Made by a program: the position numbers and the translations under genes
Part shown: piece after piece, positions 1 to 64,000 of the stretch
Numbering within the stretch: the first letter of the stretch is position 1
Layout: each line of letters starts with the position of its first letter
Assembly: GCF_016925535.1 (NCBI RefSeq)
Contig: NZ_CP070496.1
Coordinates: 2,604,001-2,668,000 of the forward strand
Length of the DNA: 64,000 nt
Source: Natronoglycomyces albus
GTDB lineage: Bacteria; Actinomycetota; Actinomycetes; Mycobacteriales; Micromonosporaceae
Direction of reading: 5' to 3'
Notes under the pieces: generated by a model
Database searches by the model: none
Seen by the model: the letters and a program-made list of their open reading frames with translations, nothing else
What the model was told of the DNA's origin: nothing

Positions 1-34
1 CGTTTGATCCGAAGACCTGATCACACGGGCGGGA

Positions 35-69
35 AAGGACCCGTCGCCCTCTAGGGGTGGCGGGTCCTT
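35..69 (+). terminator. Hairpin at left edge
   Basis: A 9-bp perfect stem (AAGGACCCG pairing with CGGGTCCTT) with further GC pairing inside the loop. It probably ends a + strand transcript entering from the left: one reading frame stops at a TGA at 18-20. No T-run follows, so it could also be a bidirectional hairpin. The stretch from 70 to 285 holds no gene I can support. Confidence 0.55.
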
Positions 70-285
70 CGCGTGCGGTGTCGCGCAGCGGCCCTGGTCT
101 CAGAGGTTCCCGTTCTCAAGGCCACGTTGTGGCGACAAGACGGCTATGTCGGACAGTAGACACACCAACAATAAGGGAACTGGCGAGCCCTCAGCATGCC
201 TGGAGAGCAGTCGGTCGTCGCGGCACTTGGTATCTGCAAGGAGGCCGCTGGGACCATCGACTCCATCGTCACGACATACCGTGTG

Positions 286-633
286 TTAGAGCCACCCTTG
301 AACTGCGGAAATGACCGCGTAGATAGTGACGAACACCAAGACTAGGAAGAATACGGCCACCACGATTCCGATGACCCGTTGTACTTCCAGCTCGCTGCCT
401 TCGCGAACCGGCCCCCGCCAACGGCCATAACGCCAATGGTCACGGCCCGGAGTCAAGTCGGACAGGTCTTCAAGCAGCACCGACAACTCGCCGCGACGGA
501 CCGCCTTCTTGGCGAGGTCTCGTCGGAGCCGGTATTCCTCGGGCCCCAGCCGCCCCCGCCGCCGGGCCATATTCAGTCGCCCCAAAGTGAATTTACGATC
601 GTTCTTGGTAGCGCGTGTGGCATCTAGGCTCAT
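286..633 (-). CDS. DUF1707-like protein with C-terminal membrane helix
   Basis: 115 residues. Residues about 10-60 resemble the DUF1707 domain of actinobacteria: an N-terminal helix, a GRL-x-x-EEY-type middle and a closing RRGELSVLLEDL. A single strongly hydrophobic helix (about residues 88-110) lies near the C-terminus, so the protein is probably membrane anchored with the small domain in the cytoplasm. The start is supported by an AGGAGG box 7 bases upstream. The function of DUF1707 proteins is not established. The assignment rests on pattern resemblance only. Confidence 0.75.
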   Translation of the reverse strand: MSLDATRATKNDRKFTLGRLNMARRRGRLGPEEYRLRRDLAKKAVRRGELSVLLEDLSDLTPGRDHWRYGRWRGPVREGSELEVQRVIGIVVAVFFLVLVFVTIYAVISAVQGWL

Positions 634-729
634 GGTCGAACCTCCTCACCGCTGTTTTCTTCCATCATGACAGAAAACAACTACAGAAGTCGACCACAAG
701 CCAGGCCTAAATTGAGTCGAGAACTCAAG

Positions 730-1020
730 TCACTCAACGAATTCGGTGATCTTGTGAGCCAACGTGATGTCTTTCTTGGTGACTTTGTTGCCCGCGTCGT
801 GAGTGGTCGTGACAACGATGAGCTTGTTGTAAGTGAGGCTCAAGGTGGCGTGGTGATTGAGTTCTTCTTGAAACAAGCCGATCGCCGATACGACGGCGAC
901 TGCGAAAAGGTGGTTCGGAAACTCGAATTCCGCCGACAGCTTATTGTCCTCAAAGTGCCAACCAGGAAGGTTGGACAGTGCCAGTTCTACTTCACCTTGG
1001 CTCAACGGCTGGGTTGACAT
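730..1020 (-). CDS. 4a-hydroxytetrahydrobiopterin dehydratase (PCD/DCoH family)
   Basis: 96 residues, the usual size for pterin-4a-carbinolamine dehydratase, which dehydrates 4a-hydroxytetrahydropterin after aromatic amino acid hydroxylation. The family core is visible: two adjacent His (56-57) after an acidic helix, a central Y-x-x-L-V/I-V strand and the T-H-D motif at 73-75. The usual HHP is HHA here. I chose the ATG at 1020 because a GGGAGA box precedes it; an upstream in-frame start at 1074 would run into the carbonic anhydrase gene. It lies 10 bases downstream of that gene and is probably co-transcribed. No aromatic hydroxylase is visible nearby. Confidence 0.85.
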   Translation of the reverse strand: MSTQPLSQGEVELALSNLPGWHFEDNKLSAEFEFPNHLFAVAVVSAIGLFQEELNHHATLSLTYNKLIVVTTTHDAGNKVTKKDITLAHKITEFVE

Positions 1021-1030
1021 TGGTTCTCCC

Positions 1031-1654
1031 TCACAGTTTGTCGATGAGTGTGACCGTACCGGTATCGAGGTCATAACCAGCGCCGACCACCAGAATGTCA
1101 GCGTAGGCGGGCCGTCGCTTCAGGTCGGTGATGGTGCGCAGAACCTGAAGCCGCATCGCGTGGCTGGCTGCCTTTTTCGGGTCGGTCTCCTCGAGAGCTT
1201 GGGAAGCGGGCTGCCACAGCTGCTCGACCAAGTAGTTGGTTCGTGGGTCGTGAGTGTCCTCGGAGACGGCGTTCAACGCCGCGCTGATAGCGCCGCAGCG
1301 CTCGTGGCCCAGGACAACGATCAGAGGGACCTTTAGTTCGGCCACAATGAAGTCCAGCGAGCCCAAGGCGGCCCGATCGGGTACGTGACCGGCGGTGCGA
1401 ACGACGGCGAGCTGCCCGAAGTTGCAATCGAAAACGCTCTCGGCGGTCACCCGAGAATCGACACACGTGAAGACGGCGGCCATGGGGTGCTGCTCGGGTG
1501 CGGCCGCTTGGGCGGCGACGATGTCGCGACGGAAACGGGGCTTGCCCTGGCGGAAACGTCCATTGCCCTCCAGCAACTGCTGAAGAGACGATTCGGCCTC
1601 AGACCACGACTGTTCAGTCTGGCCTGGTTGCTTGTCGAGGTAATAGTCTGGCAC
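1031..1654 (-). CDS. Beta-class carbonic anhydrase
   Basis: 207 residues. It interconverts CO2 and bicarbonate using a zinc ion. The zinc ligands of the beta class are all present: Cys64 with the Asp66/Arg68 pair in CVDSR, and His117 and Cys120 in HERCG. Length and motif spacing are normal. The GTG start at 1654 lacks a clear ribosome binding site, and an in-frame start slightly further upstream cannot be excluded. The pterin dehydratase follows after 10 bases, suggesting a two-gene transcript. Confidence 0.93.
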   Translation of the reverse strand: MPDYYLDKQPGQTEQSWSEAESSLQQLLEGNGRFRQGKPRFRRDIVAAQAAAPEQHPMAAVFTCVDSRVTAESVFDCNFGQLAVVRTAGHVPDRAALGSLDFIVAELKVPLIVVLGHERCGAISAALNAVSEDTHDPRTNYLVEQLWQPASQALEETDPKKAASHAMRLQVLRTITDLKRRPAYADILVVGAGYDLDTGTVTLIDKL

Positions 1655-1761
1655 GTCAAAATCATCGCTGACCAGCCGCGACCGCGCAACTACTTCGGCC
1701 TAAAACGCGCGCAAAATCACGGTCAGACCAGGTGAGGCCGCAACGGTGAGAAAGCCTCTAC

Positions 1762-1802
1762 ACCGAGGGTGGGGCCATCATGATGATGGCCCCACCCTCG
1801 GT
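1762..1802 (-). terminator. Long perfect hairpin after tRNA
   Basis: An almost uninterrupted inverted repeat of about 20 bp per arm with a one-base centre (CCGAGGGTGGGGCCATCAT and its complement). It lies just downstream of the CAU tRNA on the - strand and upstream of the carbonic anhydrase gene, so it most likely ends the tRNA transcript. There is no T-run. Confidence 0.75.
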
Positions 1803-1821
1803 AACTGTATTCGTATCGCTG

Positions 1822-1895
1822 TGGGACGTGTCGGGCTCGAACCGACGACCGCCTGATTATGAGTCAGGTGCTCTAACCAGCTGAGCTAACGTCCC
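1822..1895 (-). tRNA. tRNA with CAU anticodon (elongator Met or lysidine-type Ile2)
   Basis: A 74-base cloverleaf on the - strand. The acceptor pairs GGGACGT with ACGTCCC, the D arm reads TTAGCTCAGCTGGTTAGAGCA, the anticodon stem CCTGA/TCAGG encloses loop CTCATAA, and the T arm carries GGTTCGAGCC. The anticodon is CAT, so it is either elongator Met or the Ile tRNA modified with lysidine; I cannot separate these by eye. CCA is not encoded. Confidence 0.95.
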
Positions 1896-2004
1896 TCTTC
1901 CACGCATTTGCACCCGGTGTTCCTGCCACGGCAGTTTGATTCCAGGTTCGATTGGCTCCTAAACAGTCAACGAGAGCCGCTCCAGTTTCCGGGCCAAGCT
2001 TATG

Positions 2005-2328
2005 TTACTGGCGGGAGCCTAAAGATGGAATTCGGGTCCGAGGGTGGTGCGCTACCGCCGCCCGACAATTGTCCAGTTGGTGGTCGAGGGCGCCTTGGTT
2101 GAGGTGTCTGACCTGGTAGTTGAAGCCTTCAGGATCGGAGAGGTTGGTTTCGATGCGGATCGTACCGTCGAGGTTGCGCAGTACGAGCCGTTCAAAGTCG
2201 GTATGGAAGATGACTCCCCCTGATTGTGAGCAGACGAACTCGGCTGCGGTGGTCACGATTTCGGCTACCACTGCAAAGTAGGCGCTCTTCGACACGATCT
2301 GTTTAGGGTCGAACGTAATGGCAAGCAT
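2005..2328 (-). CDS. Hypothetical protein, 107 residues
   Basis: I do not recognise this protein. It begins with a beta-strand-like segment followed by a hydrophobic stretch (SAYFAVVAEIVTTAAEFV). It has one Cys, a central LRNLDGTIRIETNL segment and a basic tail. A GAGAGG box six bases before the ATG supports the start. It stands alone between the tRNA and the lipoprotein genes. Nothing nearby suggests a function. Confidence 0.6.
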   Translation of the reverse strand: MLAITFDPKQIVSKSAYFAVVAEIVTTAAEFVCSQSGGVIFHTDFERLVLRNLDGTIRIETNLSDPEGFNYQVRHLNQGALDHQLDNCRAAVAHHPRTRIPSLGSRQ

Positions 2329-2561
2329 CGTCGGCCTCTCAAGACCAAGACGTTCTGCGTACTAGAGCAGAGAGGAGACAGGCTTAGTCAGTACTGTCAT
2401 GTCGAGTACGTCACGGTGGCACCGCGTAGAATCGGCCGGGTAGATGATCACGGCGTTGAGCACGCAGGAGAAGTAGGTGATCTTCGGCGGCACCATAAAG
2501 GAACACCCATTCCCAGTTCCCTCGCTGACCCGGCACCCATTAAATATCGACCGACATAACC

Positions 2562-3611
2562 TCAGGAACCGAACTCGTGAGTTTCCAGCAACATCTGAGC
2601 TCGCTCCAGATATTCGGCCGCTTGCTCCAGGTAGACAGAACTATTGACTTCAAGCTCTGTATGTATCAATCCCACGCTCTCGGCATGCGACTGCTGTTGC
2701 ACCTCATTAATGTCGTTGTCCTCCAAGCATTGGAGATCTGCCTTTGCCATATTAATCTCACGTTCATGGGAGGCCCGAATTTTTTCCACCGGAGGCTCTT
2801 CGAGAGTATATTGACTGTCAAGCTCTAGCCACATCATGTAGATGCTGTCTTGTGCATGGAGGGGATTGTCCATTCCAGGGAATCCAAAGTCGCTCATGCA
2901 TTCTGCCCATGATTCATGAGCTGCAACCACATCGGGGTGTGTCCGGAAGTCAAATTGCCCGGCAGGGCCAGCTTCGTTTTCCAGCTGTTTGAAGGAATAG
3001 ACATTTTCTCCATAGAGCGCCTCCAGGACCTCGCCCTCACAGCCCTCGGAGTAGTAATAGATCTCCCCCACCCCATTAATAACTGTATGGACCACTCCCG
3101 CTTCTTCCCAGTGGCTTGCAGGAACTTCACCATCAAGCATATTTAGCCGCGCGACACTCTCGCCCCGCAGGGCCACCTGATATTCATAATGATATGTCGA
3201 AGTTTGGAGTTGGTACTCGCTAAGAATGGACTGTCTGACACCGTCTTGGTCCCAGACTCGATCAATCAGGTCGCCATATCCAAGTTCGTCTACATTCTCA
3301 GGGTCAGCTCCAAGAACCAGTCCGAACTGTTTACCCAAAATCTGGTCCTCATCCTCTGGCCACTCGATCGCTTCCTGGTGTATATCGAACCCAGCTTGCT
3401 CCATACACATTATGTTCAGGCGCTGGACAACATTCCTGAGTTCGAAACGTACCATCGTGTTGTGCAACCAATTTTGCTGAAAAGTCTGCAATTCCTCTTC
3501 GCTGAAATCATGCTCGCCTGGGTCGGTAGCGCACGCGGACACTGTCAACGCCACGCCTATGGCGAGTACAAATCCACGAACCAAGCTGCTAATCCTACTC
3601 ATTATCACCAT
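2562..3611 (-). CDS. Putative secreted lipoprotein with conserved Cys pairs
   Basis: 349 residues. An N-terminal signal peptide ends in a lipobox (VSAC, Cys about 27), so the mature protein should be lipid-anchored outside the membrane. The body is acidic and rich in aromatic residues, with Cys in contexts such as MCMEQAGF, GCEGEVLEALYG, SWAECMSDFGFPG and DLQCLEDN. The SW-x-ECM and LDSxY patterns recur in the next gene (3860-4516), which makes the two likely relatives. No enzymatic motif is seen. An alternative ATG lies three codons downstream. The surroundings are lower in GC than the rest of the window, which hints at acquired DNA. Confidence 0.75.
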   Translation of the reverse strand: MVIMSRISSLVRGFVLAIGVALTVSACATDPGEHDFSEEELQTFQQNWLHNTMVRFELRNVVQRLNIMCMEQAGFDIHQEAIEWPEDEDQILGKQFGLVLGADPENVDELGYGDLIDRVWDQDGVRQSILSEYQLQTSTYHYEYQVALRGESVARLNMLDGEVPASHWEEAGVVHTVINGVGEIYYYSEGCEGEVLEALYGENVYSFKQLENEAGPAGQFDFRTHPDVVAAHESWAECMSDFGFPGMDNPLHAQDSIYMMWLELDSQYTLEEPPVEKIRASHEREINMAKADLQCLEDNDINEVQQQSHAESVGLIHTELEVNSSVYLEQAAEYLERAQMLLETHEFGS

Positions 3612-3859
3612 TCATGTGAGCCGAAATCATAGAATCGGGTATGGAGCGACATTCCTATGTATTGAATCTTTCTCATCCTGGCGTTATTGCTAGCTTAGAC
3701 TTCCTCGTGTTTGTGGAGTTGATGGCAATTACGCCACAAGATCAATCCCTTTATCTCTACATGCCCCGGAAATGCCGAAAAGACGAGGCCAAGACGCTAA
3801 GACCTCGAAATGAAGAACCTCACTCAACGTGCCAGTAACATCCATATTAGACCTGATCT

Positions 3860-4516
3860 TTAGCCATCTGAATCATGCGAGTTCATCACAGTATCGAAAT
3901 GCGATAGCCTGATTTCCTTGGCACATTCATCGACAAAGTGTGCCTTATTTCTCGGCGCCTCGATCTTGAACTCACTGATATTTTCCGGCAGCGCCTCGGG
4001 AGTTTTCACACCGGCATCGGAAAGACACTGATCTACTTCAAGAGCTATATCGTTATTCATGAATTCTGGGTTGAGAAGCGCATATTCTAGCTCAATATCA
4101 TCAAGGTACGCTTCGCGACACTCTCTCTCAATGTAACTGTAGGCGTCAAACCATTGGTCACTTTCTTCGAGAGTATCGATATACACGCTATCCATATCAA
4201 TCCAGTGCTCCAAAGCCGTGTTGGTGATTGGGTCCCAACCTGCGGAGACAACAGGTATATCGTTCGTTTGCATGCACTCTACCCAGGATTTAAAAAAGGC
4301 CTCATAATCAGCTTTGGAAACTCCACCGCTCTCCAATGCCTCTTGCTGAGCGGCAATCCCCGCTTCCATTTCAGATTCAGTCAGAAAGCGTGGATATTCA
4401 ATTTCTGACTTGCCCTCGACCTCCGGGGAGGAACACGCCGCTATGGCCAGCACCAATAGGATGCTAAACAGACACACCCTAAGCAAGGAATGGAACTGAG
4501 AGGTAGGTTCTTGCAT
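3860..4516 (-). CDS. Putative secreted lipoprotein, relative of the 2562-3611 product
   Basis: 218 residues from the ATG at 4516 (an in-frame TTG lies three codons earlier). A hydrophobic signal segment ends at a lipobox-like AIAAC. The mature part is acidic and carries SWVECMQTNDIP, IDMDSVY with ESDQWFDAY, and further Cys in ERECREAY, DQCLSDAG and DECAKE. The SW-x-ECM block and the Asp-Ser-x-Tyr block are shared with the larger neighbour, suggesting duplication and divergence. There is no known catalytic motif. The 248-base gap to the upstream neighbour (3612-3859) contains no gene. Confidence 0.72.
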   Translation of the reverse strand: MQEPTSQFHSLLRVCLFSILLVLAIAACSSPEVEGKSEIEYPRFLTESEMEAGIAAQQEALESGGVSKADYEAFFKSWVECMQTNDIPVVSAGWDPITNTALEHWIDMDSVYIDTLEESDQWFDAYSYIERECREAYLDDIELEYALLNPEFMNNDIALEVDQCLSDAGVKTPEALPENISEFKIEAPRNKAHFVDECAKEIRLSHFDTVMNSHDSDG

Positions 4517-4552
4517 CGAGATCAACCTTCAAATAACCAGAGTTCCGACTAT

Positions 4553-4596
4553 GCAAATCGATGCATCATGGATCTATCCATGATGCATCGATTTGC
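4553..4596 (-). terminator. Perfect 20-bp-arm hairpin
   Basis: Two perfectly complementary 20-base arms separated by TCTA, lying between the end of the small Cys-rich gene and the lipoprotein gene, both on the - strand. No T-run is present. It may terminate the upstream transcript or protect RNA ends. Confidence 0.6.
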
Positions 4597-4664
4597 ACTG
4601 TATAAGCAATCGGAAACGTCGACTTAGTGACACATACCTACACCGAACATATCATAATAACAAG

Positions 4665-5045
4665 CTACGGCGTAGTATACCATCGTACATTTGCTCCGGC
4701 TCTATCGTGCCTCTCATACGTGAGAGTACGGAAGACATCGCATTGACCGCAGCCTTTATGCATTGCAGTCGTAATCGTACAACCAGGGTCAAGGGTGTTA
4801 GTCCCGATTGTTGCACTATTATCCCAGCTTCGGGACCTCGGAAAACAGTCGAAGGATCCGGCTATCCACGAATGACCTTCACACGTTCCGCGGGGAGCAT
4901 ACCAGGTCCACGCCTGGGTATGGGCTGTATTGATTGAACCTTTAACGGTTCCGGTGCAAGCACTTCCGCGCGTTTGCTCTCCACGCAGATAACTGGCTTC
5001 TGCCGGCTCTGCGGCAATGATACTTGCGAGGGCCAACATCATCAC
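4665..5045 (-). CDS. Small exported Cys-rich protein, start uncertain
   Basis: About 126 residues by the first ATG. The N-terminus is hydrophobic and ends in AEPAEASY, a likely signal-peptidase site. The mature part (about 105 residues) is rich in Cys, Trp and Gly (SACTGTVKG, WTWYAPRGTCEG, DPGCTITTAMHKGCGQCDV), with six Cys probably forming disulfides. The reading frame stays open upstream and encodes RRILAVVAAC, which would complete a normal signal peptide with an arginine pair, yet no ATG, GTG or TTG lies at its beginning. The true start may be a rare codon or the gene may be slightly damaged. No family recognised. Confidence 0.55.
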   Translation of the reverse strand: MMMLALASIIAAEPAEASYLRGEQTRGSACTGTVKGSINTAHTQAWTWYAPRGTCEGHSWIAGSFDCFPRSRSWDNSATIGTNTLDPGCTITTAMHKGCGQCDVFRTLTYERHDRAGANVRWYTTP

Positions 5046-5444
5046 ACAAGCGGCTACGACAGCTAGAATTCGTCTAGCTTGCTGGCCGGAGGCCAGCCTA
5101 AAAGGAAGGGGAATTTCATCTCTTTCGGGCGGGGGTAAAAATTCGCTCCAAGCCCGGCTGATTTATCTATTTCAGACGGGTAGCTCATGCATTACGTTAT
5201 TGTTGCCGAAGTTCGCTTGTCAAGCCATTGATTGGCGATCTGCCATGAATAGCGAATCTTTGCTGCTCACGACCGCCCTAGTAATGCATATGACTTCCCT
5301 CACTCTCGAGTGAGCCTTTTCCTTCCTGGTTCAAGTGAGGGGGGTGGTGTTATTGGGGGCTTGGGAAAAGCTCCTGGTAAAACATCTAGGGACTAAACAA
5401 GCCATGCCACCAGGGGCTTGTCGAGTCGTTCCACTAGGCCGCGT

Positions 5445-6160
5445 TGCCGTTTTTCGAGTAGGGCCGTGAATGTTATAGCTGAGGTCATCGGGACCCACCG
5501 GGTAGCTCTCGATTCACGGTGGAGACGAGTAGACACAGGTAAGATTGCCCCTGATGGCCCTTAGCTCCCTGTGCCAAGGCCAGGCCTATGCCAATATTAC
5601 TGCTGGAATTGGCCCCTCCAGGGACACCATGACTCGCCGAATCAATGAAACCATCGACCTCATAGTCAATTCCGGCCAGGGCATGCGGCCTCAGCTGCGG
5701 CGAGCCAAAAGAAGATGCGATCCCGTCTGCTTGTGGATCGCACCTTCATCGCCTGCAACCACTTGTCCACCAATAGGCCCCTACACCACACGTGGCGAAG
5801 TAGTCGCTGAGCAGAACTCTCTCAAGCTTCTTTGCTAACCGAGGTGATATTCGATAAAACCGGCATTCTAGGCATGCTGGGCGCAAAGCGACATGCGCGA
5901 CACATTGGTATCGTCAGTTGCCACGAACGCTGGCACCCCAGTGGCAAATGAGACCATCGAACTCGTTGCCGCTCAGCAGATCTCCTACAGCGCAGCGACA
6001 AAGGGCCCGTGTGCGCCCGCGCAGGAGATCCGAGAATTGCTCATCGACTCAAGCGTGGAGGTGGGCCGAGCCCGCATCCCGACCGCCATCCGGGCCCCAC
6101 CTGCTTCCACCAGGGCAAGTGCGACTGACCATGCCTCAATCTTATGGTAAGATACAGGCC
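5445..6160 (+). pseudogene. Decayed IS5-family (DDE_4-type) transposase
   Basis: No intact frame remains, but the order of an IS112/IS5-type transposase can be followed through frame changes. First comes SSRAVNVIAEVIGTHRVALD followed by SRWRRVDTGK (5454 onward, the N-terminal region that typically reads SRWRRLDPG). Next is a helix-turn-helix-like segment GQAYANITAGIGPSRDTMTR with INETIDLI (about 5580-5670), then LVDRTFIACNHLSTNRP (about 5727-5780), resembling the first catalytic Asp region. Several stops and shifts separate the blocks. No inverted ends could be identified. The rest of 5046-6349 contains no other gene. Confidence 0.6.
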
Positions 6161-6349
6161 ATTATCGCGACCCGCCGAAAAGACAATACGCAAGCTAGAA
6201 AGTCGATTGTTTGGCTTAGAGGCTTATGCCTTAAGTCAAAATCCTATTCGCGCAGTTGGCAATGATTGCATCTATTGTTGGTTCCTTATCGGTGAATACT
6301 TTCAACGCCCAACATAGGGCCCCACCCCAACTCACAGGATGAACTATCT

Positions 6350-6715
6350 ATGGCGATCGAGGGAAGTCGGTTTACTCGACGTAAGGAAGATTTCGAGTGC
6401 GCGAATTGTCGACGCGACATCAAGGGGAACGGTTACACAAACCATTGCCCGCATTGCCTTTGGTCGCGACATGTCGACATTTCTCCGGGTGACCGCCAGT
6501 CTTCTTGTCGCGGCCTCATGGAACCCATTGGCTCGGTCTATGAGGGCGGGGGATACATCATCGTGCAGCGCTGTCAGTCTTGCGACCACCTGTGGCGTAA
6601 CAAGGCATCCCGACGAGACTCCACAGAGGCGATCCTGGCTTTGATGGGAAAACCGGTTCCTTGGAACAAGTTATGCGCCTCCCCCATCCATTTGCCGCCG
6701 CGTGCGAGGAACTAG
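6350..6715 (+). CDS. RNHCP domain protein
   Basis: 121 residues. The sequence contains the signature that names this family (here TNHCPHCLWS) flanked by further zinc-type Cys: CANC near residue 18 and CQSC near residue 77. It is probably a small zinc-ribbon protein; its cellular function is unknown. An AGGA box stands about nine bases before the ATG. The 3' end overlaps the next gene by about 43 bases, so its last residues may be unconserved or the neighbour may start later. Confidence 0.85.
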   Translation: MAIEGSRFTRRKEDFECANCRRDIKGNGYTNHCPHCLWSRHVDISPGDRQSSCRGLMEPIGSVYEGGGYIIVQRCQSCDHLWRNKASRRDSTEAILALMGKPVPWNKLCASPIHLPPRARN

Positions 6716-7737
6716 GCCTTTCAGCCTTGTTGTCAGCCCAGCAACTGAGCGCCTCCTCCCAAGGGCTGCTGAAGATGCGCGATTCCCTTTCCCCACAGCT
6801 GGGCCTGGCCGTGGACATGCTGTGCTTGGGCCGCACAGTTTCCCTCGATGCGGCTCAGGATACTTTCGGCCCCAATCTGGTGGACTGGATGGGTTCAACG
6901 GGATTGGCGACGGTGACCGATTCTTCGATCCAGCTGCCCAACCGGCGTCTGGTTGGGCACTTGGGGCGACTGGTCTTCGTCGGACCGGCCGGTTCCAACG
7001 CGCACGGATACTACGGCCCCGATTCGGTGGGGTTGGGCAAGCTGTTGCTAAACGCGCGGGGCCGCTGTTTGGACCTCTTCGCCTCCACCGGCGCTCAATC
7101 GGTGCTGATGGCCCGTTCGGGCGACGAGGTTGACGCGGTGGAAATCAACCGCGAGCTCAAGGGAGTCTTCGAGCTCAATACCGCGATCAACGGTTGCGAC
7201 GATCGCGTTACTGCTCTATGGGGTGACGCCTTGCGCGTTGAGCTAACGGGGCCCTACGACACCGTGTCGTTGAACGCTCCCTTGTTCCCCAGTTTTGGCA
7301 TCGAGGGAGTTGATCAGGCCGCCGACGGGGGCGCTACTGGGAACTCGATCCTGAGACAAGCTCTGAAGCGATGCGAGCTCACCGACCACGGCCGTATTTT
7401 CTCGACCATGACCACGGTGGGGAGCCCGGGCCGTCCTGAGCTGGACTGGCTGGCGCAATTGTGTCGCCAGTTGAATCTGGCCTTCCAGGTCATTCCGACC
7501 GGGATAGGTCGGCTCGATGGCCAGTCCCGCTTTAGCGCCGAGCTGGTCGACACATTGGCCGAATCCAGCTCAACGTCTGCGGATACTCTCACCCAACGTC
7601 TGCGGGCGCATTGGGATACCCACGGAATCGACCGGCTATTTTTCTGTCTGCTCGTGGGAGGCCGTGCCACAGGTTCCAAAGCGACGGTTACGGTGCTGTC
7701 CAACTTCGAGGGAGGCCGTGGTTGGTGGATCGGCTAA
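6673..7737 (+). CDS. Class I SAM-dependent methyltransferase (MTS/PrmC-like)
   Basis: 354 residues from the ATG at 6673 (TTG at 6661 is also in frame). The C-terminal half is a Rossmann-type methyltransferase: motif I LDLFASTGAQSVLMA, an acidic end of strand 2 (VDAVEINRE) and motif IV NAPLFPS, where the NPPF/NPPY of PrmC and RsmC-type enzymes is altered. The N-terminal 100 residues are helical. The substrate is unknown; a protein or RNA amide/base is typical for the fold. It is tightly packed with the RNHCP gene before and the GNAT-like gene 3 bases after, suggesting one transcript. Confidence 0.8.
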   Translation: MRLPHPFAAACEELGLSALLSAQQLSASSQGLLKMRDSLSPQLGLAVDMLCLGRTVSLDAAQDTFGPNLVDWMGSTGLATVTDSSIQLPNRRLVGHLGRLVFVGPAGSNAHGYYGPDSVGLGKLLLNARGRCLDLFASTGAQSVLMARSGDEVDAVEINRELKGVFELNTAINGCDDRVTALWGDALRVELTGPYDTVSLNAPLFPSFGIEGVDQAADGGATGNSILRQALKRCELTDHGRIFSTMTTVGSPGRPELDWLAQLCRQLNLAFQVIPTGIGRLDGQSRFSAELVDTLAESSSTSADTLTQRLRAHWDTHGIDRLFFCLLVGGRATGSKATVTVLSNFEGGRGWWIG

Positions 7738-7739
7738 GC

Positions 7740-8747
7740 ATGGACGCGAAACACCAGCCACTGCGTACACGCGGTTTCGCCCAGATCGGTTCCCAGGCAT
7801 GGCTGGCCTTTGTCGCCGAACAGGCGGGCTCTTGGTTTTCACACTTTCCCGAATGGTGCGCGCTGGTGGACACGGATGGTTCCGGTCGCGATCACAACTT
7901 CGCGGTGGTGAATGCCCAGGAGGAGATTGTGGCCGTTGTTCCGTGTGTGGCCGACGCGGGCGGGTCCGTGGTGGTTTCTGGAGTTGTCGAACCGGCGGGA
8001 CCTTTGCTTCGAGCATCGTTGCCGGCACAGCAACGGCGGCTCGTGTGGGATGCCATCGACTCTGAGTTGACCGCCATCGGCGCACAGACGTCCGCGAAGT
8101 TCGTGGGCCTGAAGTTTCCGGTGCTCACGCACAGCGGCACACAGCCGATGACGGTCGATGACCAGGAGAACCTTGACCGGCTTGGCTACTCCCGTGATGT
8201 TCGGCTGTTCAACTGCATGGATCTGACGCGGCCGCTAGAAGAGATCCGGCGCAACGTCTCCTCGCGGATACGCTCCCAGATCCGCGCCGCCGAACGCCAG
8301 TGTGTCGTCCGTGAAGTCACGACCGAGGAGGACTTGGAGGCGCTACTTGACGTCTATTGGCGCCACGCGAAGTCCAAGCACATCGCCGAGCCACTAAGTC
8401 GTGAATGTCTCGAACAGCTGCTTATGCAGGACACTCACGTGACAACCCTGGCCACCATCGGCATCGAGAACGATCAGCCGCAGGGCTACAGCATTTCCGT
8501 CGGAGTAGGCCCCTGCGCCACGCTGTACGCGTGGGGCTGCGCCCCACAGAAGGAACCGAGCCAAATGTCCAAGCTCCTCGTGTGGTCATCGTTCGAGATG
8601 CTGCGTGAACGCGGCTTCGCGACGGTCGAATACGGCGGCGCGATCAGTGACGACGCCCGGTTTTCCGGATTGACGGAGTTCTACCGTCGATTCGGAGGGG
8701 TTCAGTGGGAAACTACTTGGGCTTATAGGCGACTTCGCCACGGTTGA
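7740..8747 (+). CDS. FemAB/BioF2-like GNAT-fold protein
   Basis: 335 residues from the ATG at 7740, two bases after the previous stop. The C-terminal part has the layout of GNAT/FemAB-like acyltransferases that use long basic helices: RSQIRAAERQCVVREV, then DLEALLDVYWRHAKSKHI, followed by strands with GYSISVGVGPCATLYAWGCAP and ending SGLTEFYRRFGGVQWETTW. The final block is the usual 'fixFKrsFG' type end of these proteins. Relatives act in peptide bridge or lipid tailoring, but this one cannot be assigned a substrate. Confidence 0.72.
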   Translation: MDAKHQPLRTRGFAQIGSQAWLAFVAEQAGSWFSHFPEWCALVDTDGSGRDHNFAVVNAQEEIVAVVPCVADAGGSVVVSGVVEPAGPLLRASLPAQQRRLVWDAIDSELTAIGAQTSAKFVGLKFPVLTHSGTQPMTVDDQENLDRLGYSRDVRLFNCMDLTRPLEEIRRNVSSRIRSQIRAAERQCVVREVTTEEDLEALLDVYWRHAKSKHIAEPLSRECLEQLLMQDTHVTTLATIGIENDQPQGYSISVGVGPCATLYAWGCAPQKEPSQMSKLLVWSSFEMLRERGFATVEYGGAISDDARFSGLTEFYRRFGGVQWETTWAYRRLRHG

Positions 8748-8794
8748 CCTACCTTCATCACCGTTGGCGGGCCTCCTCCACACTTGGCGGTCGA

Positions 8795-9808
8795 CTAATA
8801 GGTGAGCATGGGCGCGGCCGTGGTCTCGGTGCGCCGCAAGACAAACCAGAAGTTGCCGTTGAGCTCAGACGCGAAGTCGTCCAGTTTGACCGGCCCCTCT
8901 GGGCTGTCAAAGTGAACCGAGGCGACCTCCCACTCCCCACTTTCGGTGAAGACCTTCTGCCATCCGTCGACCGGCATGCTCAGCTGGGTCTGGTATTCGC
9001 GCAGGATTTCGGTGTCGTCCTCGGCGATGATCACGCGCTCAAGATCCATCATGGATGCCGGATCGGTGCGTTCCTTCGACCACGCCACGGTATAGGAGCG
9101 GCCGTCGTCGCCGTTGATCGTCCACCTCCCCTCCGATCCATCGGGGGTGGGCTCGGACGACTCCGTGCGCGTGTCGACCATGACCAGATAGACCCCGCCA
9201 GAGCGCACGCTCAGCGCCGCCATGTGCAAGTGGCGACGCAGGCTTGCCCAAGAGGGCAGGTAGCGCAGGGTATTGAGCGCCGCGATCGCGTAACCGTATC
9301 GGTTGAGTGCCGAGAACGACGAGATGTCAGCCATGAAGATCGTCGGCGACTCCCGCTGGGAACTCTGCGCGTCCTCGATCACCTTGGATTGCAGCCAGCG
9401 CACCCCGGGCTCGGAGATGTCCACCCCGTCGAGTTCGAAACCACGCTGGTTCAAGGGCCGCAGCACCCGTCCCGTTCCGCAACCGAATTCGATGCCGCGA
9501 ATACCGGTCGGGTCCGAAATATGCGTAGCGATGAAGTCGAGTTCCGTGGAGAGGTCCCATCCGAAGACGGCTTCGCACAGCTCGGGTTGTTCGAAGAGTC
9601 GCCCGCCGATCGGGTACGCATAACCGTCTTTGACCAGTGCGTCCGCCTGGTCACGCGTGACGATGTGGTTCTGGTCGTAGTGGAGCGTCCGGAGTTTGCG
9701 GCTCGTTCCCACCATCGCCGCCGTGTCCGGCCACGTTAGATTCACGGCTGGGTCGATGTAAATAAATGATCCGTCCTCGACTTCAACACATCGTGTGACA
9801 CCTAGCAT
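8795..9808 (-). CDS. SAM-dependent methyltransferase at the end of the RiPP cluster
   Basis: 337 residues. A family-specific N-terminus (about 95 residues) precedes a class I methyltransferase core: motif I GIEFGCGTGRVLRPL, motif II LDGVDIS and a post-core LSVRSGGVYLVMVDT. An AAAGG box stands seven bases before the ATG. It is the last gene of the - strand run that starts with the precursor peptide, 52 bases after the glycosyltransferase gene. By analogy with enteropeptins, where a methyltransferase acts on ornithine made by a peptide arginase, it could N-methylate the modified peptide. That role is inference; a small-molecule substrate is equally possible. Confidence 0.82.
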   Translation of the reverse strand: MLGVTRCVEVEDGSFIYIDPAVNLTWPDTAAMVGTSRKLRTLHYDQNHIVTRDQADALVKDGYAYPIGGRLFEQPELCEAVFGWDLSTELDFIATHISDPTGIRGIEFGCGTGRVLRPLNQRGFELDGVDISEPGVRWLQSKVIEDAQSSQRESPTIFMADISSFSALNRYGYAIAALNTLRYLPSWASLRRHLHMAALSVRSGGVYLVMVDTRTESSEPTPDGSEGRWTINGDDGRSYTVAWSKERTDPASMMDLERVIIAEDDTEILREYQTQLSMPVDGWQKVFTESGEWEVASVHFDSPEGPVKLDDFASELNGNFWFVLRRTETTAAPMLTY

Positions 9809-9860
9809 GTAACACCTTTCTCCATCGTGAGATTCTCGTTCGGGCCTGAATACGACGAGT

Positions 9861-10991
9861 TCATACTCTGAGCACGTCTGTCCACGCTTGAACGATCGGC
9901 TCGGTGTCGAGGGTTTGCCTACGCTCGTGGCGCGCGGCGACGAGCTTGTCCCACTGGCACTCCACGAGGTCCTCCAGCGCCGTGGTCCACGTGGCTGGAA
10001 ATTCCTCGCTCCACGGTTCGCTCGCCAGCACCAGGCCCGCTGAACCGACCAGCTCTGGGAGCGCGCCCTGATCGCTGACCACGGGGACTAGGCCAGCCCT
10101 GAGGGCCTCGATAACCGTGTTGCACCCGGTCTCCCCCGTATAGTCCGGATGCAGAAAAATGGCGTGTTCGCGCAGCAGACCCGCCATGTCATTGACCGAC
10201 GAGCTGGGGCGAAACCTAAGGTCCCGGCAGGATTGCGCGTATTGGGCGAAGGGGCCCGCGTCGACCCAACCGCCTCGACCGTTGGGGTAGATCACTCGGC
10301 ACGTCTCCTCCTGATACAGGCGTGGATCGGCAAAGCAGTCGATGGTGAATCCACGTTTGGTCGCGGTGTGGGCGATTTTCGCCACCGCCGCCAAGGCTTT
10401 GCGGGGATGGGACGTGTGCACGATCCGTTGGCGGGCAACAGTGGGTGGGGTTTCCTCCCATGGCACATGGGAGGTGAGGTTGTAGATCACCCGGGACGTC
10501 GCTTCCGAATAAAGGAAGTCCCGCCGCCAATTGTCGCGGTGCCATTGGGAGGCGAAGACGACAGCGTCAAAACGTTCCAGGTACGGGCGCAGGCGCTTGC
10601 CTATCACCGGCATCGTCTGACGGTGGATGGCGACCATGTCTAGTGAGGAGTCCTCTGTCAACAAGACGTGGCGCGCCTGGGAAAGTCGTGAGAACATCTC
10701 GTCGGGGGCACTGTAGTCACGCAACCACAGCAGGCGCACATGCGGGCCGTCCTCGATGTCGCCGATGTGTTTCACTGGTTTGAACTTCACTGTGGACACC
10801 CGTGGCTGCCCCGAGAATCGTCCATAATAGTGGACTTCTATACCGAGTCCGGCCAGCTGACGGGCTAGGTTCAGCACGACCACCTCAGAGCCTGGGAGCG
10901 GATGAGAGAAAGGGTCCTCACCGCCAAGCACGATGTCGCTGCGGTTGACGATGACGACCTGCGGTGTCCGGTCCCGTCGCACAGTACTCAT
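9861..10991 (-). CDS. GT-B glycosyltransferase, GT4-like
   Basis: 376 residues from the ATG at 10991, which overlaps the stop of the WD40 gene by ATGA. The N-terminal domain begins with a Rossmann strand (QVVIVNRSDI) and contains GSEVVVLNLARQLAGLGIEV, a typical acceptor-domain helix. The C-terminal domain shows the EX7E element in ETGCNTVIEALRAGLVPVV followed by SDQGALPELVGSAGLVL. A nucleotide-sugar-dependent retaining transferase is expected. Within the cluster it might glycosylate the peptide, which has Ser and Thr in the core, but this has no direct support. Confidence 0.85.
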   Translation of the reverse strand: MSTVRRDRTPQVVIVNRSDIVLGGEDPFSHPLPGSEVVVLNLARQLAGLGIEVHYYGRFSGQPRVSTVKFKPVKHIGDIEDGPHVRLLWLRDYSAPDEMFSRLSQARHVLLTEDSSLDMVAIHRQTMPVIGKRLRPYLERFDAVVFASQWHRDNWRRDFLYSEATSRVIYNLTSHVPWEETPPTVARQRIVHTSHPRKALAAVAKIAHTATKRGFTIDCFADPRLYQEETCRVIYPNGRGGWVDAGPFAQYAQSCRDLRFRPSSSVNDMAGLLREHAIFLHPDYTGETGCNTVIEALRAGLVPVVSDQGALPELVGSAGLVLASEPWSEEFPATWTTALEDLVECQWDKLVAARHERRQTLDTEPIVQAWTDVLRV

Positions 10992-13900
10992 GAGAGACGC
11001 TCCGCTCCCAGCGTATTCAGCAGCGCCGGGGTCAAACGCAGGTGAAAAATCCCGCCGCTGGCAGTACCCACCACCAGTGAATGCCGGTGCCCCACGACCT
11101 GGGTCGGCCGGTTGGGCAGAGGGACCGAAACCCCTGTGGCACGCAAGGGGTTCCACAGCAACAGTTCCTTTTGGTCGTCGATGGCGGCCACGACCGGGGT
11201 CGAGCCCACGCAGGCCACCGCGACGCTCATAAACCGCGCCTCACTGCGGTAGGTCTGGGCCAGGAGGCTGAAATCGCGTAGATCCCACGCTTGGAGGCAT
11301 CCGTTAATGTCGGCGGAGGCCAGTAGGCCAGCGCCGTTGATGGTGACGAAGGCGAGATCGTTGAGGACGCCGGTGTGTCCGGGCAGTTCGGCGAGCATCC
11401 GTCCACTGGTGGGTTCCCACAGGCGAAGCTGTCCGTTGAATGACCCTGAGGCTAGGATCGTCGTGTCCGCATACGAGATGACCTCGACGCAGCGGACCCA
11501 GTCCGGATGGGCCGCAATCGCGGTCCGCATCTGCCCCGATTCCAGGTCCCACATCTCTAGGTAGCCGTCAAACGTGCCCGAGACAAGAATGTCGGTTCCC
11601 TCGAATGTGCCGAAGGCGAGCCCACCCACGATGCCCTTGGTGCCTTTGAGGTTGCGTACCGGCTCCATGGTGGCTTGGTCCCAGAGCCTGATGAGGCCGT
11701 CGTCGGCGGCGGTGGCCACTACCGCCTGGCCCTGGTGGTGGCCCAATGCCACGGCCATGAGGTATTCCTCGTGGTGGACCGAGGCGAGTTGGCGCGGCTG
11801 GGGTTGGAGCTCCCACAGTCGGGTTCTTTGGCTGGCCAGCGCTGCCGCCACCCGGAAGTGGTCGCCGCGCCGAGTCACCGCCAGCGAACGTACCGGATCG
11901 TCGGCTCTTGGCGATGTCGCCGGCGAAGCCTCGATCGGCCACCAGGTGCGAACGGTCGCGTCGAAACCAGCACTCACCAGCGTCGGTACGCCGTTGGCGG
12001 TGGAAAACGCGACCGAGAGCACCCCTTGTTCATGGCCTCGCAACACAGTGATCTGTTCTTTGGTGCGCACATCCCACAGGCGGACGGTTTCGTCATCCGA
12101 TCCCGTCGCCACGACGTCGACTCCGGCGGCGTTGCCGAAGGCCACTGAACGGACCCAGTCGGTGTGTCCTTCCAGAGTCGCCACTTCCGTTGCGCTGTCG
12201 ACGTTCCACAAGCGCACAGTGTTGTCAAATCCCGCTGAGGCCAGCAGGGGTTGACCCGCGACCACCGCGAACGCGATATCGCCCACGCCGCCTCGATGGC
12301 AGGCTTCGATGCGTGCGTATTCGCCTCCCAGGAGGTCCCATATCCGGATGGTTCCGTCGTCGGAACACGAGGCGATGAGGTTACGGCCGTCGAATTGGCA
12401 CAGTACTGCCCTCCACACCCAATCCTCGTGCCCGACGATGGTGTTCAACACCCCGGTGGTTTCCAGGTCCCACACTCGTATCGTGCGATCGGCCCCGGCC
12501 GATATCAGGACGTCTCGGCCCTCTATCTGGCCGAACTCAACCGACCAGATTCCGCGGGTGTGCCCTTTGAGTACCGCCAAGGTCGCGCCGTCGCGCGGGT
12601 TCCACAGGTGAATCGACTTGTCGAATCCAGCCGAGGCGATGATGGGGTTTTCCTCGAAGGTGCCGATGGCGACCGCGCTTACGGCCGACTTATGTTCCTC
12701 GTAATACCCCACGACGCTGCCATGATCGGTTCCGCGCAACACAACGGTGCCGTCGGCCGAGGCCGATGCGACGACTCCGCGTCCATCGACGTTTCCGGTT
12801 GCCACCTCCCACACCCAGTTGTCATGCATCCGCATTACTTGAGCCGATTGAACTGGCCGATCGTCGACGTAGGTCACGTGCCAGGGTCGCTGGCTTTCTG
12901 ACTCCCTCGTGGTGGGGCCCTCAGCGCACATTCGGTCGCCATTGGCGGCCGGTTCAATCAACGCGGCCAACATTTCCGCTTGGGCGCTGCGCATTGCCGG
13001 GTCGAGTTGGGGCGACATCAGCTCCGGGTTGGCGTGGGCCTGCGCCATGGCCATGGAACGTGGTTCGGCGCCCGGAACCGGTTGACAGGGCAATAGCCGA
13101 TGCAGCGAGGTGGGATCGACCGCTTCGTCAAACCCGTACCGGGTCAGGTACTTCGACAACTCGCCGGCTTGGGCGGCGTGAAAGGCCAAGTGCGGCACGG
13201 CATAGGAGCGGGTGAAGGCACTATCGGGTATGCGCTGCCACAGCTGCTGGGCGATTCTGGCATGGACACGGGCGGCGTCATACAGTTCCTGGCTGACCTG
13301 CTGGAAATGTCGCACGAGCTGTACATGGGAAAGCCGGTAGGTTGTGTGTTCCGAATCGGTTTCGACCAGCCACGGCACGTGCGTAAGTACGGCGTTGACG
13401 TCGGTCTCGGTAAACGGTGTTCCCACGAGCGCCTCCGCCAAGAGCGGCCACACCTCTTTAGGGGGCGCTCCCTGGCCCTGTGCCCACGCTAGCGCGCACA
13501 ACATGGCCCGCACCCTAGTGCGGGTGGTGGGCTCGATGTGGGCCAGGTCCTGTGCAATCGCGGTGGCGAGGCTGGCGCGATGCGGTGACATTGGTTCGGG
13601 TTCAGCGCCGGTTACCTCTTCGGCCAAGGCGAGCCGACGCACATGGGCGCTAGCCAACAGTTTCGCCACCAGGAAGTTTCCTCCGGCTCGTAGCGCCAAG
13701 GTGTTGGTCAGCGCGGGCAACGAAGGCTCTAGCATCCCATCGGGGTTGGCGCGGGTGCGCAGGATGCCGGTGAGGTAGGACCGGAGATCTCGCAGGTTCT
13801 GGGGCAGCGAAGCGGGCTGGTCCATGGAGATCACCGTGTGCGGGCGCAAGCAGGTGCGGATCAGCCCGGCCCCTTTGGCTGGGGTCGTGGTTCGCAGTGG

Positions 13901-14389
13901 AACAGGGTGGTCCGCCTCGATAGCGGTCACGACCCGAATTCCATCATCGCTTAGCTTCCGCACCCCCAACGCCAAGGTAAGGGCGTCGTCGTAGGCGGTC
14001 TCGTCGAGGGAGTCAATGAGGACCACTGGTGGCAGGCGGTGTTTCGTCGCCGCAGGTGCTGGCCTAGCCCGCAGGCGCGCGTTGACCTGATCGAGCACTG
14101 TCTGGGCGCTGTGGGCGCGCGCGTCGATGTGCACGTCAATCAGGCCCGGCGGGTAGGTGAGCTCCTTCGACGGGTGGTTCCGGGCGCGGGCTTGCTGTTG
14201 CGGTGCCGATGCCAGCGCTCGCAGCAGCGTGGTCTTGCCAGCCCCAGCTTGGCCTTCCAGGAGCAGGACTCCGGCAGGTTCGCAGGAGAGCCAGTCGACT
14301 ATGCGCGCGGTGATCTCGGGGCGAGCCACGACGGGCTCGGTTCCCAATAGCGAGGTCTTGCCGGGTATGGGTCCGCCAGTGCCGGTCAT
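10988..14389 (-). CDS. P-loop (STAND/NACHT-like) ATPase with 14 WD40 repeats
   Basis: 1133 residues from the ATG at 14389, which has a GAGGA box seven bases upstream (a TTG at 14425 would overlap the MFS gene). The N-terminus carries Walker A GQAGAGKT (46-53) and Walker B VVLIDSLDE (122-130), followed by a helical region. From about residue 520 I count 14 WD40 repeats, each closing with an LWD/LWN-type motif, which suits two seven-bladed propellers. The architecture is that of signal-transducing STAND ATPases. It sits inside the RiPP cluster, so it may act as a sensor, scaffold or regulator. No DNA-binding or effector domain is obvious. Confidence 0.88.
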   Translation of the reverse strand: MTGTGGPIPGKTSLLGTEPVVARPEITARIVDWLSCEPAGVLLLEGQAGAGKTTLLRALASAPQQQARARNHPSKELTYPPGLIDVHIDARAHSAQTVLDQVNARLRARPAPAATKHRLPPVVLIDSLDETAYDDALTLALGVRKLSDDGIRVVTAIEADHPVPLRTTTPAKGAGLIRTCLRPHTVISMDQPASLPQNLRDLRSYLTGILRTRANPDGMLEPSLPALTNTLALRAGGNFLVAKLLASAHVRRLALAEEVTGAEPEPMSPHRASLATAIAQDLAHIEPTTRTRVRAMLCALAWAQGQGAPPKEVWPLLAEALVGTPFTETDVNAVLTHVPWLVETDSEHTTYRLSHVQLVRHFQQVSQELYDAARVHARIAQQLWQRIPDSAFTRSYAVPHLAFHAAQAGELSKYLTRYGFDEAVDPTSLHRLLPCQPVPGAEPRSMAMAQAHANPELMSPQLDPAMRSAQAEMLAALIEPAANGDRMCAEGPTTRESESQRPWHVTYVDDRPVQSAQVMRMHDNWVWEVATGNVDGRGVVASASADGTVVLRGTDHGSVVGYYEEHKSAVSAVAIGTFEENPIIASAGFDKSIHLWNPRDGATLAVLKGHTRGIWSVEFGQIEGRDVLISAGADRTIRVWDLETTGVLNTIVGHEDWVWRAVLCQFDGRNLIASCSDDGTIRIWDLLGGEYARIEACHRGGVGDIAFAVVAGQPLLASAGFDNTVRLWNVDSATEVATLEGHTDWVRSVAFGNAAGVDVVATGSDDETVRLWDVRTKEQITVLRGHEQGVLSVAFSTANGVPTLVSAGFDATVRTWWPIEASPATSPRADDPVRSLAVTRRGDHFRVAAALASQRTRLWELQPQPRQLASVHHEEYLMAVALGHHQGQAVVATAADDGLIRLWDQATMEPVRNLKGTKGIVGGLAFGTFEGTDILVSGTFDGYLEMWDLESGQMRTAIAAHPDWVRCVEVISYADTTILASGSFNGQLRLWEPTSGRMLAELPGHTGVLNDLAFVTINGAGLLASADINGCLQAWDLRDFSLLAQTYRSEARFMSVAVACVGSTPVVAAIDDQKELLLWNPLRATGVSVPLPNRPTQVVGHRHSLVVGTASGGIFHLRLTPALLNTLGAERLS

Positions 14390-14399
14390 GCCGCGTTCC

Positions 14400-15683
14400 T
14401 CACTGTTGACCTTGCTCGGCGCCAACGGAGGCTTTACGCATGGTGTCGCTGAAGCTGGCTGCGGCCTCGGCTAGTCCCCGGTAGGCAAGGCAGAAGGCGA
14501 CCAGCAACCCGATGCCGCTAAAGAGGAACACCGCTCGGAGGCCGAATAGGTCGCCTAGAAATCCCCCAAGGATGAACCCGATGGGGGCTAGGCCGCCGCC
14601 GAGGAGGACGAACACTGAGGTGACCCGGCCGAGTAGTTCGCGTGGCACGAGGGCCTGGCGGATGCTGGTGCTGGTCGCGTTCCAGGTGATGAGGGGAATT
14701 CCCTGCAGGAAGAACACCGCGCCCACCAGGAGTGGCGCGGAGAGGAAGGCCGGTGGCAGCGTCAAGATGGCGTAGCCGACCACCGAGATCATGAGGATGC
14801 GCGTTGGCCCTATCGATTTCATGATGCGCCCTGCGAACATTCCTCCGATGATGGCGCCCACGGAGGTGACGCCGAAGATGAGGCCGAAGCCGAGGCTGCC
14901 CAGGCCTAGCACCTCGGTGACGTAGAGAACCAGTACGCCCTCGGGCATCCACCCGAAGATGTTCCAGGCCGCCACGATGATGGCGATGCTGCGCAGGCCC
15001 CGGTGGTTGTTGAGCCAGCGGGCACCCTCCTTGATCTCTTGCCAGTAGGCTCCCTTGCGCTCTTCCTCGCCTTCCTTCTGTGCCTTTGCCTGCCTGGGGA
15101 AGGCCGTCTGGTTGGCGAATCGCACGATGATCAGAGCCGCGATTCCGAAGGTGAGACTGTTGACCGCGAAGGGGACGAACAGGGCCATGCCGAAGATGAG
15201 CCCGCCCGCCGCCGGGCCGAGCACTCCGTTGCCGATTTCGGTGACGCTGGCCTTGTATCCGTTGACTTTTGCCAGGTCCTGGGGGTGCACGATCCTTGGC
15301 AGGAACGTGGCCGAGGAAATGTCGTGCAGCAGCCCGCCGGTGCCCAGGGTGAGGGCCAGGATGAACAAGTGCCACAGCGATATTTCGTCAAAGAAGACCA
15401 AAGTGGCGAAGGTGGCGAGCACGAGGCAGCGCAGGAAGTCGACGACGACCATCGCGCGGCCCTGGTGGAGTCGGTCCACGAACGCGCCGATGGGCAGCGA
15501 GAAGATCAGGCTCGGGATCATGGTCGCCGCCGCCAGCGACGCGATGATGCGTGGGTCTTGCGTGAGCGTCGCCCCCAGCAGCGGCAACGCCACGAAGTAG
15601 ATTCCGTCTCCGAAGTTGGATATGCCGGTGGCGGTGACTAGGCGTTTCCAATGGGACGGGTTCTGTAGGGACACCTCAGACAT
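14400..15683 (-). CDS. MFS transporter (DHA-type), probable exporter
   Basis: 427 residues from the ATG at 15683; GTG or ATG starts up to seven codons earlier are possible. About 12 transmembrane segments are visible. The loop between helices 2 and 3 has the MFS pattern IGAFVDRLHQGRAM, and a basic central loop (AKAQKEGEEERKGAYW) separates the halves. The family includes macrolide and multidrug exporters. It lies 4 bases after the arginase-like gene and 10 bases before the WD40 gene. In this context it is the natural candidate for exporting or giving immunity to the peptide product. Confidence 0.88.
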   Translation of the reverse strand: MSEVSLQNPSHWKRLVTATGISNFGDGIYFVALPLLGATLTQDPRIIASLAAATMIPSLIFSLPIGAFVDRLHQGRAMVVVDFLRCLVLATFATLVFFDEISLWHLFILALTLGTGGLLHDISSATFLPRIVHPQDLAKVNGYKASVTEIGNGVLGPAAGGLIFGMALFVPFAVNSLTFGIAALIIVRFANQTAFPRQAKAQKEGEEERKGAYWQEIKEGARWLNNHRGLRSIAIIVAAWNIFGWMPEGVLVLYVTEVLGLGSLGFGLIFGVTSVGAIIGGMFAGRIMKSIGPTRILMISVVGYAILTLPPAFLSAPLLVGAVFFLQGIPLITWNATSTSIRQALVPRELLGRVTSVFVLLGGGLAPIGFILGGFLGDLFGLRAVFLFSGIGLLVAFCLAYRGLAEAAASFSDTMRKASVGAEQGQQ

Positions 15684-15687
15684 CTGA

Positions 15688-16470
15688 CTAGTTCTCCCCA
15701 TCTTTATTGAGTTCTCTCGTATCGGCACCGACGGTTCGCCGGTCATCTCTCATGGCGTCAACCAGCGCGGACACGATCGTGAGCACTGAGGAGGTCTCGG
15801 CGGGGGTCGACCGGTCCGATGCCCATTCCACCAGGTCGCAGCCGAGGATGGGCGGGCCGTGGGAGATCGTCTCGATCTGGTTGGTCAAGGTGGCCACGGT
15901 GCACTCCATTGTTTCCGGGACGGTTTCGGGGAACGTGACGGAGGAGAATTCGACCGGGTCCAGGTAGTCCACGTCCACCGTCACATAGGAGTACTGCGGG
16001 TTGCGCACGTGCGCGATAGGCGCGGGTACGGGCAGTTCCCGGCAGCCGTAACGTTCGATCGGCAGCCCGAACCGCTTTTGCACGAAGTGGAAAACCGAGT
16101 AGTTGTTCAACGTTGGCGTCACGTGCGCGTCGTGGTGGGCGTCAAACTGGTGCACGATGCCGTGCCCGTACCAGTGGGTGATGGCTTGCAATGCTGAAAA
16201 ACTCAGGCGATGGTCTCCGCCGAGCAATAGCGGCCGTTCACCGGCTTCGAGAATCGATGTCGTGAGCGAGGTGATCGCCAGCGGGATCACCTCCCCCAGC
16301 CTCCGATTCAAGAAGATCGGGGCGTTGATCCCCTCGACCTGGTCGAGGATCTCGTGCCATGTCGGGCCGTTATAGCCGGTGCCGGGTTTGCGTGACGAGG
16401 CGTCCCAGTCGCAGACAATCGGAGTGACGCGCGGCCGGTCACCCCGGTCGGCCACGCCCTCAGACCGCAC
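15688..16470 (-). CDS. Arginase/ureohydrolase-fold enzyme, candidate peptide arginase
   Basis: 260 residues with the manganese-binding motifs of the ureohydrolase family: GGDHR at 84-88 (usually GGDHS), DAHHD at 110-114 with His116, and DVDYLDP at 166-172. All metal-ligand positions look filled. The GTG at 16470 is chosen for its GGAAGG box eight bases upstream; it overlaps the radical SAM gene by 11 bases. A later GTG at 16453-16455 is the alternative. Peptide arginases such as OspR (landornamide) and the enteropeptin enzyme convert peptidyl Arg to ornithine. The adjacent precursor has exactly one Arg, so I infer the same role here. Confidence 0.85.
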   Translation of the reverse strand: MRSEGVADRGDRPRVTPIVCDWDASSRKPGTGYNGPTWHEILDQVEGINAPIFLNRRLGEVIPLAITSLTTSILEAGERPLLLGGDHRLSFSALQAITHWYGHGIVHQFDAHHDAHVTPTLNNYSVFHFVQKRFGLPIERYGCRELPVPAPIAHVRNPQYSYVTVDVDYLDPVEFSSVTFPETVPETMECTVATLTNQIETISHGPPILGCDLVEWASDRSTPAETSSVLTIVSALVDAMRDDRRTVGADTRELNKDGEN

Positions 16471-17725
16471 CGAACTTGCCTTCCAAGTATCGCTTCGGGA
16501 AATCCACAAACGTCACAGTGCTGTTCTTATTGATATTGCATGCCATGACATCGGGGGCCGTGACGTAACCGGACTCGACATAGGCGTTGGAGCGGCATCC
16601 GCCGCCACAGGCCGAGCCCACAGCGCATTTGCTGACGTTTTCGCAGTTGGTGTAGCGAAACGAGTTGAAGTATTCGCTGTCGTACCAGGCCGTCGGCAGG
16701 TCCACTGTACGAATGTCGGGGCCGGTGAAGTCGGCGGACTCGCGGCTGGTGAGCGTGGGGCAGGCGGCGATTTCCCCGCTGGCCGTGACGTACACCAGCG
16801 AATAGGCCACACCGCATTCCGGTTCGAAGTCCAGCAGATTTGCCGATTCGCATACTTTCCCGGCCCGCACATTGTCGGCCAAGTAGGGGCGCAGGAAGTC
16901 CCAGAACTCGGGCGCGGTCAGTCCGTTGTCGTAGTCGAGGGCGCCGCCGGTGGCGATGACCCGGTCGACGTTTAGCGTGGTCTTGGGGTATCGCCGGGCC
17001 ATGAACTCGATGGTGTCGCCCAGGTATTCGAGGTTTCCCTTGTGCGCCATGAGGGACAGCTTGATGTCGAGCCCCTGTTCCTGCAACGCGTCGAGCCCGC
17101 GCATGGTGCGCTTCAACGCCCCGCGATGGCCCCGACTTTCGTCGTGTACCGACTCGATGTGGGAGTCGAGCGAAACTTGCACCGCCGAGATGCCGATGGA
17201 TTTCATGAACGCGGCTTCGGCGTCCTTGATAAGGGTGCCGTTGGTATGAACGGTCACTTCCATGCCGTAGGAGCGGGCGTCTTCGAGGTAGGTGCGCCAG
17301 TTCGGTTCCAGCAGGAATTCACCGCCGGTGAAGTCGATTTGTAGTAGGCCCATCTGGTCGGCCTGCTGGATGAGCGGCCGGACGATGTCGGGGCCGATGG
17401 CTTCTTTGCGGAAGGGGCCGGAGACCGAGTAGCAGTAGCTACAGCTGAGGTTGCACCGCAGCGACACTTCAATCTGCATGCGCCGCAGATGCGGGCCGCC
17501 GCTGACCTCGCGAAAGACGATGTCCTCGCCGAGCCAGCCGGCCTTGGAGAAGGATTCGACGGCGTTGGGGTAGGCCTGGTGAACCTGATCGGTCGTACTG
17601 CTGCTGGCGTTGCGTGCCATGGCTAGGACTTTTCCGATTGATCCCGACATGACCGGCCTCGTTTTCCCAGCGTTGACGAGGTAGGTCCTCTGACCGGTCT
17701 TGTCCCATACGATTCGGTTGGGCAT
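16460..17725 (-). CDS. Radical SAM/SPASM peptide maturase
   Basis: 421 residues from the ATG at 17725 (AAGGA box eight bases upstream). The radical SAM cluster motif C91-x3-C95-x2-C98 is followed by FTGGEFLLE. The C-terminal SPASM-type domain supplies Cys304, Cys322, Cys361, Cys367, Cys373, Cys377 and Cys396, including the ACGGGC segment, for auxiliary iron-sulfur clusters. The first 75 residues may act as a small recognition domain. Such enzymes install thioether or C-C links in ribosomal peptides. The 264-base gap between the precursor stop and this start contains a weak inverted repeat but no gene. Confidence 0.93.
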   Translation of the reverse strand: MPNRIVWDKTGQRTYLVNAGKTRPVMSGSIGKVLAMARNASSSTTDQVHQAYPNAVESFSKAGWLGEDIVFREVSGGPHLRRMQIEVSLRCNLSCSYCYSVSGPFRKEAIGPDIVRPLIQQADQMGLLQIDFTGGEFLLEPNWRTYLEDARSYGMEVTVHTNGTLIKDAEAAFMKSIGISAVQVSLDSHIESVHDESRGHRGALKRTMRGLDALQEQGLDIKLSLMAHKGNLEYLGDTIEFMARRYPKTTLNVDRVIATGGALDYDNGLTAPEFWDFLRPYLADNVRAGKVCESANLLDFEPECGVAYSLVYVTASGEIAACPTLTSRESADFTGPDIRTVDLPTAWYDSEYFNSFRYTNCENVSKCAVGSACGGGCRSNAYVESGYVTAPDVMACNINKNSTVTFVDFPKRYLEGKFGAV

Positions 17726-17989
17726 GTCGGGTTCCTTCGGGGTCGGGTGTGGGTCTGTCCTCATCCCCGTCGGGTTCATGGAGACAGGGCTATGCGCGTA
17801 GCCGTGGGCGCAAGGGGGCGCCGGTCCACGAACTGACTGGGGATGAGCGAAGGCGGAGCTTAAGTAAGGCACGTGACAGGGTGACGATGGAGAGCCTGCT
17901 ATCGCGATAACGCCTTGCGCCAAAGGCAAGTAGTTACACATTTTCCACTTCATGGCCTCTTATCACGGGCCTTTTAACAAGCTCTCGGA

Positions 17990-18142
17990 CTAGGTTGCCG
18001 AGGGGCAACGGGAGGCGAAAACCTCGAAGATGAGTTCGTCGTCTTCGTTCGTCTCCGTCTCAGCTACTTCTTCGATTGCGGCGGCGACTTCGGTCGCAAC
18101 CGTCTCGTCTTCGATGGCGGGGTTCTCAGGGTGATTGCTCAT
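17990..18142 (-). CDS. RiPP precursor peptide, 50 residues
   Basis: 50 residues, TAGGAG box nine bases before the ATG. The first 40 residues are strongly acidic (Glu/Asp rich, no Lys, no Arg), as in many leader peptides. The C-terminus reads ELIFEVFASRCPSAT. The peptide has a single Arg (45) next to a single Cys (46), which fits the two enzymes encoded just downstream: an arginase-fold enzyme and a radical SAM/SPASM maturase. A 6-bp hairpin (GTTGCC/GGCAAC) covers the last codons and may set the ratio of precursor to enzyme mRNA. I know no described family with this core. The F-A-S stretch recalls FxS-type peptides, but it is not at the end. Confidence 0.85.
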   Translation of the reverse strand: MSNHPENPAIEDETVATEVAAAIEEVAETETNEDDELIFEVFASRCPSAT

Positions 18143-18698
18143 TGTGACGCTCCTAGCGAGTAGTCATCATGGGGATACGCTGCAACTGACTCAGCGCGTG
18201 ATCAAACTAACATGAGCCAGTTTCGGGCGCAAGTACTGCGGCGCCCCCTCCTGCGAAAACACTGCCAAAGACCTGCCTTTTCCTGTTCAGTCCCCGTACC
18301 GGTTCCGACGCAGCTTTCGGATATCGCACCTTTTAAGCGCAATGCGGCATATACATCTCATCATGCCTTCCTGAGGAAAGCGCTCACATTCGGAATGCGC
18401 TCTCATGCCGATCATGAATGGGATGAACAAACCCGGTTCACATAGGCCGGACCGTCTTTGTCCTGTATCCATAATGGCCTTCCGCGATAACCAAATTGGA
18501 AAGAGACTAAACGACAATCAGCTGTTTCCACGGCATTGCGATTGTTTATCGCTACCTGTGTTGAAAGGGGGGCGACCCTTCCCACGCGCCATTGCATTCT
18601 TGCGAGTGAACAGCCAAAGAGGACTGACCGGGCGATTGACACATGGCAAGGTACGGGGCACTATCGCCATCCTGCGAAACCATCGTTGTTATGCCTGC
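18143..18698. other. Gene-free stretch upstream of RiPP precursor
   Basis: About 556 bases with no supportable gene in either direction. It should contain the promoter of the RiPP cluster and the 3' end region of the 18699-19286 gene, both of which run leftward. No convincing -35/-10 pair or operator was found by eye. Its far end is lower in GC and may include old mobile-element debris, but nothing is recognisable. Confidence 0.5.
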
Positions 18699-19286
18699 TC
18701 ACATATGTAGAGACTGGCGCGATCCCACGCCAAATGCTGCGACACCACCGATGAAGCAGGCAAGCGCGATGGCCCAGGAGAGGAAGTGGTCTCCGTCTGC
18801 CAGCGGCCATGCCCCAGGAAGCAACGTCCCCGACGGAGTGCGCGCAACCAGCAGCCCACCCAGCACTAGCGCAGCGGTAAGCGCTGCCGCGTGTTCAACG
18901 CGCGCAAACACCCAAAGAATCATGGCGATGCCGAGAAACCCGACGATATTGCGGACCGGACCCCACGCGCTATCGGACCCGTCCCAGCCGTATGCCAACC
19001 CCGCCGCAACTGCCGTGACGATCACCGTCGTCACGGGCAAGACGAGCCGGTAGCAGTTGACGCGGCGCACCGCGCCCTCATCAGACGACTTCGGCCCCAA
19101 CGCCCACAGCACCACGCAGGCCATACCCAGTGGCAGCAGCAGCCGGATCGGCAACTGATCGGCCTGAGTATGGGAGAAACTGGGCAACGCCACATGTTCC
19201 CCGCCGAGCGCGGCCAACCCGACCGCGTAGATCGTGAGGGCACAAGCGAGAGTGAGGGCTCGATGCCGCTTCAGCCACCAGATCAC
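18699..19286 (-). CDS. Polytopic membrane protein of an ABC-type operon
   Basis: 195 residues with about five or six hydrophobic segments, probably an inner-membrane protein. The GTG start overlaps the stop of the upstream gene by GTGA, so it is translationally coupled to the permease-like gene 19283-20557 and the ATPase 20554-21304. It is likely the third component of that transporter. No family motif was recognised. It is intact even though both upstream partners are broken, so the operon may be recently inactivated. Confidence 0.7.
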   Translation of the reverse strand: MIWWLKRHRALTLACALTIYAVGLAALGGEHVALPSFSHTQADQLPIRLLLPLGMACVVLWALGPKSSDEGAVRRVNCYRLVLPVTTVIVTAVAAGLAYGWDGSDSAWGPVRNIVGFLGIAMILWVFARVEHAAALTAALVLGGLLVARTPSGTLLPGAWPLADGDHFLSWAIALACFIGGVAAFGVGSRQSLHM

Positions 19287-20557
19287 TCGTCGTCTCCTGC
19301 AAGCGTGGCAAGGCGCACGGCGCGTTGGGCGAGATCAACGTCGCAGGTGGCCAAGGACGTGCTCAGCGCGTCAAACCACAGCCCCTGATTCAGGGCCGGC
19401 AAGGCAAGCACCTCGCGCAACTGGCCGTCGGGGTCAGCCACTTCCACGGGAGCACCCGTGGCGATGTCGAGGCATGCCCCCATGAGGAGGGCCACCTCGA
19501 ACTCGTAGATCTCACCGGGGTTGGTGACCGGACCAAAGAAGGTGCAGTCGCCTGGGTTGGCGACTAGTCCCCCGAGCAAGGACGCGGCGTAATCGGCATC
19601 GGTAAACGACGGGGAGGTGCGGAAACCCCAGCGGTCACCATCGGAGACGGCGTCCTCGACCAAAGTCGCGGGAACATCCAACCCATAGTCGCGCAAGTGC
19701 CCGGCGATGCCCGACGCGGCAACATCGACTTGCGGGAGGAAACTCTCCGATTCGGGCCACGCGCAGATCTCAAAGCTGTATTGGTGACACTCTAGGTCGG
19801 AGTCCGGGCGCGCGAGAGTGGTGTCCCAGTCGATTCCCTTGGCCATAGGCGCGGCGATCACAAACCCGGACGCGATCACAGCCGCTCCGAGAATCCCTCT
19901 GAGTTTCCCGGGCTACGAGTGAGACCACATCAGGGCAGCAGCGAGGATAGCCAGCGGAACGATAAGACCGGTGACGGTCAAATCCGGATGTGGCACGACC
20001 CCGACCTGGCAACACTCCGTCCAGGACCAACCGGTCAGGTGCCGCCACATCGGCTCGGGATTGCCAGGTGGGTACGCCTGGAGAACGAAGGCGGCCAAGA
20101 GCATCGCGGGCGCGGCCAGCACTCGGTTGAGGTGACGGCCCGCAGCGGCCCCCAGCACGATCCACATCAGGACTATCAATGTCGCGATCACGACGGGCTG
20201 CCAGTGGAACTCGAACGGGCGGCCGCTCATGCGGGCAAGACCAATGGACCACATCACCAAGGTCGTCCCGTAGGCCAGCAACGCGGCGGGAAGAGCGGCG
20301 AGCACGGTGACGACGAATGCGGGGCGGACGGGAGCCCACTCATCCACGGCCGCTGCCCGCAGGCGGCCCACATCCCAGGCCGCGACGGCCGCACCAAGGA
20401 AGGCGGGTAGAAACAGCACATCGAGCACAGCGGAGTAGGCATGGGCCCACGTCGACGGATCTTTGGCGGGGTCTGCGTAGTACACGAAACACACGGCGAG
20501 GGCGATCGGCAAGAGATACAGCGCGGGTGAAGATCTGATGACGGCACTTGTCCTCAT
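19283..20557 (-). pseudogene. ABC-associated membrane protein interrupted by an in-frame TAG
   Basis: Two open stretches in the same frame are separated only by a TAG at 19913-19915. The first (214 codons) is a membrane domain with about six helices ending in ALMWSHS. After the stop the frame continues PGKLRGILGAAVIASGFVIA, a last helix, and then about 185 residues of an extracellular-type domain with CHQYSFEICAWPESE and paired Cys. Together they make about 424 residues, which resembles actinobacterial ABC membrane subunits with a C-terminal outer domain. No start codon stands directly after the stop except GTG at 19877-19879. I read it as a nonsense mutation; readthrough or sequencing error are alternatives. 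Confidence 0.75.
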
Positions 20558-21304
20558 GGGCGGCCGCCGTTGAGCGCGACGCGATACGCCGATGCCTCGC
20601 GACCTTCACCGCCATGGCCCGCTAGGGCCAGGAAGTCCTGGGCGCTTCCCGCGAAGGCGGTCGCGCCTGAGGCGACGACGAGCACACGGTCGTATTTCGA
20701 GGTGAGGGCGGTGATGTCGTGCGTCGAGACGACGAAGTGGTGGTCGGCGGAGAGCTCGGCGAGGAGGCAGTTGAACCGTTCTAGCTGGAGCGGGTCGAGC
20801 CCGGCCGTCGGCTCGTCGAGAAAGATGAACCGCGCGCCGTGGACGATGGTCTGGGCTATGCCCATGCGCCGCCGCTGCCCGCCGGAGAGGCGGGTTGCCG
20901 GGCGTTCGGCTAGGTCGCTCAGATCGGTTTTGGCCAGTGCGGCGGCGGCTGCTTCCCACGCGCGCGAGCGGCTCATCCCCTTGAGCCATGCCACGTAGGC
21001 GACCTGTTCTCGCACACGCAAGCCGCCGATCGCTCGGATCGACTGCGGCAGTAGGGCTGTGTGTACGGAAGCGGCGAAGGGCGGCCGGGCTGTCGACGGG
21101 CTCGCCGTTAAAGCTAAGGCGGCCTCCGCGCGGAGTCAGAACCGTGGTGGCCAGCGACATGAGGGTGGTCTTGCCAGCGCCGTTCGGCCCGAGGAGGACG
21201 GTGGTGCCGGGCTCGAACGTGACGTCGAAGTGTGCAAAGACCGGAACACTTCTAAAGAGTCGCCGGTAGGAGAACGAACAGTTCTCCAGCGAAATGGTGT
21301 CCAT
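20554..21304 (-). pseudogene. ABC transporter ATPase with a frameshift
   Basis: The N-terminal part in one frame carries Walker A (GPNGAGKTTLM) and runs to RRFRTH. The remainder lies in another frame: LLPQSIRAIGGLRVREQVAY, the signature LSGGQRRRMGIAQ, Walker B FIFLDEPTAGLD and the switch His in VVSTHD. The join is near 21045-21060, where one missing base would restore a normal Q-loop region. The ATG at 21304 has an AGGAG box eight bases upstream. The gene overlaps the permease pseudogene by ATGA. A one-base deletion in this strain or a sequencing error both explain the break. Confidence 0.85.
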
Positions 21305-21570
21305 GAAATAGCTCCTAGAACGGAGTAAGTAGCCCTAGAACACGCATCGGGCCCATGCAAGTGCAACGTACAGAGAGGATAGTGAGGCGTCAATAGTGAT
21401 GTGCGCAACGCTGAAATGGTGGGGCTGGGAATCAGATTCTTTCCAGCTTATCTGAGTTTCAGGTTGGCGCGTATCGCCGCCAGGTTCGACTTTTGCGTCA
21501 GTGGCTTCGAGGCACGGACAGGGACGGCCGCGCTGTCGGCAAAAGCACGGGACATATCCGTTGGCAATTT

Positions 21571-21586
21571 TAGGCCGCTCGGTCTA
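21571..21586. promoter_or_regulatory. Palindromic operator before TetR gene
   Basis: TAGGCCGCTCGGTCTA is a 16-base palindrome with one mismatched pair, centred about 18 bases before the TetR start. It carries the CCG-NN-CGG core common among TetR-family operators. The position suggests autorepression. The intergenic region 21305-21596 otherwise holds no gene and separates divergent transcripts. Confidence 0.55.
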
Positions 21587-21596
21587 ATATTTGACC

Positions 21597-22214
21597 ATGG
21601 GGACTGAAAACGAATCGCGCGGCCGGACCTTTATCGAACAGGCGCGACGCGCCCAGATCATCGCCGCCGCGACCGACACCGTGGCCGAGATCGGCTACGC
21701 CAACGCTTCACTGTCGCAGATCGCCGCCCGAGCCAAGGTGAGCAAGAGCGTCATCTCCTACCACTTCGAGGGCAAAGACGAGCTTTTGAAAGAGCTGGTC
21801 ACCCAGTTTTTCACCGACACATGGGCCTATATGGAAGAGCGCATCCTCGCCGAACCGACCGCGACCGGTCAAGTGCGGGCCTGGGTGGGCTCGCAACTGG
21901 CGTACTTCGGCGCGCATCGCAACGGCTTTCTAGCTATGGCAGACATCGTTAGCAACCACCGCGAACCCGATGGCAGTCGTCCGTTCGCGGAGGCCAGTCG
22001 CGAAGAGGTCGACGGGATGGCCGAAATCATTAAGGCCGGAGTCGAAAGTGGCGAATTTCGCGTCGTCGACCCACACAGCGTTGCCTCCATCATCATTCTG
22101 TGCGCCGAAGGGCTTCTGGGCGGTTGGGCCTGGGGCGAATCGTTCGACCTCGACGCCCAAACCGAGGTGCTCCTTGACTTCATCGACCACGCCTTGCGAA
22201 AGGAACACCCATGA
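21597..22214 (+). CDS. TetR-family transcriptional regulator
   Basis: 205 residues from the ATG at 21597. The N-terminal helix-turn-helix domain is clear: RRAQIIAAATDTVAEIGYAN, then SLSQIAARAKVSKSVISYHF, the YHF that closes most TetR recognition helices. The C-terminal ligand domain is helical with no informative motif. A palindrome lies immediately upstream. The gene overlaps the PH-domain gene by ATGA, so it probably regulates the two membrane genes behind it and perhaps the divergent ABC operon. Confidence 0.92.
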   Translation: MGTENESRGRTFIEQARRAQIIAAATDTVAEIGYANASLSQIAARAKVSKSVISYHFEGKDELLKELVTQFFTDTWAYMEERILAEPTATGQVRAWVGSQLAYFGAHRNGFLAMADIVSNHREPDGSRPFAEASREEVDGMAEIIKAGVESGEFRVVDPHSVASIIILCAEGLLGGWAWGESFDLDAQTEVLLDFIDHALRKEHP

Positions 22215-22774
22215 GTACGACATCACCGAACAACACCCCACCCGACAAGACAGGTCTCGATGGCGCGGGACCGGACATTGTGGCCCGCGAGGTTCGCCTG
22301 CGGCCACCCAAGCACCGCATTGAGAAACGCGCCGTCACCTGGTGGATCTTGCAGTCCCTAGCGCTTTTCGTACCCCTTATAGGCGGGCTCATCGTGGCCT
22401 ATGCGCTGTGGGAGCCGGCGCGCAAATGGATCATCGTTCCGCTCATCGGCATTGTGGTGTGGGCACTCGTATGCACGACCGTTCGGCCCTTGTGGCGCTA
22501 CGCCGTGCATCGGTGGGAGACCACCGACGAGGCCGTGTACGGCCTGAACGGGTGGATCGTGCGTGAGTGGCGGGTCGCCCCCATCTCCCGCATCCAGACC
22601 GTGGACGCGGTGCGCGGCCCCATCGAGCAAATGCTCGGGCTCGCGACGCTGCGAGTGACGACGGCCTCGTCCTACGGGGCGATCAGCATCGAGGGCCTCG
22701 ACAAGGCCGTGGCCGAGGAGGCCGCCGAGCGTCTAACGACCATCGCCCAGCTCACCCCCGGGGATGCGACATGA
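22211..22774 (+). CDS. Membrane protein with bacterial PH domain (YdbS-like)
   Basis: 187 residues. A Pro-rich cytoplasmic start is followed by two transmembrane helices (about 45-65 and 72-95) and a bacterial PH domain of the YdbS/YdbT type (RYAVHRWETTDEAVY, EWRVAPISRIQTVDAVRGPIEQMLGLATLRV). It is coupled to the TetR gene upstream and to the larger YdbT-like gene downstream by four-base overlaps. Pairs of this kind are common in Gram-positive bacteria; a B. subtilis pair protects against certain bacteriocins. The role here is not known. Confidence 0.85.
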   Translation: MSTTSPNNTPPDKTGLDGAGPDIVAREVRLRPPKHRIEKRAVTWWILQSLALFVPLIGGLIVAYALWEPARKWIIVPLIGIVVWALVCTTVRPLWRYAVHRWETTDEAVYGLNGWIVREWRVAPISRIQTVDAVRGPIEQMLGLATLRVTTASSYGAISIEGLDKAVAEEAAERLTTIAQLTPGDAT

Positions 22775-24360
22775 GTGAGCACACGAGCGAAGTCGTCCTC
22801 GACGGCACCGAGGAGACGATCCTCGACCAGCCTCAGGCGGGCGAGGCCCCTTGGTCTCGGCTGCACAGCCGCATGATCTGGGTCGACGTGGTGCAAACGA
22901 TCGTGTCGCTAAGCCCGGCGATCATCGTGGTCACCGTGTTCGACGCGGATCTGACGTGGGGAAGCATGTGGCCCGCCCTGGCTATAGCGGCCTTTGGTGT
23001 GATCGGCGCGGTAGCTGACGCACTGCGGTGGTTCTTCACTCGCTATCGGGTCACCGACGATTACGTCGAACGACGTACCGGGGTCTTCGTACGCCAGTAT
23101 CGATCGGTGCGCCGGGACCGGATTCGCAGCGTCGACACCGAGGCGAAGTTGCGGCATCGGCTCTCTGGCCTGCGGGTGGTCACGATTGGAGCTGGTCAAC
23201 AGTCGACCGCCGGGGAGGCGGCGCTGTCGCTAGACGCGTTGTTGAAAACGGACGCTCAATACTTGCGATCAGTGCTATTGCACGGTGAGGCCCATACTCA
23301 GCAGGCCGCCCAGAGCGCGGCCAATGGCGAGAAACCGCCAGAGGAGGTCACCGTCTTTGCTCGGTTCAAGGCTTGGTGGGTCCTCTACAACGTGTTCAAT
23401 ATTTGGGCCTACGCCATGGCATTGGGCCTGCTATGGGGTTCCTTTTGGCTCGTCAGCACCTTCGGCTTCGACATGTCGGCCTTTATCGGTGGCCTCTTGG
23501 ATTGGGACGCTCTCGGTTGGGGATGGACCGTCGCCATCGGCCTCGCCTCGGTCGGAGTCATTGGCGTGATTGGCCTAGGCATCAACTACTTCACCACCTA
23601 TTGGAACTTCGAACTGGCGCGCCTACCTGGCGAAAACGGGACACTCCTGCGCACCCGCCACGGGCTATTTCGCCAGCGCGAGGTCAATCGCGATGAGAAT
23701 CGCATGCGCGGGGTGCAAATCTCGGAGCCGGTGCTGTGGAGGTGGATGGGCGCCGCCGACACCAGTGTCATTACGACCGGTCTTGACGTGTGGTCGACCG
23801 ATGAGCCCACCGCGATCTTGCCGCGCGGGCCGATCTGGGTGGCACGTCCGGTGGCCGCAGCGGTCCTCGGGGTGCGCCCTAATCCATTGGAGACGCCGTT
23901 GCGAGCGCATCCGGCGGCCGCGTTGCGGCGACGGATCTGGTGGGCGCTGTTGGTTGTCTCCTCCATTGTGGGCGTGCTGGGATGGTTTCATGTCAACGAC
24001 CTGGTTCCTGGGTGGGCCGTATGGGCGGGGCTCGGGGTGGCGCCGGTGGCTCTCTTGGCGGCGTTGGTTGCCTATCGGGCCCTTGGACATGCGGTCGTGG
24101 GCAGGTATGTGGTGGTGCGTTCGGGGCTGCTGAGCCGTGCGACCTCGGCTTTGGATCGTTCGTCGGTGAGCACGATTGCCGTACGCGAATCGTTGCTGCA
24201 ACGGCGTTTGGGACTTAAGACGGTCTCGGCGATGACGGCGGCAGGCTGGGGAATCTATGAGGCGCCGGACGTGGCGGCCCAGGAGGCGGTCGCGTTCGCC
24301 GACGCGGCCGCGCCGGGGCTGCTGGAGCCGTTCCTGGTGGCTTCGTCCGACGAGCAATGA
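22771..24360 (+). CDS. Membrane protein with multiple bacterial PH domains (YdbT-like)
   Basis: 529 residues from the ATG at 22771. At least three PH-like units alternate with helix pairs: a first after residue 90 (RYRVTDDYVERRTGVF, RSVRRDRIRSVDTEAKLRHRLSG), a second near 290 (LRTRHGLFRQREVNRDENRMRGVQISE), and a third near 445 (RYVVVRSGLLSRATSALDRSSV). This is the arrangement of YdbT. Together with the smaller partner it probably forms a membrane complex. A strong hairpin lies directly downstream. Confidence 0.87.
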   Translation: MSEHTSEVVLDGTEETILDQPQAGEAPWSRLHSRMIWVDVVQTIVSLSPAIIVVTVFDADLTWGSMWPALAIAAFGVIGAVADALRWFFTRYRVTDDYVERRTGVFVRQYRSVRRDRIRSVDTEAKLRHRLSGLRVVTIGAGQQSTAGEAALSLDALLKTDAQYLRSVLLHGEAHTQQAAQSAANGEKPPEEVTVFARFKAWWVLYNVFNIWAYAMALGLLWGSFWLVSTFGFDMSAFIGGLLDWDALGWGWTVAIGLASVGVIGVIGLGINYFTTYWNFELARLPGENGTLLRTRHGLFRQREVNRDENRMRGVQISEPVLWRWMGAADTSVITTGLDVWSTDEPTAILPRGPIWVARPVAAAVLGVRPNPLETPLRAHPAAALRRRIWWALLVVSSIVGVLGWFHVNDLVPGWAVWAGLGVAPVALLAALVAYRALGHAVVGRYVVVRSGLLSRATSALDRSSVSTIAVRESLLQRRLGLKTVSAMTAAGWGIYEAPDVAAQEAVAFADAAAPGLLEPFLVASSDEQ

Positions 24361-24369
24361 CATTGAGCG

Positions 24370-24422
24370 GCGTCCAGGCAGATGGGCGACGGTTCCGAAG
24401 TGTCACCCATCTGCCTGGACGC
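24370..24422. terminator. Bidirectional terminator, 17-bp stem
   Basis: A perfect 17-bp stem (GCGTCCAGGCAGATGGG and complement) with a 19-base loop fills the gap between two convergent genes ending at 24360 and 24428. It likely serves both directions. Confidence 0.8.
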
Positions 24423-24427
24423 GACCC

Positions 24428-25183
24428 TTAGCGTTCCGGGGAAAGTAGGTCCGATCGGGCCAGGAAGAGCCCGGCGAGGGCGCTGCCGATGACGGCCCAG
24501 CCCAGGGCGGCCCCACTCGCCATCAACAGGGACATGTCGTCCAGGCGCAACCATCCGACCTGGTAGGTCACGGGGTTAAACGAGGCGATCACCCGCAGAT
24601 AGGTCGGGGCCGATTCCAGGGGGTAGAACAGCGGCGCGGCCAGCACGGCTGGCATCGAGATGATCGTGACGAGGAAGTTGCGGCGGGCATAGGACTGAAC
24701 CTTGGTGCCGATCGCGGTGCCGACGCCGACCCAGCCGATGACGATGAGGCTGCCGATGCCCACCACCCGCAGGAAGTCGATCCCGCCCAGGGCGTTGCCA
24801 CCGATGAGCCAGTACAGGCCGAAGAGGATGAGAATCTGGGCCAGGAAGAGGCCGCAGGCGATGATGGCGATGCTGAGCAGGTAGCCGATGGTGGAGCCAC
24901 CTTGCATCGAGAAGATGGCGTAGACACCCCACTTGCGGTCGTTGGCCACATCGGACAGTGTCGCGGTCACGGCGCGGAAGGCCACGAGACAAGCGATGCC
25001 GAGCATGGCGAAGCTGAGGTAGGCCTGGAAGGAGTCTTCGCTGTCTGAGCCGACGAATCCGGCGACCCCAGCTGCGAGGAAGACGAAGAACACTACCGGC
25101 TCGATCAGACGGCCCAGGTAGGCGTGCCGCCAATTCCACAGCGAGAACCAGTGGTACTTGACCAGTGAAAGGGTACGGATCAC
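24428..25183 (-). CDS. ABC-2 type transporter permease
   Basis: 251 residues with six predicted helices and the ABC-2 arrangement. The N-terminal helix follows a short basic/aromatic segment (VKYHWFSLWNW), and the helix 3 to 4 region contains NDRKWGVYAIFSMQGGS. The GTG start overlaps the ATPase stop as GTGA, so subunits are coupled. With the ATPase it would form a complete exporter; the cargo is unknown. Confidence 0.85.
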   Translation of the reverse strand: MIRTLSLVKYHWFSLWNWRHAYLGRLIEPVVFFVFLAAGVAGFVGSDSEDSFQAYLSFAMLGIACLVAFRAVTATLSDVANDRKWGVYAIFSMQGGSTIGYLLSIAIIACGLFLAQILILFGLYWLIGGNALGGIDFLRVVGIGSLIVIGWVGVGTAIGTKVQSYARRNFLVTIISMPAVLAAPLFYPLESAPTYLRVIASFNPVTYQVGWLRLDDMSLLMASGAALGWAVIGSALAGLFLARSDLLSPER

Positions 25184-25899
25184 GCGGTGCCTCCGCCGGT
25201 ACTGAGGTCGACGTGGACCTTGTAGGCGTCCCACAGGTCGTCTGAGGCGGGGACGACGTTCATGAACGTATCGATGTCGGCGTCGGCGATAATACGCCCT
25301 TCGTTCATGGCGATCGCCCGGGTGCAGTAGCCGAGGAACCGGGACGTCTCGTGGGTGCTGACAATCGCGGTGGCACCTGCGGCGGTGCGCCGACTCAGGT
25401 ATTCCATGACGCGCTTGATCGCGTCAGGGTCTAGGCCGGTGGTCGGCTCGTCTAGGATCAGCAGCTGCGGGTCACCGGCGATAGCACGGGCGATCTGGGT
25501 GCGTTGCAGTTCGCCACCGGAGAGCAGCTCCACTTCGCGATCGATGTATCGCTCCAAGCCCATGAGTTCAGTGATGGAGGCGACCGTGTCGCGTTCGACG
25601 CGCAGGCGCTTGCTGCGTAGTTCAAGCGCCATGGAGATGTTCTGGCGCACGGTCAACGACCAGTCCACGACGGTGCGCTGTGGGCACCAGCCTAGTTCGT
25701 GGGTGAGGACGTCCCTGGTGACAGTGCCGGAGTCAGCCGAGATTAGCCCGGCGAGGATGTCGAACAGGGTTGACTTCCCGGCCCCGTTGTGGCCCACGAG
25801 GGCGACGAGTTCACCCTCGCCGACGGAGAGGTTGATGCTATCGACGGCCTTGCGGGAGGCTCCTTTATATGTCTTGCTGACATTCTCGACTTTGATCAC
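25180..25899 (-). CDS. ABC transporter ATP-binding protein
   Basis: 239 residues from the GTG at 25899 (AAGGAG box eight bases upstream). Walker A GHNGAGKS, signature LLSGGELQRTQIARAI, Walker B LLILDEPTTGLD and the switch His in STHE are intact. It couples by GTGA overlaps with the pseudogene before and the permease after, giving a three-gene operon. The likely role is ATP hydrolysis for the exporter at 24428-25183. Confidence 0.93.
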   Translation of the reverse strand: MIKVENVSKTYKGASRKAVDSINLSVGEGELVALVGHNGAGKSTLFDILAGLISADSGTVTRDVLTHELGWCPQRTVVDWSLTVRQNISMALELRSKRLRVERDTVASITELMGLERYIDREVELLSGGELQRTQIARAIAGDPQLLILDEPTTGLDPDAIKRVMEYLSRRTAAGATAIVSTHETSRFLGYCTRAIAMNEGRIIADADIDTFMNVVPASDDLWDAYKVHVDLSTGGGTA

Positions 25900-26547
25900 G
25901 TCACCGACTCCTTGCTGATCAGGTCCGCCGCTTCGCTGGGCGTGCTGGTTGGGCGAAGGTGGACGTGAATTAGTGACTCGGGCAGATGCGCGCGCACCTG
26001 GTCGATGTCCGCGCCCGTGTACCAAGAGGAGCAGCCCGTAGGTGCCGTGTCGGTATGGGCGGAGTCGGTCGCGTCGCGGGTGAGGTTGATGATCACGTTG
26101 ATGAAGGTGCTTTCGCTGTTGGGGCGGCCCAGTATGTCCTGCGGCGTCGCGAGGACGACCAGTCCGGTGTCGGGGTTGACCGTCTACCGGGTGCGGATGC
26201 GTTCAAAAAGATCCACCCGAGACGTCAGCGACCGGCGGCGGAATCCCAGCGGGCTGTTATAGGGCTGCGCCATTCCCCGTTTTGCGTCCAGGATGACCAT
26301 GCTAGCGCTGACCGAATCCCAACCACGTTTACACAGTGGGACGTAAGCGGAAATGAAGAGCGCACTGTCGGGAGTCTCGGTGGACTCCGCTTCGTCGACT
26401 TCTGCTTCATTGACAATGAGGATTATGCAAAAGTGCGAATTCAAGGCCGCAGGAGGCGAAGTTTACGCGGGTAAACGAGCCGACGAGAACGCTGAAAGTG
26501 CCTTTTGCATAGGCCTCAATGATTTCTTGGGCTTCGGGTGCTGTCAT
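25896..26547 (-). pseudogene. First gene of ABC operon, broken by a MITE and an in-frame TAG
   Basis: The frame opens at ATG 26547 (MTAPEAQEII), is interrupted by a 100-bp element, and resumes VNEAEVDEAESTETPDSALF. Deleting the element and one copy of its 3-bp duplication joins the two parts in frame. Further on an in-frame TAG (26184-26186) follows DLFERIRTR; the frame then continues TVNPDTGLVVLATPQDILG to the end at 25896, overlapping the ATPase start by GTGA. The repaired protein would be about 180 residues, soluble, of no recognised family. The overlap suggests it once belonged to the transporter operon. Confidence 0.7.
26418..26517. mobile_element. MITE copy 1 (100 bp) with AAT target duplication
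   Basis: 100-bp element beginning GAGGATTATGCAAAAG and ending CTTTTGCATAGGCCTC, an inverted pair with few mismatches. Flanking AAT is present on both sides (26415-26417 and 26518-26520). It lies inside the 25896-26547 gene. The interior AATTCAAGGCCGCAGGAGG and GTTTACGC...GTAAAC blocks are shared with the copies at 32505 and 45905. Confidence 0.85.
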
Positions 26548-26961
26548 TGCAGCCTGCTATTCGAAGGGGTAATGAGGTGCCCTCTGATGGGTGTTTCAGA
26601 GGAAAAAGGGGGTTGGCACCGAGAAAATACCGCGTCAATGCATTCTTTTTCGCCGCCAGAGGCTTCGCTTTGCGAACTTACTCTGCCAAATGTGCACCCT
26701 TTTGGGCACCCGGCACAGGGCCCGAGGCGGGCATACCTCACCGCACCGTCGCGAATCGGCGAAGTGTCCGGAGCCCGGGTGCGATCGCGTCCGGGATATT
26801 ACGGTCAGACGGGAGGTCGCAACTACCCGTGTTCGCTTGGTCGCAGCACCAAATGAGCTTACGAAAAAAATCTCCATTTGCTTGACCTCTTATGAAGATT
26901 TCTGTCATGATCACGATCAGGGGCCCTCCCATCCCTACGGCTCCCCAGACTGGAGTGAAGA
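26548..26961 (+). other. Upstream region of nagZ
   Basis: About 414 bases with no supportable gene. The last 100 bases are AT-rich and hold the nagZ promoter and the shared 15-bp motif. The earlier part shows nothing recognisable. Confidence 0.5.
26882..26910 (+). promoter_or_regulatory. nagZ promoter with shared motif
   Basis: TTGACC (26882-26887), a 17-base spacer and TCATGA (26905-26910). The sequence GAAGATTTCTGTCAT at 26894-26908 overlaps the -10 region and recurs with small changes before the 33-kb and 35.6-kb promoters. It is a candidate site for one of the RpiR regulators. A GAAAAAAATCT stretch lies about 10 bases upstream. Confidence 0.6.
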
Positions 26962-28818
26962 ATGAGCTTCGGCAATCCCCTGAGCAGTAAATCCCGTCGG
27001 TGGCGGTTCGCCCTAGCCGCCACGATGACGGGCGCTCTCCTGGCCACCACCACGGTGGCCGCCTCCGCTTCGGCGCAGCCGGGCCCGCCAGAGAACCCCG
27101 GCAAAGGTAGCGGAATCGTTGATGAGATCAAGCGCAAGATCTATGTGAAAAAGACGCTGCGATCGATGACCTTGGAAGAGAAGGTCGGGCAGCTATTCAT
27201 GCCTTATGTTTATGGGCAGACTTCCGACACCACCAACCCGGCCGATGTGGCGGCCAACCAAGCTCTCCACGGAGTCGACAACGGGGATGAGCTCATGGAG
27301 GTCTATAACCCCGGTGGCATCATCTACTTCGCCTGGTCGAACAATGTGGACAACCCCAACCAGATCGCTGGCCTCTCCAACGGCCTGCAAATGGCGGCGA
27401 CCAACACCGGTCCAGAAGTGCCACTGTTGATCTCGACCGACCAAGAACACGGCCGTGTCGCTCGGGTTACCGACCCGGCCACGCAGTTCCCCGGCGCGAT
27501 GGCACTTGGCGCGACTCACGACCCGCAGGCGGCCTACTCCGCCGCCGATATCGCGGGCCTCGAACTCGGGGCGGTGGGTATCAATCAGAACTTCGCCCCC
27601 GTCGCCGACGTCAACGTCAACCCCAACAACCCGGTCATTGGCATCCGGTCCTTCTCCTCGGACCCGCACTTGACCGCTGACATGGTCAGCGCCCAGGTCA
27701 CCGGTTACCAGGAAGGCAGCGGAGGCATCGCCGCAGCCGCCAAACACTTCCCCGGCCACGGCAACACCGACGTCGACAGCCACTACGCGCTCCCGGTCAT
27801 CCCCCACACCTACGAGGAATGGCAGCAATACGACGCGCCACCATTCGAGGCCGCCATCGCCGATGGCATCGACGTCATCATGACCGCGCACATTCAATTC
27901 CCCGCCCTGGACGACTCCGGTCGCCCCGCCACGCTGTCGCAGCCGATCATGACCGACCTGCTGCGCGACCAGTTGGGTTTCGAGGGACTGATCATGTCCG
28001 ACTCGCTAGCCATGGAAGGCGTGCGGGAGGACTTCACCGATGAGGAAGTCCCGGTATACGCGCTTCAGGCCGGAGTGGACATGCTGCTCATGCCGCCGGA
28101 CACGGAGTTGGCCTTCAACGCCGTGCTGGATGCGATCGCCGAAGGTGAACTCACCGAGTCACGCATTGACGAGTCTGTGAAGCGCGTTCTGTCTCTCAAA
28201 CACAAGCGGGGCATCGTCGCTGATCCGTTCGTCGATGAGGACGCCGTCGATGACATCGTCGGTATCCCCTCTCACCGCGAGCTAGCCGCAGACCTGTCGG
28301 CACAAACCACGACGCTGGTGCAAAACGACGGAACCCTCCCACTGGACGCCGCAGCCGGTCTCACCACCCTAGTGACCGGAAACGGCGCGTCGGCGGTGGA
28401 GAGTATCGCCCAGCAGCTAGGTGACCGTGGCTACGACGCTACGTCGCTTCACACCGGGACCGCCCCGGGTCAAGAGGACATCGACGCCGCCGTCGCCGCT
28501 GCGGCGGAATCCGATTTGGTCGTCCTCACCACCACTGGGGTCAACGAAAATTCTGGCCAGCTGCCTCTCATCGAGGCCTTGTTGGCCAGTGACACCCCCG
28601 TTGTGGCCATTGGGACTGGAACTCCATACGACATCGCGCACTATCCACAGGTGGAGGCCTACGTCGCCACCTATGGCACGACCGGTGACTCCCTTACCTC
28701 GCTGGTCCAGGTGCTGTTCAACGAAAGCCCCCCGATCGGGGCACTGCCGGTGACAATCCCTGTCGCCGACGATGAGGACACCGCCCTGTTCGAGATCGGA
28801 CACGGCCTGGGCTACTAG
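26962..28818 (+). CDS. nagZ: Exported beta-N-acetylglucosaminidase, GH3 NagZ type
   Basis: 618 residues with an N-terminal signal peptide ending near ASAQP. The GH3 domain carries the NagZ fingerprint KHFPGHGNTDVDSH (261-274), whose Asp272-His274 dyad acts as the acid/base, and the nucleophile Asp347 in MSDSLAMEG. A second domain of about 200 residues follows, as in B. subtilis NagZ (YbbD) and unlike the short cytoplasmic E. coli enzyme. It should remove non-reducing GlcNAc from peptidoglycan fragments outside the cell. A GGAG box lies seven bases before the ATG. It is followed by namZ and an AmiE-like gene, the same trio as in B. subtilis. Confidence 0.92.
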   Translation: MSFGNPLSSKSRRWRFALAATMTGALLATTTVAASASAQPGPPENPGKGSGIVDEIKRKIYVKKTLRSMTLEEKVGQLFMPYVYGQTSDTTNPADVAANQALHGVDNGDELMEVYNPGGIIYFAWSNNVDNPNQIAGLSNGLQMAATNTGPEVPLLISTDQEHGRVARVTDPATQFPGAMALGATHDPQAAYSAADIAGLELGAVGINQNFAPVADVNVNPNNPVIGIRSFSSDPHLTADMVSAQVTGYQEGSGGIAAAAKHFPGHGNTDVDSHYALPVIPHTYEEWQQYDAPPFEAAIADGIDVIMTAHIQFPALDDSGRPATLSQPIMTDLLRDQLGFEGLIMSDSLAMEGVREDFTDEEVPVYALQAGVDMLLMPPDTELAFNAVLDAIAEGELTESRIDESVKRVLSLKHKRGIVADPFVDEDAVDDIVGIPSHRELAADLSAQTTTLVQNDGTLPLDAAAGLTTLVTGNGASAVESIAQQLGDRGYDATSLHTGTAPGQEDIDAAVAAAAESDLVVLTTTGVNENSGQLPLIEALLASDTPVVAIGTGTPYDIAHYPQVEAYVATYGTTGDSLTSLVQVLFNESPPIGALPVTIPVADDEDTALFEIGHGLGY

Positions 28819-28823
28819 CCATG

Positions 28824-28855
28824 CCATCCCGGGGCGCGGATACGCCCCGGGATGG
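28824..28855 (+). terminator. Terminator after nagZ
   Basis: A perfect 13-bp GC-rich stem (CCATCCCGGGGCG and complement) with a 6-base loop, five bases after the nagZ stop. There is no T-run. The following 294 bases up to namZ contain no gene. Confidence 0.75.
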
Positions 28856-29149
28856 TCTCCTCATCATCAACACAACTTAAATCGCTGGAGAGCGGCACAT
28901 AGACGGGCTCGCGGCCGCAAGAGGCGGGTACCACGCAAGTGGTTCTCCCTAACGAGAACTGCCCCGCAGGCCCCACCATGAGCCCTCTCCAGGTTCTCCT
29001 GAGGGTGGCCTCGGGGCCCGAGGACGCATCTGACCGGGGTCTAAATGGCGCAGATGCCCATGATGTTCAACAGGGTAGACATCAAAGGGACGTCCCCCGG
29101 GCTCCGAGACCACCCTCCCTTTGAGCCCACAGAGAGTGAAGGACACGCA

Positions 29150-30433
29150 ATGAAGCGCAGGAAAATATTCGGTACCGCCGCCCTTGCGGCGGGTACCGCC
29201 GTCGGCGCGACCGTGGCGGCCAGCCCAGGCCACGCCCGTCGCGGACCCCGGGCCGTCAAACCCGGCATCGAGATGCTGGCGGATACCAATTTCAAAACGC
29301 TTAAGGGCCAAGCAGTCGGGGTTATCTCCAACCCGACCGGGATTTTCCCGGACCTGCGCCACGAAGTCGACGTCATGCATGACAGCGGCGACGTCAACAT
29401 CGTTGCCGTGTTCGGTCCCGAGCACGGTTTCCGCGGTACCTCTCAGGCGGGGGATGGCGAGGACTTCTTCTACGACCCGAAGACCGGTCTGCCGGTGTAT
29501 AACGCCTACAACGACGCCGACACGATGGCCCAGCAGTTCGTCGACGCTGGGGTGGAGACCGTCGTGTTCGACATCCAAGACGTTGGCTCGCGCTTTTACA
29601 CCTACATCTGGACGATGTACCGAGCCATGGAGGCCGCTGCGGAGCTGGGACTGCGCTTTGTCGTGCTCGACCGCCCCAACCCCATCAGCGCCCAAGAGGC
29701 CTACGGCCCGGTTCTGCACGAGCAGCATGCCACGTTCGTCGGTCTCAAACCGATCTCACAGCGCCACGGGATGACCGTTGGAGAGCTGGCCAAGCTCTTC
29801 AACGGCGAGTTTCTACCGGAGACTTCGGGCCCGGTGGATCTGACGGTCATCGAAATGCGGGGCTGGAAGCCCGACATGTACTTCGATGAGACCGGTTTGC
29901 CGTGGGTAGCCCCCTCCCCCAACATGCCCACGCTGGACACGGCGATTGCCTACCCGGGCACGTGCCTATTTGAGGCGACGGCGCTCTCGGAGGGTCGCGG
30001 CACGACTCAACCGTTTGAGTTGATCGGCGCGCCCGACATTGACCATGCGTGGGAAGAGGCGCTCAATGCCTCCCAATTGGAGGGCGTGCGATTCCGCGAG
30101 GCGTACTTCAATCCGTGGTTCTCCAAGTGGGCCAGGCAAGTGTGCGGCGGGGTCGAAGTCGACGTCACCGACCGCGATGCCTTCGACCCGATCCGGACCG
30201 GGCTGGCCATGATCATCGCCCAACAGCAGCTTTTCGACCAATATCAATGGCGTGACCAGGATGGCGGCGGCGCGTTTTGGCTCGACAAACTGACCGGAAA
30301 CGACGGGATTCGACTCGCCATCGAGGACGGTGCCGATATCGACACCGTCACCTCGATTTGGGAGGACGATCTCGAGGCTTTCCGGCAGGTGCGTCGAGAG
30401 TACTTGATCTATAGACGTCGCGGTCGTCGCTAA
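29150..30433 (+). CDS. namZ: Exo-beta-N-acetylmuramidase NamZ (DUF1343)
   Basis: 427 residues from the ATG at 29150 (AAGGA box). A twin-arginine-like start and hydrophobic segment suggest export. The DUF1343 blocks are clear: GPEHGFRGTSQAG (89-101), FDIQDVGSRFYTY (140-152), and a later RPNPISAQEAYGPVL. NamZ (YbbC) of B. subtilis removes MurNAc from the non-reducing end of glycans after NagZ has removed GlcNAc. The position next to nagZ and an AmiE-like gene supports the same stepwise degradation here. Full length, no defects seen. Confidence 0.93.
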   Translation: MKRRKIFGTAALAAGTAVGATVAASPGHARRGPRAVKPGIEMLADTNFKTLKGQAVGVISNPTGIFPDLRHEVDVMHDSGDVNIVAVFGPEHGFRGTSQAGDGEDFFYDPKTGLPVYNAYNDADTMAQQFVDAGVETVVFDIQDVGSRFYTYIWTMYRAMEAAAELGLRFVVLDRPNPISAQEAYGPVLHEQHATFVGLKPISQRHGMTVGELAKLFNGEFLPETSGPVDLTVIEMRGWKPDMYFDETGLPWVAPSPNMPTLDTAIAYPGTCLFEATALSEGRGTTQPFELIGAPDIDHAWEEALNASQLEGVRFREAYFNPWFSKWARQVCGGVEVDVTDRDAFDPIRTGLAMIIAQQQLFDQYQWRDQDGGGAFWLDKLTGNDGIRLAIEDGADIDTVTSIWEDDLEAFRQVRREYLIYRRRGRR

Positions 30434-30438
30434 ATAAC

Positions 30439-30475
30439 AGGTGGGTGGGCAGCTTTGACAGCTGCCCACCCACCT
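30439..30475 (+). terminator. Terminator after namZ
   Basis: A perfect 16-bp stem (AGGTGGGTGGGCAGCT and complement) with loop TTGAC, starting five bases after the namZ stop. It indicates that namZ and the following hydrolase gene may have separate promoters. Confidence 0.8.
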
Positions 30476-30691
30476 GGCTTTGGGGGCTTCTCGCCGCCAC
30501 AGCCTCTTGTCGCACCCAGCTGTGATGACTGGCCACCACAGTTAGGCGAATTCGCTGTGCCCGACCGACCGCGATATGCGAGTGTGTACATCCGGGCATG
30601 GACATTGAAATATGAGCATATTCCGATCTAGGTGAGCGCGAAGCGTCGTACTCAGCGCCTAGGCCGGCCTTTGAGTCCATGAAGGAACATT

Positions 30692-32497
30692 ATGAAACGC
30701 CGACAGATTCTCTCCTCGGCGGCCAGCGCCGCCGCCATTCCCGTTGTTCTCCACGCCACGGGTACGGCCTCCCACGCCGACCTCAGTGGCCCCACCGCAG
30801 AGGAAGAGGCGAAGCCCATGGCTGTGACGCCAGCGGGTCCGCCCACGGTGAGCCCCGACGACTTGGAGTTTTCCCCTGTGTCCCTTCGCTATGGTTCGGC
30901 CCGGCAAGCCGGTCTAATCGCCGAACACATCGACCGAATCGTGCCGGAGACCTCAGCCCATCTTGAAGGCCCGTCTCCGTCGTTTCCTGGCTTTGTGGTG
31001 CTGGCGGCCCGCAATGGTGTCATTGTCACGCACGAGGCTGTCGGCCATCAATTGCGCTACGAGAGCTGGGATGCGCAGAATCAGGAGGCCATCGAGCTGC
31101 CAGCCGATCAGTGGGAGCAGATGCGTCCAGACACCATCTTCGACTTGGCTTCGATTTCCAAGCTGTTCACCGAGGTCGTCGCCGGTCAGTTCCTAGACCA
31201 GGGTCTGCTTGAGCTGGATGCGCCGTTGATCGAGTACTTGCCGGAGTTCGATTCGCTTGATGCGGAGAAATCACCGATCACGATTCGCCAGCTATTGGCG
31301 CATACCTCGGGCATGATCGCCTTTATCAATTTGTATCGGTTGCCTGACAACGAGGCGCGCATGCGGGAAATATACGAATTTCCCTTGCAGTTCGAACCGG
31401 GCACCTCCTACACCTATTCGGACCTCAACCTCATTGTGTTGGCCAAAGCTTTGGAGCGTATCAGCGGCCAGGGGCTTGATGTCTTGGTGCGCGAGGGCAT
31501 TACCGAGCCGCTGGGAATGACCGACACGGGTTACAACCCTTCTTCAGAGGTGTATGGTCGCACCGCCGCGACCGAGTATCAGCCGTGGATTCCCGAACGT
31601 GGTCTGGTGCGCGGTAGCGTTCACGATGAGAACGCCTGGTCTTTCGGTGGCGTCGCCGGCCATGCGGGTCTCTTCTCGACGGCCCGGGATCTAGCTACGT
31701 TTGGGCAGATGGTGCTCAATGGAGGTGAGTACGGAGGCGCGCGCATCCTCTCCGAGGAGACGACCCGCTTGATCTTCACCAATGACAATGCCGACCGCCC
31801 GCCATCGGCGGCGCGGGGGCTCGGCTGGCAGATCAACCAACCGTTCTATATGGACGCCATGACATCCCCGGTGACGGTGGGACATACCGGGTTTACTGGC
31901 ACGTCGCTGGTTCTCGACCCGCTGTCGGGCTCGATGTTGATTTTGCTGTCCAACCGAGTTCACCCCACCCGCGAGCGGGGCACAGCGTCGGTCTATCGAC
32001 GAGCGGCGGCCCGACCGATGAGCCGAGCGGTTCCAGTTCGGCCCACTCAGGGCTCATCGTGTTGGTTCTCCGGGCAGGAGGACGGGACCACTTCGACTCT
32101 GACGGTGCCCTTGTCGCAGCCGGTTTCGCAGGGGTCGCTGTCGTTCGACCTGTGGTACGACACCGAGCCGACCGACATCGGTCGATTGTTGGCCTCAGCG
32201 GACGGCCGTGAGTGGACTCCGGTGCCTTTCGAGGCGACGGTACGGGACCACCAGTGGAGCAGTGACGGCTCGTTCGCGGGATTTAGCGGCCGTCAGTGGG
32301 CCAGCGCGTCCGCGTCTCTGCCCGTTGGCACCACTCAGGTGCGATTTAGCTATGAGAGCGATCAGTTGTATCAGGGGCGCGGGATCTATGTCGACGCCAT
32401 TGTGGCGAGGAACCGTCGTCGCCCCATCTTTATGAGCGCTCGCAGGGCGGACGCGGACAGTATGCGGCTTGAGGGCTGGAGCGAAAGCGGCGACTAG
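30692..32497 (+). CDS. Exported serine hydrolase, AmiE-like (beta-lactamase family)
   Basis: 601 residues with a twin-arginine-type signal (MKRRQILSSA). The beta-lactamase/esterase catalytic triad motifs are present: SISK (154-157), YSD (242-244) and HTG (398-400). The last 170 residues form an extra beta-rich domain (STLTVPLSQPVSQGSLSFDL, TTQVRFSYESDQLYQGRGI), perhaps for binding glycans or wall. In B. subtilis, AmiE of this family cleaves the peptide from MurNAc and is encoded with NagZ and NamZ. I infer the same amidase activity here; a DD-peptidase-like or esterase activity is possible. An AAGGA box precedes the ATG. Confidence 0.85.
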   Translation: MKRRQILSSAASAAAIPVVLHATGTASHADLSGPTAEEEAKPMAVTPAGPPTVSPDDLEFSPVSLRYGSARQAGLIAEHIDRIVPETSAHLEGPSPSFPGFVVLAARNGVIVTHEAVGHQLRYESWDAQNQEAIELPADQWEQMRPDTIFDLASISKLFTEVVAGQFLDQGLLELDAPLIEYLPEFDSLDAEKSPITIRQLLAHTSGMIAFINLYRLPDNEARMREIYEFPLQFEPGTSYTYSDLNLIVLAKALERISGQGLDVLVREGITEPLGMTDTGYNPSSEVYGRTAATEYQPWIPERGLVRGSVHDENAWSFGGVAGHAGLFSTARDLATFGQMVLNGGEYGGARILSEETTRLIFTNDNADRPPSAARGLGWQINQPFYMDAMTSPVTVGHTGFTGTSLVLDPLSGSMLILLSNRVHPTRERGTASVYRRAAARPMSRAVPVRPTQGSSCWFSGQEDGTTSTLTVPLSQPVSQGSLSFDLWYDTEPTDIGRLLASADGREWTPVPFEATVRDHQWSSDGSFAGFSGRQWASASASLPVGTTQVRFSYESDQLYQGRGIYVDAIVARNRRRPIFMSARRADADSMRLEGWSESGD

Positions 32498-32504
32498 GTA
32501 TGTG

Positions 32505-32604
32505 GAGGCTTATGCAAAAGTGCAAATTCAAGGCCGCAGGAGGCGAAGTTTACGCTGCTAAACGGGCCGACGAGAACGCCGAATGCGCCTTTTGCATAAG
32601 CCTC
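32505..32604. mobile_element. MITE copy 2 (100 bp)
   Basis: Begins GAGGCTTATGCAAAAG and ends CTTTTGCATAAGCCTC, a perfect 16-base inverted pair, and is otherwise almost identical to the copies at 26418 and 45905. It sits 8 bases after the stop of the hydrolase gene and before that gene's terminator. No target duplication is visible (GTG and GCT flank it). Confidence 0.85.
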
Positions 32605-32721
32605 GCTTTAGGGTTTTGGGCTCTGGCTGGTAGTACATGTTCACTGGAGTCCAGTAGGTGTGAATGGGTGCGACTACGGCCAGGGGCGGAACCCATCTTT
32701 GCGCTTTGCCGAACAATTGGA

Positions 32722-32751
32722 GGCCACCCGCCATAAGCGGGTGGCCTTTTT
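32722..32751 (+). terminator. Rho-independent terminator
   Basis: GGCCACCCGC, loop CATAA, GCGGGTGGCC and then five T. This is the best-formed terminator in the window and probably ends the hydrolase transcript that now passes through MITE copy 2. Confidence 0.9.
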
Positions 32752-33050
32752 GCGCCCGGGGCCGGCCGGTGATTGTGCGGAGCCGATAGCACCGCGGTGC
32801 GAATTTCTTCAACTCCACTGTGTTGCTACCCGATGCCACAAGATCCTGGTGCCGCAACGGAAATCAGTCCCACGGCGCCACGAATGGTCGCTGTGGTTTT
32901 CCAGATCGCTTGCGCGCCAAGCAGGGCATCGACATGGTTCGATTTGAAAAATTCCCAAATTGAAGCGTTTTCACAGGTTAATACGGTCAAACGGCGCGAT
33001 GGACACAAGCGAAACATCGGTCACTTTCTGAGAAAAATCTTTTCAAGATC

Positions 33051-33079
33051 TTGAAATTGACTGGAGATTTTCGTCATAC
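33051..33079 (+). promoter_or_regulatory. Promoter with the shared motif upstream of 42-codon ORF and amidase
   Basis: TTGAAA (33051-33056), 17-base spacer, TCATAC (33074-33079). GGAGATTTTCGTCAT (33063-33077) matches the nagZ promoter motif at 12 of 15 positions. A GAAAAATCTTTTC and AAGATCTT pair lies just upstream. The stretch 32752-33050 has no gene. Confidence 0.55.
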
Positions 33080-33146
33080 TAGGCGGTAGCGAGTGATCCT
33101 CCCCCGCTAGAGGACCTGAAGGCGCGTTGCCCCAAGGATATCGACA

Positions 33147-33275
33147 GTGGTGAATCCACTTGCTACCCCACATATGAATAGCCCTCCATCCTCCGAACCA
33201 GAAAAACTCGACAGTCCTCTCTTTCTCGCCATCGCCCGTCCCGCTATCGCACTAGCCATTGTGGCCTATTTATAG
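33147..33275 (+). CDS. Possible 42-residue membrane peptide or truncated gene
   Basis: A GTG start with an AAGGA box eight bases upstream, about 65 bases after the shared-motif promoter. The product has a polar start (SSEPEKLDSPLF) and one hydrophobic helix (AIARPAIALAIVAYL). It could be a small membrane peptide or the beginning of a membrane-protein gene whose remainder has been lost. The following 33276-33656 contains no gene. No family recognised. Confidence 0.35.
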   Translation: MVNPLATPHMNSPPSSEPEKLDSPLFLAIARPAIALAIVAYL

Positions 33276-33656
33276 GCGACCGTGGTACCACGCATTCGCA
33301 GGCCGGTCTCGACGTCATGCCTGAGAAACCTAGCCTTCACTCGAACTTCTCTCCACGGTGATGCCGTCTAGGTCGTGAAAGGGACCAATTGAATACAGGG
33401 AGGCCTCTCTCGAGGCGTTGACTCAGCGTCGCGCAAAGACGTTCGCATACTGACGCGGCGAATCTGTGGTACCAAATTGAGAGGTTGCCTCCGGGTTCAT
33501 CCCCCGGGACATTGCGGGAACTCGCTCTCACCCTTGAGCGGCCTGCTTCGCGGACCACCTACGGGCTGGCCTGATTCGAAAGTCCCCCGATTCCAGAACC
33601 GAGTGAACCCTTGTCGGTTCTGTCGTTCCCGAAAATGAGCATACGGAGAAAAGCAC

Positions 33657-34304
33657 ATGAGCAATAGCAAATTCAACCGCCGGGCGCTGCTGGCCGGCAC
33701 TGCCAGCGTCGCCGGATTGGCTGCCCTTCCGGCTCTCCCGGCCAACGCCGATGTGTCCCAACAAGCGGTCTTCAACAGCGTCGCCCACTGGGGAGCCCGT
33801 TCACCCAACGGCACCCCCCGGGTCATCTGGTCGAGGCCCAACAAGATCATCATCCACCACACGGTGTACCCCAACACAACCGACTACTCGGTGGCGCAGG
33901 CCTACCGCCACGCGCGCCAAGTACAGAACCTACACATGAACAGTAATGGCTGGATCGACACCGGTTACAACTTCATCGTCAGCCGTGGTGGACACTGCAC
34001 CGAGGGCCGCACAGGCAGCCTTCCGCGCATGGAGGCCGGAAGCGCCTTCATTCAAGGCGCCCACACGGCCGGGCAAAATGCCCAGTCCATCGGCATCGCC
34101 GCCGAGGGGTCCTACCACACCGGTGCCGCCATCCCAGGCAACCAGTGGGGAGCGATGGTCGTGGTGTGCGCCTACATCATGAACAAGTACAACATTCCCT
34201 CCTCGCAAATCTTCGGGCACCAGAACTACTCGGCGACCTCTTGCCCGGGTTCGTGGCAGCAGCGTCTGCCCCAGTTGCGAAGCGCGGTAAACAACGTTCG
34301 CTAG
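33657..34304 (+). CDS. Exported N-acetylmuramoyl-L-alanine amidase (Amidase_2/PGRP fold)
   Basis: 215 residues with a twin-arginine signal (FNRRALLAGTASVAG) and cleavage near ANADV. The amidase zinc ligands are visible: His67 in IIIHHT, His136 in GAHTAGQN and Cys196 in TSCPG, with Tyr104-Asn105 in DTGYNFIV. The GGAGA box is eight bases before the ATG. It should cut the bond between MurNAc and L-Ala outside the cell, complementing the AmiE-like enzyme. It lies between the glycosidase genes and the MurQ/RpiR genes and is probably part of the same scavenging programme. Confidence 0.93.
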   Translation: MSNSKFNRRALLAGTASVAGLAALPALPANADVSQQAVFNSVAHWGARSPNGTPRVIWSRPNKIIIHHTVYPNTTDYSVAQAYRHARQVQNLHMNSNGWIDTGYNFIVSRGGHCTEGRTGSLPRMEAGSAFIQGAHTAGQNAQSIGIAAEGSYHTGAAIPGNQWGAMVVVCAYIMNKYNIPSSQIFGHQNYSATSCPGSWQQRLPQLRSAVNNVR

Positions 34305-34483
34305 CGATAATGCCCACAAAGGATGATGAATTGAAGAACTCGGTCCCGCTTAGGAACCATCGCGCAAGGACTTCTGCTCGGCGATAAACCGAAGTCTGCC
34401 AAGCCCAGGCTCGGCTCACCGTCGCGCAAGTCCCCGCTTAGGTCCCGGGGCCGCTGCGGACAGCCCGTACGTTCTTCTCCAGA

Positions 34484-34534
34484 GGGCATGACAAGGCCCG
34501 GCAGCTTTATTGGCTGCCGGGCCTTGTCATGCCC
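34484..34534. terminator. Bidirectional terminator, 22-bp stem
   Basis: Perfect 22-base arms around a 7-base loop, between the convergent amidase and RpiR genes (ends 34304 and 34544). T-rich bases are in the loop only. Confidence 0.85.
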
Positions 34535-34543
34535 GTATTCGAC

Positions 34544-35434
34544 TCAGCGACGGCTGGGCCGCTGCCGGTCCGAAACCGCCGCCGCGGTAACGGCAAGGGC
34601 GTTGGTGCTCTTACGATGCCGCCTGGAGGCAAGCCCCACGAAGACACAGTCCACAACCATGAGTTGGGCGATGCGGCTGACGGTCGCACCCGACCGGAAG
34701 GTGGTTTCGCGCGCCGAGGTAGTGAGGACAAAGTCGGCCACTTCGGCCAACGGAGAGCGGCTGTGGTTGGTGATGGCCACCGTCGTGGCTGACGAATCGC
34801 GGGCCAGCTCAAGGAAGTCGACGGTCTCGGTGGTGGCTCCCGAATGCGAGATACCGATGGCGACGTCCTTGGCATTGAGAAGGGCGGTACCGGTGAGCGC
34901 GGCATGAATGTCAGGCCAAAACGACACGCCGCATCCGATGCGATGCAACTTCTGGGTTAGGTCGGCGGCGACGACCCCAGAGGCCCCGGCTCCGAACACA
35001 TCGATGCGCTTGGCATAGAGCAGGGCGTCGACGACCCGTTCACATTCGTCGGCATCCAGCGCTTGGGTGGTGTCGGTGATGGCATGGGCGTCGGCGTAGG
35101 CCACTGTGGCGATGATGCGGGACATGTCGGCACCGGTGGGAATATCCCCACCGATGATTTCCCGGTCGGGGCCAGCTTCGGTGCTAATGATGGCCTGCGC
35201 GGCTCGCAACCGCAGTTCCCGGTGTCCAGCCAGCCCCAGAGAGCGGCAGAACCGCACCACGGTGGCCTCAGAGGCTCCGGCTTCGGCGGCGAGCTCTGTG
35301 ATGGTGCGGGAAGCCGCGGCGGCAGGGTCGCGAATAATTGCCTGGGCCACCCGAGCTTCGGCTTTCGACAGCGAAGGCAGCAAAGACTTGATGAGTACCA
35401 GGAGGTTAGGGGTATCGGTGTGGCGCTCGGACAT
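34544..35434 (-). CDS. RpiR/MurR-family regulator with SIS domain (first of two)
   Basis: 296 residues from the ATG at 35434. The N-terminal RpiR helix-turn-helix is clear (SLSKAEARVAQAIIRDP, ELAAEAGASEATVVRFCRSL) and is followed by a SIS sugar-phosphate domain (RIDVFGAGASGVVAADL, GISHSGATTETVDFLELA). MurR of E. coli belongs here and responds to MurNAc-6-phosphate. It is divergent from murQ with an AT-rich operator region between, so it most likely controls murQ, itself and the other motif-bearing promoters. The start lacks a strong ribosome binding site. Confidence 0.92.
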   Translation of the reverse strand: MSERHTDTPNLLVLIKSLLPSLSKAEARVAQAIIRDPAAAASRTITELAAEAGASEATVVRFCRSLGLAGHRELRLRAAQAIISTEAGPDREIIGGDIPTGADMSRIIATVAYADAHAITDTTQALDADECERVVDALLYAKRIDVFGAGASGVVAADLTQKLHRIGCGVSFWPDIHAALTGTALLNAKDVAIGISHSGATTETVDFLELARDSSATTVAITNHSRSPLAEVADFVLTTSARETTFRSGATVSRIAQLMVVDCVFVGLASRRHRKSTNALAVTAAAVSDRQRPSRR

Positions 35435-35554
35435 GTGAACACCGTACTGCAATCGCCTCGTGCGTGGGAGTTCCCCGCCGGGAATGGAGCAATGAGGCCC
35501 AGGTGAGGAGTCCGACTCCCCAAGCGCCATCTCAGAACACTCTGGGCGAAGAAT

Positions 35555-35610
35555 TTGACATAAATCTTCGATGATCTTGTCATTTAAGAAAAATTTCTTC
35601 AGAAATTTTT
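35555..35610. promoter_or_regulatory. Divergent murR/murQ control region with 22-bp palindrome
   Basis: A + strand promoter for murQ is likely: TTGACA at 35555-35560, 17-base spacer, TGTCAT at 35578-35583. On the - strand 35555-35569 reads GAAGATTTATGTCAA, the shared motif. At 35589-35610 lies a perfect palindrome with arms AAAAATTTCT and AGAAATTTTT around TC, near the predicted murQ transcription start. This is a strong candidate RpiR operator. The murQ leader would be about 125 bases. Confidence 0.65.
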
Positions 35611-35714
35611 TGCCCACAATTTGTGCATCTATCAGTAAAAACATCGCTCATGTCGTTCAGACCGCTAAGTCAGGGTGTCCCAAAAGAGGCGGTTTTCACG
35701 GTACCCTGGCAAGT

Positions 35715-36647
35715 GTGAGTGACATACGAAACGGCGCCTTGGACGACCAGTCGCTGGGCCAACTTCCCACAGAACAGGCCGATCCCCGCTTTGCGAACAT
35801 CGATCGCCTGTCAACAGCCCAGCTCGCCCACGTAATGAACGAGGCCGACGCGACCGTCCCCGCCGCTGTGGCGGCGATCGTGCCCCAATTGGCCGAGGCA
35901 ATCGACCGGATTGTCGAACGTATGTCCAAGGGCGGACGTTTGCATTATGTGGGAGCGGGGACCGCCGGACGCATGGCCGTCATCGACGCCGCTGAATGTC
36001 CCCCCACCTTTTCCACCTCACCCAGCCTGGTCAACGCGATCATGGCCGGTGGTGACGGTGCGCTGGTCGGGGCCGTCGAAGGTGCCGAAGACGACTTCGC
36101 GGCCGGTGAAGCCGCGATTGAGGCCGAGTCCGTCGGACCCAACGACACCGTCATTGGCATTGCGGCCTCCGGACGCACTCCGTTCGTCATCGCCGCAGTG
36201 GGCGAAGCCCGCCGCCGGGGAGCGCTCACCATCGGAATCTCGTGCAATCAGGACACAAAACTCTCGGCCGCGGCCGAACATCCGCTGGAAGTGTCGGTCG
36301 GCCCCGAAGTCGTCGCCGGTTCCACCCGCTTGAAGTCAGCCACCGCTCAAAAACTTATTCTCAACATGATCTCGACGATCACCATGGTCAAGCTCGGGCG
36401 CACTCACGGCAATTACATGGTCGACATGCAGGTGCTCAACTCAAAGCTGGAGACTCGGGCCGTGCGCATGATCACCGAGATCACCTCCGCGACCGCCCAG
36501 AGCGCTCACCTGGCGCTACAAGGGGCCGAAAACCGCATCAAGACCGCCATTGTCATGGTCGAGCACGGCGTGGACGCCGTAACCGCGGACAAGCGCCTCG
36601 ACGCCGCAGGCGGCCGCTTGTCGAAGGCCTTGGCCGCCAACAACTGA
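35715..36647 (+). CDS. murQ: N-acetylmuramic acid 6-phosphate etherase
   Basis: 310 residues from the GTG at 35715, whose position fits the family although the ribosome binding site is weak. The SIS-fold core GRLHYVGAGTAGRMAVIDAA leads into ECPPTF with Glu94, equivalent to the catalytic Glu of E. coli MurQ, and the acidic EGAED motif follows near 122-126. The late block RTHGNYMVDMQVLNSKL is also typical. It splits MurNAc-6P into GlcNAc-6P and D-lactate in the cytoplasm. As no PTS is encoded here, its substrate must come from a kinase, presumably the one at 36838. Confidence 0.95.
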   Translation: MSDIRNGALDDQSLGQLPTEQADPRFANIDRLSTAQLAHVMNEADATVPAAVAAIVPQLAEAIDRIVERMSKGGRLHYVGAGTAGRMAVIDAAECPPTFSTSPSLVNAIMAGGDGALVGAVEGAEDDFAAGEAAIEAESVGPNDTVIGIAASGRTPFVIAAVGEARRRGALTIGISCNQDTKLSAAAEHPLEVSVGPEVVAGSTRLKSATAQKLILNMISTITMVKLGRTHGNYMVDMQVLNSKLETRAVRMITEITSATAQSAHLALQGAENRIKTAIVMVEHGVDAVTADKRLDAAGGRLSKALAANN

Positions 36648-36837
36648 CGTCACCGCCTTGCGTGAGTACATTCGCCTGGCAACGGGCCTACCCTTGCGGC
36701 CCAGCCCAATCGCTGCCCAAAATTACCGGTGACACTCGTCTTCGCTAGCTAACCGGTCCGGGCGAAACCTCGACTCGATCGGGCCGCGATTAGCGCCGCC
36801 CCCGACTCACTGGTGGGCACTGGGCACTAAACGCGGC

Positions 36838-37815
36838 TTATGGCTGGGCCAAACCAACCACTCGGTGCAGCTTGCGTTGCCGATGCGCGTCGGGCTCGAT
36901 GTGCTTCAAAGCCAACCACGCCGCCCCCGCCACCGGGTGCACTGCTTGGTACAGCGGCGAGGCGGGCAGCTCGCGCGACAAATGGCAGGTCAAACCGCTG
37001 GCAATCGGGGTGTTGTTGGTCAGAAGGCTTCCCGCCAGCGCCACGGGTTTGCCCGGCTGCGCCACGGCCTTCACCGTCGCCGCCAAGTGATTGACCGCTT
37101 CGTTGATGATCTCTTGGGCTGTCTCGTCATCGTCAGCGGCCGCTTCACACACGATGGGGGCCAGGCGGGCCAGGCTGCGGGGTGACTGGGCCATGCATTG
37201 GCCGATGAGGTGGGCCGCTGAGGGCGATGCCTGCACGGTTTCACCCATGAATGTGTCGATGACCTGCTCGACCATGGATCCGTTGGGGACGTGCCCGTCC
37301 AGGTAACGCAAGGTCGCGCGGACGGCTTGTTGCCCCAGCCAGAATCCAGATCCGAGGTCTCCTAGGAGCCATCCGTATCCGTCGGAGCGTTGGCCGGGTT
37401 CTCGGTCGTGGATGGCGAAGGCGGAGGCTCCGGTACCGGCGATGAGCACGGCACCATCGGTTTCGTCGGTGGCGGCGGCAAAGGCGATGGTGGAGTCACC
37501 GACCATCTCGACGTTGCAGGTGAGGTTGAGACGGGCTCGGATGAGGCGGCCGAGTTCTTCGTAGTCGGGGGCCGAGAGGGATTTGACGCCCGCGATTCCG
37601 GCGCAGACGGCTCGCAGCCGGGTGGTGTCGATGCCAGCGCAGGCCGATTCCAGCGCGGCGGCGATGTTTTGCACCGCGACGCGAAAGCCGACGCCGACGG
37701 GGTTGCTACCAGCGGCGTTGCCGGTTTTGAGCAGTGATCCCTCTCCATCCATCAGCCAGGCTCGAGTCGACGTTCCGCCTGCGTCGATCCCGACCACCAA
37801 CTGTTCTGCGTGCAT
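36838..37815 (-). CDS. BadF/NagK-type amino sugar kinase, candidate MurNAc kinase
   Basis: 325 residues of the ASKHA fold: phosphate-1 loop VGIDAGGTSTRAW (8-20), phosphate-2 region VLIAGTGASAFAI, and YGWLLGDLGSGFWLGQQAV, a signature of the N-acetylglucosamine kinase/BcrAD group. The related MurK of Clostridium acetobutylicum phosphorylates MurNAc and GlcNAc at O6. Next to murQ, and with an ABC importer bringing in unphosphorylated sugar, this kinase would make MurNAc-6P for the etherase. A GGGGA box is seven bases before the ATG. It is convergent with murQ; the 190 bases between them show no clear terminator. Confidence 0.88.
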   Translation of the reverse strand: MHAEQLVVGIDAGGTSTRAWLMDGEGSLLKTGNAAGSNPVGVGFRVAVQNIAAALESACAGIDTTRLRAVCAGIAGVKSLSAPDYEELGRLIRARLNLTCNVEMVGDSTIAFAAATDETDGAVLIAGTGASAFAIHDREPGQRSDGYGWLLGDLGSGFWLGQQAVRATLRYLDGHVPNGSMVEQVIDTFMGETVQASPSAAHLIGQCMAQSPRSLARLAPIVCEAAADDDETAQEIINEAVNHLAATVKAVAQPGKPVALAGSLLTNNTPIASGLTCHLSRELPASPLYQAVHPVAGAAWLALKHIEPDAHRQRKLHRVVGLAQP

Positions 37816-37930
37816 ATTGGGTTCCCCAGGTAGATGATCACGAGTGTGTAAAAAATATTCTTAAGTTATTGACTTGAATCACTCGAAGATAATAGTTTTT
37901 TCAACAACGATCCTTGAAAGGACAGTGTGC

Positions 37931-38902
37931 ATGGCCAAACGCGCGTTCGCTCCTACTGACATGCCGGGTTCCGGCATGGAAGGCACGACGTCGCAAAGTG
38001 AGCCAGACACACGTGGTGTGCTGGAAAGAATACGGCAACAGTCTTCCCGCCTTTCGGAGGCGTTGTCCAAGGTCGCCCAACAAGTTTTGGCCGACCCCGA
38101 CAGAGCCGCCAGAGCCACGATCATGGACCTGGCCGACCGTTCGGGCACCTCTCCGGGCACCATCACTCGGTTCTGCCGCCACCTGGGGTACGACGGATAC
38201 GCGGATTTGCGCGTGGCCCTAGCCACCGAATCCGGTCGCGCCGCAGCATCCCAGTCCGAGTCCAACTGGGATGTCAACATCGGGCGCGAGATCTCCCCCA
38301 ACGACTCGCTCGACGATGTGTTGAAACAAATTATCGCCGTTGACGTCGCCATGTTGCGCGATACGGCGCAAACGTTGGATCTAGGCGAGGTCGAACACGT
38401 CGCCGAAGCAGTCAACACGGCCAAACGGGTCGATGTCTACGGCATCGGCAACAGCGCCTTCGTCGCCCGCGAACTGCACACCGGTTTCTATCGCACCGGA
38501 GTGACCACATGGCTATGGACCGAGGTCCACGAGGCGCTGGCCAGCGCCGCCCTACTTAGCAAGGGTGATGTGGCCATCGCCGTGTCCCACTCGGGCACCA
38601 CCTCGGAGACGATCGAGATGCTCACCGAAGCGGGCAGTCGAGGCGCTTTGACTGTCGCGATCACCTCCTATCCCGATTCCCCCATCACCGAGGTCGCCGA
38701 CGTCGTACTGACCTCGGCGGTGCGCCGCACTGGTTTTCGCGCCGACCTGCTGGCCGCCCGCCATGCCCAGTTGCTGGTCGTGGACCTCATCTACATCGCC
38801 GTGGCGCAGCGGCGATTTCCGCAGACCGTTGAAGCCTTTGCCTCTAGGGCCCGCGCTGTCGTGGGCCACCGCCCCCAACCTCGACCACTCGACCCATCTT
38901 GA
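37931..38902 (+). CDS. RpiR-family regulator with SIS domain (second of two)
   Basis: 323 residues from the ATG at 37931 (AAAGGA box). A 30-residue N-terminal extension precedes the helix-turn-helix (SRLSEALSKVAQQVL, DLADRSGTSPGTITRFCRHL) and the SIS domain (RVDVYGIGNSAFVARELH, AVSHSGTTSETIEML). It is divergent from the kinase and lies 17 bases ahead of the substrate-binding protein gene, so it probably regulates the importer operon. The 115-base gap contains AAAAAATATTCTTAAG, which resembles one half of the 35.6-kb palindrome, and a GATAAT -10 candidate. Confidence 0.92.
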   Translation: MAKRAFAPTDMPGSGMEGTTSQSEPDTRGVLERIRQQSSRLSEALSKVAQQVLADPDRAARATIMDLADRSGTSPGTITRFCRHLGYDGYADLRVALATESGRAAASQSESNWDVNIGREISPNDSLDDVLKQIIAVDVAMLRDTAQTLDLGEVEHVAEAVNTAKRVDVYGIGNSAFVARELHTGFYRTGVTTWLWTEVHEALASAALLSKGDVAIAVSHSGTTSETIEMLTEAGSRGALTVAITSYPDSPITEVADVVLTSAVRRTGFRADLLAARHAQLLVVDLIYIAVAQRRFPQTVEAFASRARAVVGHRPQPRPLDPS

Positions 38903-38919
38903 ACTCGAGGAGGAGTTCC

Positions 38920-40320
38920 ATGAAGAAGAAACTGTCCACAGCTGACTTGGTGACACGTCGCCGCCTCCTCGGCACCGCGGCCGCCGGTGCCGCCGCAGTG
39001 CCGTTGGCCGCTTGCGCCACTAGTGGCACTGATGACGAACAAGAAGAAGTGACCATTGGCGATGACCCGGACAATCCCTTTGGGGTAGACCCGGATCAGC
39101 CACTTGATGTGGTGATCTTCGACGGTGGTTTCGGCGAGGACTACGCCATTGCCCACCAGGAGATTTACAACGACAAGTTCCCCAATGCCGAGATAACCCA
39201 CTTGGCGACGCAGGCGATCGCCGAGACCCAACAGCCCCGTTTCGCTCAAGGCGACCCGGCCGATGTCATCGACAACTCGGGCGCGCAGCAGATTCCCATG
39301 GACTCTCTGATCAACGACGGCGAGCTCTCCGAGCTGTCGGTTCTGTTGGACGCCCCCTCCTATGACGACCCGAATGTCTCCGTGCGTGACACGCTGCGGC
39401 CAGGAGTGCTCGAAGCCGGAACGTATAACGGCAACTTGTACTCGCTCAACTACATCTACTCGGCCTGGACGTTGTGGTACGACGGCAAGCTGTTCCGCGA
39501 AAAGGGCTGGGACGAGCCGCAGAGCTGGGAAGAGATGATGGCGCTGTGCGTCGACATCAAGGACGAGGGCATCGCTCCATGGACCTACGCGGGGCAACAC
39601 CCGGTGTACTTGTACGACATGTTCATGATTTTGGCTGGTAAGCACGGTGGGGTCGATGTCATCAAGGACATCGACAACTTGGAGCCCGAGGCGTGGCGCA
39701 ATGACTCGGTCGTCGCGGCGGCGGAGGCCATGTACTCCCTGTATGAGCAAGAGTTCATTCTGCCGGGTACCCCTGGTGCTGACCACACGCAGTCACAAAC
39801 GTCGTTCAACAACAACGAAGCGGCGTTCATCCCCTGCGGTTCCTGGCTTCCCAATGAGCAAAGGGCGATCGCCCCGGATGACTTCGAGTATGTTCCGGTG
39901 GGTGTGTTCCCACTGGAGGGCAGCGTGCAGCCGGGGCTGATCTCAGCCGGTGGCGAGGAACCGTTCATCGTCCCGTCGAAGGCGTCGAACAAGGCGGGCG
40001 CGTTTGAGTACTTGCGCATGATGCTGTCGCAGGCGGGCGCACAGGCGTTCGGAGACGCGGTGCAGGCCGCGACCGTGGTCGAGGGCGTCGAAGTGGACAA
40101 CTTGGCCGCACAACTGACCTCGGAGCTCGTCGCCAACCCCGACGACCTCTTCCAGCCGCAATTTCGGTTCTGGTATTCACGGATGAACGATGAGGTTCGG
40201 TCAGGACTGGGTGCGCTCATGTCGGGTGACAACAACCCAGACGAGTTCATCGAGCGCATGCAGAACATCGCCGACGAGACTGCCGATGACGACAGCATCG
40301 AACACTTCACTCATGACTAG
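38920..40320 (+). CDS. ABC importer substrate-binding lipoprotein, NgcE-like
   Basis: 466 residues from the ATG at 38920 (AGGAGG box six bases upstream). Twin-arginine residues (TRRRLLG) precede a lipobox with Cys32. The body follows the family 1 solute-binding fold and closely resembles NgcE, the GlcNAc/chitobiose receptor of Streptomyces, in LDVVIFDGGFGEDYA, DVIDNSGAQQI, IDNLEPEAWRNDSV and FIPCGSWLPNEQ. In this locus the ligand may be MurNAc, GlcNAc or a muropeptide-derived disaccharide. A large hairpin overlapping its stop separates it from the permease genes. Confidence 0.9.
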   Translation: MKKKLSTADLVTRRRLLGTAAAGAAAVPLAACATSGTDDEQEEVTIGDDPDNPFGVDPDQPLDVVIFDGGFGEDYAIAHQEIYNDKFPNAEITHLATQAIAETQQPRFAQGDPADVIDNSGAQQIPMDSLINDGELSELSVLLDAPSYDDPNVSVRDTLRPGVLEAGTYNGNLYSLNYIYSAWTLWYDGKLFREKGWDEPQSWEEMMALCVDIKDEGIAPWTYAGQHPVYLYDMFMILAGKHGGVDVIKDIDNLEPEAWRNDSVVAAAEAMYSLYEQEFILPGTPGADHTQSQTSFNNNEAAFIPCGSWLPNEQRAIAPDDFEYVPVGVFPLEGSVQPGLISAGGEEPFIVPSKASNKAGAFEYLRMMLSQAGAQAFGDAVQAATVVEGVEVDNLAAQLTSELVANPDDLFQPQFRFWYSRMNDEVRSGLGALMSGDNNPDEFIERMQNIADETADDDSIEHFTHD

Positions 40321-40350
40321 GCACGTGTGCCTAGTCATGAGTGAAGTGTT
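40301..40350 (+). terminator. 24-bp-arm hairpin overlapping the stop of the binding-protein gene
   Basis: Two perfect 24-base arms with a GT centre; the left arm contains the last codons and TAG. Placed between a binding-protein gene and its permeases, it likely stabilises the upstream mRNA or partly stops transcription, giving more receptor than channel. There is no T-run. Confidence 0.7.
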
Positions 40351-40877
40351 GGCAGAGCACGCGCGATTGTTGGGTGAAGCTTGAGCCCAGGACCCATGAC
40401 TAGGGTTTTCGGGACGGGTCGGCCTCGCGTAGGCACACCCCGGCACGAACCTGAGTCGGGCACCTGTCATCCCTGTCTTGAGTTCGAGCCGATCCCGATC
40501 GTTTCTGCTACAGGAACGGTGTAGCCCGATCCCCACTTGGGGTGCATTCGGCCTGCGGCCCCAGTTGGCCGGTGGCCGGGCGCGTCCCTCCACTGGCGGC
40601 CTGGTCGAGTGTCACGTGCAGCCACTCGATCGGGCCGCCCACTTTCGGTCGATGATGGTCTCGGGTCTTCCCCCTAGGCCCGTACGGATAGTCCGGTGAC
40701 AGTGACTGGGCCAGCGGCCCGAGTGACGACGTGCCGAACCGGAGTACCCCTTTGGAGGCGAAAGTGCGAATTCAAGGCCGCATTAGGTGGCGTTTACGCA
40801 GTTCAACAGACTTGCGCAGGCGGTGCTTTTGCGGACGATGCCGACGTTACAGCGACTTATCCTTCTAAGAGACGGCT
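40351..40877 (+). other. Gap between binding protein and permease genes
   Basis: About 527 bases without a gene I can support. It contains the decayed MITE copy near its 3' end. Such a long gap inside a sugar importer operon is unusual and suggests insertion and partial loss of foreign DNA. Confidence 0.5.
40755..40832. mobile_element. Decayed MITE copy 3
   Basis: Matches the 100-bp element over GAGGC...AAAGTGCGAATTC, AAGGCCGCA and GGCGTTTACGCAG and ends near CTTTTGC, but lacks about eight bases in the left end and has many differences on the right. It lies 46 bases before the permease start. Confidence 0.65.
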
Positions 40878-41801
40878 ATGAACCACGGTAAATACCCATT
40901 CATTCTGAGCTTCCTGGCGATTCCGGTGGCGCTGTACGTCTGGCTGGTGATTATTCCCTTCGCCCAGGCGTTCCAGATCTCGTTCACCGACTGGAGCGGC
41001 TCCACCTCGGAGTTCAACTACATTGGCTTCGACAACTACGTCAACTTGTTCAAAGATGAGCAGTTGGTCATGCCCGCCATCCGCCATACCGCCATCATCC
41101 TGGTCGTTTTGCCCCTGGTGACGATTGTGCTGGGGCTGTTCTTCGCGTTCATGCTGAATGTGGGAGGCAAGTCGCGGCAGGGCCGTATCTCCGGCGTGGC
41201 TGGGGCCCGGTTTCACAAGGTCGTCTACTTCTTTCCCCAGGTGCTGTCAGTCGCCATCATCGGTATCTTGTTCCAACAGGTCTACGCGCCAGAGACGTTC
41301 GGCGGCCTGTTGACCAGTACCTTGTCAGCGGTGGGTCTTCCCGCCCCGCCCAACGGTTTCCTGGCGGACAAGAACTTCGTGCTGCTAAGCGTCATTTCGG
41401 TTCTGGTGTGGAGTGCCGTCGGTTTCTACCTGGTGTTCTTTTCCTCAGCGATGGCCTCGATCCCGCAAGATCTGTACGAAGCGGCCATCCTCGATGGTGC
41501 TAGCCGAATTCAGACCTTTTTCAAGATAACGCTGCCGCTGCTGTGGGAGTCGGTGCAAACGGCCTGGATTTACTTGAGCATCATCGCGTTGGACGTGTTC
41601 GTGCTCGTCTACATCATGACGCCGGAGAGAGGTGGGCCCGATGGGGCCTCCGAAGTCGTCGGCGGGGTCATTTGGAAGTACGCGTTCAACCACGGCGAGC
41701 AGGCGTTCGCCTCCGCTCTCGGTGTGGTGTTGTTCTTCGCGGCCCTGTCTTTGGCCGTCATCGCGCTGCGTGTGGGCCGTCGTGAACGAATCGAATATTG
41801 A
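40878..41801 (+). CDS. ABC sugar importer permease 1 (NgcF/MalF-type)
   Basis: 307 residues with six transmembrane helices. The permease loop near residues 195-215 reads YEAAILDGASRIQTFFKITLPLL, the EAA motif that contacts the ATPase. The start has an AGAGA-type box. It is followed after 11 bases by the second permease. The family imports mono- and oligosaccharides (CUT1). No ATPase gene is present, as usual in actinobacteria where one MsiK-type ATPase serves several importers. Confidence 0.9.
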   Translation: MNHGKYPFILSFLAIPVALYVWLVIIPFAQAFQISFTDWSGSTSEFNYIGFDNYVNLFKDEQLVMPAIRHTAIILVVLPLVTIVLGLFFAFMLNVGGKSRQGRISGVAGARFHKVVYFFPQVLSVAIIGILFQQVYAPETFGGLLTSTLSAVGLPAPPNGFLADKNFVLLSVISVLVWSAVGFYLVFFSSAMASIPQDLYEAAILDGASRIQTFFKITLPLLWESVQTAWIYLSIIALDVFVLVYIMTPERGGPDGASEVVGGVIWKYAFNHGEQAFASALGVVLFFAALSLAVIALRVGRRERIEY

Positions 41802-41812
41802 GGAGCGCATTC

Positions 41813-42724
41813 GTGGCACAAGATATCGCTGACAACCGCGACACGGCGGCTAAGAAGACACCTCGGCCCGCTCGAAGCAAGCGGGATTCGCCCGAGAGCG
41901 GCTTCTTCGTCAACTTGCTGTCTCACAGCTTTTTGTGGCTGTGGGGAATCATGGTCATCGTCCCCGTGGTGTGGATCGTCATCTCCTCGTTCAAGACTCC
42001 ACGAGAGATTGCCACCGACCCGTTGGGACTGCCCGCCGTTCCGCAGATCCAGAACTATCTCAACGCCTGGACAAACGGCAATATCGGGCAGTACTTCCTC
42101 AACACCTTCCAGGTGATGGCCTTTTCGATCACCGGCACGATGCTGCTGGGCGCGATGGTGGCCTATGTGATCGCGCGCTATGAGTTCCCCGGCAACCGGC
42201 TGCTTTACTTCTTTTTCGCCGGAGGCATGATGTTTCCGGTGTTTCTGGCGCTATTTCCACTGTTCAAGACGCTGGAGAATGTCGGACTGCTCAATACCAA
42301 GACCGGTTTGGCCTTGGTGTACATAGCCTATTCGCTGCCGTTTACGGTGTTTTTCCTGACGGCGTTCTTCCGCACCCTTCCGCACAGTATCGCTGAGGCG
42401 GCCATGATCGACGGGGCCGGACACTACCGCCTGTTCTTCCAAGTCATGCTGCCCATGGCGCGACCTGGGTTGGTGGCCATCACCATTTTCAACATCATCG
42501 GGCAATGGAATCAGTTCCTCTTGCCGCTGGTGTTGATGAGCCGCAACCCCGATGACGCGATGATTTCGCAGGGTTTGGCGAACTTGGCGATGCGCCAAGG
42601 CTATGAGGGTGATCCCGGTGCGCTCTTCGCTGGCACTGTCTTGGCCATGATCCCGGTGTTTATCGCCTATGTGATCTTCCAACGCCAGATCCAGGCTGGT
42701 TTGACCGCCGGAGCGGTCAAGTAA
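41813..42724 (+). CDS. ABC sugar importer permease 2 (NgcG/MalG-type)
   Basis: 303 residues from the GTG at 41813 (GAGGAG box seven bases upstream). A basic cytoplasmic start of about 40 residues precedes six helices. The EAA loop reads AEAAMIDGAGHYRLFFQVMLPMARPG. With permease 1 it would form the transmembrane channel for the NgcE-like receptor. A terminator follows. Confidence 0.9.
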   Translation: MAQDIADNRDTAAKKTPRPARSKRDSPESGFFVNLLSHSFLWLWGIMVIVPVVWIVISSFKTPREIATDPLGLPAVPQIQNYLNAWTNGNIGQYFLNTFQVMAFSITGTMLLGAMVAYVIARYEFPGNRLLYFFFAGGMMFPVFLALFPLFKTLENVGLLNTKTGLALVYIAYSLPFTVFFLTAFFRTLPHSIAEAAMIDGAGHYRLFFQVMLPMARPGLVAITIFNIIGQWNQFLLPLVLMSRNPDDAMISQGLANLAMRQGYEGDPGALFAGTVLAMIPVFIAYVIFQRQIQAGLTAGAVK

Positions 42725-42746
42725 GGGCCACCGCCCAGGTGACGTC

Positions 42747-42791
42747 AGTGGCGTGGCCCCGATTCCGCGCAGGGAATGGGGCCACGCCACT
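42747..42791. terminator. Terminator after importer operon
   Basis: AGTGGCGTGGCCCC and its perfect complement with a 17-base loop that itself can pair (ATTCC/GGAAT). It is followed by TCTTTTG, giving a T-rich tail for the + strand, and lies between convergent genes. Confidence 0.85.
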
Positions 42792-42836
42792 TCTTTTGTC
42801 ACTCGCCCACGCATGGCGCTGGGGAGCCGTTGGTGG

Positions 42837-43433
42837 TTAGGCGGAGATCTTGTCGGCGATCTCCAACATCCGCCGGGTTTGGAACGCCATGCCTTCCAGG
42901 GTCTTTTCGTCGGTTCCCTCGCCATTGCCCGTCGAGCTGGTTCCGTAGGGGTTACCCACTTCTGGGGCAAACTGAATGGGATCGGCGTAGCCGGGGGCCA
43001 CGATGATGGAGCCCCAGTGGTAGAACGTGTTGTTCAACGCCAGGATGGTGCTTTCCTGACCGCCGTGGCTGGTGGCCGTGGAGGTGAAGGAAGAGGCGAC
43101 CTTGTTGATGAGTTTACCGGCCTGCCAGAGGGGGCCAGTCTGGTCGATGAATTGCTTGAGCTGCGCGGAGGGCAGACCATAGCGGGTGGGCGTTCCCAGC
43201 AGGATCGCGTCGGCCCATTCCAGGTCGTCCAGGGTCGCCTCGGGGACGTCGGCAGTGGCTTGTAGGTGAGCAGCCCATGCGTCGTTGGAATTGATCGCCT
43301 CTGGGGGAGCCAGCTCGGCCACTTTGCGCAAGCGGACTTCGGCTCCGACAGATTCGGCCGTCTTGGCTGCCTGTGAGGCCAAGGCGTGGACATTGCCGGT
43401 TTGGGAATAGTAAACGATCGCTAGTTTCGACAC
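42837..43433 (-). CDS. wrbA: NAD(P)H:quinone oxidoreductase WrbA
   Basis: 198 residues. The flavodoxin-type FMN site YYSQTGNVHALA opens the protein, and the WrbA blocks GTPTRYGLPSAQLKQFID and FTSTATSHGGQESTIL follow, ending near HWGSIIVAPGY. It reduces quinones by two electrons and guards against redox stress. It is divergent from the PfkB kinase, with a palindromic site between. Confidence 0.95.
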   Translation of the reverse strand: MSKLAIVYYSQTGNVHALASQAAKTAESVGAEVRLRKVAELAPPEAINSNDAWAAHLQATADVPEATLDDLEWADAILLGTPTRYGLPSAQLKQFIDQTGPLWQAGKLINKVASSFTSTATSHGGQESTILALNNTFYHWGSIIVAPGYADPIQFAPEVGNPYGTSSTGNGEGTDEKTLEGMAFQTRRMLEIADKISA

Positions 43434-43603
43434 TGTGATCTCCTTGTTGGTTCAAACGTGGACGTATCACGAAACTGTTCGACCCAAGGGTGCGAACCCC
43501 TCAGGTGGAACGGCTCGAGAAATTGGCTTTGGATGGCGATGTCGAACCAAGCGCCCGGTCGCGATGCTGGCGGCGACCTGATGCGAACCGCACCACCACA
43601 TAT

Positions 43604-43621
43604 TAGTTCGAATTGAAACTA
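43604..43621. promoter_or_regulatory. Palindromic operator between wrbA and kinase
   Basis: TAGTTCGAATTGAAACTA has palindromic outer TAGTT/AACTA and central AATT; 14 of 18 bases are symmetric. HxlR- and MarR-type redox regulators often bind such sites before quinone reductase genes. No regulator gene is adjacent. Confidence 0.45.
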
Positions 43622-43649
43622 AACGACAAACGTTGAACGGAGAAACGTC

Positions 43650-44609
43650 GTGGATCAGGGGCTTGAGGCGACATCGGTGCTGGTAGCGGGCGGTGTGGGT
43701 GTGGACACAATCGTGCGAGTACCCGAGCTGACGATCGGTCATGGCGACAGCCAAGCGGTCCAGCCAATCAGAGATTTCGTCGCCCATACCGGCAACGGCG
43801 TCGCCCTGGGACTACACAACTTGGGCGTGGCGACCACGTTGGTCGACTTTGTGGGCGAAGACGAGCAAGGCAGGATGGTTCTGGATCATTACCATCGCTG
43901 GGGGCTGGACTTTCGCCACCTGCCCGCCCCAGAGGGCACACCCAGGTCCGTAAACCTCGTCGACGACCTAGGTCGACGCTACTCCTTTTACGACGGCCGC
44001 CACCCCGAGAACCTGCGCCTACCCGGTCACCTCTATCGCCCACTACTACAGACGCACGCCCATGTACACGTCTCCATCACGAACGTGACCCGCGATCTAC
44101 TCACCGACGCGCTAGATTCCTCCGCGACCATCTCCACGGACTTGCACTCTTGGGACGGAGTCAGCGACCATCATCGCCGGTGGGCCTACGCCGCCGACAT
44201 CGTGTTTGTGTCGACCGAAAGGCTGGGGGGATATCGGGCCCCCATCATGCGCGACATCCTCAGGCGCGGCCGGGCCCAAGTCGTGATCGCCATGGCTGGC
44301 TCCAGTGGATGTTTCGTCCTCGAACACGGCCACAACAACCCGACACATTACCCCGCAGTGGTCCCCCGGCAAGACCTCAAACACATCGCGGACTGGATCG
44401 ACTGGCTGGCCGTGGATTCCAATGGGGCCGGGGATGCCTTTGTCAGCGGCTTTCTGTGGGAATACCTCTACAGTGGCCACTTGCAGCGGGCCGTGACCGC
44501 CGGGCGCATCTGTGGGGCGTTCGCGTGCCGCAAAGCGGGCACACACTCGGAGTTCATCTCCGAGGACCTTCTGACTGCCAGCACCAATGCGCTGGCAGCA
44601 CCTTCGTAA
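43650..44609 (+). CDS. PfkB-family carbohydrate kinase
   Basis: 319 residues from a GTG with a GGAGA box. The PfkB N-terminal glycine pair (VAGGVGVDT) and HTGNGVALGLHNLG are present, and the C-terminal ATP/catalytic motif reads DSNGAGDAFVSGF with the anion-hole GAGD at 259-262. It phosphorylates a sugar or nucleoside; the substrate cannot be told. It is not obviously part of the MurNAc locus. Confidence 0.9.
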   Translation: MDQGLEATSVLVAGGVGVDTIVRVPELTIGHGDSQAVQPIRDFVAHTGNGVALGLHNLGVATTLVDFVGEDEQGRMVLDHYHRWGLDFRHLPAPEGTPRSVNLVDDLGRRYSFYDGRHPENLRLPGHLYRPLLQTHAHVHVSITNVTRDLLTDALDSSATISTDLHSWDGVSDHHRRWAYAADIVFVSTERLGGYRAPIMRDILRRGRAQVVIAMAGSSGCFVLEHGHNNPTHYPAVVPRQDLKHIADWIDWLAVDSNGAGDAFVSGFLWEYLYSGHLQRAVTAGRICGAFACRKAGTHSEFISEDLLTASTNALAAPS

Positions 44610-44719
44610 GGATCGATTGACATCCACCAGAGGGCGAACCGAGTCACCCACGTAGGGGCTATGGCCCGTGGGTCACCTACGCCGCTGCCCGAGAAAGTCG
44701 GCAGGTGCGGCAGGGTTGG

Positions 44720-44953
44720 TTACTCCTGCGAGTCCGACGGAGGGGCCCAGTACATGCCTTTGGCCTCGCTGGCGGGGTCGCGCCCAAAGTCAATGGTCCA
44801 ACCCTCTCGGTCATCAGGCGGTCCATAACCGGCTTCGCGCAGCCGCTTTTCAACTGCCGCCACGTCGTAGGTTTCCTCGAAAGTCTTCATAAGCGCTGCG
44901 GCCAGATCGCTGGGAACCACTACCGGGTGTCCATACTCGCTGATAGTTACCAC
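44720..44953 (-). CDS. Small hypothetical protein, 77 residues
   Basis: Unrecognised, acidic, no Cys, no membrane segment. The sequence has a beta-like start (TISEYGHPVVVPSD) followed by a helix (LAALMKTFEETY with VAAVEKRLREAG) and an aromatic C-terminal part. Translation could start at GTG 44953 or at an internal ATG; the AGGGA box is very close to the GTG. The even codon use suggests a real gene, but nothing around it hints at function. Confidence 0.5.
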   Translation of the reverse strand: MVTISEYGHPVVVPSDLAAALMKTFEETYDVAAVEKRLREAGYGPPDDREGWTIDFGRDPASEAKGMYWAPPSDSQE

Positions 44954-45334
44954 TCCCTAGAGGTCATCCGGTTACTGATCGCGGGTGAATTTTACTATCG
45001 CGGCCCGGCCCTTATCTGAGAAACGATCAGAATTAAGCAAGTGGGCGGCTGAGATGAGGCGCCAGCGCACTCCAGGAGGTTCCGCGCGTCGAGGGGTAAC
45101 GATACGGGCCGTGCGACCGGGCCGTGCGATTGCGTGGTGACCAGCACTGTCGGTGCCGGACGGCGTCCTCTACGTACCGACAGTGATCAATGGAGTCAAC
45201 GAGTCTTTTCATCCTGCCGCTTCGGTGGCTCCCGAGTTCACAGACGTGGCGCGATCAAGGCTGGTAGTTCACGAAAGTGCTGCGCTGCAAGGAGAGCGCC
45301 GAGTAGACAAGCGGTAGCTGAGACACCGTTGACC

Positions 45335-45763
45335 AGTACGTTCTCCAGATTAAAAAGGCTCAACGTTATTGTTCGCCTTACCCGGCCCGATCGGGTGGCA
45401 AGCGGAACGCGATTGAGGTTGCTAGAGCCTAATCAGCAGACCCTGATGAAGATGGTGCTTCGTATAGGCGAAACGCATGCCGGCATTGCAGCTGGCGTTG
45501 CTCTCTCCGTGCCACCGTGGTCCGGCGGACCTGAAACCATCGGTCTACTTGCCGCCTCGACTAAAGGCTTGTGTGGTCAACCACGACGCAAAGGCCCTTT
45601 AGTCATCGTCGATGATAGTCTCATCGCTCGTGAGCGCTTAGACACTGATAAGTCCTACTATTCAGGCAAGCACCGCCGCCAAGGCATGAATCTACGGGGC
45701 ATCACCAACACCCGAGGCAACTTGCTGTGGATATTAGGGGGCGCTACCTGGACCAGTTCATGA
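45335..45763 (+). pseudogene. Decayed IS5-family transposase, second remnant
   Basis: A single frame with a patchy match: SRLKRLNVIVRLTRPDRVAS and LRLLEPNQQTLMKMVLRIG with GETHAGIAAG (helix-turn-helix region), then GPLVIVDDSLIARE (first Asp region) and SYYSGKHRRQGMNLRGITNT, a hallmark of this family. The middle section is frameshifted (PPWSGGPETIGLLAAS) and the C-terminal catalytic part is missing. The N-terminal block can be aligned with the 5.4-kb remnant. MITE copy 4 begins about 140 bases downstream. The stretch 44954-45334 holds no gene. Confidence 0.75.
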
Positions 45764-45904
45764 CCCACGCGCCGCTGGCATCTGGCAGTAATCCCACGAG
45801 CTAGACCAAGCGAAAGCGTATGTTTTACGGATAAGAGCTACCAGGAGCTAGATGGTGACAATATCGCCACGGCGTGGATAGGGTCCGACAAACCCCAATA
45901 CAAC

Positions 45905-46004
45905 GAGGCTTATGCAAAAGTGCAAATTCAAGGCCGCAAGAGGCGAAGTTTACGCAGGTAAACGAGCCGACGAGAACGCTGAAAGTGCCTTTTGCATAGG
46001 CCTC
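45905..46004. mobile_element. MITE copy 4 (100 bp) with AAC target duplication
   Basis: GAGGCTTATGCAAAAG to CTTTTGCATAGGCCTC, 100 bp, flanked on both sides by AAC (45902-45904 and 46005-46007). Nearly identical to copies 1 and 2, so transposition was probably recent. It lies 107 bases before the lipoprotein gene at 46111. Confidence 0.88.
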
Positions 46005-46110
46005 AACGTCCTCAACCAACACAAACAAAAGCTACGATGAGAGAACGTCATGATATCCATAAAGGACTTTGTTTCGCACGTAGTGACGGGAATTGCCCTA
46101 TAATAGATAC

Positions 46111-46572
46111 ATGAAAAGCCAACTTCTCAAACTCTCATCTGCCCTCGTCTTGGGATCGCTGGTCACCTCTTGCACAGGAACTGGTGGGGACGACTCCCCT
46201 TCTACAGAGGGTGGTGAGGTTTACGTGAAAGGAATTCCACGCCTTGAACAAGTTAGTGAACGTCCGAGCGTGCAAGAGCCGAGCAGTCTCAATTTGCAGT
46301 ATACGGTACACGCAGGGGAGCTCGAATGGTTCATGTGGGGGCCGGACACAGCGATGGCTACAGGTCAAATCACGGGAAAGTGGTGCATTCCAGAGTGTCA
46401 TGATAGCCCATATGAAGCGACAATTATTCTGTGCGACGTCCAGGATAATCACTTTAAGAGATATTCAATTCAAGGCGACTTCCAATGGAATTCTGGCACT
46501 AATGACCTCGAAGGTTTGATTAATATTTCAGATCGCGCCCAAGAACATGGGTGTGCTAGTCCCCAGGCTTAG
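46111..46572 (+). CDS. Small lipoprotein, apparently leaderless transcript
   Basis: 153 residues with a lipoprotein signal (SALVLGSLVTSC, Cys about 21). The mature part has Cys in KWCIPECHDS, ILCDV and HGCASP, and alternating strands. A perfect TATAAT at 46099-46104 ends only six bases before the ATG, so the mRNA should start at or beside the start codon. No family recognised. GC content is lower than in neighbouring genes. Confidence 0.65.
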   Translation: MKSQLLKLSSALVLGSLVTSCTGTGGDDSPSTEGGEVYVKGIPRLEQVSERPSVQEPSSLNLQYTVHAGELEWFMWGPDTAMATGQITGKWCIPECHDSPYEATIILCDVQDNHFKRYSIQGDFQWNSGTNDLEGLINISDRAQEHGCASPQA

Positions 46573-46591
46573 GTTCACCTCAAACATTCAA

Positions 46592-46625
46592 GGGGGCTGG
46601 AGCAAGAATTCTTTCTCCAGCCCCC
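46592..46625 (+). terminator. Terminator after lipoprotein gene
   Basis: GGGGGCTGGAG and its perfect complement with a 12-base AT-rich loop, 20 bases after the stop codon. The following 46626-47054 contains no gene I can support. Confidence 0.8.
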
Positions 46626-47054
46626 GCTCGGTGAAGGAGGCGAAAACCAAGAAACGACAGAATCGGTTCATGTCGGCCATATCTTGTCTCGTCGCTTAGA
46701 GGTTTCTAGTTTGTTTCTCATTTGATGTGAGTGCCGATAAACTGCACACGGGGATCTGTGAGGAATGCCCGACCATCAGAGAACGAGACCAAGCCGATCA
46801 TTGGCGCGAGGCCATCATCCGACACACCGCCGCTTTGGCACCCCAGGTTATCGACCAGACCGAGCCATGAGCCAACGCGCCACACAGCCCGGCTGGCACT
46901 ACGGCTCGTTTCTCAACGGGGCCAGTTATTTCTTCGAACGTCAAGCCGCTCGATAGTCTGCGCGCTAACGACAGCTCGTGGCGTGACACTATCGCGCATG
47001 AGTCGGGGGGCTGGAGACCGCTTAAGCGGCTTCCGGCCCCCGAAATGCACGGTT

Positions 47055-48158
47055 CTAGTTCTCAAGGCGTTCTTCGGGCTCGATGCCCTCGTAACGAGGC
47101 CAGGCGCGAGACGAACGCGGTTCGATACCGCTAGTGGGCTGCACAGTGACCACGATGAGAGCCGCCACCGCCGCGGCGACCAGCGGGACGCCCGACCACA
47201 TGTGTGCGGCGGCCCATTCTCCCGCTTGCAGACGCCCCACAATGAAAAAACCCAGCCACGTGGCGAAGGCCCAGCCTGCGGCGAAGATGATCAAGTCGCG
47301 ACGGCGGCTCAAATGCGGGCGCACGAACCAGGCCAGCCCGTCGGCCAGCACTCCGCTGAGGAGAAACAGCAACACCATGCCCTTGTTGTCAAACCCGGCC
47401 ACGGCTCCCACCATGAGGGCAGGGCCGAAGAACAACAGAGTGAAGGTGCCCAGTGGCGTTTGCCAGCGCCGACCCACAAATAGCAGCAGGGTCACGATCA
47501 GGACGGTGGTCAGAACGATCGAGGCCAGCAGCGCGACTGTATGCGGGCCGAAGGCCCCGGTGGCGTCGGGTCGCAGCAACTCCACCGTGGCGGGGCCATG
47601 GTAGAGGAACGCTATGCCGAAGCTAAGCAGAAGCGTCACGACCGCGAGTACGGCGGAGAGGCTACCCAGGGCGGGCAGGAAATCCAGCGGGCGTGGGGCA
47701 CTGCCGGTCTCCAGACGGGGCATAGCGGCGAGCCACGGCGCACTGGCCATGAGTATCAAGGTAATCGCGACAGCCAGCTGCGCGGGGCTCATGAGGACCT
47801 CGGGGCCGATTTCGACGCCGAAGGTGCCGTGCCAGATGAGGTTGACGAGCCCGGCGATGAGGAACAGGGGCACTGCGGCCACGAGAGGGCCGTATCCGAG
47901 CGCGATGGCGGCCAGCCCGGAGCGCCCGGAGCGAATCTGTTGGTAGAGGAGAAGTCCGACCCAGGCGGCTAGGGCGAGCAGGCCGGTATAGAAGATCAGC
48001 TGCCAGCTGTTGGCCCCGTCGCCGCGCCCAGTGGCGTGGGACCAGACGGAGACTATGAGCCCACCGATCAGCCAGGTGGATGCGAGCGCGGTGATCGCGT
48101 CTTGGTTCCAGCTGGTGACAGGGCGCGGATGACGAGAGGTGTAAAGCAGTTGTTTCAT
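47055..48158 (-). CDS. Polytopic membrane protein, about nine helices
   Basis: 367 residues from the ATG at 48158; an upstream in-frame ATG at 48233 is possible. About nine or ten hydrophobic helices separated by short loops, with a basic N-terminus (YTSRHPRPVTSW) and a charged tail. No transporter motif was recognised. The gene stands alone between the glutaminyl cyclase gene and a gene-free stretch. Function unknown. Confidence 0.75.
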   Translation of the reverse strand: MKQLLYTSRHPRPVTSWNQDAITALASTWLIGGLIVSVWSHATGRGDGANSWQLIFYTGLLALAAWVGLLLYQQIRSGRSGLAAIALGYGPLVAAVPLFLIAGLVNLIWHGTFGVEIGPEVLMSPAQLAVAITLILMASAPWLAAMPRLETGSAPRPLDFLPALGSLSAVLAVVTLLLSFGIAFLYHGPATVELLRPDATGAFGPHTVALLASIVLTTVLIVTLLLFVGRRWQTPLGTFTLLFFGPALMVGAVAGFDNKGMVLLFLLSGVLADGLAWFVRPHLSRRRDLIIFAAGWAFATWLGFFIVGRLQAGEWAAAHMWSGVPLVAAAVAALIVVTVQPTSGIEPRSSRAWPRYEGIEPEERLEN

Positions 48159-48337
48159 GCGGGCCAGGATTCTATCGAGAGGCGTGTGTGAGGAGTCGTT
48201 GGTGTGCGTCCTCACATGCGGGGATGTGGACATGTCTCACATCATTGCAGGTGCCTGCCACTTATGCGCAAAGCCCCAGCCCCGCGCGGTCTCGATGCGA
48301 GCTGGTTTCGACCCGGATTCCAGCGGCGCCGCGATTG

Positions 48338-49246
48338 TCACCGCCGTGGCAGTTCCGCGGCTCCGTCCTCGGGGTCGAGTTCGTGCTCTGGCAAGAAGCG
48401 CACCTTGTAGATCGTCGGCCAGCGTTTACCGGTGAGCAGGAACGTGTTGTCGTTGGCCACGTGGGTTATGCCATTGAGGACGTCGTCGGGCCCTAGTTGT
48501 TCGCGTTCGTCCTCGTCCAATAGTTCCGAGGCGTCGACGACGGATCGGACTACGCCTTCGTCGGGGTCGATTCCGATGATGTTGTCGGTCTTCCACACGT
48601 TGGCCCATACCCTGCCGTTGACATAGGCGAGGTCGTTGATGTCGTGTTGTTCGAGGCCAGCGCGGGTGATGGTCTGTGTTCCCAGAAGCCCGAACGTCTG
48701 GGGGTCGCGGAAGGTGAGCGTGGAGGTGCCGTCGCTCATGATGAGGCGGTAACTATCCCGGTCAAGGCACAGCCCCCAGCCTTCTCCGGAGTAGGTTGCC
48801 ACGTCGAGCACTTCGAGTGTCTCGGCATCGCGCTTGTAGGCGATCCCCTCTTTCCAGGTCAACTGCCAGACGATGTTGTCGACCACGGCGATACCTTCGC
48901 CGAATACACGCTCGGGAAGACGGTCGATGCGCAGGATTTCTCCGGTGTAGGCATCGACAATGCGCATGGTGGACTCACCGTATAGACCAGTGCTTTCGTA
49001 TAGCGTGCCCTGGTGGAATTCCAGGCCTTGTGTGAAGGCCTCTTCGTCGTGGGGGAAGGTGTCGAGGATTTCCACGCCCAGGCTTTCGGGCAACGGATTG
49101 GTCCGGCTGACCCGACTTTCACCGGGGATGGCTAGGGCCAGCGCGCCGATGGCGGGGACGGTGAGAAATCGGCGTCGGGTCCAGATTGCCGCAACGCCCT
49201 TGGCTTCGCCGTCGTTGGCGCCCGGCAGTACAAAACGGTCTGACAA
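48338..49246 (-). CDS. Glutaminyl-peptide cyclotransferase (bacterial/plant type)
   Basis: 302 residues with a twin-arginine signal (TRRRFLTVPAIGALALA), so it should act outside the membrane. The five-bladed propeller family is recognised by FPHDEEAFTQGLEF, YESTGLYGES, LTWKEGIAYKRD, GEGWGLCLD and NDLAYVNGRVWANVW. It converts N-terminal Gln of exported peptides to pyroglutamate. The start is two bases after the RlmA-like stop, so the TetR, methyltransferase and cyclase genes may share a transcript. Confidence 0.93.
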   Translation of the reverse strand: MSDRFVLPGANDGEAKGVAAIWTRRRFLTVPAIGALALAIPGESRVSRTNPLPESLGVEILDTFPHDEEAFTQGLEFHQGTLYESTGLYGESTMRIVDAYTGEILRIDRLPERVFGEGIAVVDNIVWQLTWKEGIAYKRDAETLEVLDVATYSGEGWGLCLDRDSYRLIMSDGTSTLTFRDPQTFGLLGTQTITRAGLEQHDINDLAYVNGRVWANVWKTDNIIGIDPDEGVVRSVVDASELLDEDEREQLGPDDVLNGITHVANDNTFLLTGKRWPTIYKVRFLPEHELDPEDGAAELPRR

Positions 49247-49248
49247 GG

Positions 49249-50112
49249 CTACGTCTTCCAGATCGAAACGGTCACTGCCACGGTTATCTTCCAGGGCTCG
49301 CTGTGCCTGTTCAGTTGCGAGCGCAGTTTGCCTATGTCGAGGTGGCGGGCACTGGGGCCCATCAGCACTAGAGATTCAATATACGCCAGTGGCCAGGTTG
49401 CCCAATAGTCAATGGTCTCCGTGTTGAGGCGGTGAAACCATTGGCCGAGCGATTTTTCGACTCGGCTTTCTTTATCGAGGTCAACGGTCAGCATGTCGAG
49501 GCGTTCGACCAGTTGGTGCAAGTGATGCGGTTGCGGAGTGACGACGACTAGATGGCCTTCGGGGTGGAGGATGCGGGCGATTTCGGCGCCGTTGCGGGGA
49601 GCGAAGACGTTGAGGACGCAGGCGGCGGAGCCGGTGCGTAGGGGTAGGTGGTCCCAGGCGTCGGCGAGAACCGCCGCAATGCGCGGGTGGGCTCTGGCTG
49701 CTCGACGTAGAGCGTATTTGCTGGTGTCGAGGCCAATGCCCAGACGGGTCTGGTTTGAGTCGGGCTCGGAAGAGTCCAGCTGTTCCTCCAGCGTCGCGGC
49801 AAGATAGTAGCCGGTACCGCATCCGGGTTCGACCACGCAGCCGGGCGCGGTAGTGCGGCTGGCGGTGGCGACAGCTTCCCGCAACTGCTCGTAGGCTCCC
49901 GTGGCCAGGAACGACTCTCGCGCGGCCACTTGGTCGGCGGTATCACCGGTGGTGGTGTTGCCTCGGCCCGTCAGCAGCGGGGCATATCCTTGTTTGGCTA
50001 GGTCAAAGCTATGGCCATCCGCGCAGCTGAGTCGCCGCTCTCGCAGGGCCAGGGGCGCCCGACAGTGTGGGCACCACAGCGAGGCCACCGCGTCGGGGGG
50101 AAAGTTAGACAT
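49249..50112 (-). CDS. RlmA-type 23S rRNA (guanine-N1) methyltransferase
   Basis: 287 residues. The N-terminal zinc site Cys14-x2-Cys17...Cys30-x3-His34 (WCPHC, SCADGHSFD) followed by AKQGYAPLL is characteristic of RlmA/TlrB enzymes. A methyltransferase core follows (VVEPGCGTGYYL, GLDTSKYALRRAA, NVFAPRNGAEIARIL). Relatives methylate G745 or G748 of 23S rRNA; the latter gives tylosin/mycinamicin resistance. Which base applies here cannot be told. It overlaps the TetR gene by eight bases. Confidence 0.88.
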   Translation of the reverse strand: MSNFPPDAVASLWCPHCRAPLALRERRLSCADGHSFDLAKQGYAPLLTGRGNTTTGDTADQVAARESFLATGAYEQLREAVATASRTTAPGCVVEPGCGTGYYLAATLEEQLDSSEPDSNQTRLGIGLDTSKYALRRAARAHPRIAAVLADAWDHLPLRTGSAACVLNVFAPRNGAEIARILHPEGHLVVVTPQPHHLHQLVERLDMLTVDLDKESRVEKSLGQWFHRLNTETIDYWATWPLAYIESLVLMGPSARHLDIGKLRSQLNRHSEPWKITVAVTVSIWKT

Positions 50113-50740
50113 AGTCGCTCGCTGTCTCGTCCCAACCCGGATCGATCAAGCGTAGGAACTGGCGCACCAGGTCCTCCATGTCGAGGGCTTGATCATCGTG
50201 TAGCCACTGGTATTGCAAGCCGTCGAACACCGCGACAATGAGCGTGGCGGCAGCGTCAGGGTCGAGGCCCGATGGCAAGCGTTGGCCATACACGTCGCGC
50301 AGGTGCTGGGCCATGGTCTGCCGCGAGAGGCGATATCGGCTCCGAAAGTACTCACCAGCCGGGTGGTCGCGTGTCACCGATTCGCCCAGGAGCACCGAGA
50401 ACAACCTCACCAGTTCTGGGCGCTGGGTGTTCACGGCCACCAGCAACGGCAATCGTTCAACAGTCCACAGTGGCCCTGGTATCGCGTCAGGGGTCGAACC
50501 ATCGGCCTCGCCTCCATTGTCGACCTCGTCGCGCCACTGCAACACCGCGATCAGGAGGTCTTCACGGGTCGGGAAATAGTGGAGCAGTCCCTGCTGGGTC
50601 AACCCCACCTTCTCACTGACCGCCCCCAGCGACATGCCCCTAAAGCCTCGTTCGGTGATGACCTCCAGCGCGGCGCGAACTATCTGAGCGCGTCTCCGCT
50701 GCCCCCGCGCGCCATGTTGCGCCGTCATTGGTGTGGCCAT
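50105..50740 (-). CDS. TetR-family regulator
   Basis: 211 residues from the ATG at 50740 (AAGGGG box six bases upstream). The helix-turn-helix is plain: RRAQIVRAALEVITERGF, then SLGAVSEKVGLTQQGLLHYF. The C-terminal domain is of the TetR_C type with LVRLFSVLLGE. It faces the GH3 gene, and a perfect palindrome lies between them. It probably represses that glucosidase and itself. Confidence 0.93.
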   Translation of the reverse strand: MATPMTAQHGARGQRRRAQIVRAALEVITERGFRGMSLGAVSEKVGLTQQGLLHYFPTREDLLIAVLQWRDEVDNGGEADGSTPDAIPGPLWTVERLPLLVAVNTQRPELVRLFSVLLGESVTRDHPAGEYFRSRYRLSRQTMAQHLRDVYGQRLPSGLDPDAAATLIVAVFDGLQYQWLHDDQALDMEDLVRQFLRLIDPGWDETASDYV

Positions 50741-50893
50741 GTGCGACCCCTTCCCTCTTTGCGCCCGGGCCGCCCCTGGAGGAATGCCCGCGACGACCTT
50801 ACGCCACAGCACCGCATCTCCAGCCAGGAGATTCCAGTGCGAGCACGCCTGAGAATCGCCGTCTTTGACCCCACCCAAGCACACAGTGCGAGA

Positions 50894-50915
50894 TTATTTG
50901 ATCACAATCAAATAA
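50894..50915. promoter_or_regulatory. Palindromic operator between TetR and GH3 genes
   Basis: Arms TTATTTGAT and ATCAAATAA, perfectly complementary, around CACA. It is AT-rich within GC-rich surroundings and stands 94 bases before the GH3 start and 154 before the TetR start. The most likely ligand is the adjacent TetR protein. Confidence 0.7.
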
Positions 50916-51008
50916 CATCCCCTACCAGGTATCAGGTAATAGTGTCACACTGGCCACAAGTACACCCATTGACATGCAATAACTCTCATCCGTGAGGACG
51001 TGAGCGCC

Positions 51009-53492
51009 ATGAGCCGCACTTGGTCGACCCCACCAGACCGCCCCCACTACGACGACGTCATCGAAACCGCACTGGGAAAACTCGACCTGGATCGCAAATG
51101 CGCCCTCTTGGGCGGAGCGGACATGTGGCGGCTACCCGCCATGCCCGACATCGGCCTCAAAGCCATCACCATGTCCGATGGCCCCATCGGCGTACGCGGC
51201 CGTCACTGGAGCGCCACCAGCCCCTCCATCGCCCTCCCCAGCTCAACGGCCATGGCAGCCACCTTCAGCCCCGACCTGATCGCCGAACTAGGGCACCTGC
51301 TCGCCCAAGAAGCCCACCGCAAAGGCGTCCACGTCCTGCTAGCCCCCACGGTCAACCTGCACCGCTCTCCCCTAGGCGGCCGCCACTTCGAAAACTTCTC
51401 CGAAGACCCCTACCTGACCGGAACGATCGGCGCGGCCTTCGTAGCCGGAGTGCAACAAGGCGGCATCGCCACCACCATGAAGCACTTCGTCGCCAATGAC
51501 TCCGAAACCGACCGGCTCACCGTCAACAACGTCATCTCCGAGCGTGCCCTGCGCGAACTGTACGTACAACCGTTCGCCATGATCATCGACCAAGCCCGGC
51601 CCTGGGGCGCGATGGCCGCCTACAACTCGATCAACGGCACCACCGCCACCGAAAACGGGCCACTCCAAAACGACCTACTACGTGATGAACTGGGATTTGA
51701 CGGCTTTATCGTCTCCGACTGGGGAGCCGCCCGCAACACCTCCCGAGCACTCCAAGGCGGACTCGACATAGCCATGCCCGGCCCCCGCACCGTATTCGGA
51801 CCCCAGCTGGCCCAAGCCGTACGCGACGGCGACGTCAACGAAAAAGACGTCGACCGCGCCGTCAGCCGCGTACTGCTCCTAGCCGCACGAACCGGGGCGT
51901 TGGCCGGAGCTGATCCGGCCGTAGCCCCCAGCCAACGACCCCGCGTCCACAACCCCATCCCCCTGGCCCGCGAAGCCGCCCGCCGCTCAATGGTTCTGGC
52001 CCAAAACCGCCCCGCCCTCGGAGAACGCGAAGCGGTATTGCCCCTGTATCCCTACGGACTGGGAACCCTCGCCGTCAGCGGCTTGGCCGCCCGCGACGCC
52101 CGCATCCTCGGCGGAGGTTCGGCCACCGTGTTCCCCGAAAACGTCATCTCCCCCCTACAGGGCCTACGCAACGCCCTAGGCAGTGACCGAGTGACCTTCG
52201 ATATCGGAGCCGATCCCAACGAACAAATCCTCCCCGCCAGCAATGGATTTCAGCTGCGTGCACAAGTCATCCACAAAGACGGCACCACCACCGAAGCCGA
52301 ACCACTGGTAGACGGAGCCGTGCACTGGATGGGAGAGACTGCCACCGGCATCGACCTAGCCACCGTTGACCGAGCAATGATTATTGGCACCTACACGGCC
52401 AACGAAACCGGGCCCCACACCTTCGGCACTAGAGGGGCTGGCTGGTATCGCCTCACCGTCGACCACACAGTGCTCTTCGAAGGCGTACACATCCCCGCCT
52501 CCGCTGACCCACTTGAAATGTTCACCGGTCAACCCGCCGAACACGGTGCCATCGAACTGCAAGCAGGCGAACAGGTCAGCGTGTCACTAGAACACCGCCC
52601 CATCGAAGCGGCAAGCGAATACCTACCTTCGATCATCTTCGCGCTGATGCACCGACCACCCGAACACGACGCCGAGGCACTCATAGCCGCCGCAGCGTCC
52701 TCCGCCGCCAAAGCCGGGGCCGCCCTCGTGGTCGTGGCCACCACCGAACAGGTCGAAAGCGAAGGCTACGACCGCACATCGCTGGCACTACCGGGCCGCC
52801 AAGACGACCTAGTCCGGGCCGTGGCAAAAGCCAACCCGCGCACCATAGTCGTGGTCAACACAGGATCCCCAGTCGAAATGCCCTGGCGCAACGAGGTGGC
52901 CGCCGTCCTGCTCAGTTGGTTCCCCGGCCAAGAGGCTGGCAACGCGCTTGCCGATGTGCTGTTGGGCGCGGAGGAGCCCGGAGGGCGACTCCCCACGACC
53001 TGGCCAGCCACACTGGCCGACGCGCCAGTGCGCAACACCACGCCGGTAGACGGTGACCTGCTCTACGACGAAGACGTCTTCGTCGGATATCGGGCCTGGA
53101 AAAAACCGGGCAAACCCGAACCGGCTTACTGGTTCGGCCACGGCCTCGGCTACACCACCTGGGAATACGATTCGATCTCATACCAGCATGGGCGGGCCAT
53201 CGTTCGCGTCACCAACACGGGAAACCGCAGCGGCCGCGAAATAGTGCAGGTCTATGTCTCCCCCACCGCACGAACCCGCGAATCTGTTCCCGGCGGCATC
53301 GAGCGCCTACGTTTGGCGGGTTTTGCCTCGGTGGTGGCACAACCAAAGGAAACCGTCGAAGTGGCGATCGACATTCCCGCCCGCGCATGGCAAATCTTCG
53401 ACCACGGTTGGCGCACGGTCGAGGGAACCTGGATGGTCACGGCTGGACGCTCCGCTGGCGATCTGCGAATTGGCGTCGACGCTTTTATCTAA
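51009..53492 (+). CDS. GH3 beta-glucosidase with PA14 and Fn3-like domains
   Basis: 827 residues from the ATG at 51009 (a GTG three codons earlier is also possible). There is no signal peptide, so it is probably cytoplasmic. GH3 motifs: LLAPTVNLHRSPLGGRHFEN, KHFVANDSE and the nucleophile Asp in GFIVSDWGA. An insert of about 140 residues (GTYTANETGPHTFGTRGAG, LFEGVHIPASADP) looks like a PA14 domain. The C-terminus (GREIVQVYVSPT to the end) is the fibronectin-like domain. It hydrolyses beta-glucosides; the exact sugar is open. Regulation by the divergent TetR is likely. Confidence 0.93.
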   Translation: MSRTWSTPPDRPHYDDVIETALGKLDLDRKCALLGGADMWRLPAMPDIGLKAITMSDGPIGVRGRHWSATSPSIALPSSTAMAATFSPDLIAELGHLLAQEAHRKGVHVLLAPTVNLHRSPLGGRHFENFSEDPYLTGTIGAAFVAGVQQGGIATTMKHFVANDSETDRLTVNNVISERALRELYVQPFAMIIDQARPWGAMAAYNSINGTTATENGPLQNDLLRDELGFDGFIVSDWGAARNTSRALQGGLDIAMPGPRTVFGPQLAQAVRDGDVNEKDVDRAVSRVLLLAARTGALAGADPAVAPSQRPRVHNPIPLAREAARRSMVLAQNRPALGEREAVLPLYPYGLGTLAVSGLAARDARILGGGSATVFPENVISPLQGLRNALGSDRVTFDIGADPNEQILPASNGFQLRAQVIHKDGTTTEAEPLVDGAVHWMGETATGIDLATVDRAMIIGTYTANETGPHTFGTRGAGWYRLTVDHTVLFEGVHIPASADPLEMFTGQPAEHGAIELQAGEQVSVSLEHRPIEAASEYLPSIIFALMHRPPEHDAEALIAAAASSAAKAGAALVVVATTEQVESEGYDRTSLALPGRQDDLVRAVAKANPRTIVVVNTGSPVEMPWRNEVAAVLLSWFPGQEAGNALADVLLGAEEPGGRLPTTWPATLADAPVRNTTPVDGDLLYDEDVFVGYRAWKKPGKPEPAYWFGHGLGYTTWEYDSISYQHGRAIVRVTNTGNRSGREIVQVYVSPTARTRESVPGGIERLRLAGFASVVAQPKETVEVAIDIPARAWQIFDHGWRTVEGTWMVTAGRSAGDLRIGVDAFI

Positions 53493-53510
53493 ACCGCGTA
53501 TACACAGCAC

Positions 53511-53544
53511 AATGCCGGTGGCCCCGCGGGGCCACCGGCATTGC
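53511..53544. terminator. Terminator after GH3 gene
   Basis: Perfect 16-base arms (CAATGCCGGTGGCCCC and complement) around GC, 18 bases after the GH3 stop and before a convergent gene. Confidence 0.85.
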
Positions 53545-53646
53545 CTCGTTTCGTGCCGCGGGCGCGGTGTCGCGGCCAAACGCGGCGCCAGTTACCGGCG
53601 TGGGGTTTATGAGCGAAAGATCCCGCCACGGCGCAAAAGCACTCGA

Positions 53647-53952
53647 TTACTTGCGGGCCTCTTCGGCTTTCAACTCCTCGTCGATCTCTTCCTTCAGATC
53701 GTCAATCTCCGAAGCGAAGCGAGCCGACAGCTCCTCCACCTTCGCACCGAACTTGGTGTCCTTCAACTTGTCTTGGGCGGCCGAAACCGCTTTGTCACAG
53801 CCAGCCTTCACCGACTTGGTGGCCGACTGGATACGTTCGTCCTCCCTGAGGCGGCAGGCCATCGAAGCCAGCTGCTCGTAACGCTCGCGACCGGCCTTGG
53901 CTCCCAAAACATAGCCAACCGCAAGTCCAGCAACGAAATACCACTTACGCAT
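53647..53952 (-). CDS. YtxH-like small membrane-anchored protein
   Basis: 101 residues from the ATG at 53952 (GGAGGG box seven bases upstream). A short N-terminal helix with glycines (YFVAGLAVGYVLGAKAGRERY) matches the YtxH start. The remainder is a highly charged helix likely to form a coiled coil, ending Lys/Glu rich. YtxH proteins are general-stress proteins of unclear role. Confidence 0.85.
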   Translation of the reverse strand: MRKWYFVAGLAVGYVLGAKAGRERYEQLASMACRLREDERIQSATKSVKAGCDKAVSAAQDKLKDTKFGAKVEELSARFASEIDDLKEEIDEELKAEEARK

Positions 53953-54186
53953 AGTCTGTCCCTCCTCGGCGGTAATCCTCTTCATTGTGCCCTGTGAGTC
54001 AAACTCGGGGGCTCCAACCTGGAAACGAAGTCGCCCACTCACCCCGGAGATGCCGCTGGTGACCAGTGCCCGCCAATACTGCTCCCCCCGTGAAAACCCA
54101 AGGCCGACAGTACTGTAATCTTGTCTCCGGTTCCACAGACAGACTCTTCGGAGGAAGTTTGCGAAACCTCTCCTTAAGGGATGTAA

Positions 54187-54259
54187 TCCCCGATAGCTCA
54201 ATTGGCAGAGCAGCCGGCTGTTAACCGGCAGGTTGTTGGTTCGAGTCCAACTCGGGGAG
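54187..54259 (+). tRNA. tRNA-Asn (GTT)
   Basis: 73-base cloverleaf: acceptor TCCCCGA/TCGGGGA, D arm TAGCTCAATTGGCAGAGCA, anticodon stem CCGGC/ACCGG region with loop containing GTT, and T arm GGTTCGAGTCC. CCA is not encoded. The + strand, followed by a terminator. Confidence 0.96.
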
Positions 54260-54268
54260 CAAACTGAG

Positions 54269-54315
54269 AAGCCCTCTGCACAGGCACTGCGCCTGGACAG
54301 GGGGCTTAGTTTTTG
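54269..54315 (+). terminator. Rho-independent terminator after tRNA-Asn
   Basis: AAGCCCTCTGCACAGGC pairs with GCCTGGACAGGGGGCTT with a few mismatches, followed closely by TTTTT. Confidence 0.85.
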
Positions 54316-54723
54316 TCTCATGTTCTCCTGGCCGAACCCAGTGGCCCACCAAAGAGCCCAGTACAGCCGGGACGATGGCCATCACCCCGAACCTGGGACT
54401 GTCCGACGTGACCTGTCCTAGCCAATTCCGCGACTCCGGTGGCGTTGGCCAGGCCGCCCGCAAAGGCCTCCCCGTTGCTGCCAAACACCGCTGGTCCAAC
54501 CTGATGGAGATACAGCACCACCAGGGATGAGGCGGGCGTATGCACTCTGGCGGACAGCAGCGCTGGGCTGACACCCAGTTACCTTCGCCGCAGGTATGGC
54601 ACGAAGTAAGGCGACCTATTCGATCGCCCGAACTAAAAGTGGGGTGCCAGTGCGTCACCTGGCACCGTGTGGGCGGTCGGGCGTCCGGGGGAACCGGGCA
54701 CGAAAAGACCAATCCGGATAGGG

Positions 54724-54963
54724 TCAGTCCTCTAGTGGCTCATCCCCAAGCAAGTCGTTGATCGTGTGGACGTTCTCCAACACCCGACGTTCATCGCCAC
54801 GCAGGGCGCAATCTTCGGCGTAGTCACACAAACGCGTGTACGACAAATTGGTGCTGGCAATCAACATATTGCGCAGTGCGCGCAATTCGTCCTCGCTCAT
54901 TGACGAAGCGGTGGACATGTCAATGGATTCGCTGGCCGGACGTGGTTTAAGTCGCTTGGCCAT
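54724..54963 (-). CDS. Small hypothetical protein, 79 residues
   Basis: Begins with a basic segment (AKRLKPRPASESI) and continues as an acidic helical protein with two Cys (LCDYAEDCALRGDERR). An AAGGAGG box eight bases before the ATG supports translation. I do not recognise the family. Confidence 0.6.
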   Translation of the reverse strand: MAKRLKPRPASESIDMSTASSMSEDELRALRNMLIASTNLSYTRLCDYAEDCALRGDERRVLENVHTINDLLGDEPLED

Positions 54964-56201
54964 AGCGCCATCCTCCTTGCGGGTTTCGGGTCTGGGCTCG
55001 ACGGTTGCCGACCAGAACCACTCATTTCCAAGTTAGTGCCTGGGGCCGACAGCTCTGAGAATTTCGTTCCCGGGCGGACATATGTGACTGTCGACATCTT
55101 GCCACCAATACCGCCCTGGGGCAGCAATTGAGTCGACAAGCTGACGAACCAGTCCTTCAATGCAGGGTGTTGAATAGGGCTTGAGCTGCTGTTTTACAAA
55201 CCGGACGATGGTATGACAGCCAGCCCTTCGAGCGTGACCGGCATCCGGGCCATCGACAACCTGAAAACGGCCAGAAATACTGGTCGTTCGCTGCCCGCAC
55301 CCCTTCGTTACGGTGAGACGACGTTGATCGCCGCACCGCGTCCGTGCCGTGACCGACACGATCATGGGGCCGTGCATACGCCACGTTCATTCACATTCCG
55401 GCGGATGTCCGCGAAGCGTCTGGTTGCCATTCCCCGAAGGCTAGTCGCTTACCTTTCGTAACCACGTCGAGCACAATCTCACCCGGCGCGTCGACGGACA
55501 AGAGTGCCCACATTCGGGCCAACTACGTCTCGCAAGAACCAAACATAGCCCCCTTCCCCGAGGGATTAGTGACGCCCCTCACTAGTGAACGCTACGACTG
55601 GTGGGGCCAGAGGGCTAGAGAACTGTCTGGAACGCGACCGCAGTGAGTATCAGTGCCAACCCCTTCGACCCCGAAGCTCCGCGAGCGCTGCCCCAGCGGC
55701 CCAGGTGGTGAATCTGATGCGGTGTGGCCATTAGACGCGCGCGCCAGGCTGTCGGCTCCCTGAGCGCGATCTCAGCCGCGTCAACGCCGGGAAGGGCCTT
55801 GGCCTCGACGTGGATCAACCGAAGCGAGCAAGCGTCGGCCCGGGGCCGGCCCTAACCTGTTCGGTCCGTATTTCTCCCACGCGAGGCCTAGGGCCGAATG
55901 GCTTTCTGCGCGCCGCGATGTAGCTGCCGGTCATGCCAGAGGCCGGGCAACTGATGCCAGAGACCGCTTCGGCTCGATCCCCATCACCTACATTCTCGTT
56001 TCATTAGTATAGATTCTCATCCAAATACTTCGATGAAACAAGATCACGCATTCCGACTTAATACACAAAACCACTTCGGCAAATTTTGTACCCGATCGGC
56101 GTCGTGATTTATCGCAGATAATCGTTTACTCTGGCCATAGCCACGCATGACTGAAGCGAACTTTTATTTCCCCCACCCCTGACTACGAGGTGCTGTCGAG
56201 C
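54964..56201. other. Gene-poor stretch
   Basis: About 1.2 kb with open frames on both strands but none with convincing codon use, ribosome binding site or family resemblance. The last 200 bases are AT-rich and probably hold the promoter of the SARP-like gene. The remainder may be decayed genes. Confidence 0.5.
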
Positions 56202-56978
56202 ATGCGAATTCAATTGTGTGGGCCAGTGACGATATGCGGAGACGGGGCACCGCTTTCCCCCACCGGCCGAAAACAACGCGGGATCTTGGCGCTATTGGCG
56301 GTCAATAGCGGACAAACCGTCTCTACTGAAACCATGATCAATTGCTGCTGGGACAATCCACCTAGCTCCGCCCGAGCTAATGTTCGGTCTTATGTTGCAT
56401 CTTTGCGGCGCGATCTTGAATCTGCGTCACACGGGTCATCAAAGCTTTTCAGTTTCAACAACCGTTGCGGCAGCTATCGGCTTTCGCTCGGATCAAACGA
56501 TGTTGACATAACCGAAATATCCCGCCTCGTCAACGCGGCGAAATCATGTCTGGAAACCCAGCCCGAGACGGCTGTGTCCTACTGCCTAAAAGCCAAGAGA
56601 ATCTGGCATGGCGATCCGGGCAACGACCTTCCCAACACCTCGTGGTTTGCCATCCATACCATGAATTTGCAGGAACTTCGCCAACGCGGCGATAAGATAC
56701 TCTCCACCGCACACCTCCTGAGCGGACATCCCTACCATGCCTTGCCCATCCTGCGAAACCTACTGGGTCAAGCTCCCCAACATCCTCAATATCAACTACT
56801 TTTGGCAGCTGCGCACTATCTCAATAAACAAACCCCCGAAGCTCTCCACGTCATCCGCTGCGCGCGCGAATCCTTCAATGAGATGGGGCTCGACCTACCC
56901 AATGATGTGAACGAACTATTGCAGGCAATACTCAATTCGGATACCGAATTGGTATTGCAGCGCATCAAAGCCAACTGA
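56202..56978 (+). CDS. SARP/BTAD-type transcriptional regulator
   Basis: 258 residues from the ATG at 56202 (an in-frame GTG four codons earlier). The N-terminal winged helix matches the SARP/AfsR pattern: IQLCGPVTICGDGAPLSP, KQRGILALLAVNSGQ, SARANVRSYVASLRRDL and CGSYRLSL. The helical bacterial transcriptional activation domain follows (GDPGNDLPNTSWF, HPYHALPILRNLL). SARPs often activate secondary-metabolite genes, but no such cluster is adjacent; the nearest candidate is the RiPP locus 38 kb away. Confidence 0.85.
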   Translation: MRIQLCGPVTICGDGAPLSPTGRKQRGILALLAVNSGQTVSTETMINCCWDNPPSSARANVRSYVASLRRDLESASHGSSKLFSFNNRCGSYRLSLGSNDVDITEISRLVNAAKSCLETQPETAVSYCLKAKRIWHGDPGNDLPNTSWFAIHTMNLQELRQRGDKILSTAHLLSGHPYHALPILRNLLGQAPQHPQYQLLLAAAHYLNKQTPEALHVIRCARESFNEMGLDLPNDVNELLQAILNSDTELVLQRIKAN

Positions 56979-57564
56979 TCTACAGTAATGCATTCGCCCG
57001 ACCCGATCTAGGCAAGCTGGGATTCGTAGCACCCCAGGCGGTGGGCGAACGACGTCGAAAGACGCTGGCTGAACAACGGCAGCATACCTGCCAGGCGTGG
57101 GCATGGAGCGTGCCTTTAAGAATGCCGCATTTCCTGTCTCGAAATCACCGCCGACATGCCTCATTGCATCCGAGATGGGCCCGGCTACCGGACCAAGGCC
57201 GCGGCGACTTCAAAGGCAGTCCTGGTTAATTATGACCAGCCCAAGCCACAAATTAGGTAGCGTATCGACAACAACGGCTAAGCACACAATGGGCTGACGA
57301 ATATCTCGAAACTGCGGCCGGAAACAGATGCGCCCAGCCGACCGGATTTTACTCTCCCGCCCCACATTCCCTCTGCTACCGCCTAGGACATGGCGGGCTG
57401 GAGGAAGGGTGGCTACAACTACTAGCCCCACTTCGATGAGGGGACCAACAGCGTTGACCTAAGCCTAATTGGGCCACAGACCTGTGCGATGTTTCCCATT
57501 AGCGGTAGCTCCCACCCCAAGCTCAGAGTTCAAGGACGTCCCGCGCGTGCTTACCGATTCTGCC
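56979..57564. other. Gene-free stretch after SARP-like gene
   Basis: About 586 bases. No frame on either strand has a convincing start and family resemblance. I see no repeat or RNA gene. Confidence 0.5.
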
Positions 57565-58470
57565 TCACGTGCGCTTCGGTTGGCCCTCAGCGGAGGCCGG
57601 TCGCCGCGTGGCCTGCTCTGAACGCGCCACCGCGATTATTCCGCCGGTCGCGACCGCTCCCACCAGCAGTATGAATGCAGCCGTGTAGGGCCAGTGGGGG
57701 GCCGCCGCCGTCGAATCTTGGCGTAGCCCAGCGTCGTTTCCAGCCGCCCACCAGGTGGCCTGTCGCAAGAACTTCCCGAACTCCCGTTCGCCCCAGGTGC
57801 CATAGGCCCCACCCAGGGAGGTGTAAAAGGATCGCCCATGCCCTAGTTGCTGTTGCCAAGCCACGGGATGCCCCGAGTCCACAGAGGCCACGATAGTCGC
57901 GCCCATCTGTTCTGGGTCGCGGTCGAAGGTCAGCCAGTGATCCGATGGCTCCCAGTCATCGCCCATTCCACGCGCGGCCAAGTGCTCCGTGGCAAAGGTG
58001 ACCTCTTTGCTTGTTTCAGCCCTATCGGCATCGGTCGCCACGGCTCCGATCAGCTCGTGAAAGTAGGGCCATTCGGTCTCGGTGCTGGCGGCCGAACCGA
58101 CCCCCACAAAGCCTCCGCCTTGGCGCATATAGTCCTCTAGCGCCTGCCGCTGCCCCTGGTCAAGAATCCGGCCCAGGGTGTGCAGGAAGACAACCACGTC
58201 GGTGTTGGCCAGCGTATGAGCATTGACATCGCTGGGGTCGCCCTTGGTGTAGTCCATCCCCCAGCGCCGCAACTCCATCCCATAGCGTTCCAGCGCATAG
58301 TCAATCACGATCTGGCGCTCATCACTATTGTGAGAATTGGTGACGATGAGAACCTGCGGCTTCGGCTCTTGGGCAACTACGGGAGCGGGGGCGAAGGCCA
58401 GCAGGCACACGAAAATCACGCTGGTCACTCGCGTTCCCCACCAAAACCGGGTGTGAGTCAATCGCCGCAC
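57565..58470 (-). CDS. Exported ThuA-domain protein with C-terminal membrane helix
   Basis: 301 residues. A signal peptide (SVIFVCLLAFAPAPVVAQ) precedes a ThuA/glutamine-amidotransferase-like domain: VLIVTNSHNSDERQ, VVVFLHTLGRILDQGQRQAL, YMRQGGGFVGVGSAASTE, HWLTFDRDPE and the end GRSFYTSLGGAYGTW. A last helix (YTAAFILLVGAVATGGIIAV) anchors it to the membrane with the domain outside. ThuA proteins take part in disaccharide and polyol use, but their chemistry is not settled. Confidence 0.87.
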   Translation of the reverse strand: MRRLTHTRFWWGTRVTSVIFVCLLAFAPAPVVAQEPKPQVLIVTNSHNSDERQIVIDYALERYGMELRRWGMDYTKGDPSDVNAHTLANTDVVVFLHTLGRILDQGQRQALEDYMRQGGGFVGVGSAASTETEWPYFHELIGAVATDADRAETSKEVTFATEHLAARGMGDDWEPSDHWLTFDRDPEQMGATIVASVDSGHPVAWQQQLGHGRSFYTSLGGAYGTWGEREFGKFLRQATWWAAGNDAGLRQDSTAAAPHWPYTAAFILLVGAVATGGIIAVARSEQATRRPASAEGQPKRT

Positions 58471-58492
58471 GGCACCAACTTAGAGCACCACC

Positions 58493-59290
58493 TCAGCTGT
58501 ACATTTTCCGGGTGATGCGCCGCTGCGCCACATAGAGGCCGACGAAGCCGATGACGAGCAGGTACAACACGTTCACCAGCAGCCATGGGCTCAACATCCC
58601 CAGGCTAATGCCGCGCACAACCTCGATTCCGTGGTACAGCGGCAGCGCGTACACGACTCCCTGCAAAATGGCCGGGTAGTCCTCCACCGGCACGAACGTG
58701 CCGCTGAAAAGGAACATGGAGAACACCAGCGCGGCCATCCAGTCAAAGTCGGGCCAGCCTCGAAACAGGGTCGCGAGCACGAAACCCACGCCGATAAACG
58801 CCCAGGCCACTACCAAACAAGCTGGAATCGCCAAGATTGCCCACCATGAGGTGATGAGGCCGAACGCGGCCATGGTGAGCACAAACATGACGATGTAAAT
58901 ACTGCCGCGCACCATCGCCCACATCGCCTCGCCCAACGCGATGTCCCACGGACGCAACGGCGTGTTGAAAATGCCGTCGTAGACCTTCATCCACTTGAGT
59001 TTGGCGAAGATATTGATTGACGTCTCAAAGATGACACCCATCATGGCCGAGGTGGCCAGGATGGCGGGCGCGACGAACGCGACGTAGTCCAGTTCTCTTC
59101 CATCGGGCAACTCGATGGTGCCGACCAGGGAACCGACTCCAAAGCCGAAGGCCAACAACATGAGAACCGCTTCCAGCCCGCCGGTGACGACGAGAATCCA
59201 GTGACGGCTCATCGCCCGATAGTTGCGGTAGGTCATCGACCCAGCGCGTTCCAGGCTGCGACGGTCATACGAATAAGCAATGGCGGACAT
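58493..59290 (-). CDS. ABC-2 type permease, second subunit
   Basis: 265 residues, six helices. The start is the ATG at 59290 with a close GGAGA box. It has the ABC-2 pattern with GIFNTPLRPWDIALGEAMWA between helices 2 and 3 and FSGTFVPVEDYPAILQGVVYALPLYHGIEVVRG near the end. It resembles NodJ/DrrB-type exporter subunits. It follows the homologous permease 59413-60255 and would pair with it. Confidence 0.88.
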   Translation of the reverse strand: MSAIAYSYDRRSLERAGSMTYRNYRAMSRHWILVVTGGLEAVLMLLAFGFGVGSLVGTIELPDGRELDYVAFVAPAILATSAMMGVIFETSINIFAKLKWMKVYDGIFNTPLRPWDIALGEAMWAMVRGSIYIVMFVLTMAAFGLITSWWAILAIPACLVVAWAFIGVGFVLATLFRGWPDFDWMAALVFSMFLFSGTFVPVEDYPAILQGVVYALPLYHGIEVVRGISLGMLSPWLLVNVLYLLVIGFVGLYVAQRRITRKMYS

Positions 59291-59412
59291 GATTCTCCAC
59301 AGGCATACGCCCGGCACGGTTTGGGGCCCTCAGGGCAGGAACAAGAGACGACAACTCCGGGCCAAACGCCGAAGCGGGAGCGAGACAACAACAATGACGC
59401 ATGTTCACTCCC

Positions 59413-60255
59413 CTAGTCGCTGAGTCGCTTGTAGATGATGTGACGGGCCGCGAACCAGCCCGCCGTGGCCAAGGCCACCAGGTAGACCACATTCGTCCAC
59501 ATGGGCCACGAGGTTTCCACCCCGGCGGTGAAGTAACGCGCGATCTCGACCCCATGCCACATCGGCGAGGCGTAGACCAACGGCAGGAGGAAACTCGGCA
59601 TGACGCTGGCGGGGAAGAACACTCCAGAGAACAGGGTGATCGGCACGAGAATGACCCGCTGCACGATGACGAGGTTCTGGTCTCTCTTGATCCAGCTGGC
59701 CAGAAAAAACACCCAGGGAGCGATGGAGGCGGCCACTCCAATGGCCGCCAAGATCGCCATCGGCGCCATCCACGGGTTGGCAAATACTCCGAAGATCAGC
59801 ATCACGGAGGTGAAGAGCAAGCAGCCAAACGGCACCCGAAAAGCCAGCACGTACAGCATGTGGCCGTTGAGGATGTCCACCGGACGAGCCGGGGAGGCAT
59901 GTTGGGATAGATAGTGGCCGCCCCAATCCTTGTACCCGCCAAAGACCGGGAACGTGAGGTCGGAGTTCATCATCATGAGCACCATGGCGCACAGAGTGCC
60001 CGGGAGCACGAACTGAAGATAGGACACTCCGCCCGGCAACAGGCCATCGTCCACATACGCGCCGACGGCGACGCCGAAGGTCACTAGGTACAGCATCGGC
60101 ATCAACGTCGCGGAAAACAGCGTGCCGTGCCAGGTCTTTCGATACAAGGTCAGGTGATAGCGGGCCAGCCGGTAGGCCGCCGCCAGCGCGTTGGGAGGAG
60201 GGCCGCCGCGAACGGCCGTGCCTTCGCCGGTGGGCTGTTGGTCGAGGATGGTCAT
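59413..60255 (-). CDS. ABC-2 type permease, first subunit
   Basis: 280 residues, six helices, the same family as the next gene: SPARPVDILNGHMLYV in the third-helix region and FSGVFFPASVMPSFLLPLVYASPMWHGVEIAR near the end. The start directly follows the ATPase stop, so the subunits are probably coupled. Together they suggest a heteromeric exporter of the daunorubicin-resistance/NodIJ type; cargo unknown. Confidence 0.88.
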   Translation of the reverse strand: MTILDQQPTGEGTAVRGGPPPNALAAAYRLARYHLTLYRKTWHGTLFSATLMPMLYLVTFGVAVGAYVDDGLLPGGVSYLQFVLPGTLCAMVLMMMNSDLTFPVFGGYKDWGGHYLSQHASPARPVDILNGHMLYVLAFRVPFGCLLFTSVMLIFGVFANPWMAPMAILAAIGVAASIAPWVFFLASWIKRDQNLVIVQRVILVPITLFSGVFFPASVMPSFLLPLVYASPMWHGVEIARYFTAGVETSWPMWTNVVYLVALATAGWFAARHIIYKRLSD

Positions 60256-61209
60256 CTACGCCTCCGCCAGGGTACGGCCGGTGAGACGTAGGTAGACGTC
60301 TTCGAGCGTGGCGCGGCGTTCGTAGGCGCTGGAGGGTTCAAGTCCTCGGTCGCGTACTTCGGCGACGGTGCCGCTGGCGTGGTTGGTGTAGATGAGGATG
60401 CGGTCGGGAAGTGCCTCGATCTGCCCGTCAAGGTCGGCGAGTTTTTCGGCCAGGTCGGCCAGCTCGGTGGTGTGCGCGCCGTTGAAGCGTAGTTCGACGA
60501 CTTCTTTGGTCACGTGTTCGGTGATGAGCTCCGAGGGTGAACCCTGAGCGATGATCTTTCCGTTGTCCATGACCACGAGCCGGTCACACAGTTGTTCTGC
60601 CTCGTCCATGTAATGAGTGGTGAGGAGAATGGACACGCCGCGTTGTTTGAGTTGGAAGAGTCGCTCCCACACCATGTGGCGGGCCTGCGGGTCCAGCCCA
60701 GTGGTGGGTTCGTCGAGAATGATCATTTCGGGGTCGTTGACCAGGCCACGGGCGATGGCGAGGCGGCGTTTCATGCCGCCGGAGAGCTCATCGACCTTGT
60801 CTTTGGAGCGGTCGGAGAGCTTGACGAAGGTGAGCAGCTCGCTGGCCTTGCGTTTGGCGAGCTTGCCCGAAATGCCGAAGTAGCGGGCGTAGATTTCGAG
60901 GTTCTCATGCACGGTCAGCATGGAGTCGAGGGTGTCTTGCTGGGGAACAACCCCAAGGCGGGATCGGATGGCGACACCGTCGTGTTGGGGGTCGAGGCCC
61001 AGAACCGTCAGCTGCCCGGAGGTGGGGATCGACACGCAGCCGATCATACGCATAGTCGTGGATTTGCCAGCCCCATTGGAGCCGAGGAAGCCGAAGGCCT
61101 CACCAGCGGCGATGTCGAGATCTATGCCCCTGACAGCCGCTTTGTCGCCATATCGCTTTTCAAGATCACGGGCGTAGACGAGTGTCTCGGGAGTTGATTC
61201 AGCAGGCAT
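60256..61209 (-). CDS. ABC exporter ATP-binding protein (NodI/DrrA-type)
   Basis: 317 residues. Walker A GSNGAGKSTTMRM, signature LSGGMKRRLAIARGL, Walker B MIILDEPTTGLDPQARHMVW and STH-type switch (LLTTHYMDEAEQLCDR) are intact. The C-terminal 80 residues form the extension typical of DrrA-type ATPases and end PSSAYERRATLEDVYLRLTG. It heads the exporter operon with two permeases. Confidence 0.95.
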   Translation of the reverse strand: MPAESTPETLVYARDLEKRYGDKAAVRGIDLDIAAGEAFGFLGSNGAGKSTTMRMIGCVSIPTSGQLTVLGLDPQHDGVAIRSRLGVVPQQDTLDSMLTVHENLEIYARYFGISGKLAKRKASELLTFVKLSDRSKDKVDELSGGMKRRLAIARGLVNDPEMIILDEPTTGLDPQARHMVWERLFQLKQRGVSILLTTHYMDEAEQLCDRLVVMDNGKIIAQGSPSELITEHVTKEVVELRFNGAHTTELADLAEKLADLDGQIEALPDRILIYTNHASGTVAEVRDRGLEPSSAYERRATLEDVYLRLTGRTLAEA

Positions 61210-61437
61210 AGTTGTGAGGTTATGCGATTAGTGTGACAACGTGCCACTGATTTGCGAGCTGGGTTCATACCTTCGATCATCGTTGACCGTCGCCGCGCTG
61301 GAAGCCGTGACGAGGGTCTCCCTTTCTGGACCGGATCAGGCCTCGGGATGGGCAGGCGGTCCTAGCGCCCGCTAGTGACTCATCACGTTGGAGGCGGCCT
61401 CCGGCCGCACCCGGTCTTGATTGTTCATGTCGGGCCG

Positions 61438-63321
61438 CTACTGCGTGGAGGTCAAGCCGGGCGCGCCCGATGCCTGATCTTTCAGTGAGCGGCAGTGCTG
61501 TTCCATCGTCACCAGCGCCCCGAACAACCTCATGTACTCCTCCTTGTCGGAAGAGGGGTTGACACGTTGCAGCTTCGACTTCAATTGCCGCAGCTCTTCT
61601 TCGACCACCGGCAGTTGTAGACGCGCCAAAAGCGGGCGGATATAGGCGATGTCAGGCTCGCCGTTGACGTTGAGCGACTCCACGGCTAGCTCGGCGACTA
61701 GCGCCTGCGCGGCTAGGTCCGGGCATTTGTCGGCCACGGCCGCCATCCAGTTCGCGCCGCCTTCGGTGCTGGCGGTGCCCCCGGCCGCTTCGATGGCTTC
61801 GCGGATGAGGCGTAGCTGTTGGTCGGTATATGGGGTGGCGTCGACCGCGTCAAAGTAGGTGCCCGCCACAACTGGGTATTGCAAGGCGACTTTGATGGCC
61901 TCCCGCTGGGCCTGGTATTGCTGGGAGTTAACGTCCTTACCGGTGATCACGCGCTCGGGCGGGGTGGCTCCCCCCTGCCCTCGCCCTCGGGATGCCTCTT
62001 TGACAGCGGCCCGCAACGGCGCCAGGTCCACACCGATGAGGGCGGCGACCCGTCGCGCATAGCCTTGCAAGAGCGCCCGGTCCTTGATGGCGGCCAGCAT
62101 CGGGGCCACGGCGCGAGTGGCGGCGACTTGACCCTCGACGGTATCGAGATCGTGCTTGGCGATTTCGGAACGCATCGCGAAGTCGATCAGCGGCTCCCGC
62201 CCGGCGACCAGGTCCCGTACTGCCGCGTCTCCGCGCTGTTGACGCAGGTCGCATGGGTCCATGTTGTCGGGGGTGATGGCCACGTAGGTCTGGGAGGCGA
62301 ATTTCTGTTCGTCGCCGAAGGCTTTGCGCGCGGCTCGTTGTCCGGCCTCGTCTCCATCGAATGTGAAGATGATTTCACCGGAAAAGGCGTCGGAGTCGAA
62401 CAAGAAGCGTCGGAGCACCGAAATATGGTCGGAGCCGAAAGCGGTTCCACAGGTCGCGACCGCCACTGGTACGCCTGCCAGGTGGCAGGCCATCACGTCG
62501 GTGTAACCCTCCACAATGACCACTCGCCCTTGCTTGGCGATTTCACGCCGGGCCAAGTCGATGCCGTAGAGCACCTGAGATTTCTTGTATAGGGGGGTCT
62601 CAGGCGTATTGAGGTACTTGGGGCCTTGATCATCCTCGAACAGCTTGCGCGCCCCGAAGCCAATCACCGAACCAGAGGTGTCCCGAATTGGCCACATGAG
62701 ACGGCGCCGAAAACGGTCGATCAGGGAACCGGACCGGGAGGGTTTCGACAACCCGGCCACGGTCAGCTCCTCCGCCGAGAAACCCTTGCGGTGCAGGTGA
62801 TTGGTCAGCGCGTCCCAAGAGTCGGGGGCGTAACCACAGCCAAACGTCGCCGCCGCGTCTTTGTCAAAAGCCCGCTCAAGCAAGAACGCGCGAGCCACCT
62901 GCCCCTCTGGGCTGTGCAACGCCTCGGCGTAGAACTCCGAAGCGGCGGTATGCGCTTCCACCAGCCGTTGTCGTTGGCCGGGTTTGGTACGTCCGACTGA
63001 GCTTCGACCTGCGGAGTCCTCATAGGTGAGCTGAATTCCCGCCCGCGCGCCCAGCCTTTCGACAGCTTCGACAAACGTGAGCCCATCGGCTTCCATGACA
63101 AAGGCGAAGACGTCTCCACCTACCCCACAACCAAAGCAGTGGTACATCCCGCGCGAGGGAGTGACGTTAAAGCTAGGGGAACGTTCCTCATGAAAGGGAC
63201 ACAGGCCCTTCAGATTGCCGCCGCCAGCGTTACGCAAGGTCACGCGCTCACCGATGACTTCGGCGATATCGACACGGGCGCGCACCAATTGAATGTCGGC
63301 GTCCCGAATGCGACCTGCCAT
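61438..63321 (-). CDS. dnaG: DNA primase
   Basis: 627 residues, normal length. The CHC2 zinc motif is Cys41, His44, Cys62 and Cys65 (LCPFHEERSPSF, YHCFGCG). The core domain has FGARKLFEDDQGPKYLNTPETPLY and the TOPRIM fold VVIVEGYTDVMA with the later FTFDGDEAGQRAA. The C-terminal helicase-binding region follows. It makes primers at the replication fork. GGAGG stands just before the ATG. The stop is followed by a short GC hairpin near 61395, and the ABC operon lies beyond. Confidence 0.97.
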   Translation of the reverse strand: MAGRIRDADIQLVRARVDIAEVIGERVTLRNAGGGNLKGLCPFHEERSPSFNVTPSRGMYHCFGCGVGGDVFAFVMEADGLTFVEAVERLGARAGIQLTYEDSAGRSSVGRTKPGQRQRLVEAHTAASEFYAEALHSPEGQVARAFLLERAFDKDAAATFGCGYAPDSWDALTNHLHRKGFSAEELTVAGLSKPSRSGSLIDRFRRRLMWPIRDTSGSVIGFGARKLFEDDQGPKYLNTPETPLYKKSQVLYGIDLARREIAKQGRVVIVEGYTDVMACHLAGVPVAVATCGTAFGSDHISVLRRFLFDSDAFSGEIIFTFDGDEAGQRAARKAFGDEQKFASQTYVAITPDNMDPCDLRQQRGDAAVRDLVAGREPLIDFAMRSEIAKHDLDTVEGQVAATRAVAPMLAAIKDRALLQGYARRVAALIGVDLAPLRAAVKEASRGRGQGGATPPERVITGKDVNSQQYQAQREAIKVALQYPVVAGTYFDAVDATPYTDQQLRLIREAIEAAGGTASTEGGANWMAAVADKCPDLAAQALVAELAVESLNVNGEPDIAYIRPLLARLQLPVVEEELRQLKSKLQRVNPSSDKEEYMRLFGALVTMEQHCRSLKDQASGAPGLTSTQ

Positions 63322-63747
63322 GTCACCTCCGCCAATTCATAGTTGCTCGATCCCCTTGTGCGCCGCTGCGTCTTCGTCGCCTCGCAGTGGTTGTGCGCCA
63401 TGTTTTCTCAACACCGAGTCGTTGTGACCCAGTGTCGGTTTGCGGTGGTTTCCCACAGCCATGCCACCCTGTGAGATGCGACATCGTTTCTGCCCCATTG
63501 TTTCCGGTCTTAGCGACCCACAACGGCCCCGACCACAATCCGAACAACGGTGGTCACCATTGTCACCGAGTCGCCACCAGAAGTATTCACACCTCACGTG
63601 ACCTCGCAATTGACGATGCCGCAAGGTCTTTCGCACCGCTGCCGCAGCAGGTGGAGGCCACCAGATCAGCCTATAGCATTAGCCTCGGCCACTATGTACG
63701 CAACGGTGGTCGCCTGAGGGACCGAGCATCCGCTAAAGTCGAATATC
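63322..63747. other. Divergent intergenic region of dnaG
   Basis: About 426 bases without a supportable gene; it should hold the dnaG promoter (leftward) and that of the 63748 gene (rightward). TAAAGT eight bases before the 63748 ATG could be a -10 for a leaderless or near-leaderless mRNA. Confidence 0.45.
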
Positions 63748-64000
63748 ATGCCGGACCAATCGCCCGAGCAACCGCAGCAACCGCCGACCTGGCCCCCCAG
63801 TGAGTCCACGGCGGAACCGACGCGACCCCCGAAGGTCACTGCCAAAGGCGTCAGCCACATGCAGTGGGAACCTTCGGAGGACGACGGATCCAACGAGCTG
63901 CCGCACCCGCATCACAGACCGCAATCGCCGCAGCCCCCTGCCGCGCCTGCGGCCTCTGGCGCCCATGACCCACACGATCCATGGGGCGCGCCTCCCGCCA
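63748..64000 (+). CDS. Proline-rich N-terminus of a protein cut by the window edge
   Basis: 84 codons are visible from ATG 63748 and the frame remains open at the edge. The start is rich in Pro, Gln, Glu and His (SPEQPQQPPTWPPSEST; PHPHHRPQSPQPPAAP), as in the disordered cytoplasmic starts of many actinobacterial membrane proteins. No domain is reached, so no function can be given. Confidence 0.6.
   Translation, partial: MPDQSPEQPQQPPTWPPSESTAEPTRPPKVTAKGVSHMQWEPSEDDGSNELPHPHHRPQSPQPPAAPAASGAHDPHDPWGAPPA

Follow-up and report, generated by a model that had tools for sequence, protein, structure and literature searches.

Does a 50-residue open reading frame (ORF) on the minus strand of the Natronoglycomyces albus chromosome (contig NZ_CP070496.1) give rise to a small modified peptide, and are its single Arg and single Cys the residues on which the neighbouring enzymes act? 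The question was raised by an initial annotation of the 64,000-nucleotide stretch of DNA analysed here (hereafter the window; positions 2,604,001 to 2,668,000), which paired the peptide with two enzymes, took its acidic leader lacking Lys and Arg as meaningful, and held such a match between enzymes and peptide composition to be unlikely by chance.

The precursor gene and its neighbourhood

The ORF translates from an ATG start into MSNHPENPAIEDETVATEVAAAIEEVAETETNEDDELIFEVFASRCPSAT, which ends in FASRCPSAT and contains one Arg, one Cys, one His, and no Lys; as annotated, residues 1-44 include one His and neither Lys nor Arg, and the sole Arg and Cys are Arg45 and Cys46 (Table 1). An AGGAG stands 7 nt 5' of the ATG. 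On its own, this composition is just mildly unusual: given the local Lys plus Arg frequency, a Lys/Arg-free stretch of 44 residues has a p of about 0.007, about 10% of 50-residue sequences are expected to contain an Arg-Cys pair, and about 0.8% to contain Arg-Cys-Pro. The codon usage score is above average, but 19% of similarly sized ORFs in the window score at least as high, and for so short an ORF it is not decisive. The spacer between the precursor and the radical SAM (rSAM) gene has strong RNA structure, as has its counterpart in one related cluster described below (L151; z-score -4.9 against shuffles), and is possibly a partial terminator or stabiliser; a read-through hairpin there, raising the precursor over the enzyme, is plausible.

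Behind the precursor, on the same strand, follow genes for the rSAM enzyme, a PF00491 arginase, a major facilitator superfamily (MFS) transporter, a protein with a P-loop and WD40 repeats, a glycosyltransferase, and a methyltransferase. The rSAM gene starts with the ATG at 17725, preceded by AAGGA, and its 3' end is overlapped by the arginase gene. Both enzymes of the annotated pair are thus present, but the set is larger than proposed, the methyltransferase and MFS transporter being found with them in all five clusters. The P-loop/WD40 protein, which gave only a weak PADLOC match, and the glycosyltransferase are extras of the window: neither has a relative in the other four clusters, and membership of the P-loop/WD40 protein in the cluster is therefore uncertain. 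We detected no MNIO or JmjC homologue in the window and no dedicated protease for leader removal.

Two features of the wider surroundings were also recorded. A small protein with CxxC pairs, which we take to be RNHCP-like, is encoded near the cluster in the window (6350-6715, plus strand) and, at ~60% identity, near three of the related clusters (L151:6632-6928, L150:7159-7449, and L149:12349-12053); its gene may belong to the neighbourhood or be there by chance. Separately, a segment at window positions 2001-6000, following closely on a tRNA-Met (1821-1895), has a GC content of only 0.51 against a window mean of 0.61, and no integrase was noticed there among the larger ORFs; it is possibly acquired.

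Table 1. Features of the precursor locus (window coordinates)
Feature	Position	Strand	Basis
Precursor peptide gene	17990..18142	-	50-aa ORF with AGGAG and homologues in four other clusters; F-x(2,3)-A-x-R-C-P invariant
Arg45-Cys46-Pro47 codons (CGT TGC CCC), proposed modification site	18002..18010	-	Invariant in 5/5 precursors; triplet as in enteropeptin core MKGRCPPS (PMC12395415)
AGGAG ribosome-binding site of precursor	18150..18154	-	Sequence; the four homologous precursors are each preceded by AGGAG
Precursor-rSAM spacer with strong RNA structure	17727..18000	-	z-score -3.4 against shuffles
Radical SAM/SPASM peptide maturase	16460..17725	-	Pfam Radical_SAM 1e-18; orthologues in four clusters
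Arginase-family (PF00491) enzyme	15688..16461	-	Pfam Arginase 4.8e-14; exact start uncertain
MFS transporter, probable exporter	14400..15746	-	Pfam MFS_1 3.9e-41; orthologue in all four other clusters
1145-aa protein, N-terminal P-loop and WD40 repeats	10988..14425	-	Inside gene run, between exporter and glycosyltransferase
Glycosyltransferase (GT4-like)	9861..11156	-	Inside gene run
Class-I SAM methyltransferase	8795..9808	-	Pfam Methyltransf_23 2.6e-9; match below cut-off to NCBIfam daptide_MTase (1.2e-12); an orthologue in each of the other four clusters

Related clusters and the Arg-Cys-Pro triplet

Relatives of the cluster are scattered. Within the family to which the window belongs, none of 354 other genomes holds an orthologue of its rSAM enzyme at E at or below 1e-30. 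Among 395 other genomes sampled from the phylum, the best matches to this enzyme are just 26-35% identical, and a single-protein scan of genome contigs with it gave no match. Ordinary arginase alignments returned only agmatinase-like matches from viral contigs. An arginase pattern search was steered by alignments in which the window arginase was joined by artificial, scrambled rows preserving the active-site motifs only, and its matches were always confirmed by tblastn with the real window protein; among the matches listed, it led to Nocardiopsis eucommiae (CP074402.1, record L064; 48% identity, E 1e-68). Three further clusters, all in ~13 Mb genomes (L149-L151), were found among 341 genomes of the Nocardiopsis eucommiae family, and others may exist beyond those in the matches listed. 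Of the plasmid records listed in arginase and rSAM searches, none carried a cluster of this kind, the best 30 arginase matches in 398 sampled Bacilli genomes, where a KgrD relative was sought, had no related rSAM gene within 1.5 kb, and matches in viral contigs to a DNA pattern for the enteropeptin stretch MKGRCPP look like chance. Altogether, precursor, rSAM, arginase, methyltransferase, and MFS genes occur together in at least five clusters from three lineages, a distribution so scattered that it suggests horizontal transfer or frequent loss. Two observations stand apart: a ~380-aa arginase-family protein is encoded among genes for PLP-type enzymes on a Mammaliicoccus plasmid (L051:4298-8978) and in a Bacilli genome (L160), possibly an unrelated biosynthetic cluster, and in Nocardiopsis eucommiae the rSAM gene runs across two frames and the MFS match is broken into three pieces (L064:7626-8974, 9666-10878), whether through sequencing errors or because the cluster is decaying.

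The precursors share a motif rather than a sequence. The Nocardiopsis eucommiae peptide is MTTMQLMDKAILEELNSAFEETERADSTADTSEDLTFEITAGRCPSKT (L064:7466-7612), and those of L149-L151 read MELINDLQVS[KR]QSEEDLQAVLQIAFVSAYRCP, with A or S next, then a variable stretch and the conserved tail EEFQLAW-x-APQSA. F-x(2,3)-A-x-R-C-P recurs in all five, three of which come from closely related genomes (L149-L151), while leader and tail differ among the three lineages; invariant are Met1, one Glu, a Phe, the Ala two before Arg (Phe39 and Ala43 in the window), and Arg-Cys-Pro itself. The spacing from Phe to Cys varies by one residue among lineages, the residue before Arg is Ser, Gly, or Tyr, no precursor has Lys-Gly, and after Arg-Cys-Pro the L149-L151 peptides vary in sequence and length. 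The expectation that the Arg-Cys pair would be kept as the leader drifts is thus borne out, with leaders and tails otherwise sharing little, and no homologous precursor lacking Arg or Cys was seen in the four further clusters. By contrast, the Lys/Arg-free leader has to be given up as a meaningful feature: the Nocardiopsis leader carries one Lys and one Arg and the other three carry Lys or Arg at position 11, so that the lack of basic residues is an incidental peculiarity of the window.

This conservation also bears on whether the ORF is a gene. That it is a chance reading frame beside rSAM, arginase, and methyltransferase genes of ordinary metabolism might be argued from its shortness and indecisive codon usage, but an AGGAG, at a similar distance from the start in all four homologues, and an ORF with Arg-Cys-Pro lie directly upstream of an orthologous rSAM gene in five of five clusters, and between any two of L149-L151 the first 33 codons show 2-4 synonymous changes and 0-2 conservative ones. 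We consider this explanation extremely improbable and rejected it, together with a role in arginine metabolism. The ORF, only mildly unusual in composition (p about 0.007; pair about 10%), stands well above chance through its conservation in five of five clusters. A short gene beside modifying enzymes, with an invariant Arg-Cys-Pro and a varying leader and tail in five clusters, is the layout expected of a cluster for a ribosomally synthesised and post-translationally modified peptide (RiPP), and the ORF very probably encodes the precursor of one.

The ~13 Mb genomes add an upstream ParB-like protein, a JmjC_2 protein, an MNIO (PF05114), and a possible MNIO partner. In L149:3021-7430 (minus strand) and the matching parts of L150 and L151, genes for JmjC_2, MNIO, and a 276-aa protein without a Pfam match stand beside the arginase and rSAM genes. 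This suggests that these genomes encode a relative of the window peptide that is modified more heavily and, with MNIO and JmjC confined to one lineage, the products would therefore differ among lineages.

Enzymes, proposed pathway, and rival explanations

The catalytic motifs of both core enzymes are intact. In the rSAM enzyme, CxxxCxxC comprises C91, C95, and C98, and it and the SPASM cysteines are kept in the orthologues; Pfam finds Radical_SAM in the window protein, and Radical_SAM plus SPASM in the L149 orthologue. The window protein scores far short of the cut-off for all NCBIfam maturase models shown, the closest being WgkB, StsB, and the mycofactocin maturase. Its N-terminal ~75 residues are predicted to run beta-beta-beta-alpha-alpha-alpha as in PqqD/RRE domains, in a low-confidence model (pLDDT about 55-69) too weak for a fold search. 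In the arginase, the metal-ligand positions H84, D107, H109, D111, D163, and D165, within GGDH, DAHxD, and DxD motifs, are invariant in five orthologues; the protein is predicted to adopt a ureohydrolase fold (pLDDT 77), with Foldseek matches to agmatinases at E 1e-11, and a loop after DAHHD common to all five, L-[NS]-N-Y-S, may point to a non-standard substrate. Two other PF00491 proteins are encoded elsewhere in the window's genome, and the cluster copy is thus not its sole arginase-type protein. A 644-aa PF00491 protein of that genome (L054:1375-3309, minus strand) has a long Pro/Glu-rich N-terminus and GGDC in place of the ordinary GGDH. The MFS orthologues are 42-53% identical. The conserved methyltransferase matches class-I Methyltransf_23/25 models and is nearest, well below cut-off, to the NCBIfam daptide methyltransferase model; the clusters have no second methyltransferase in common.

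A pathway is suggested by enteropeptin, a gut antibiotic made from the core MKGRCPPS by the kgr cluster of Enterococcus cecorum. There, an rSAM enzyme first bonds the sulfur of Cys to the alpha-carbon of the Arg before it, forming a thiomorpholine; the PF00491 arginase KgrD acts next, producing ornithine from the thiomorpholine product only; and an Fe-S methyltransferase finally N-methylates the ornithine (PMC12703449, PMC12395415). In the window, the rSAM/SPASM enzyme would bind the precursor leader, probably via its N-terminal RRE-like domain, and join the Cys46 sulfur to the Arg45 alpha-carbon in a six-membered thiomorpholine; the arginase would then hydrolyse the Arg side chain to ornithine, the methyltransferase would probably methylate the peptide, most simply at the new ornithine amine, and the MFS protein would export the product. 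Because the same two enzyme types meet the same Arg-Cys-Pro triplet, a RiPP with enteropeptin-like first two steps, thiomorpholine by rSAM and then ornithine by arginase, is the best and a fairly likely explanation, and methylation as the third step follows less surely. The gene set, its conservation, the intact catalytic motifs, and the conservation of Arg-Cys-Pro are established here, and with them the annotated view of Arg45 and Cys46 as substrates of the neighbouring enzymes gains support from five precursors in three lineages; the thioether bond, the order of reactions, and the methylation site we infer by analogy with enteropeptin.

The main rival keeps the RiPP and moves the bond. The rSAM enzyme may link Cys46 elsewhere, for example to Ala43 or Phe39 in a larger thioether ring, with the arginase separately making ornithine from Arg45. 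It owes its place to the GRC-type RaS-RiPPs, named for a Gly-Arg-Cys motif, which use their Arg-Cys pair otherwise and carry a Glu-Cys thiolactone instead (PMC13361665); Phe39 and Ala43 are invariant too and could also be reaction sites, and the bonds formed by SPASM enzymes of the nearest NCBIfam models are of various kinds. However, the described pair of rSAM and PF00491 arginase acts on adjacent Arg-Cys followed by Pro, the very triplet conserved here, and the Phe-to-Cys spacing is not constant, so we regard another bond as unlikely. In a further reading, the rSAM enzyme would modify Arg alone or an aromatic residue, leaving Cys for glycosylation, lipidation, or, in the MNIO lineage, MNIO chemistry. 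The glycosyltransferase in the window and the MNIO and JmjC proteins of the three ~13 Mb genomes are consistent with this, as are biphenomycin-type clusters (pbs, bpm), where MNIO, rSAM, arginase, and hydroxylase enzymes come together around FRF (PMC12257519). Yet Cys is common to all clusters and these additional enzymes are not, and the biphenomycin B12-rSAM, PF12640 arginase, and FRF motif were not seen here; this reading appears quite improbable.

Returning to the thiomorpholine-ornithine reading, we tentatively entertain a broader possibility: the clusters may form a separate actinobacterial RiPP family whose Arg-Cys thiomorpholine/ornithine unit is independent of the enteropeptins, with its own methyltransferase and, in one lineage, MNIO and JmjC oxidations of the core.

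Comparison with known systems

We found no description of such clusters from actinobacteria in the openly accessible literature, where thiomorpholine-ornithine peptides are reported only from enterococci and streptococci, and an earlier description elsewhere is possible. A second enzyme set, in Actinomycetota, would provide an independent view of the key residues, with Arg-Cys-Pro fixed and Lys-Gly not, and adds new arginase and methyltransferase types that likely act on peptides. The clusters are testable candidates for new antibiotic-like peptides, among which the MNIO and JmjC lineage may hold the more heavily modified product.

Among other ornithine-forming systems, the OspR-type peptide arginases (e.g., of landornamide) likewise convert Arg to ornithine in a RiPP precursor but belong to PF12640, an assignment we rejected since PF00491, with its GGDH, DAHxD, and DxD motifs, was the only family found. 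Biphenomycin-type clusters also use rSAM and arginase enzymes to make ornithine in the core, and their MNIO and JmjC/cupin hydroxylase have counterparts in the three ~13 Mb genomes; in contrast, their precursor carries FHAFRF and is served by a B12-dependent rSAM enzyme and a PF12640 arginase. This type was rejected for the window, with no FRF in its precursor, Radical_SAM as the sole Pfam domain of its rSAM enzyme, and no MNIO homologue.

Closest are the enteropeptins, of the KGR subfamily of RaS-RiPPs, with which the clusters share adjacent Arg-Cys followed by Pro (MKGRCPPS versus ASRCPSAT, AGRCPSKT, and AYRCPS) and the combination of an rSAM enzyme, a PF00491 arginase, and a methyltransferase. 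They differ in occurring in Actinomycetota rather than Bacillota, in a class-I rather than Fe-S methyltransferase, in precursors without the Lys-Gly-Arg core, and in the extra MNIO and JmjC enzymes of one lineage. Because the Fe-S methyltransferase and KGR core are absent, and kinship of the rSAM enzyme and arginase to KgrC and KgrD is conjectural, we do not file the window system as an enteropeptin; by analogy, its pathway would nonetheless work like that of enteropeptin in enzyme set and site.
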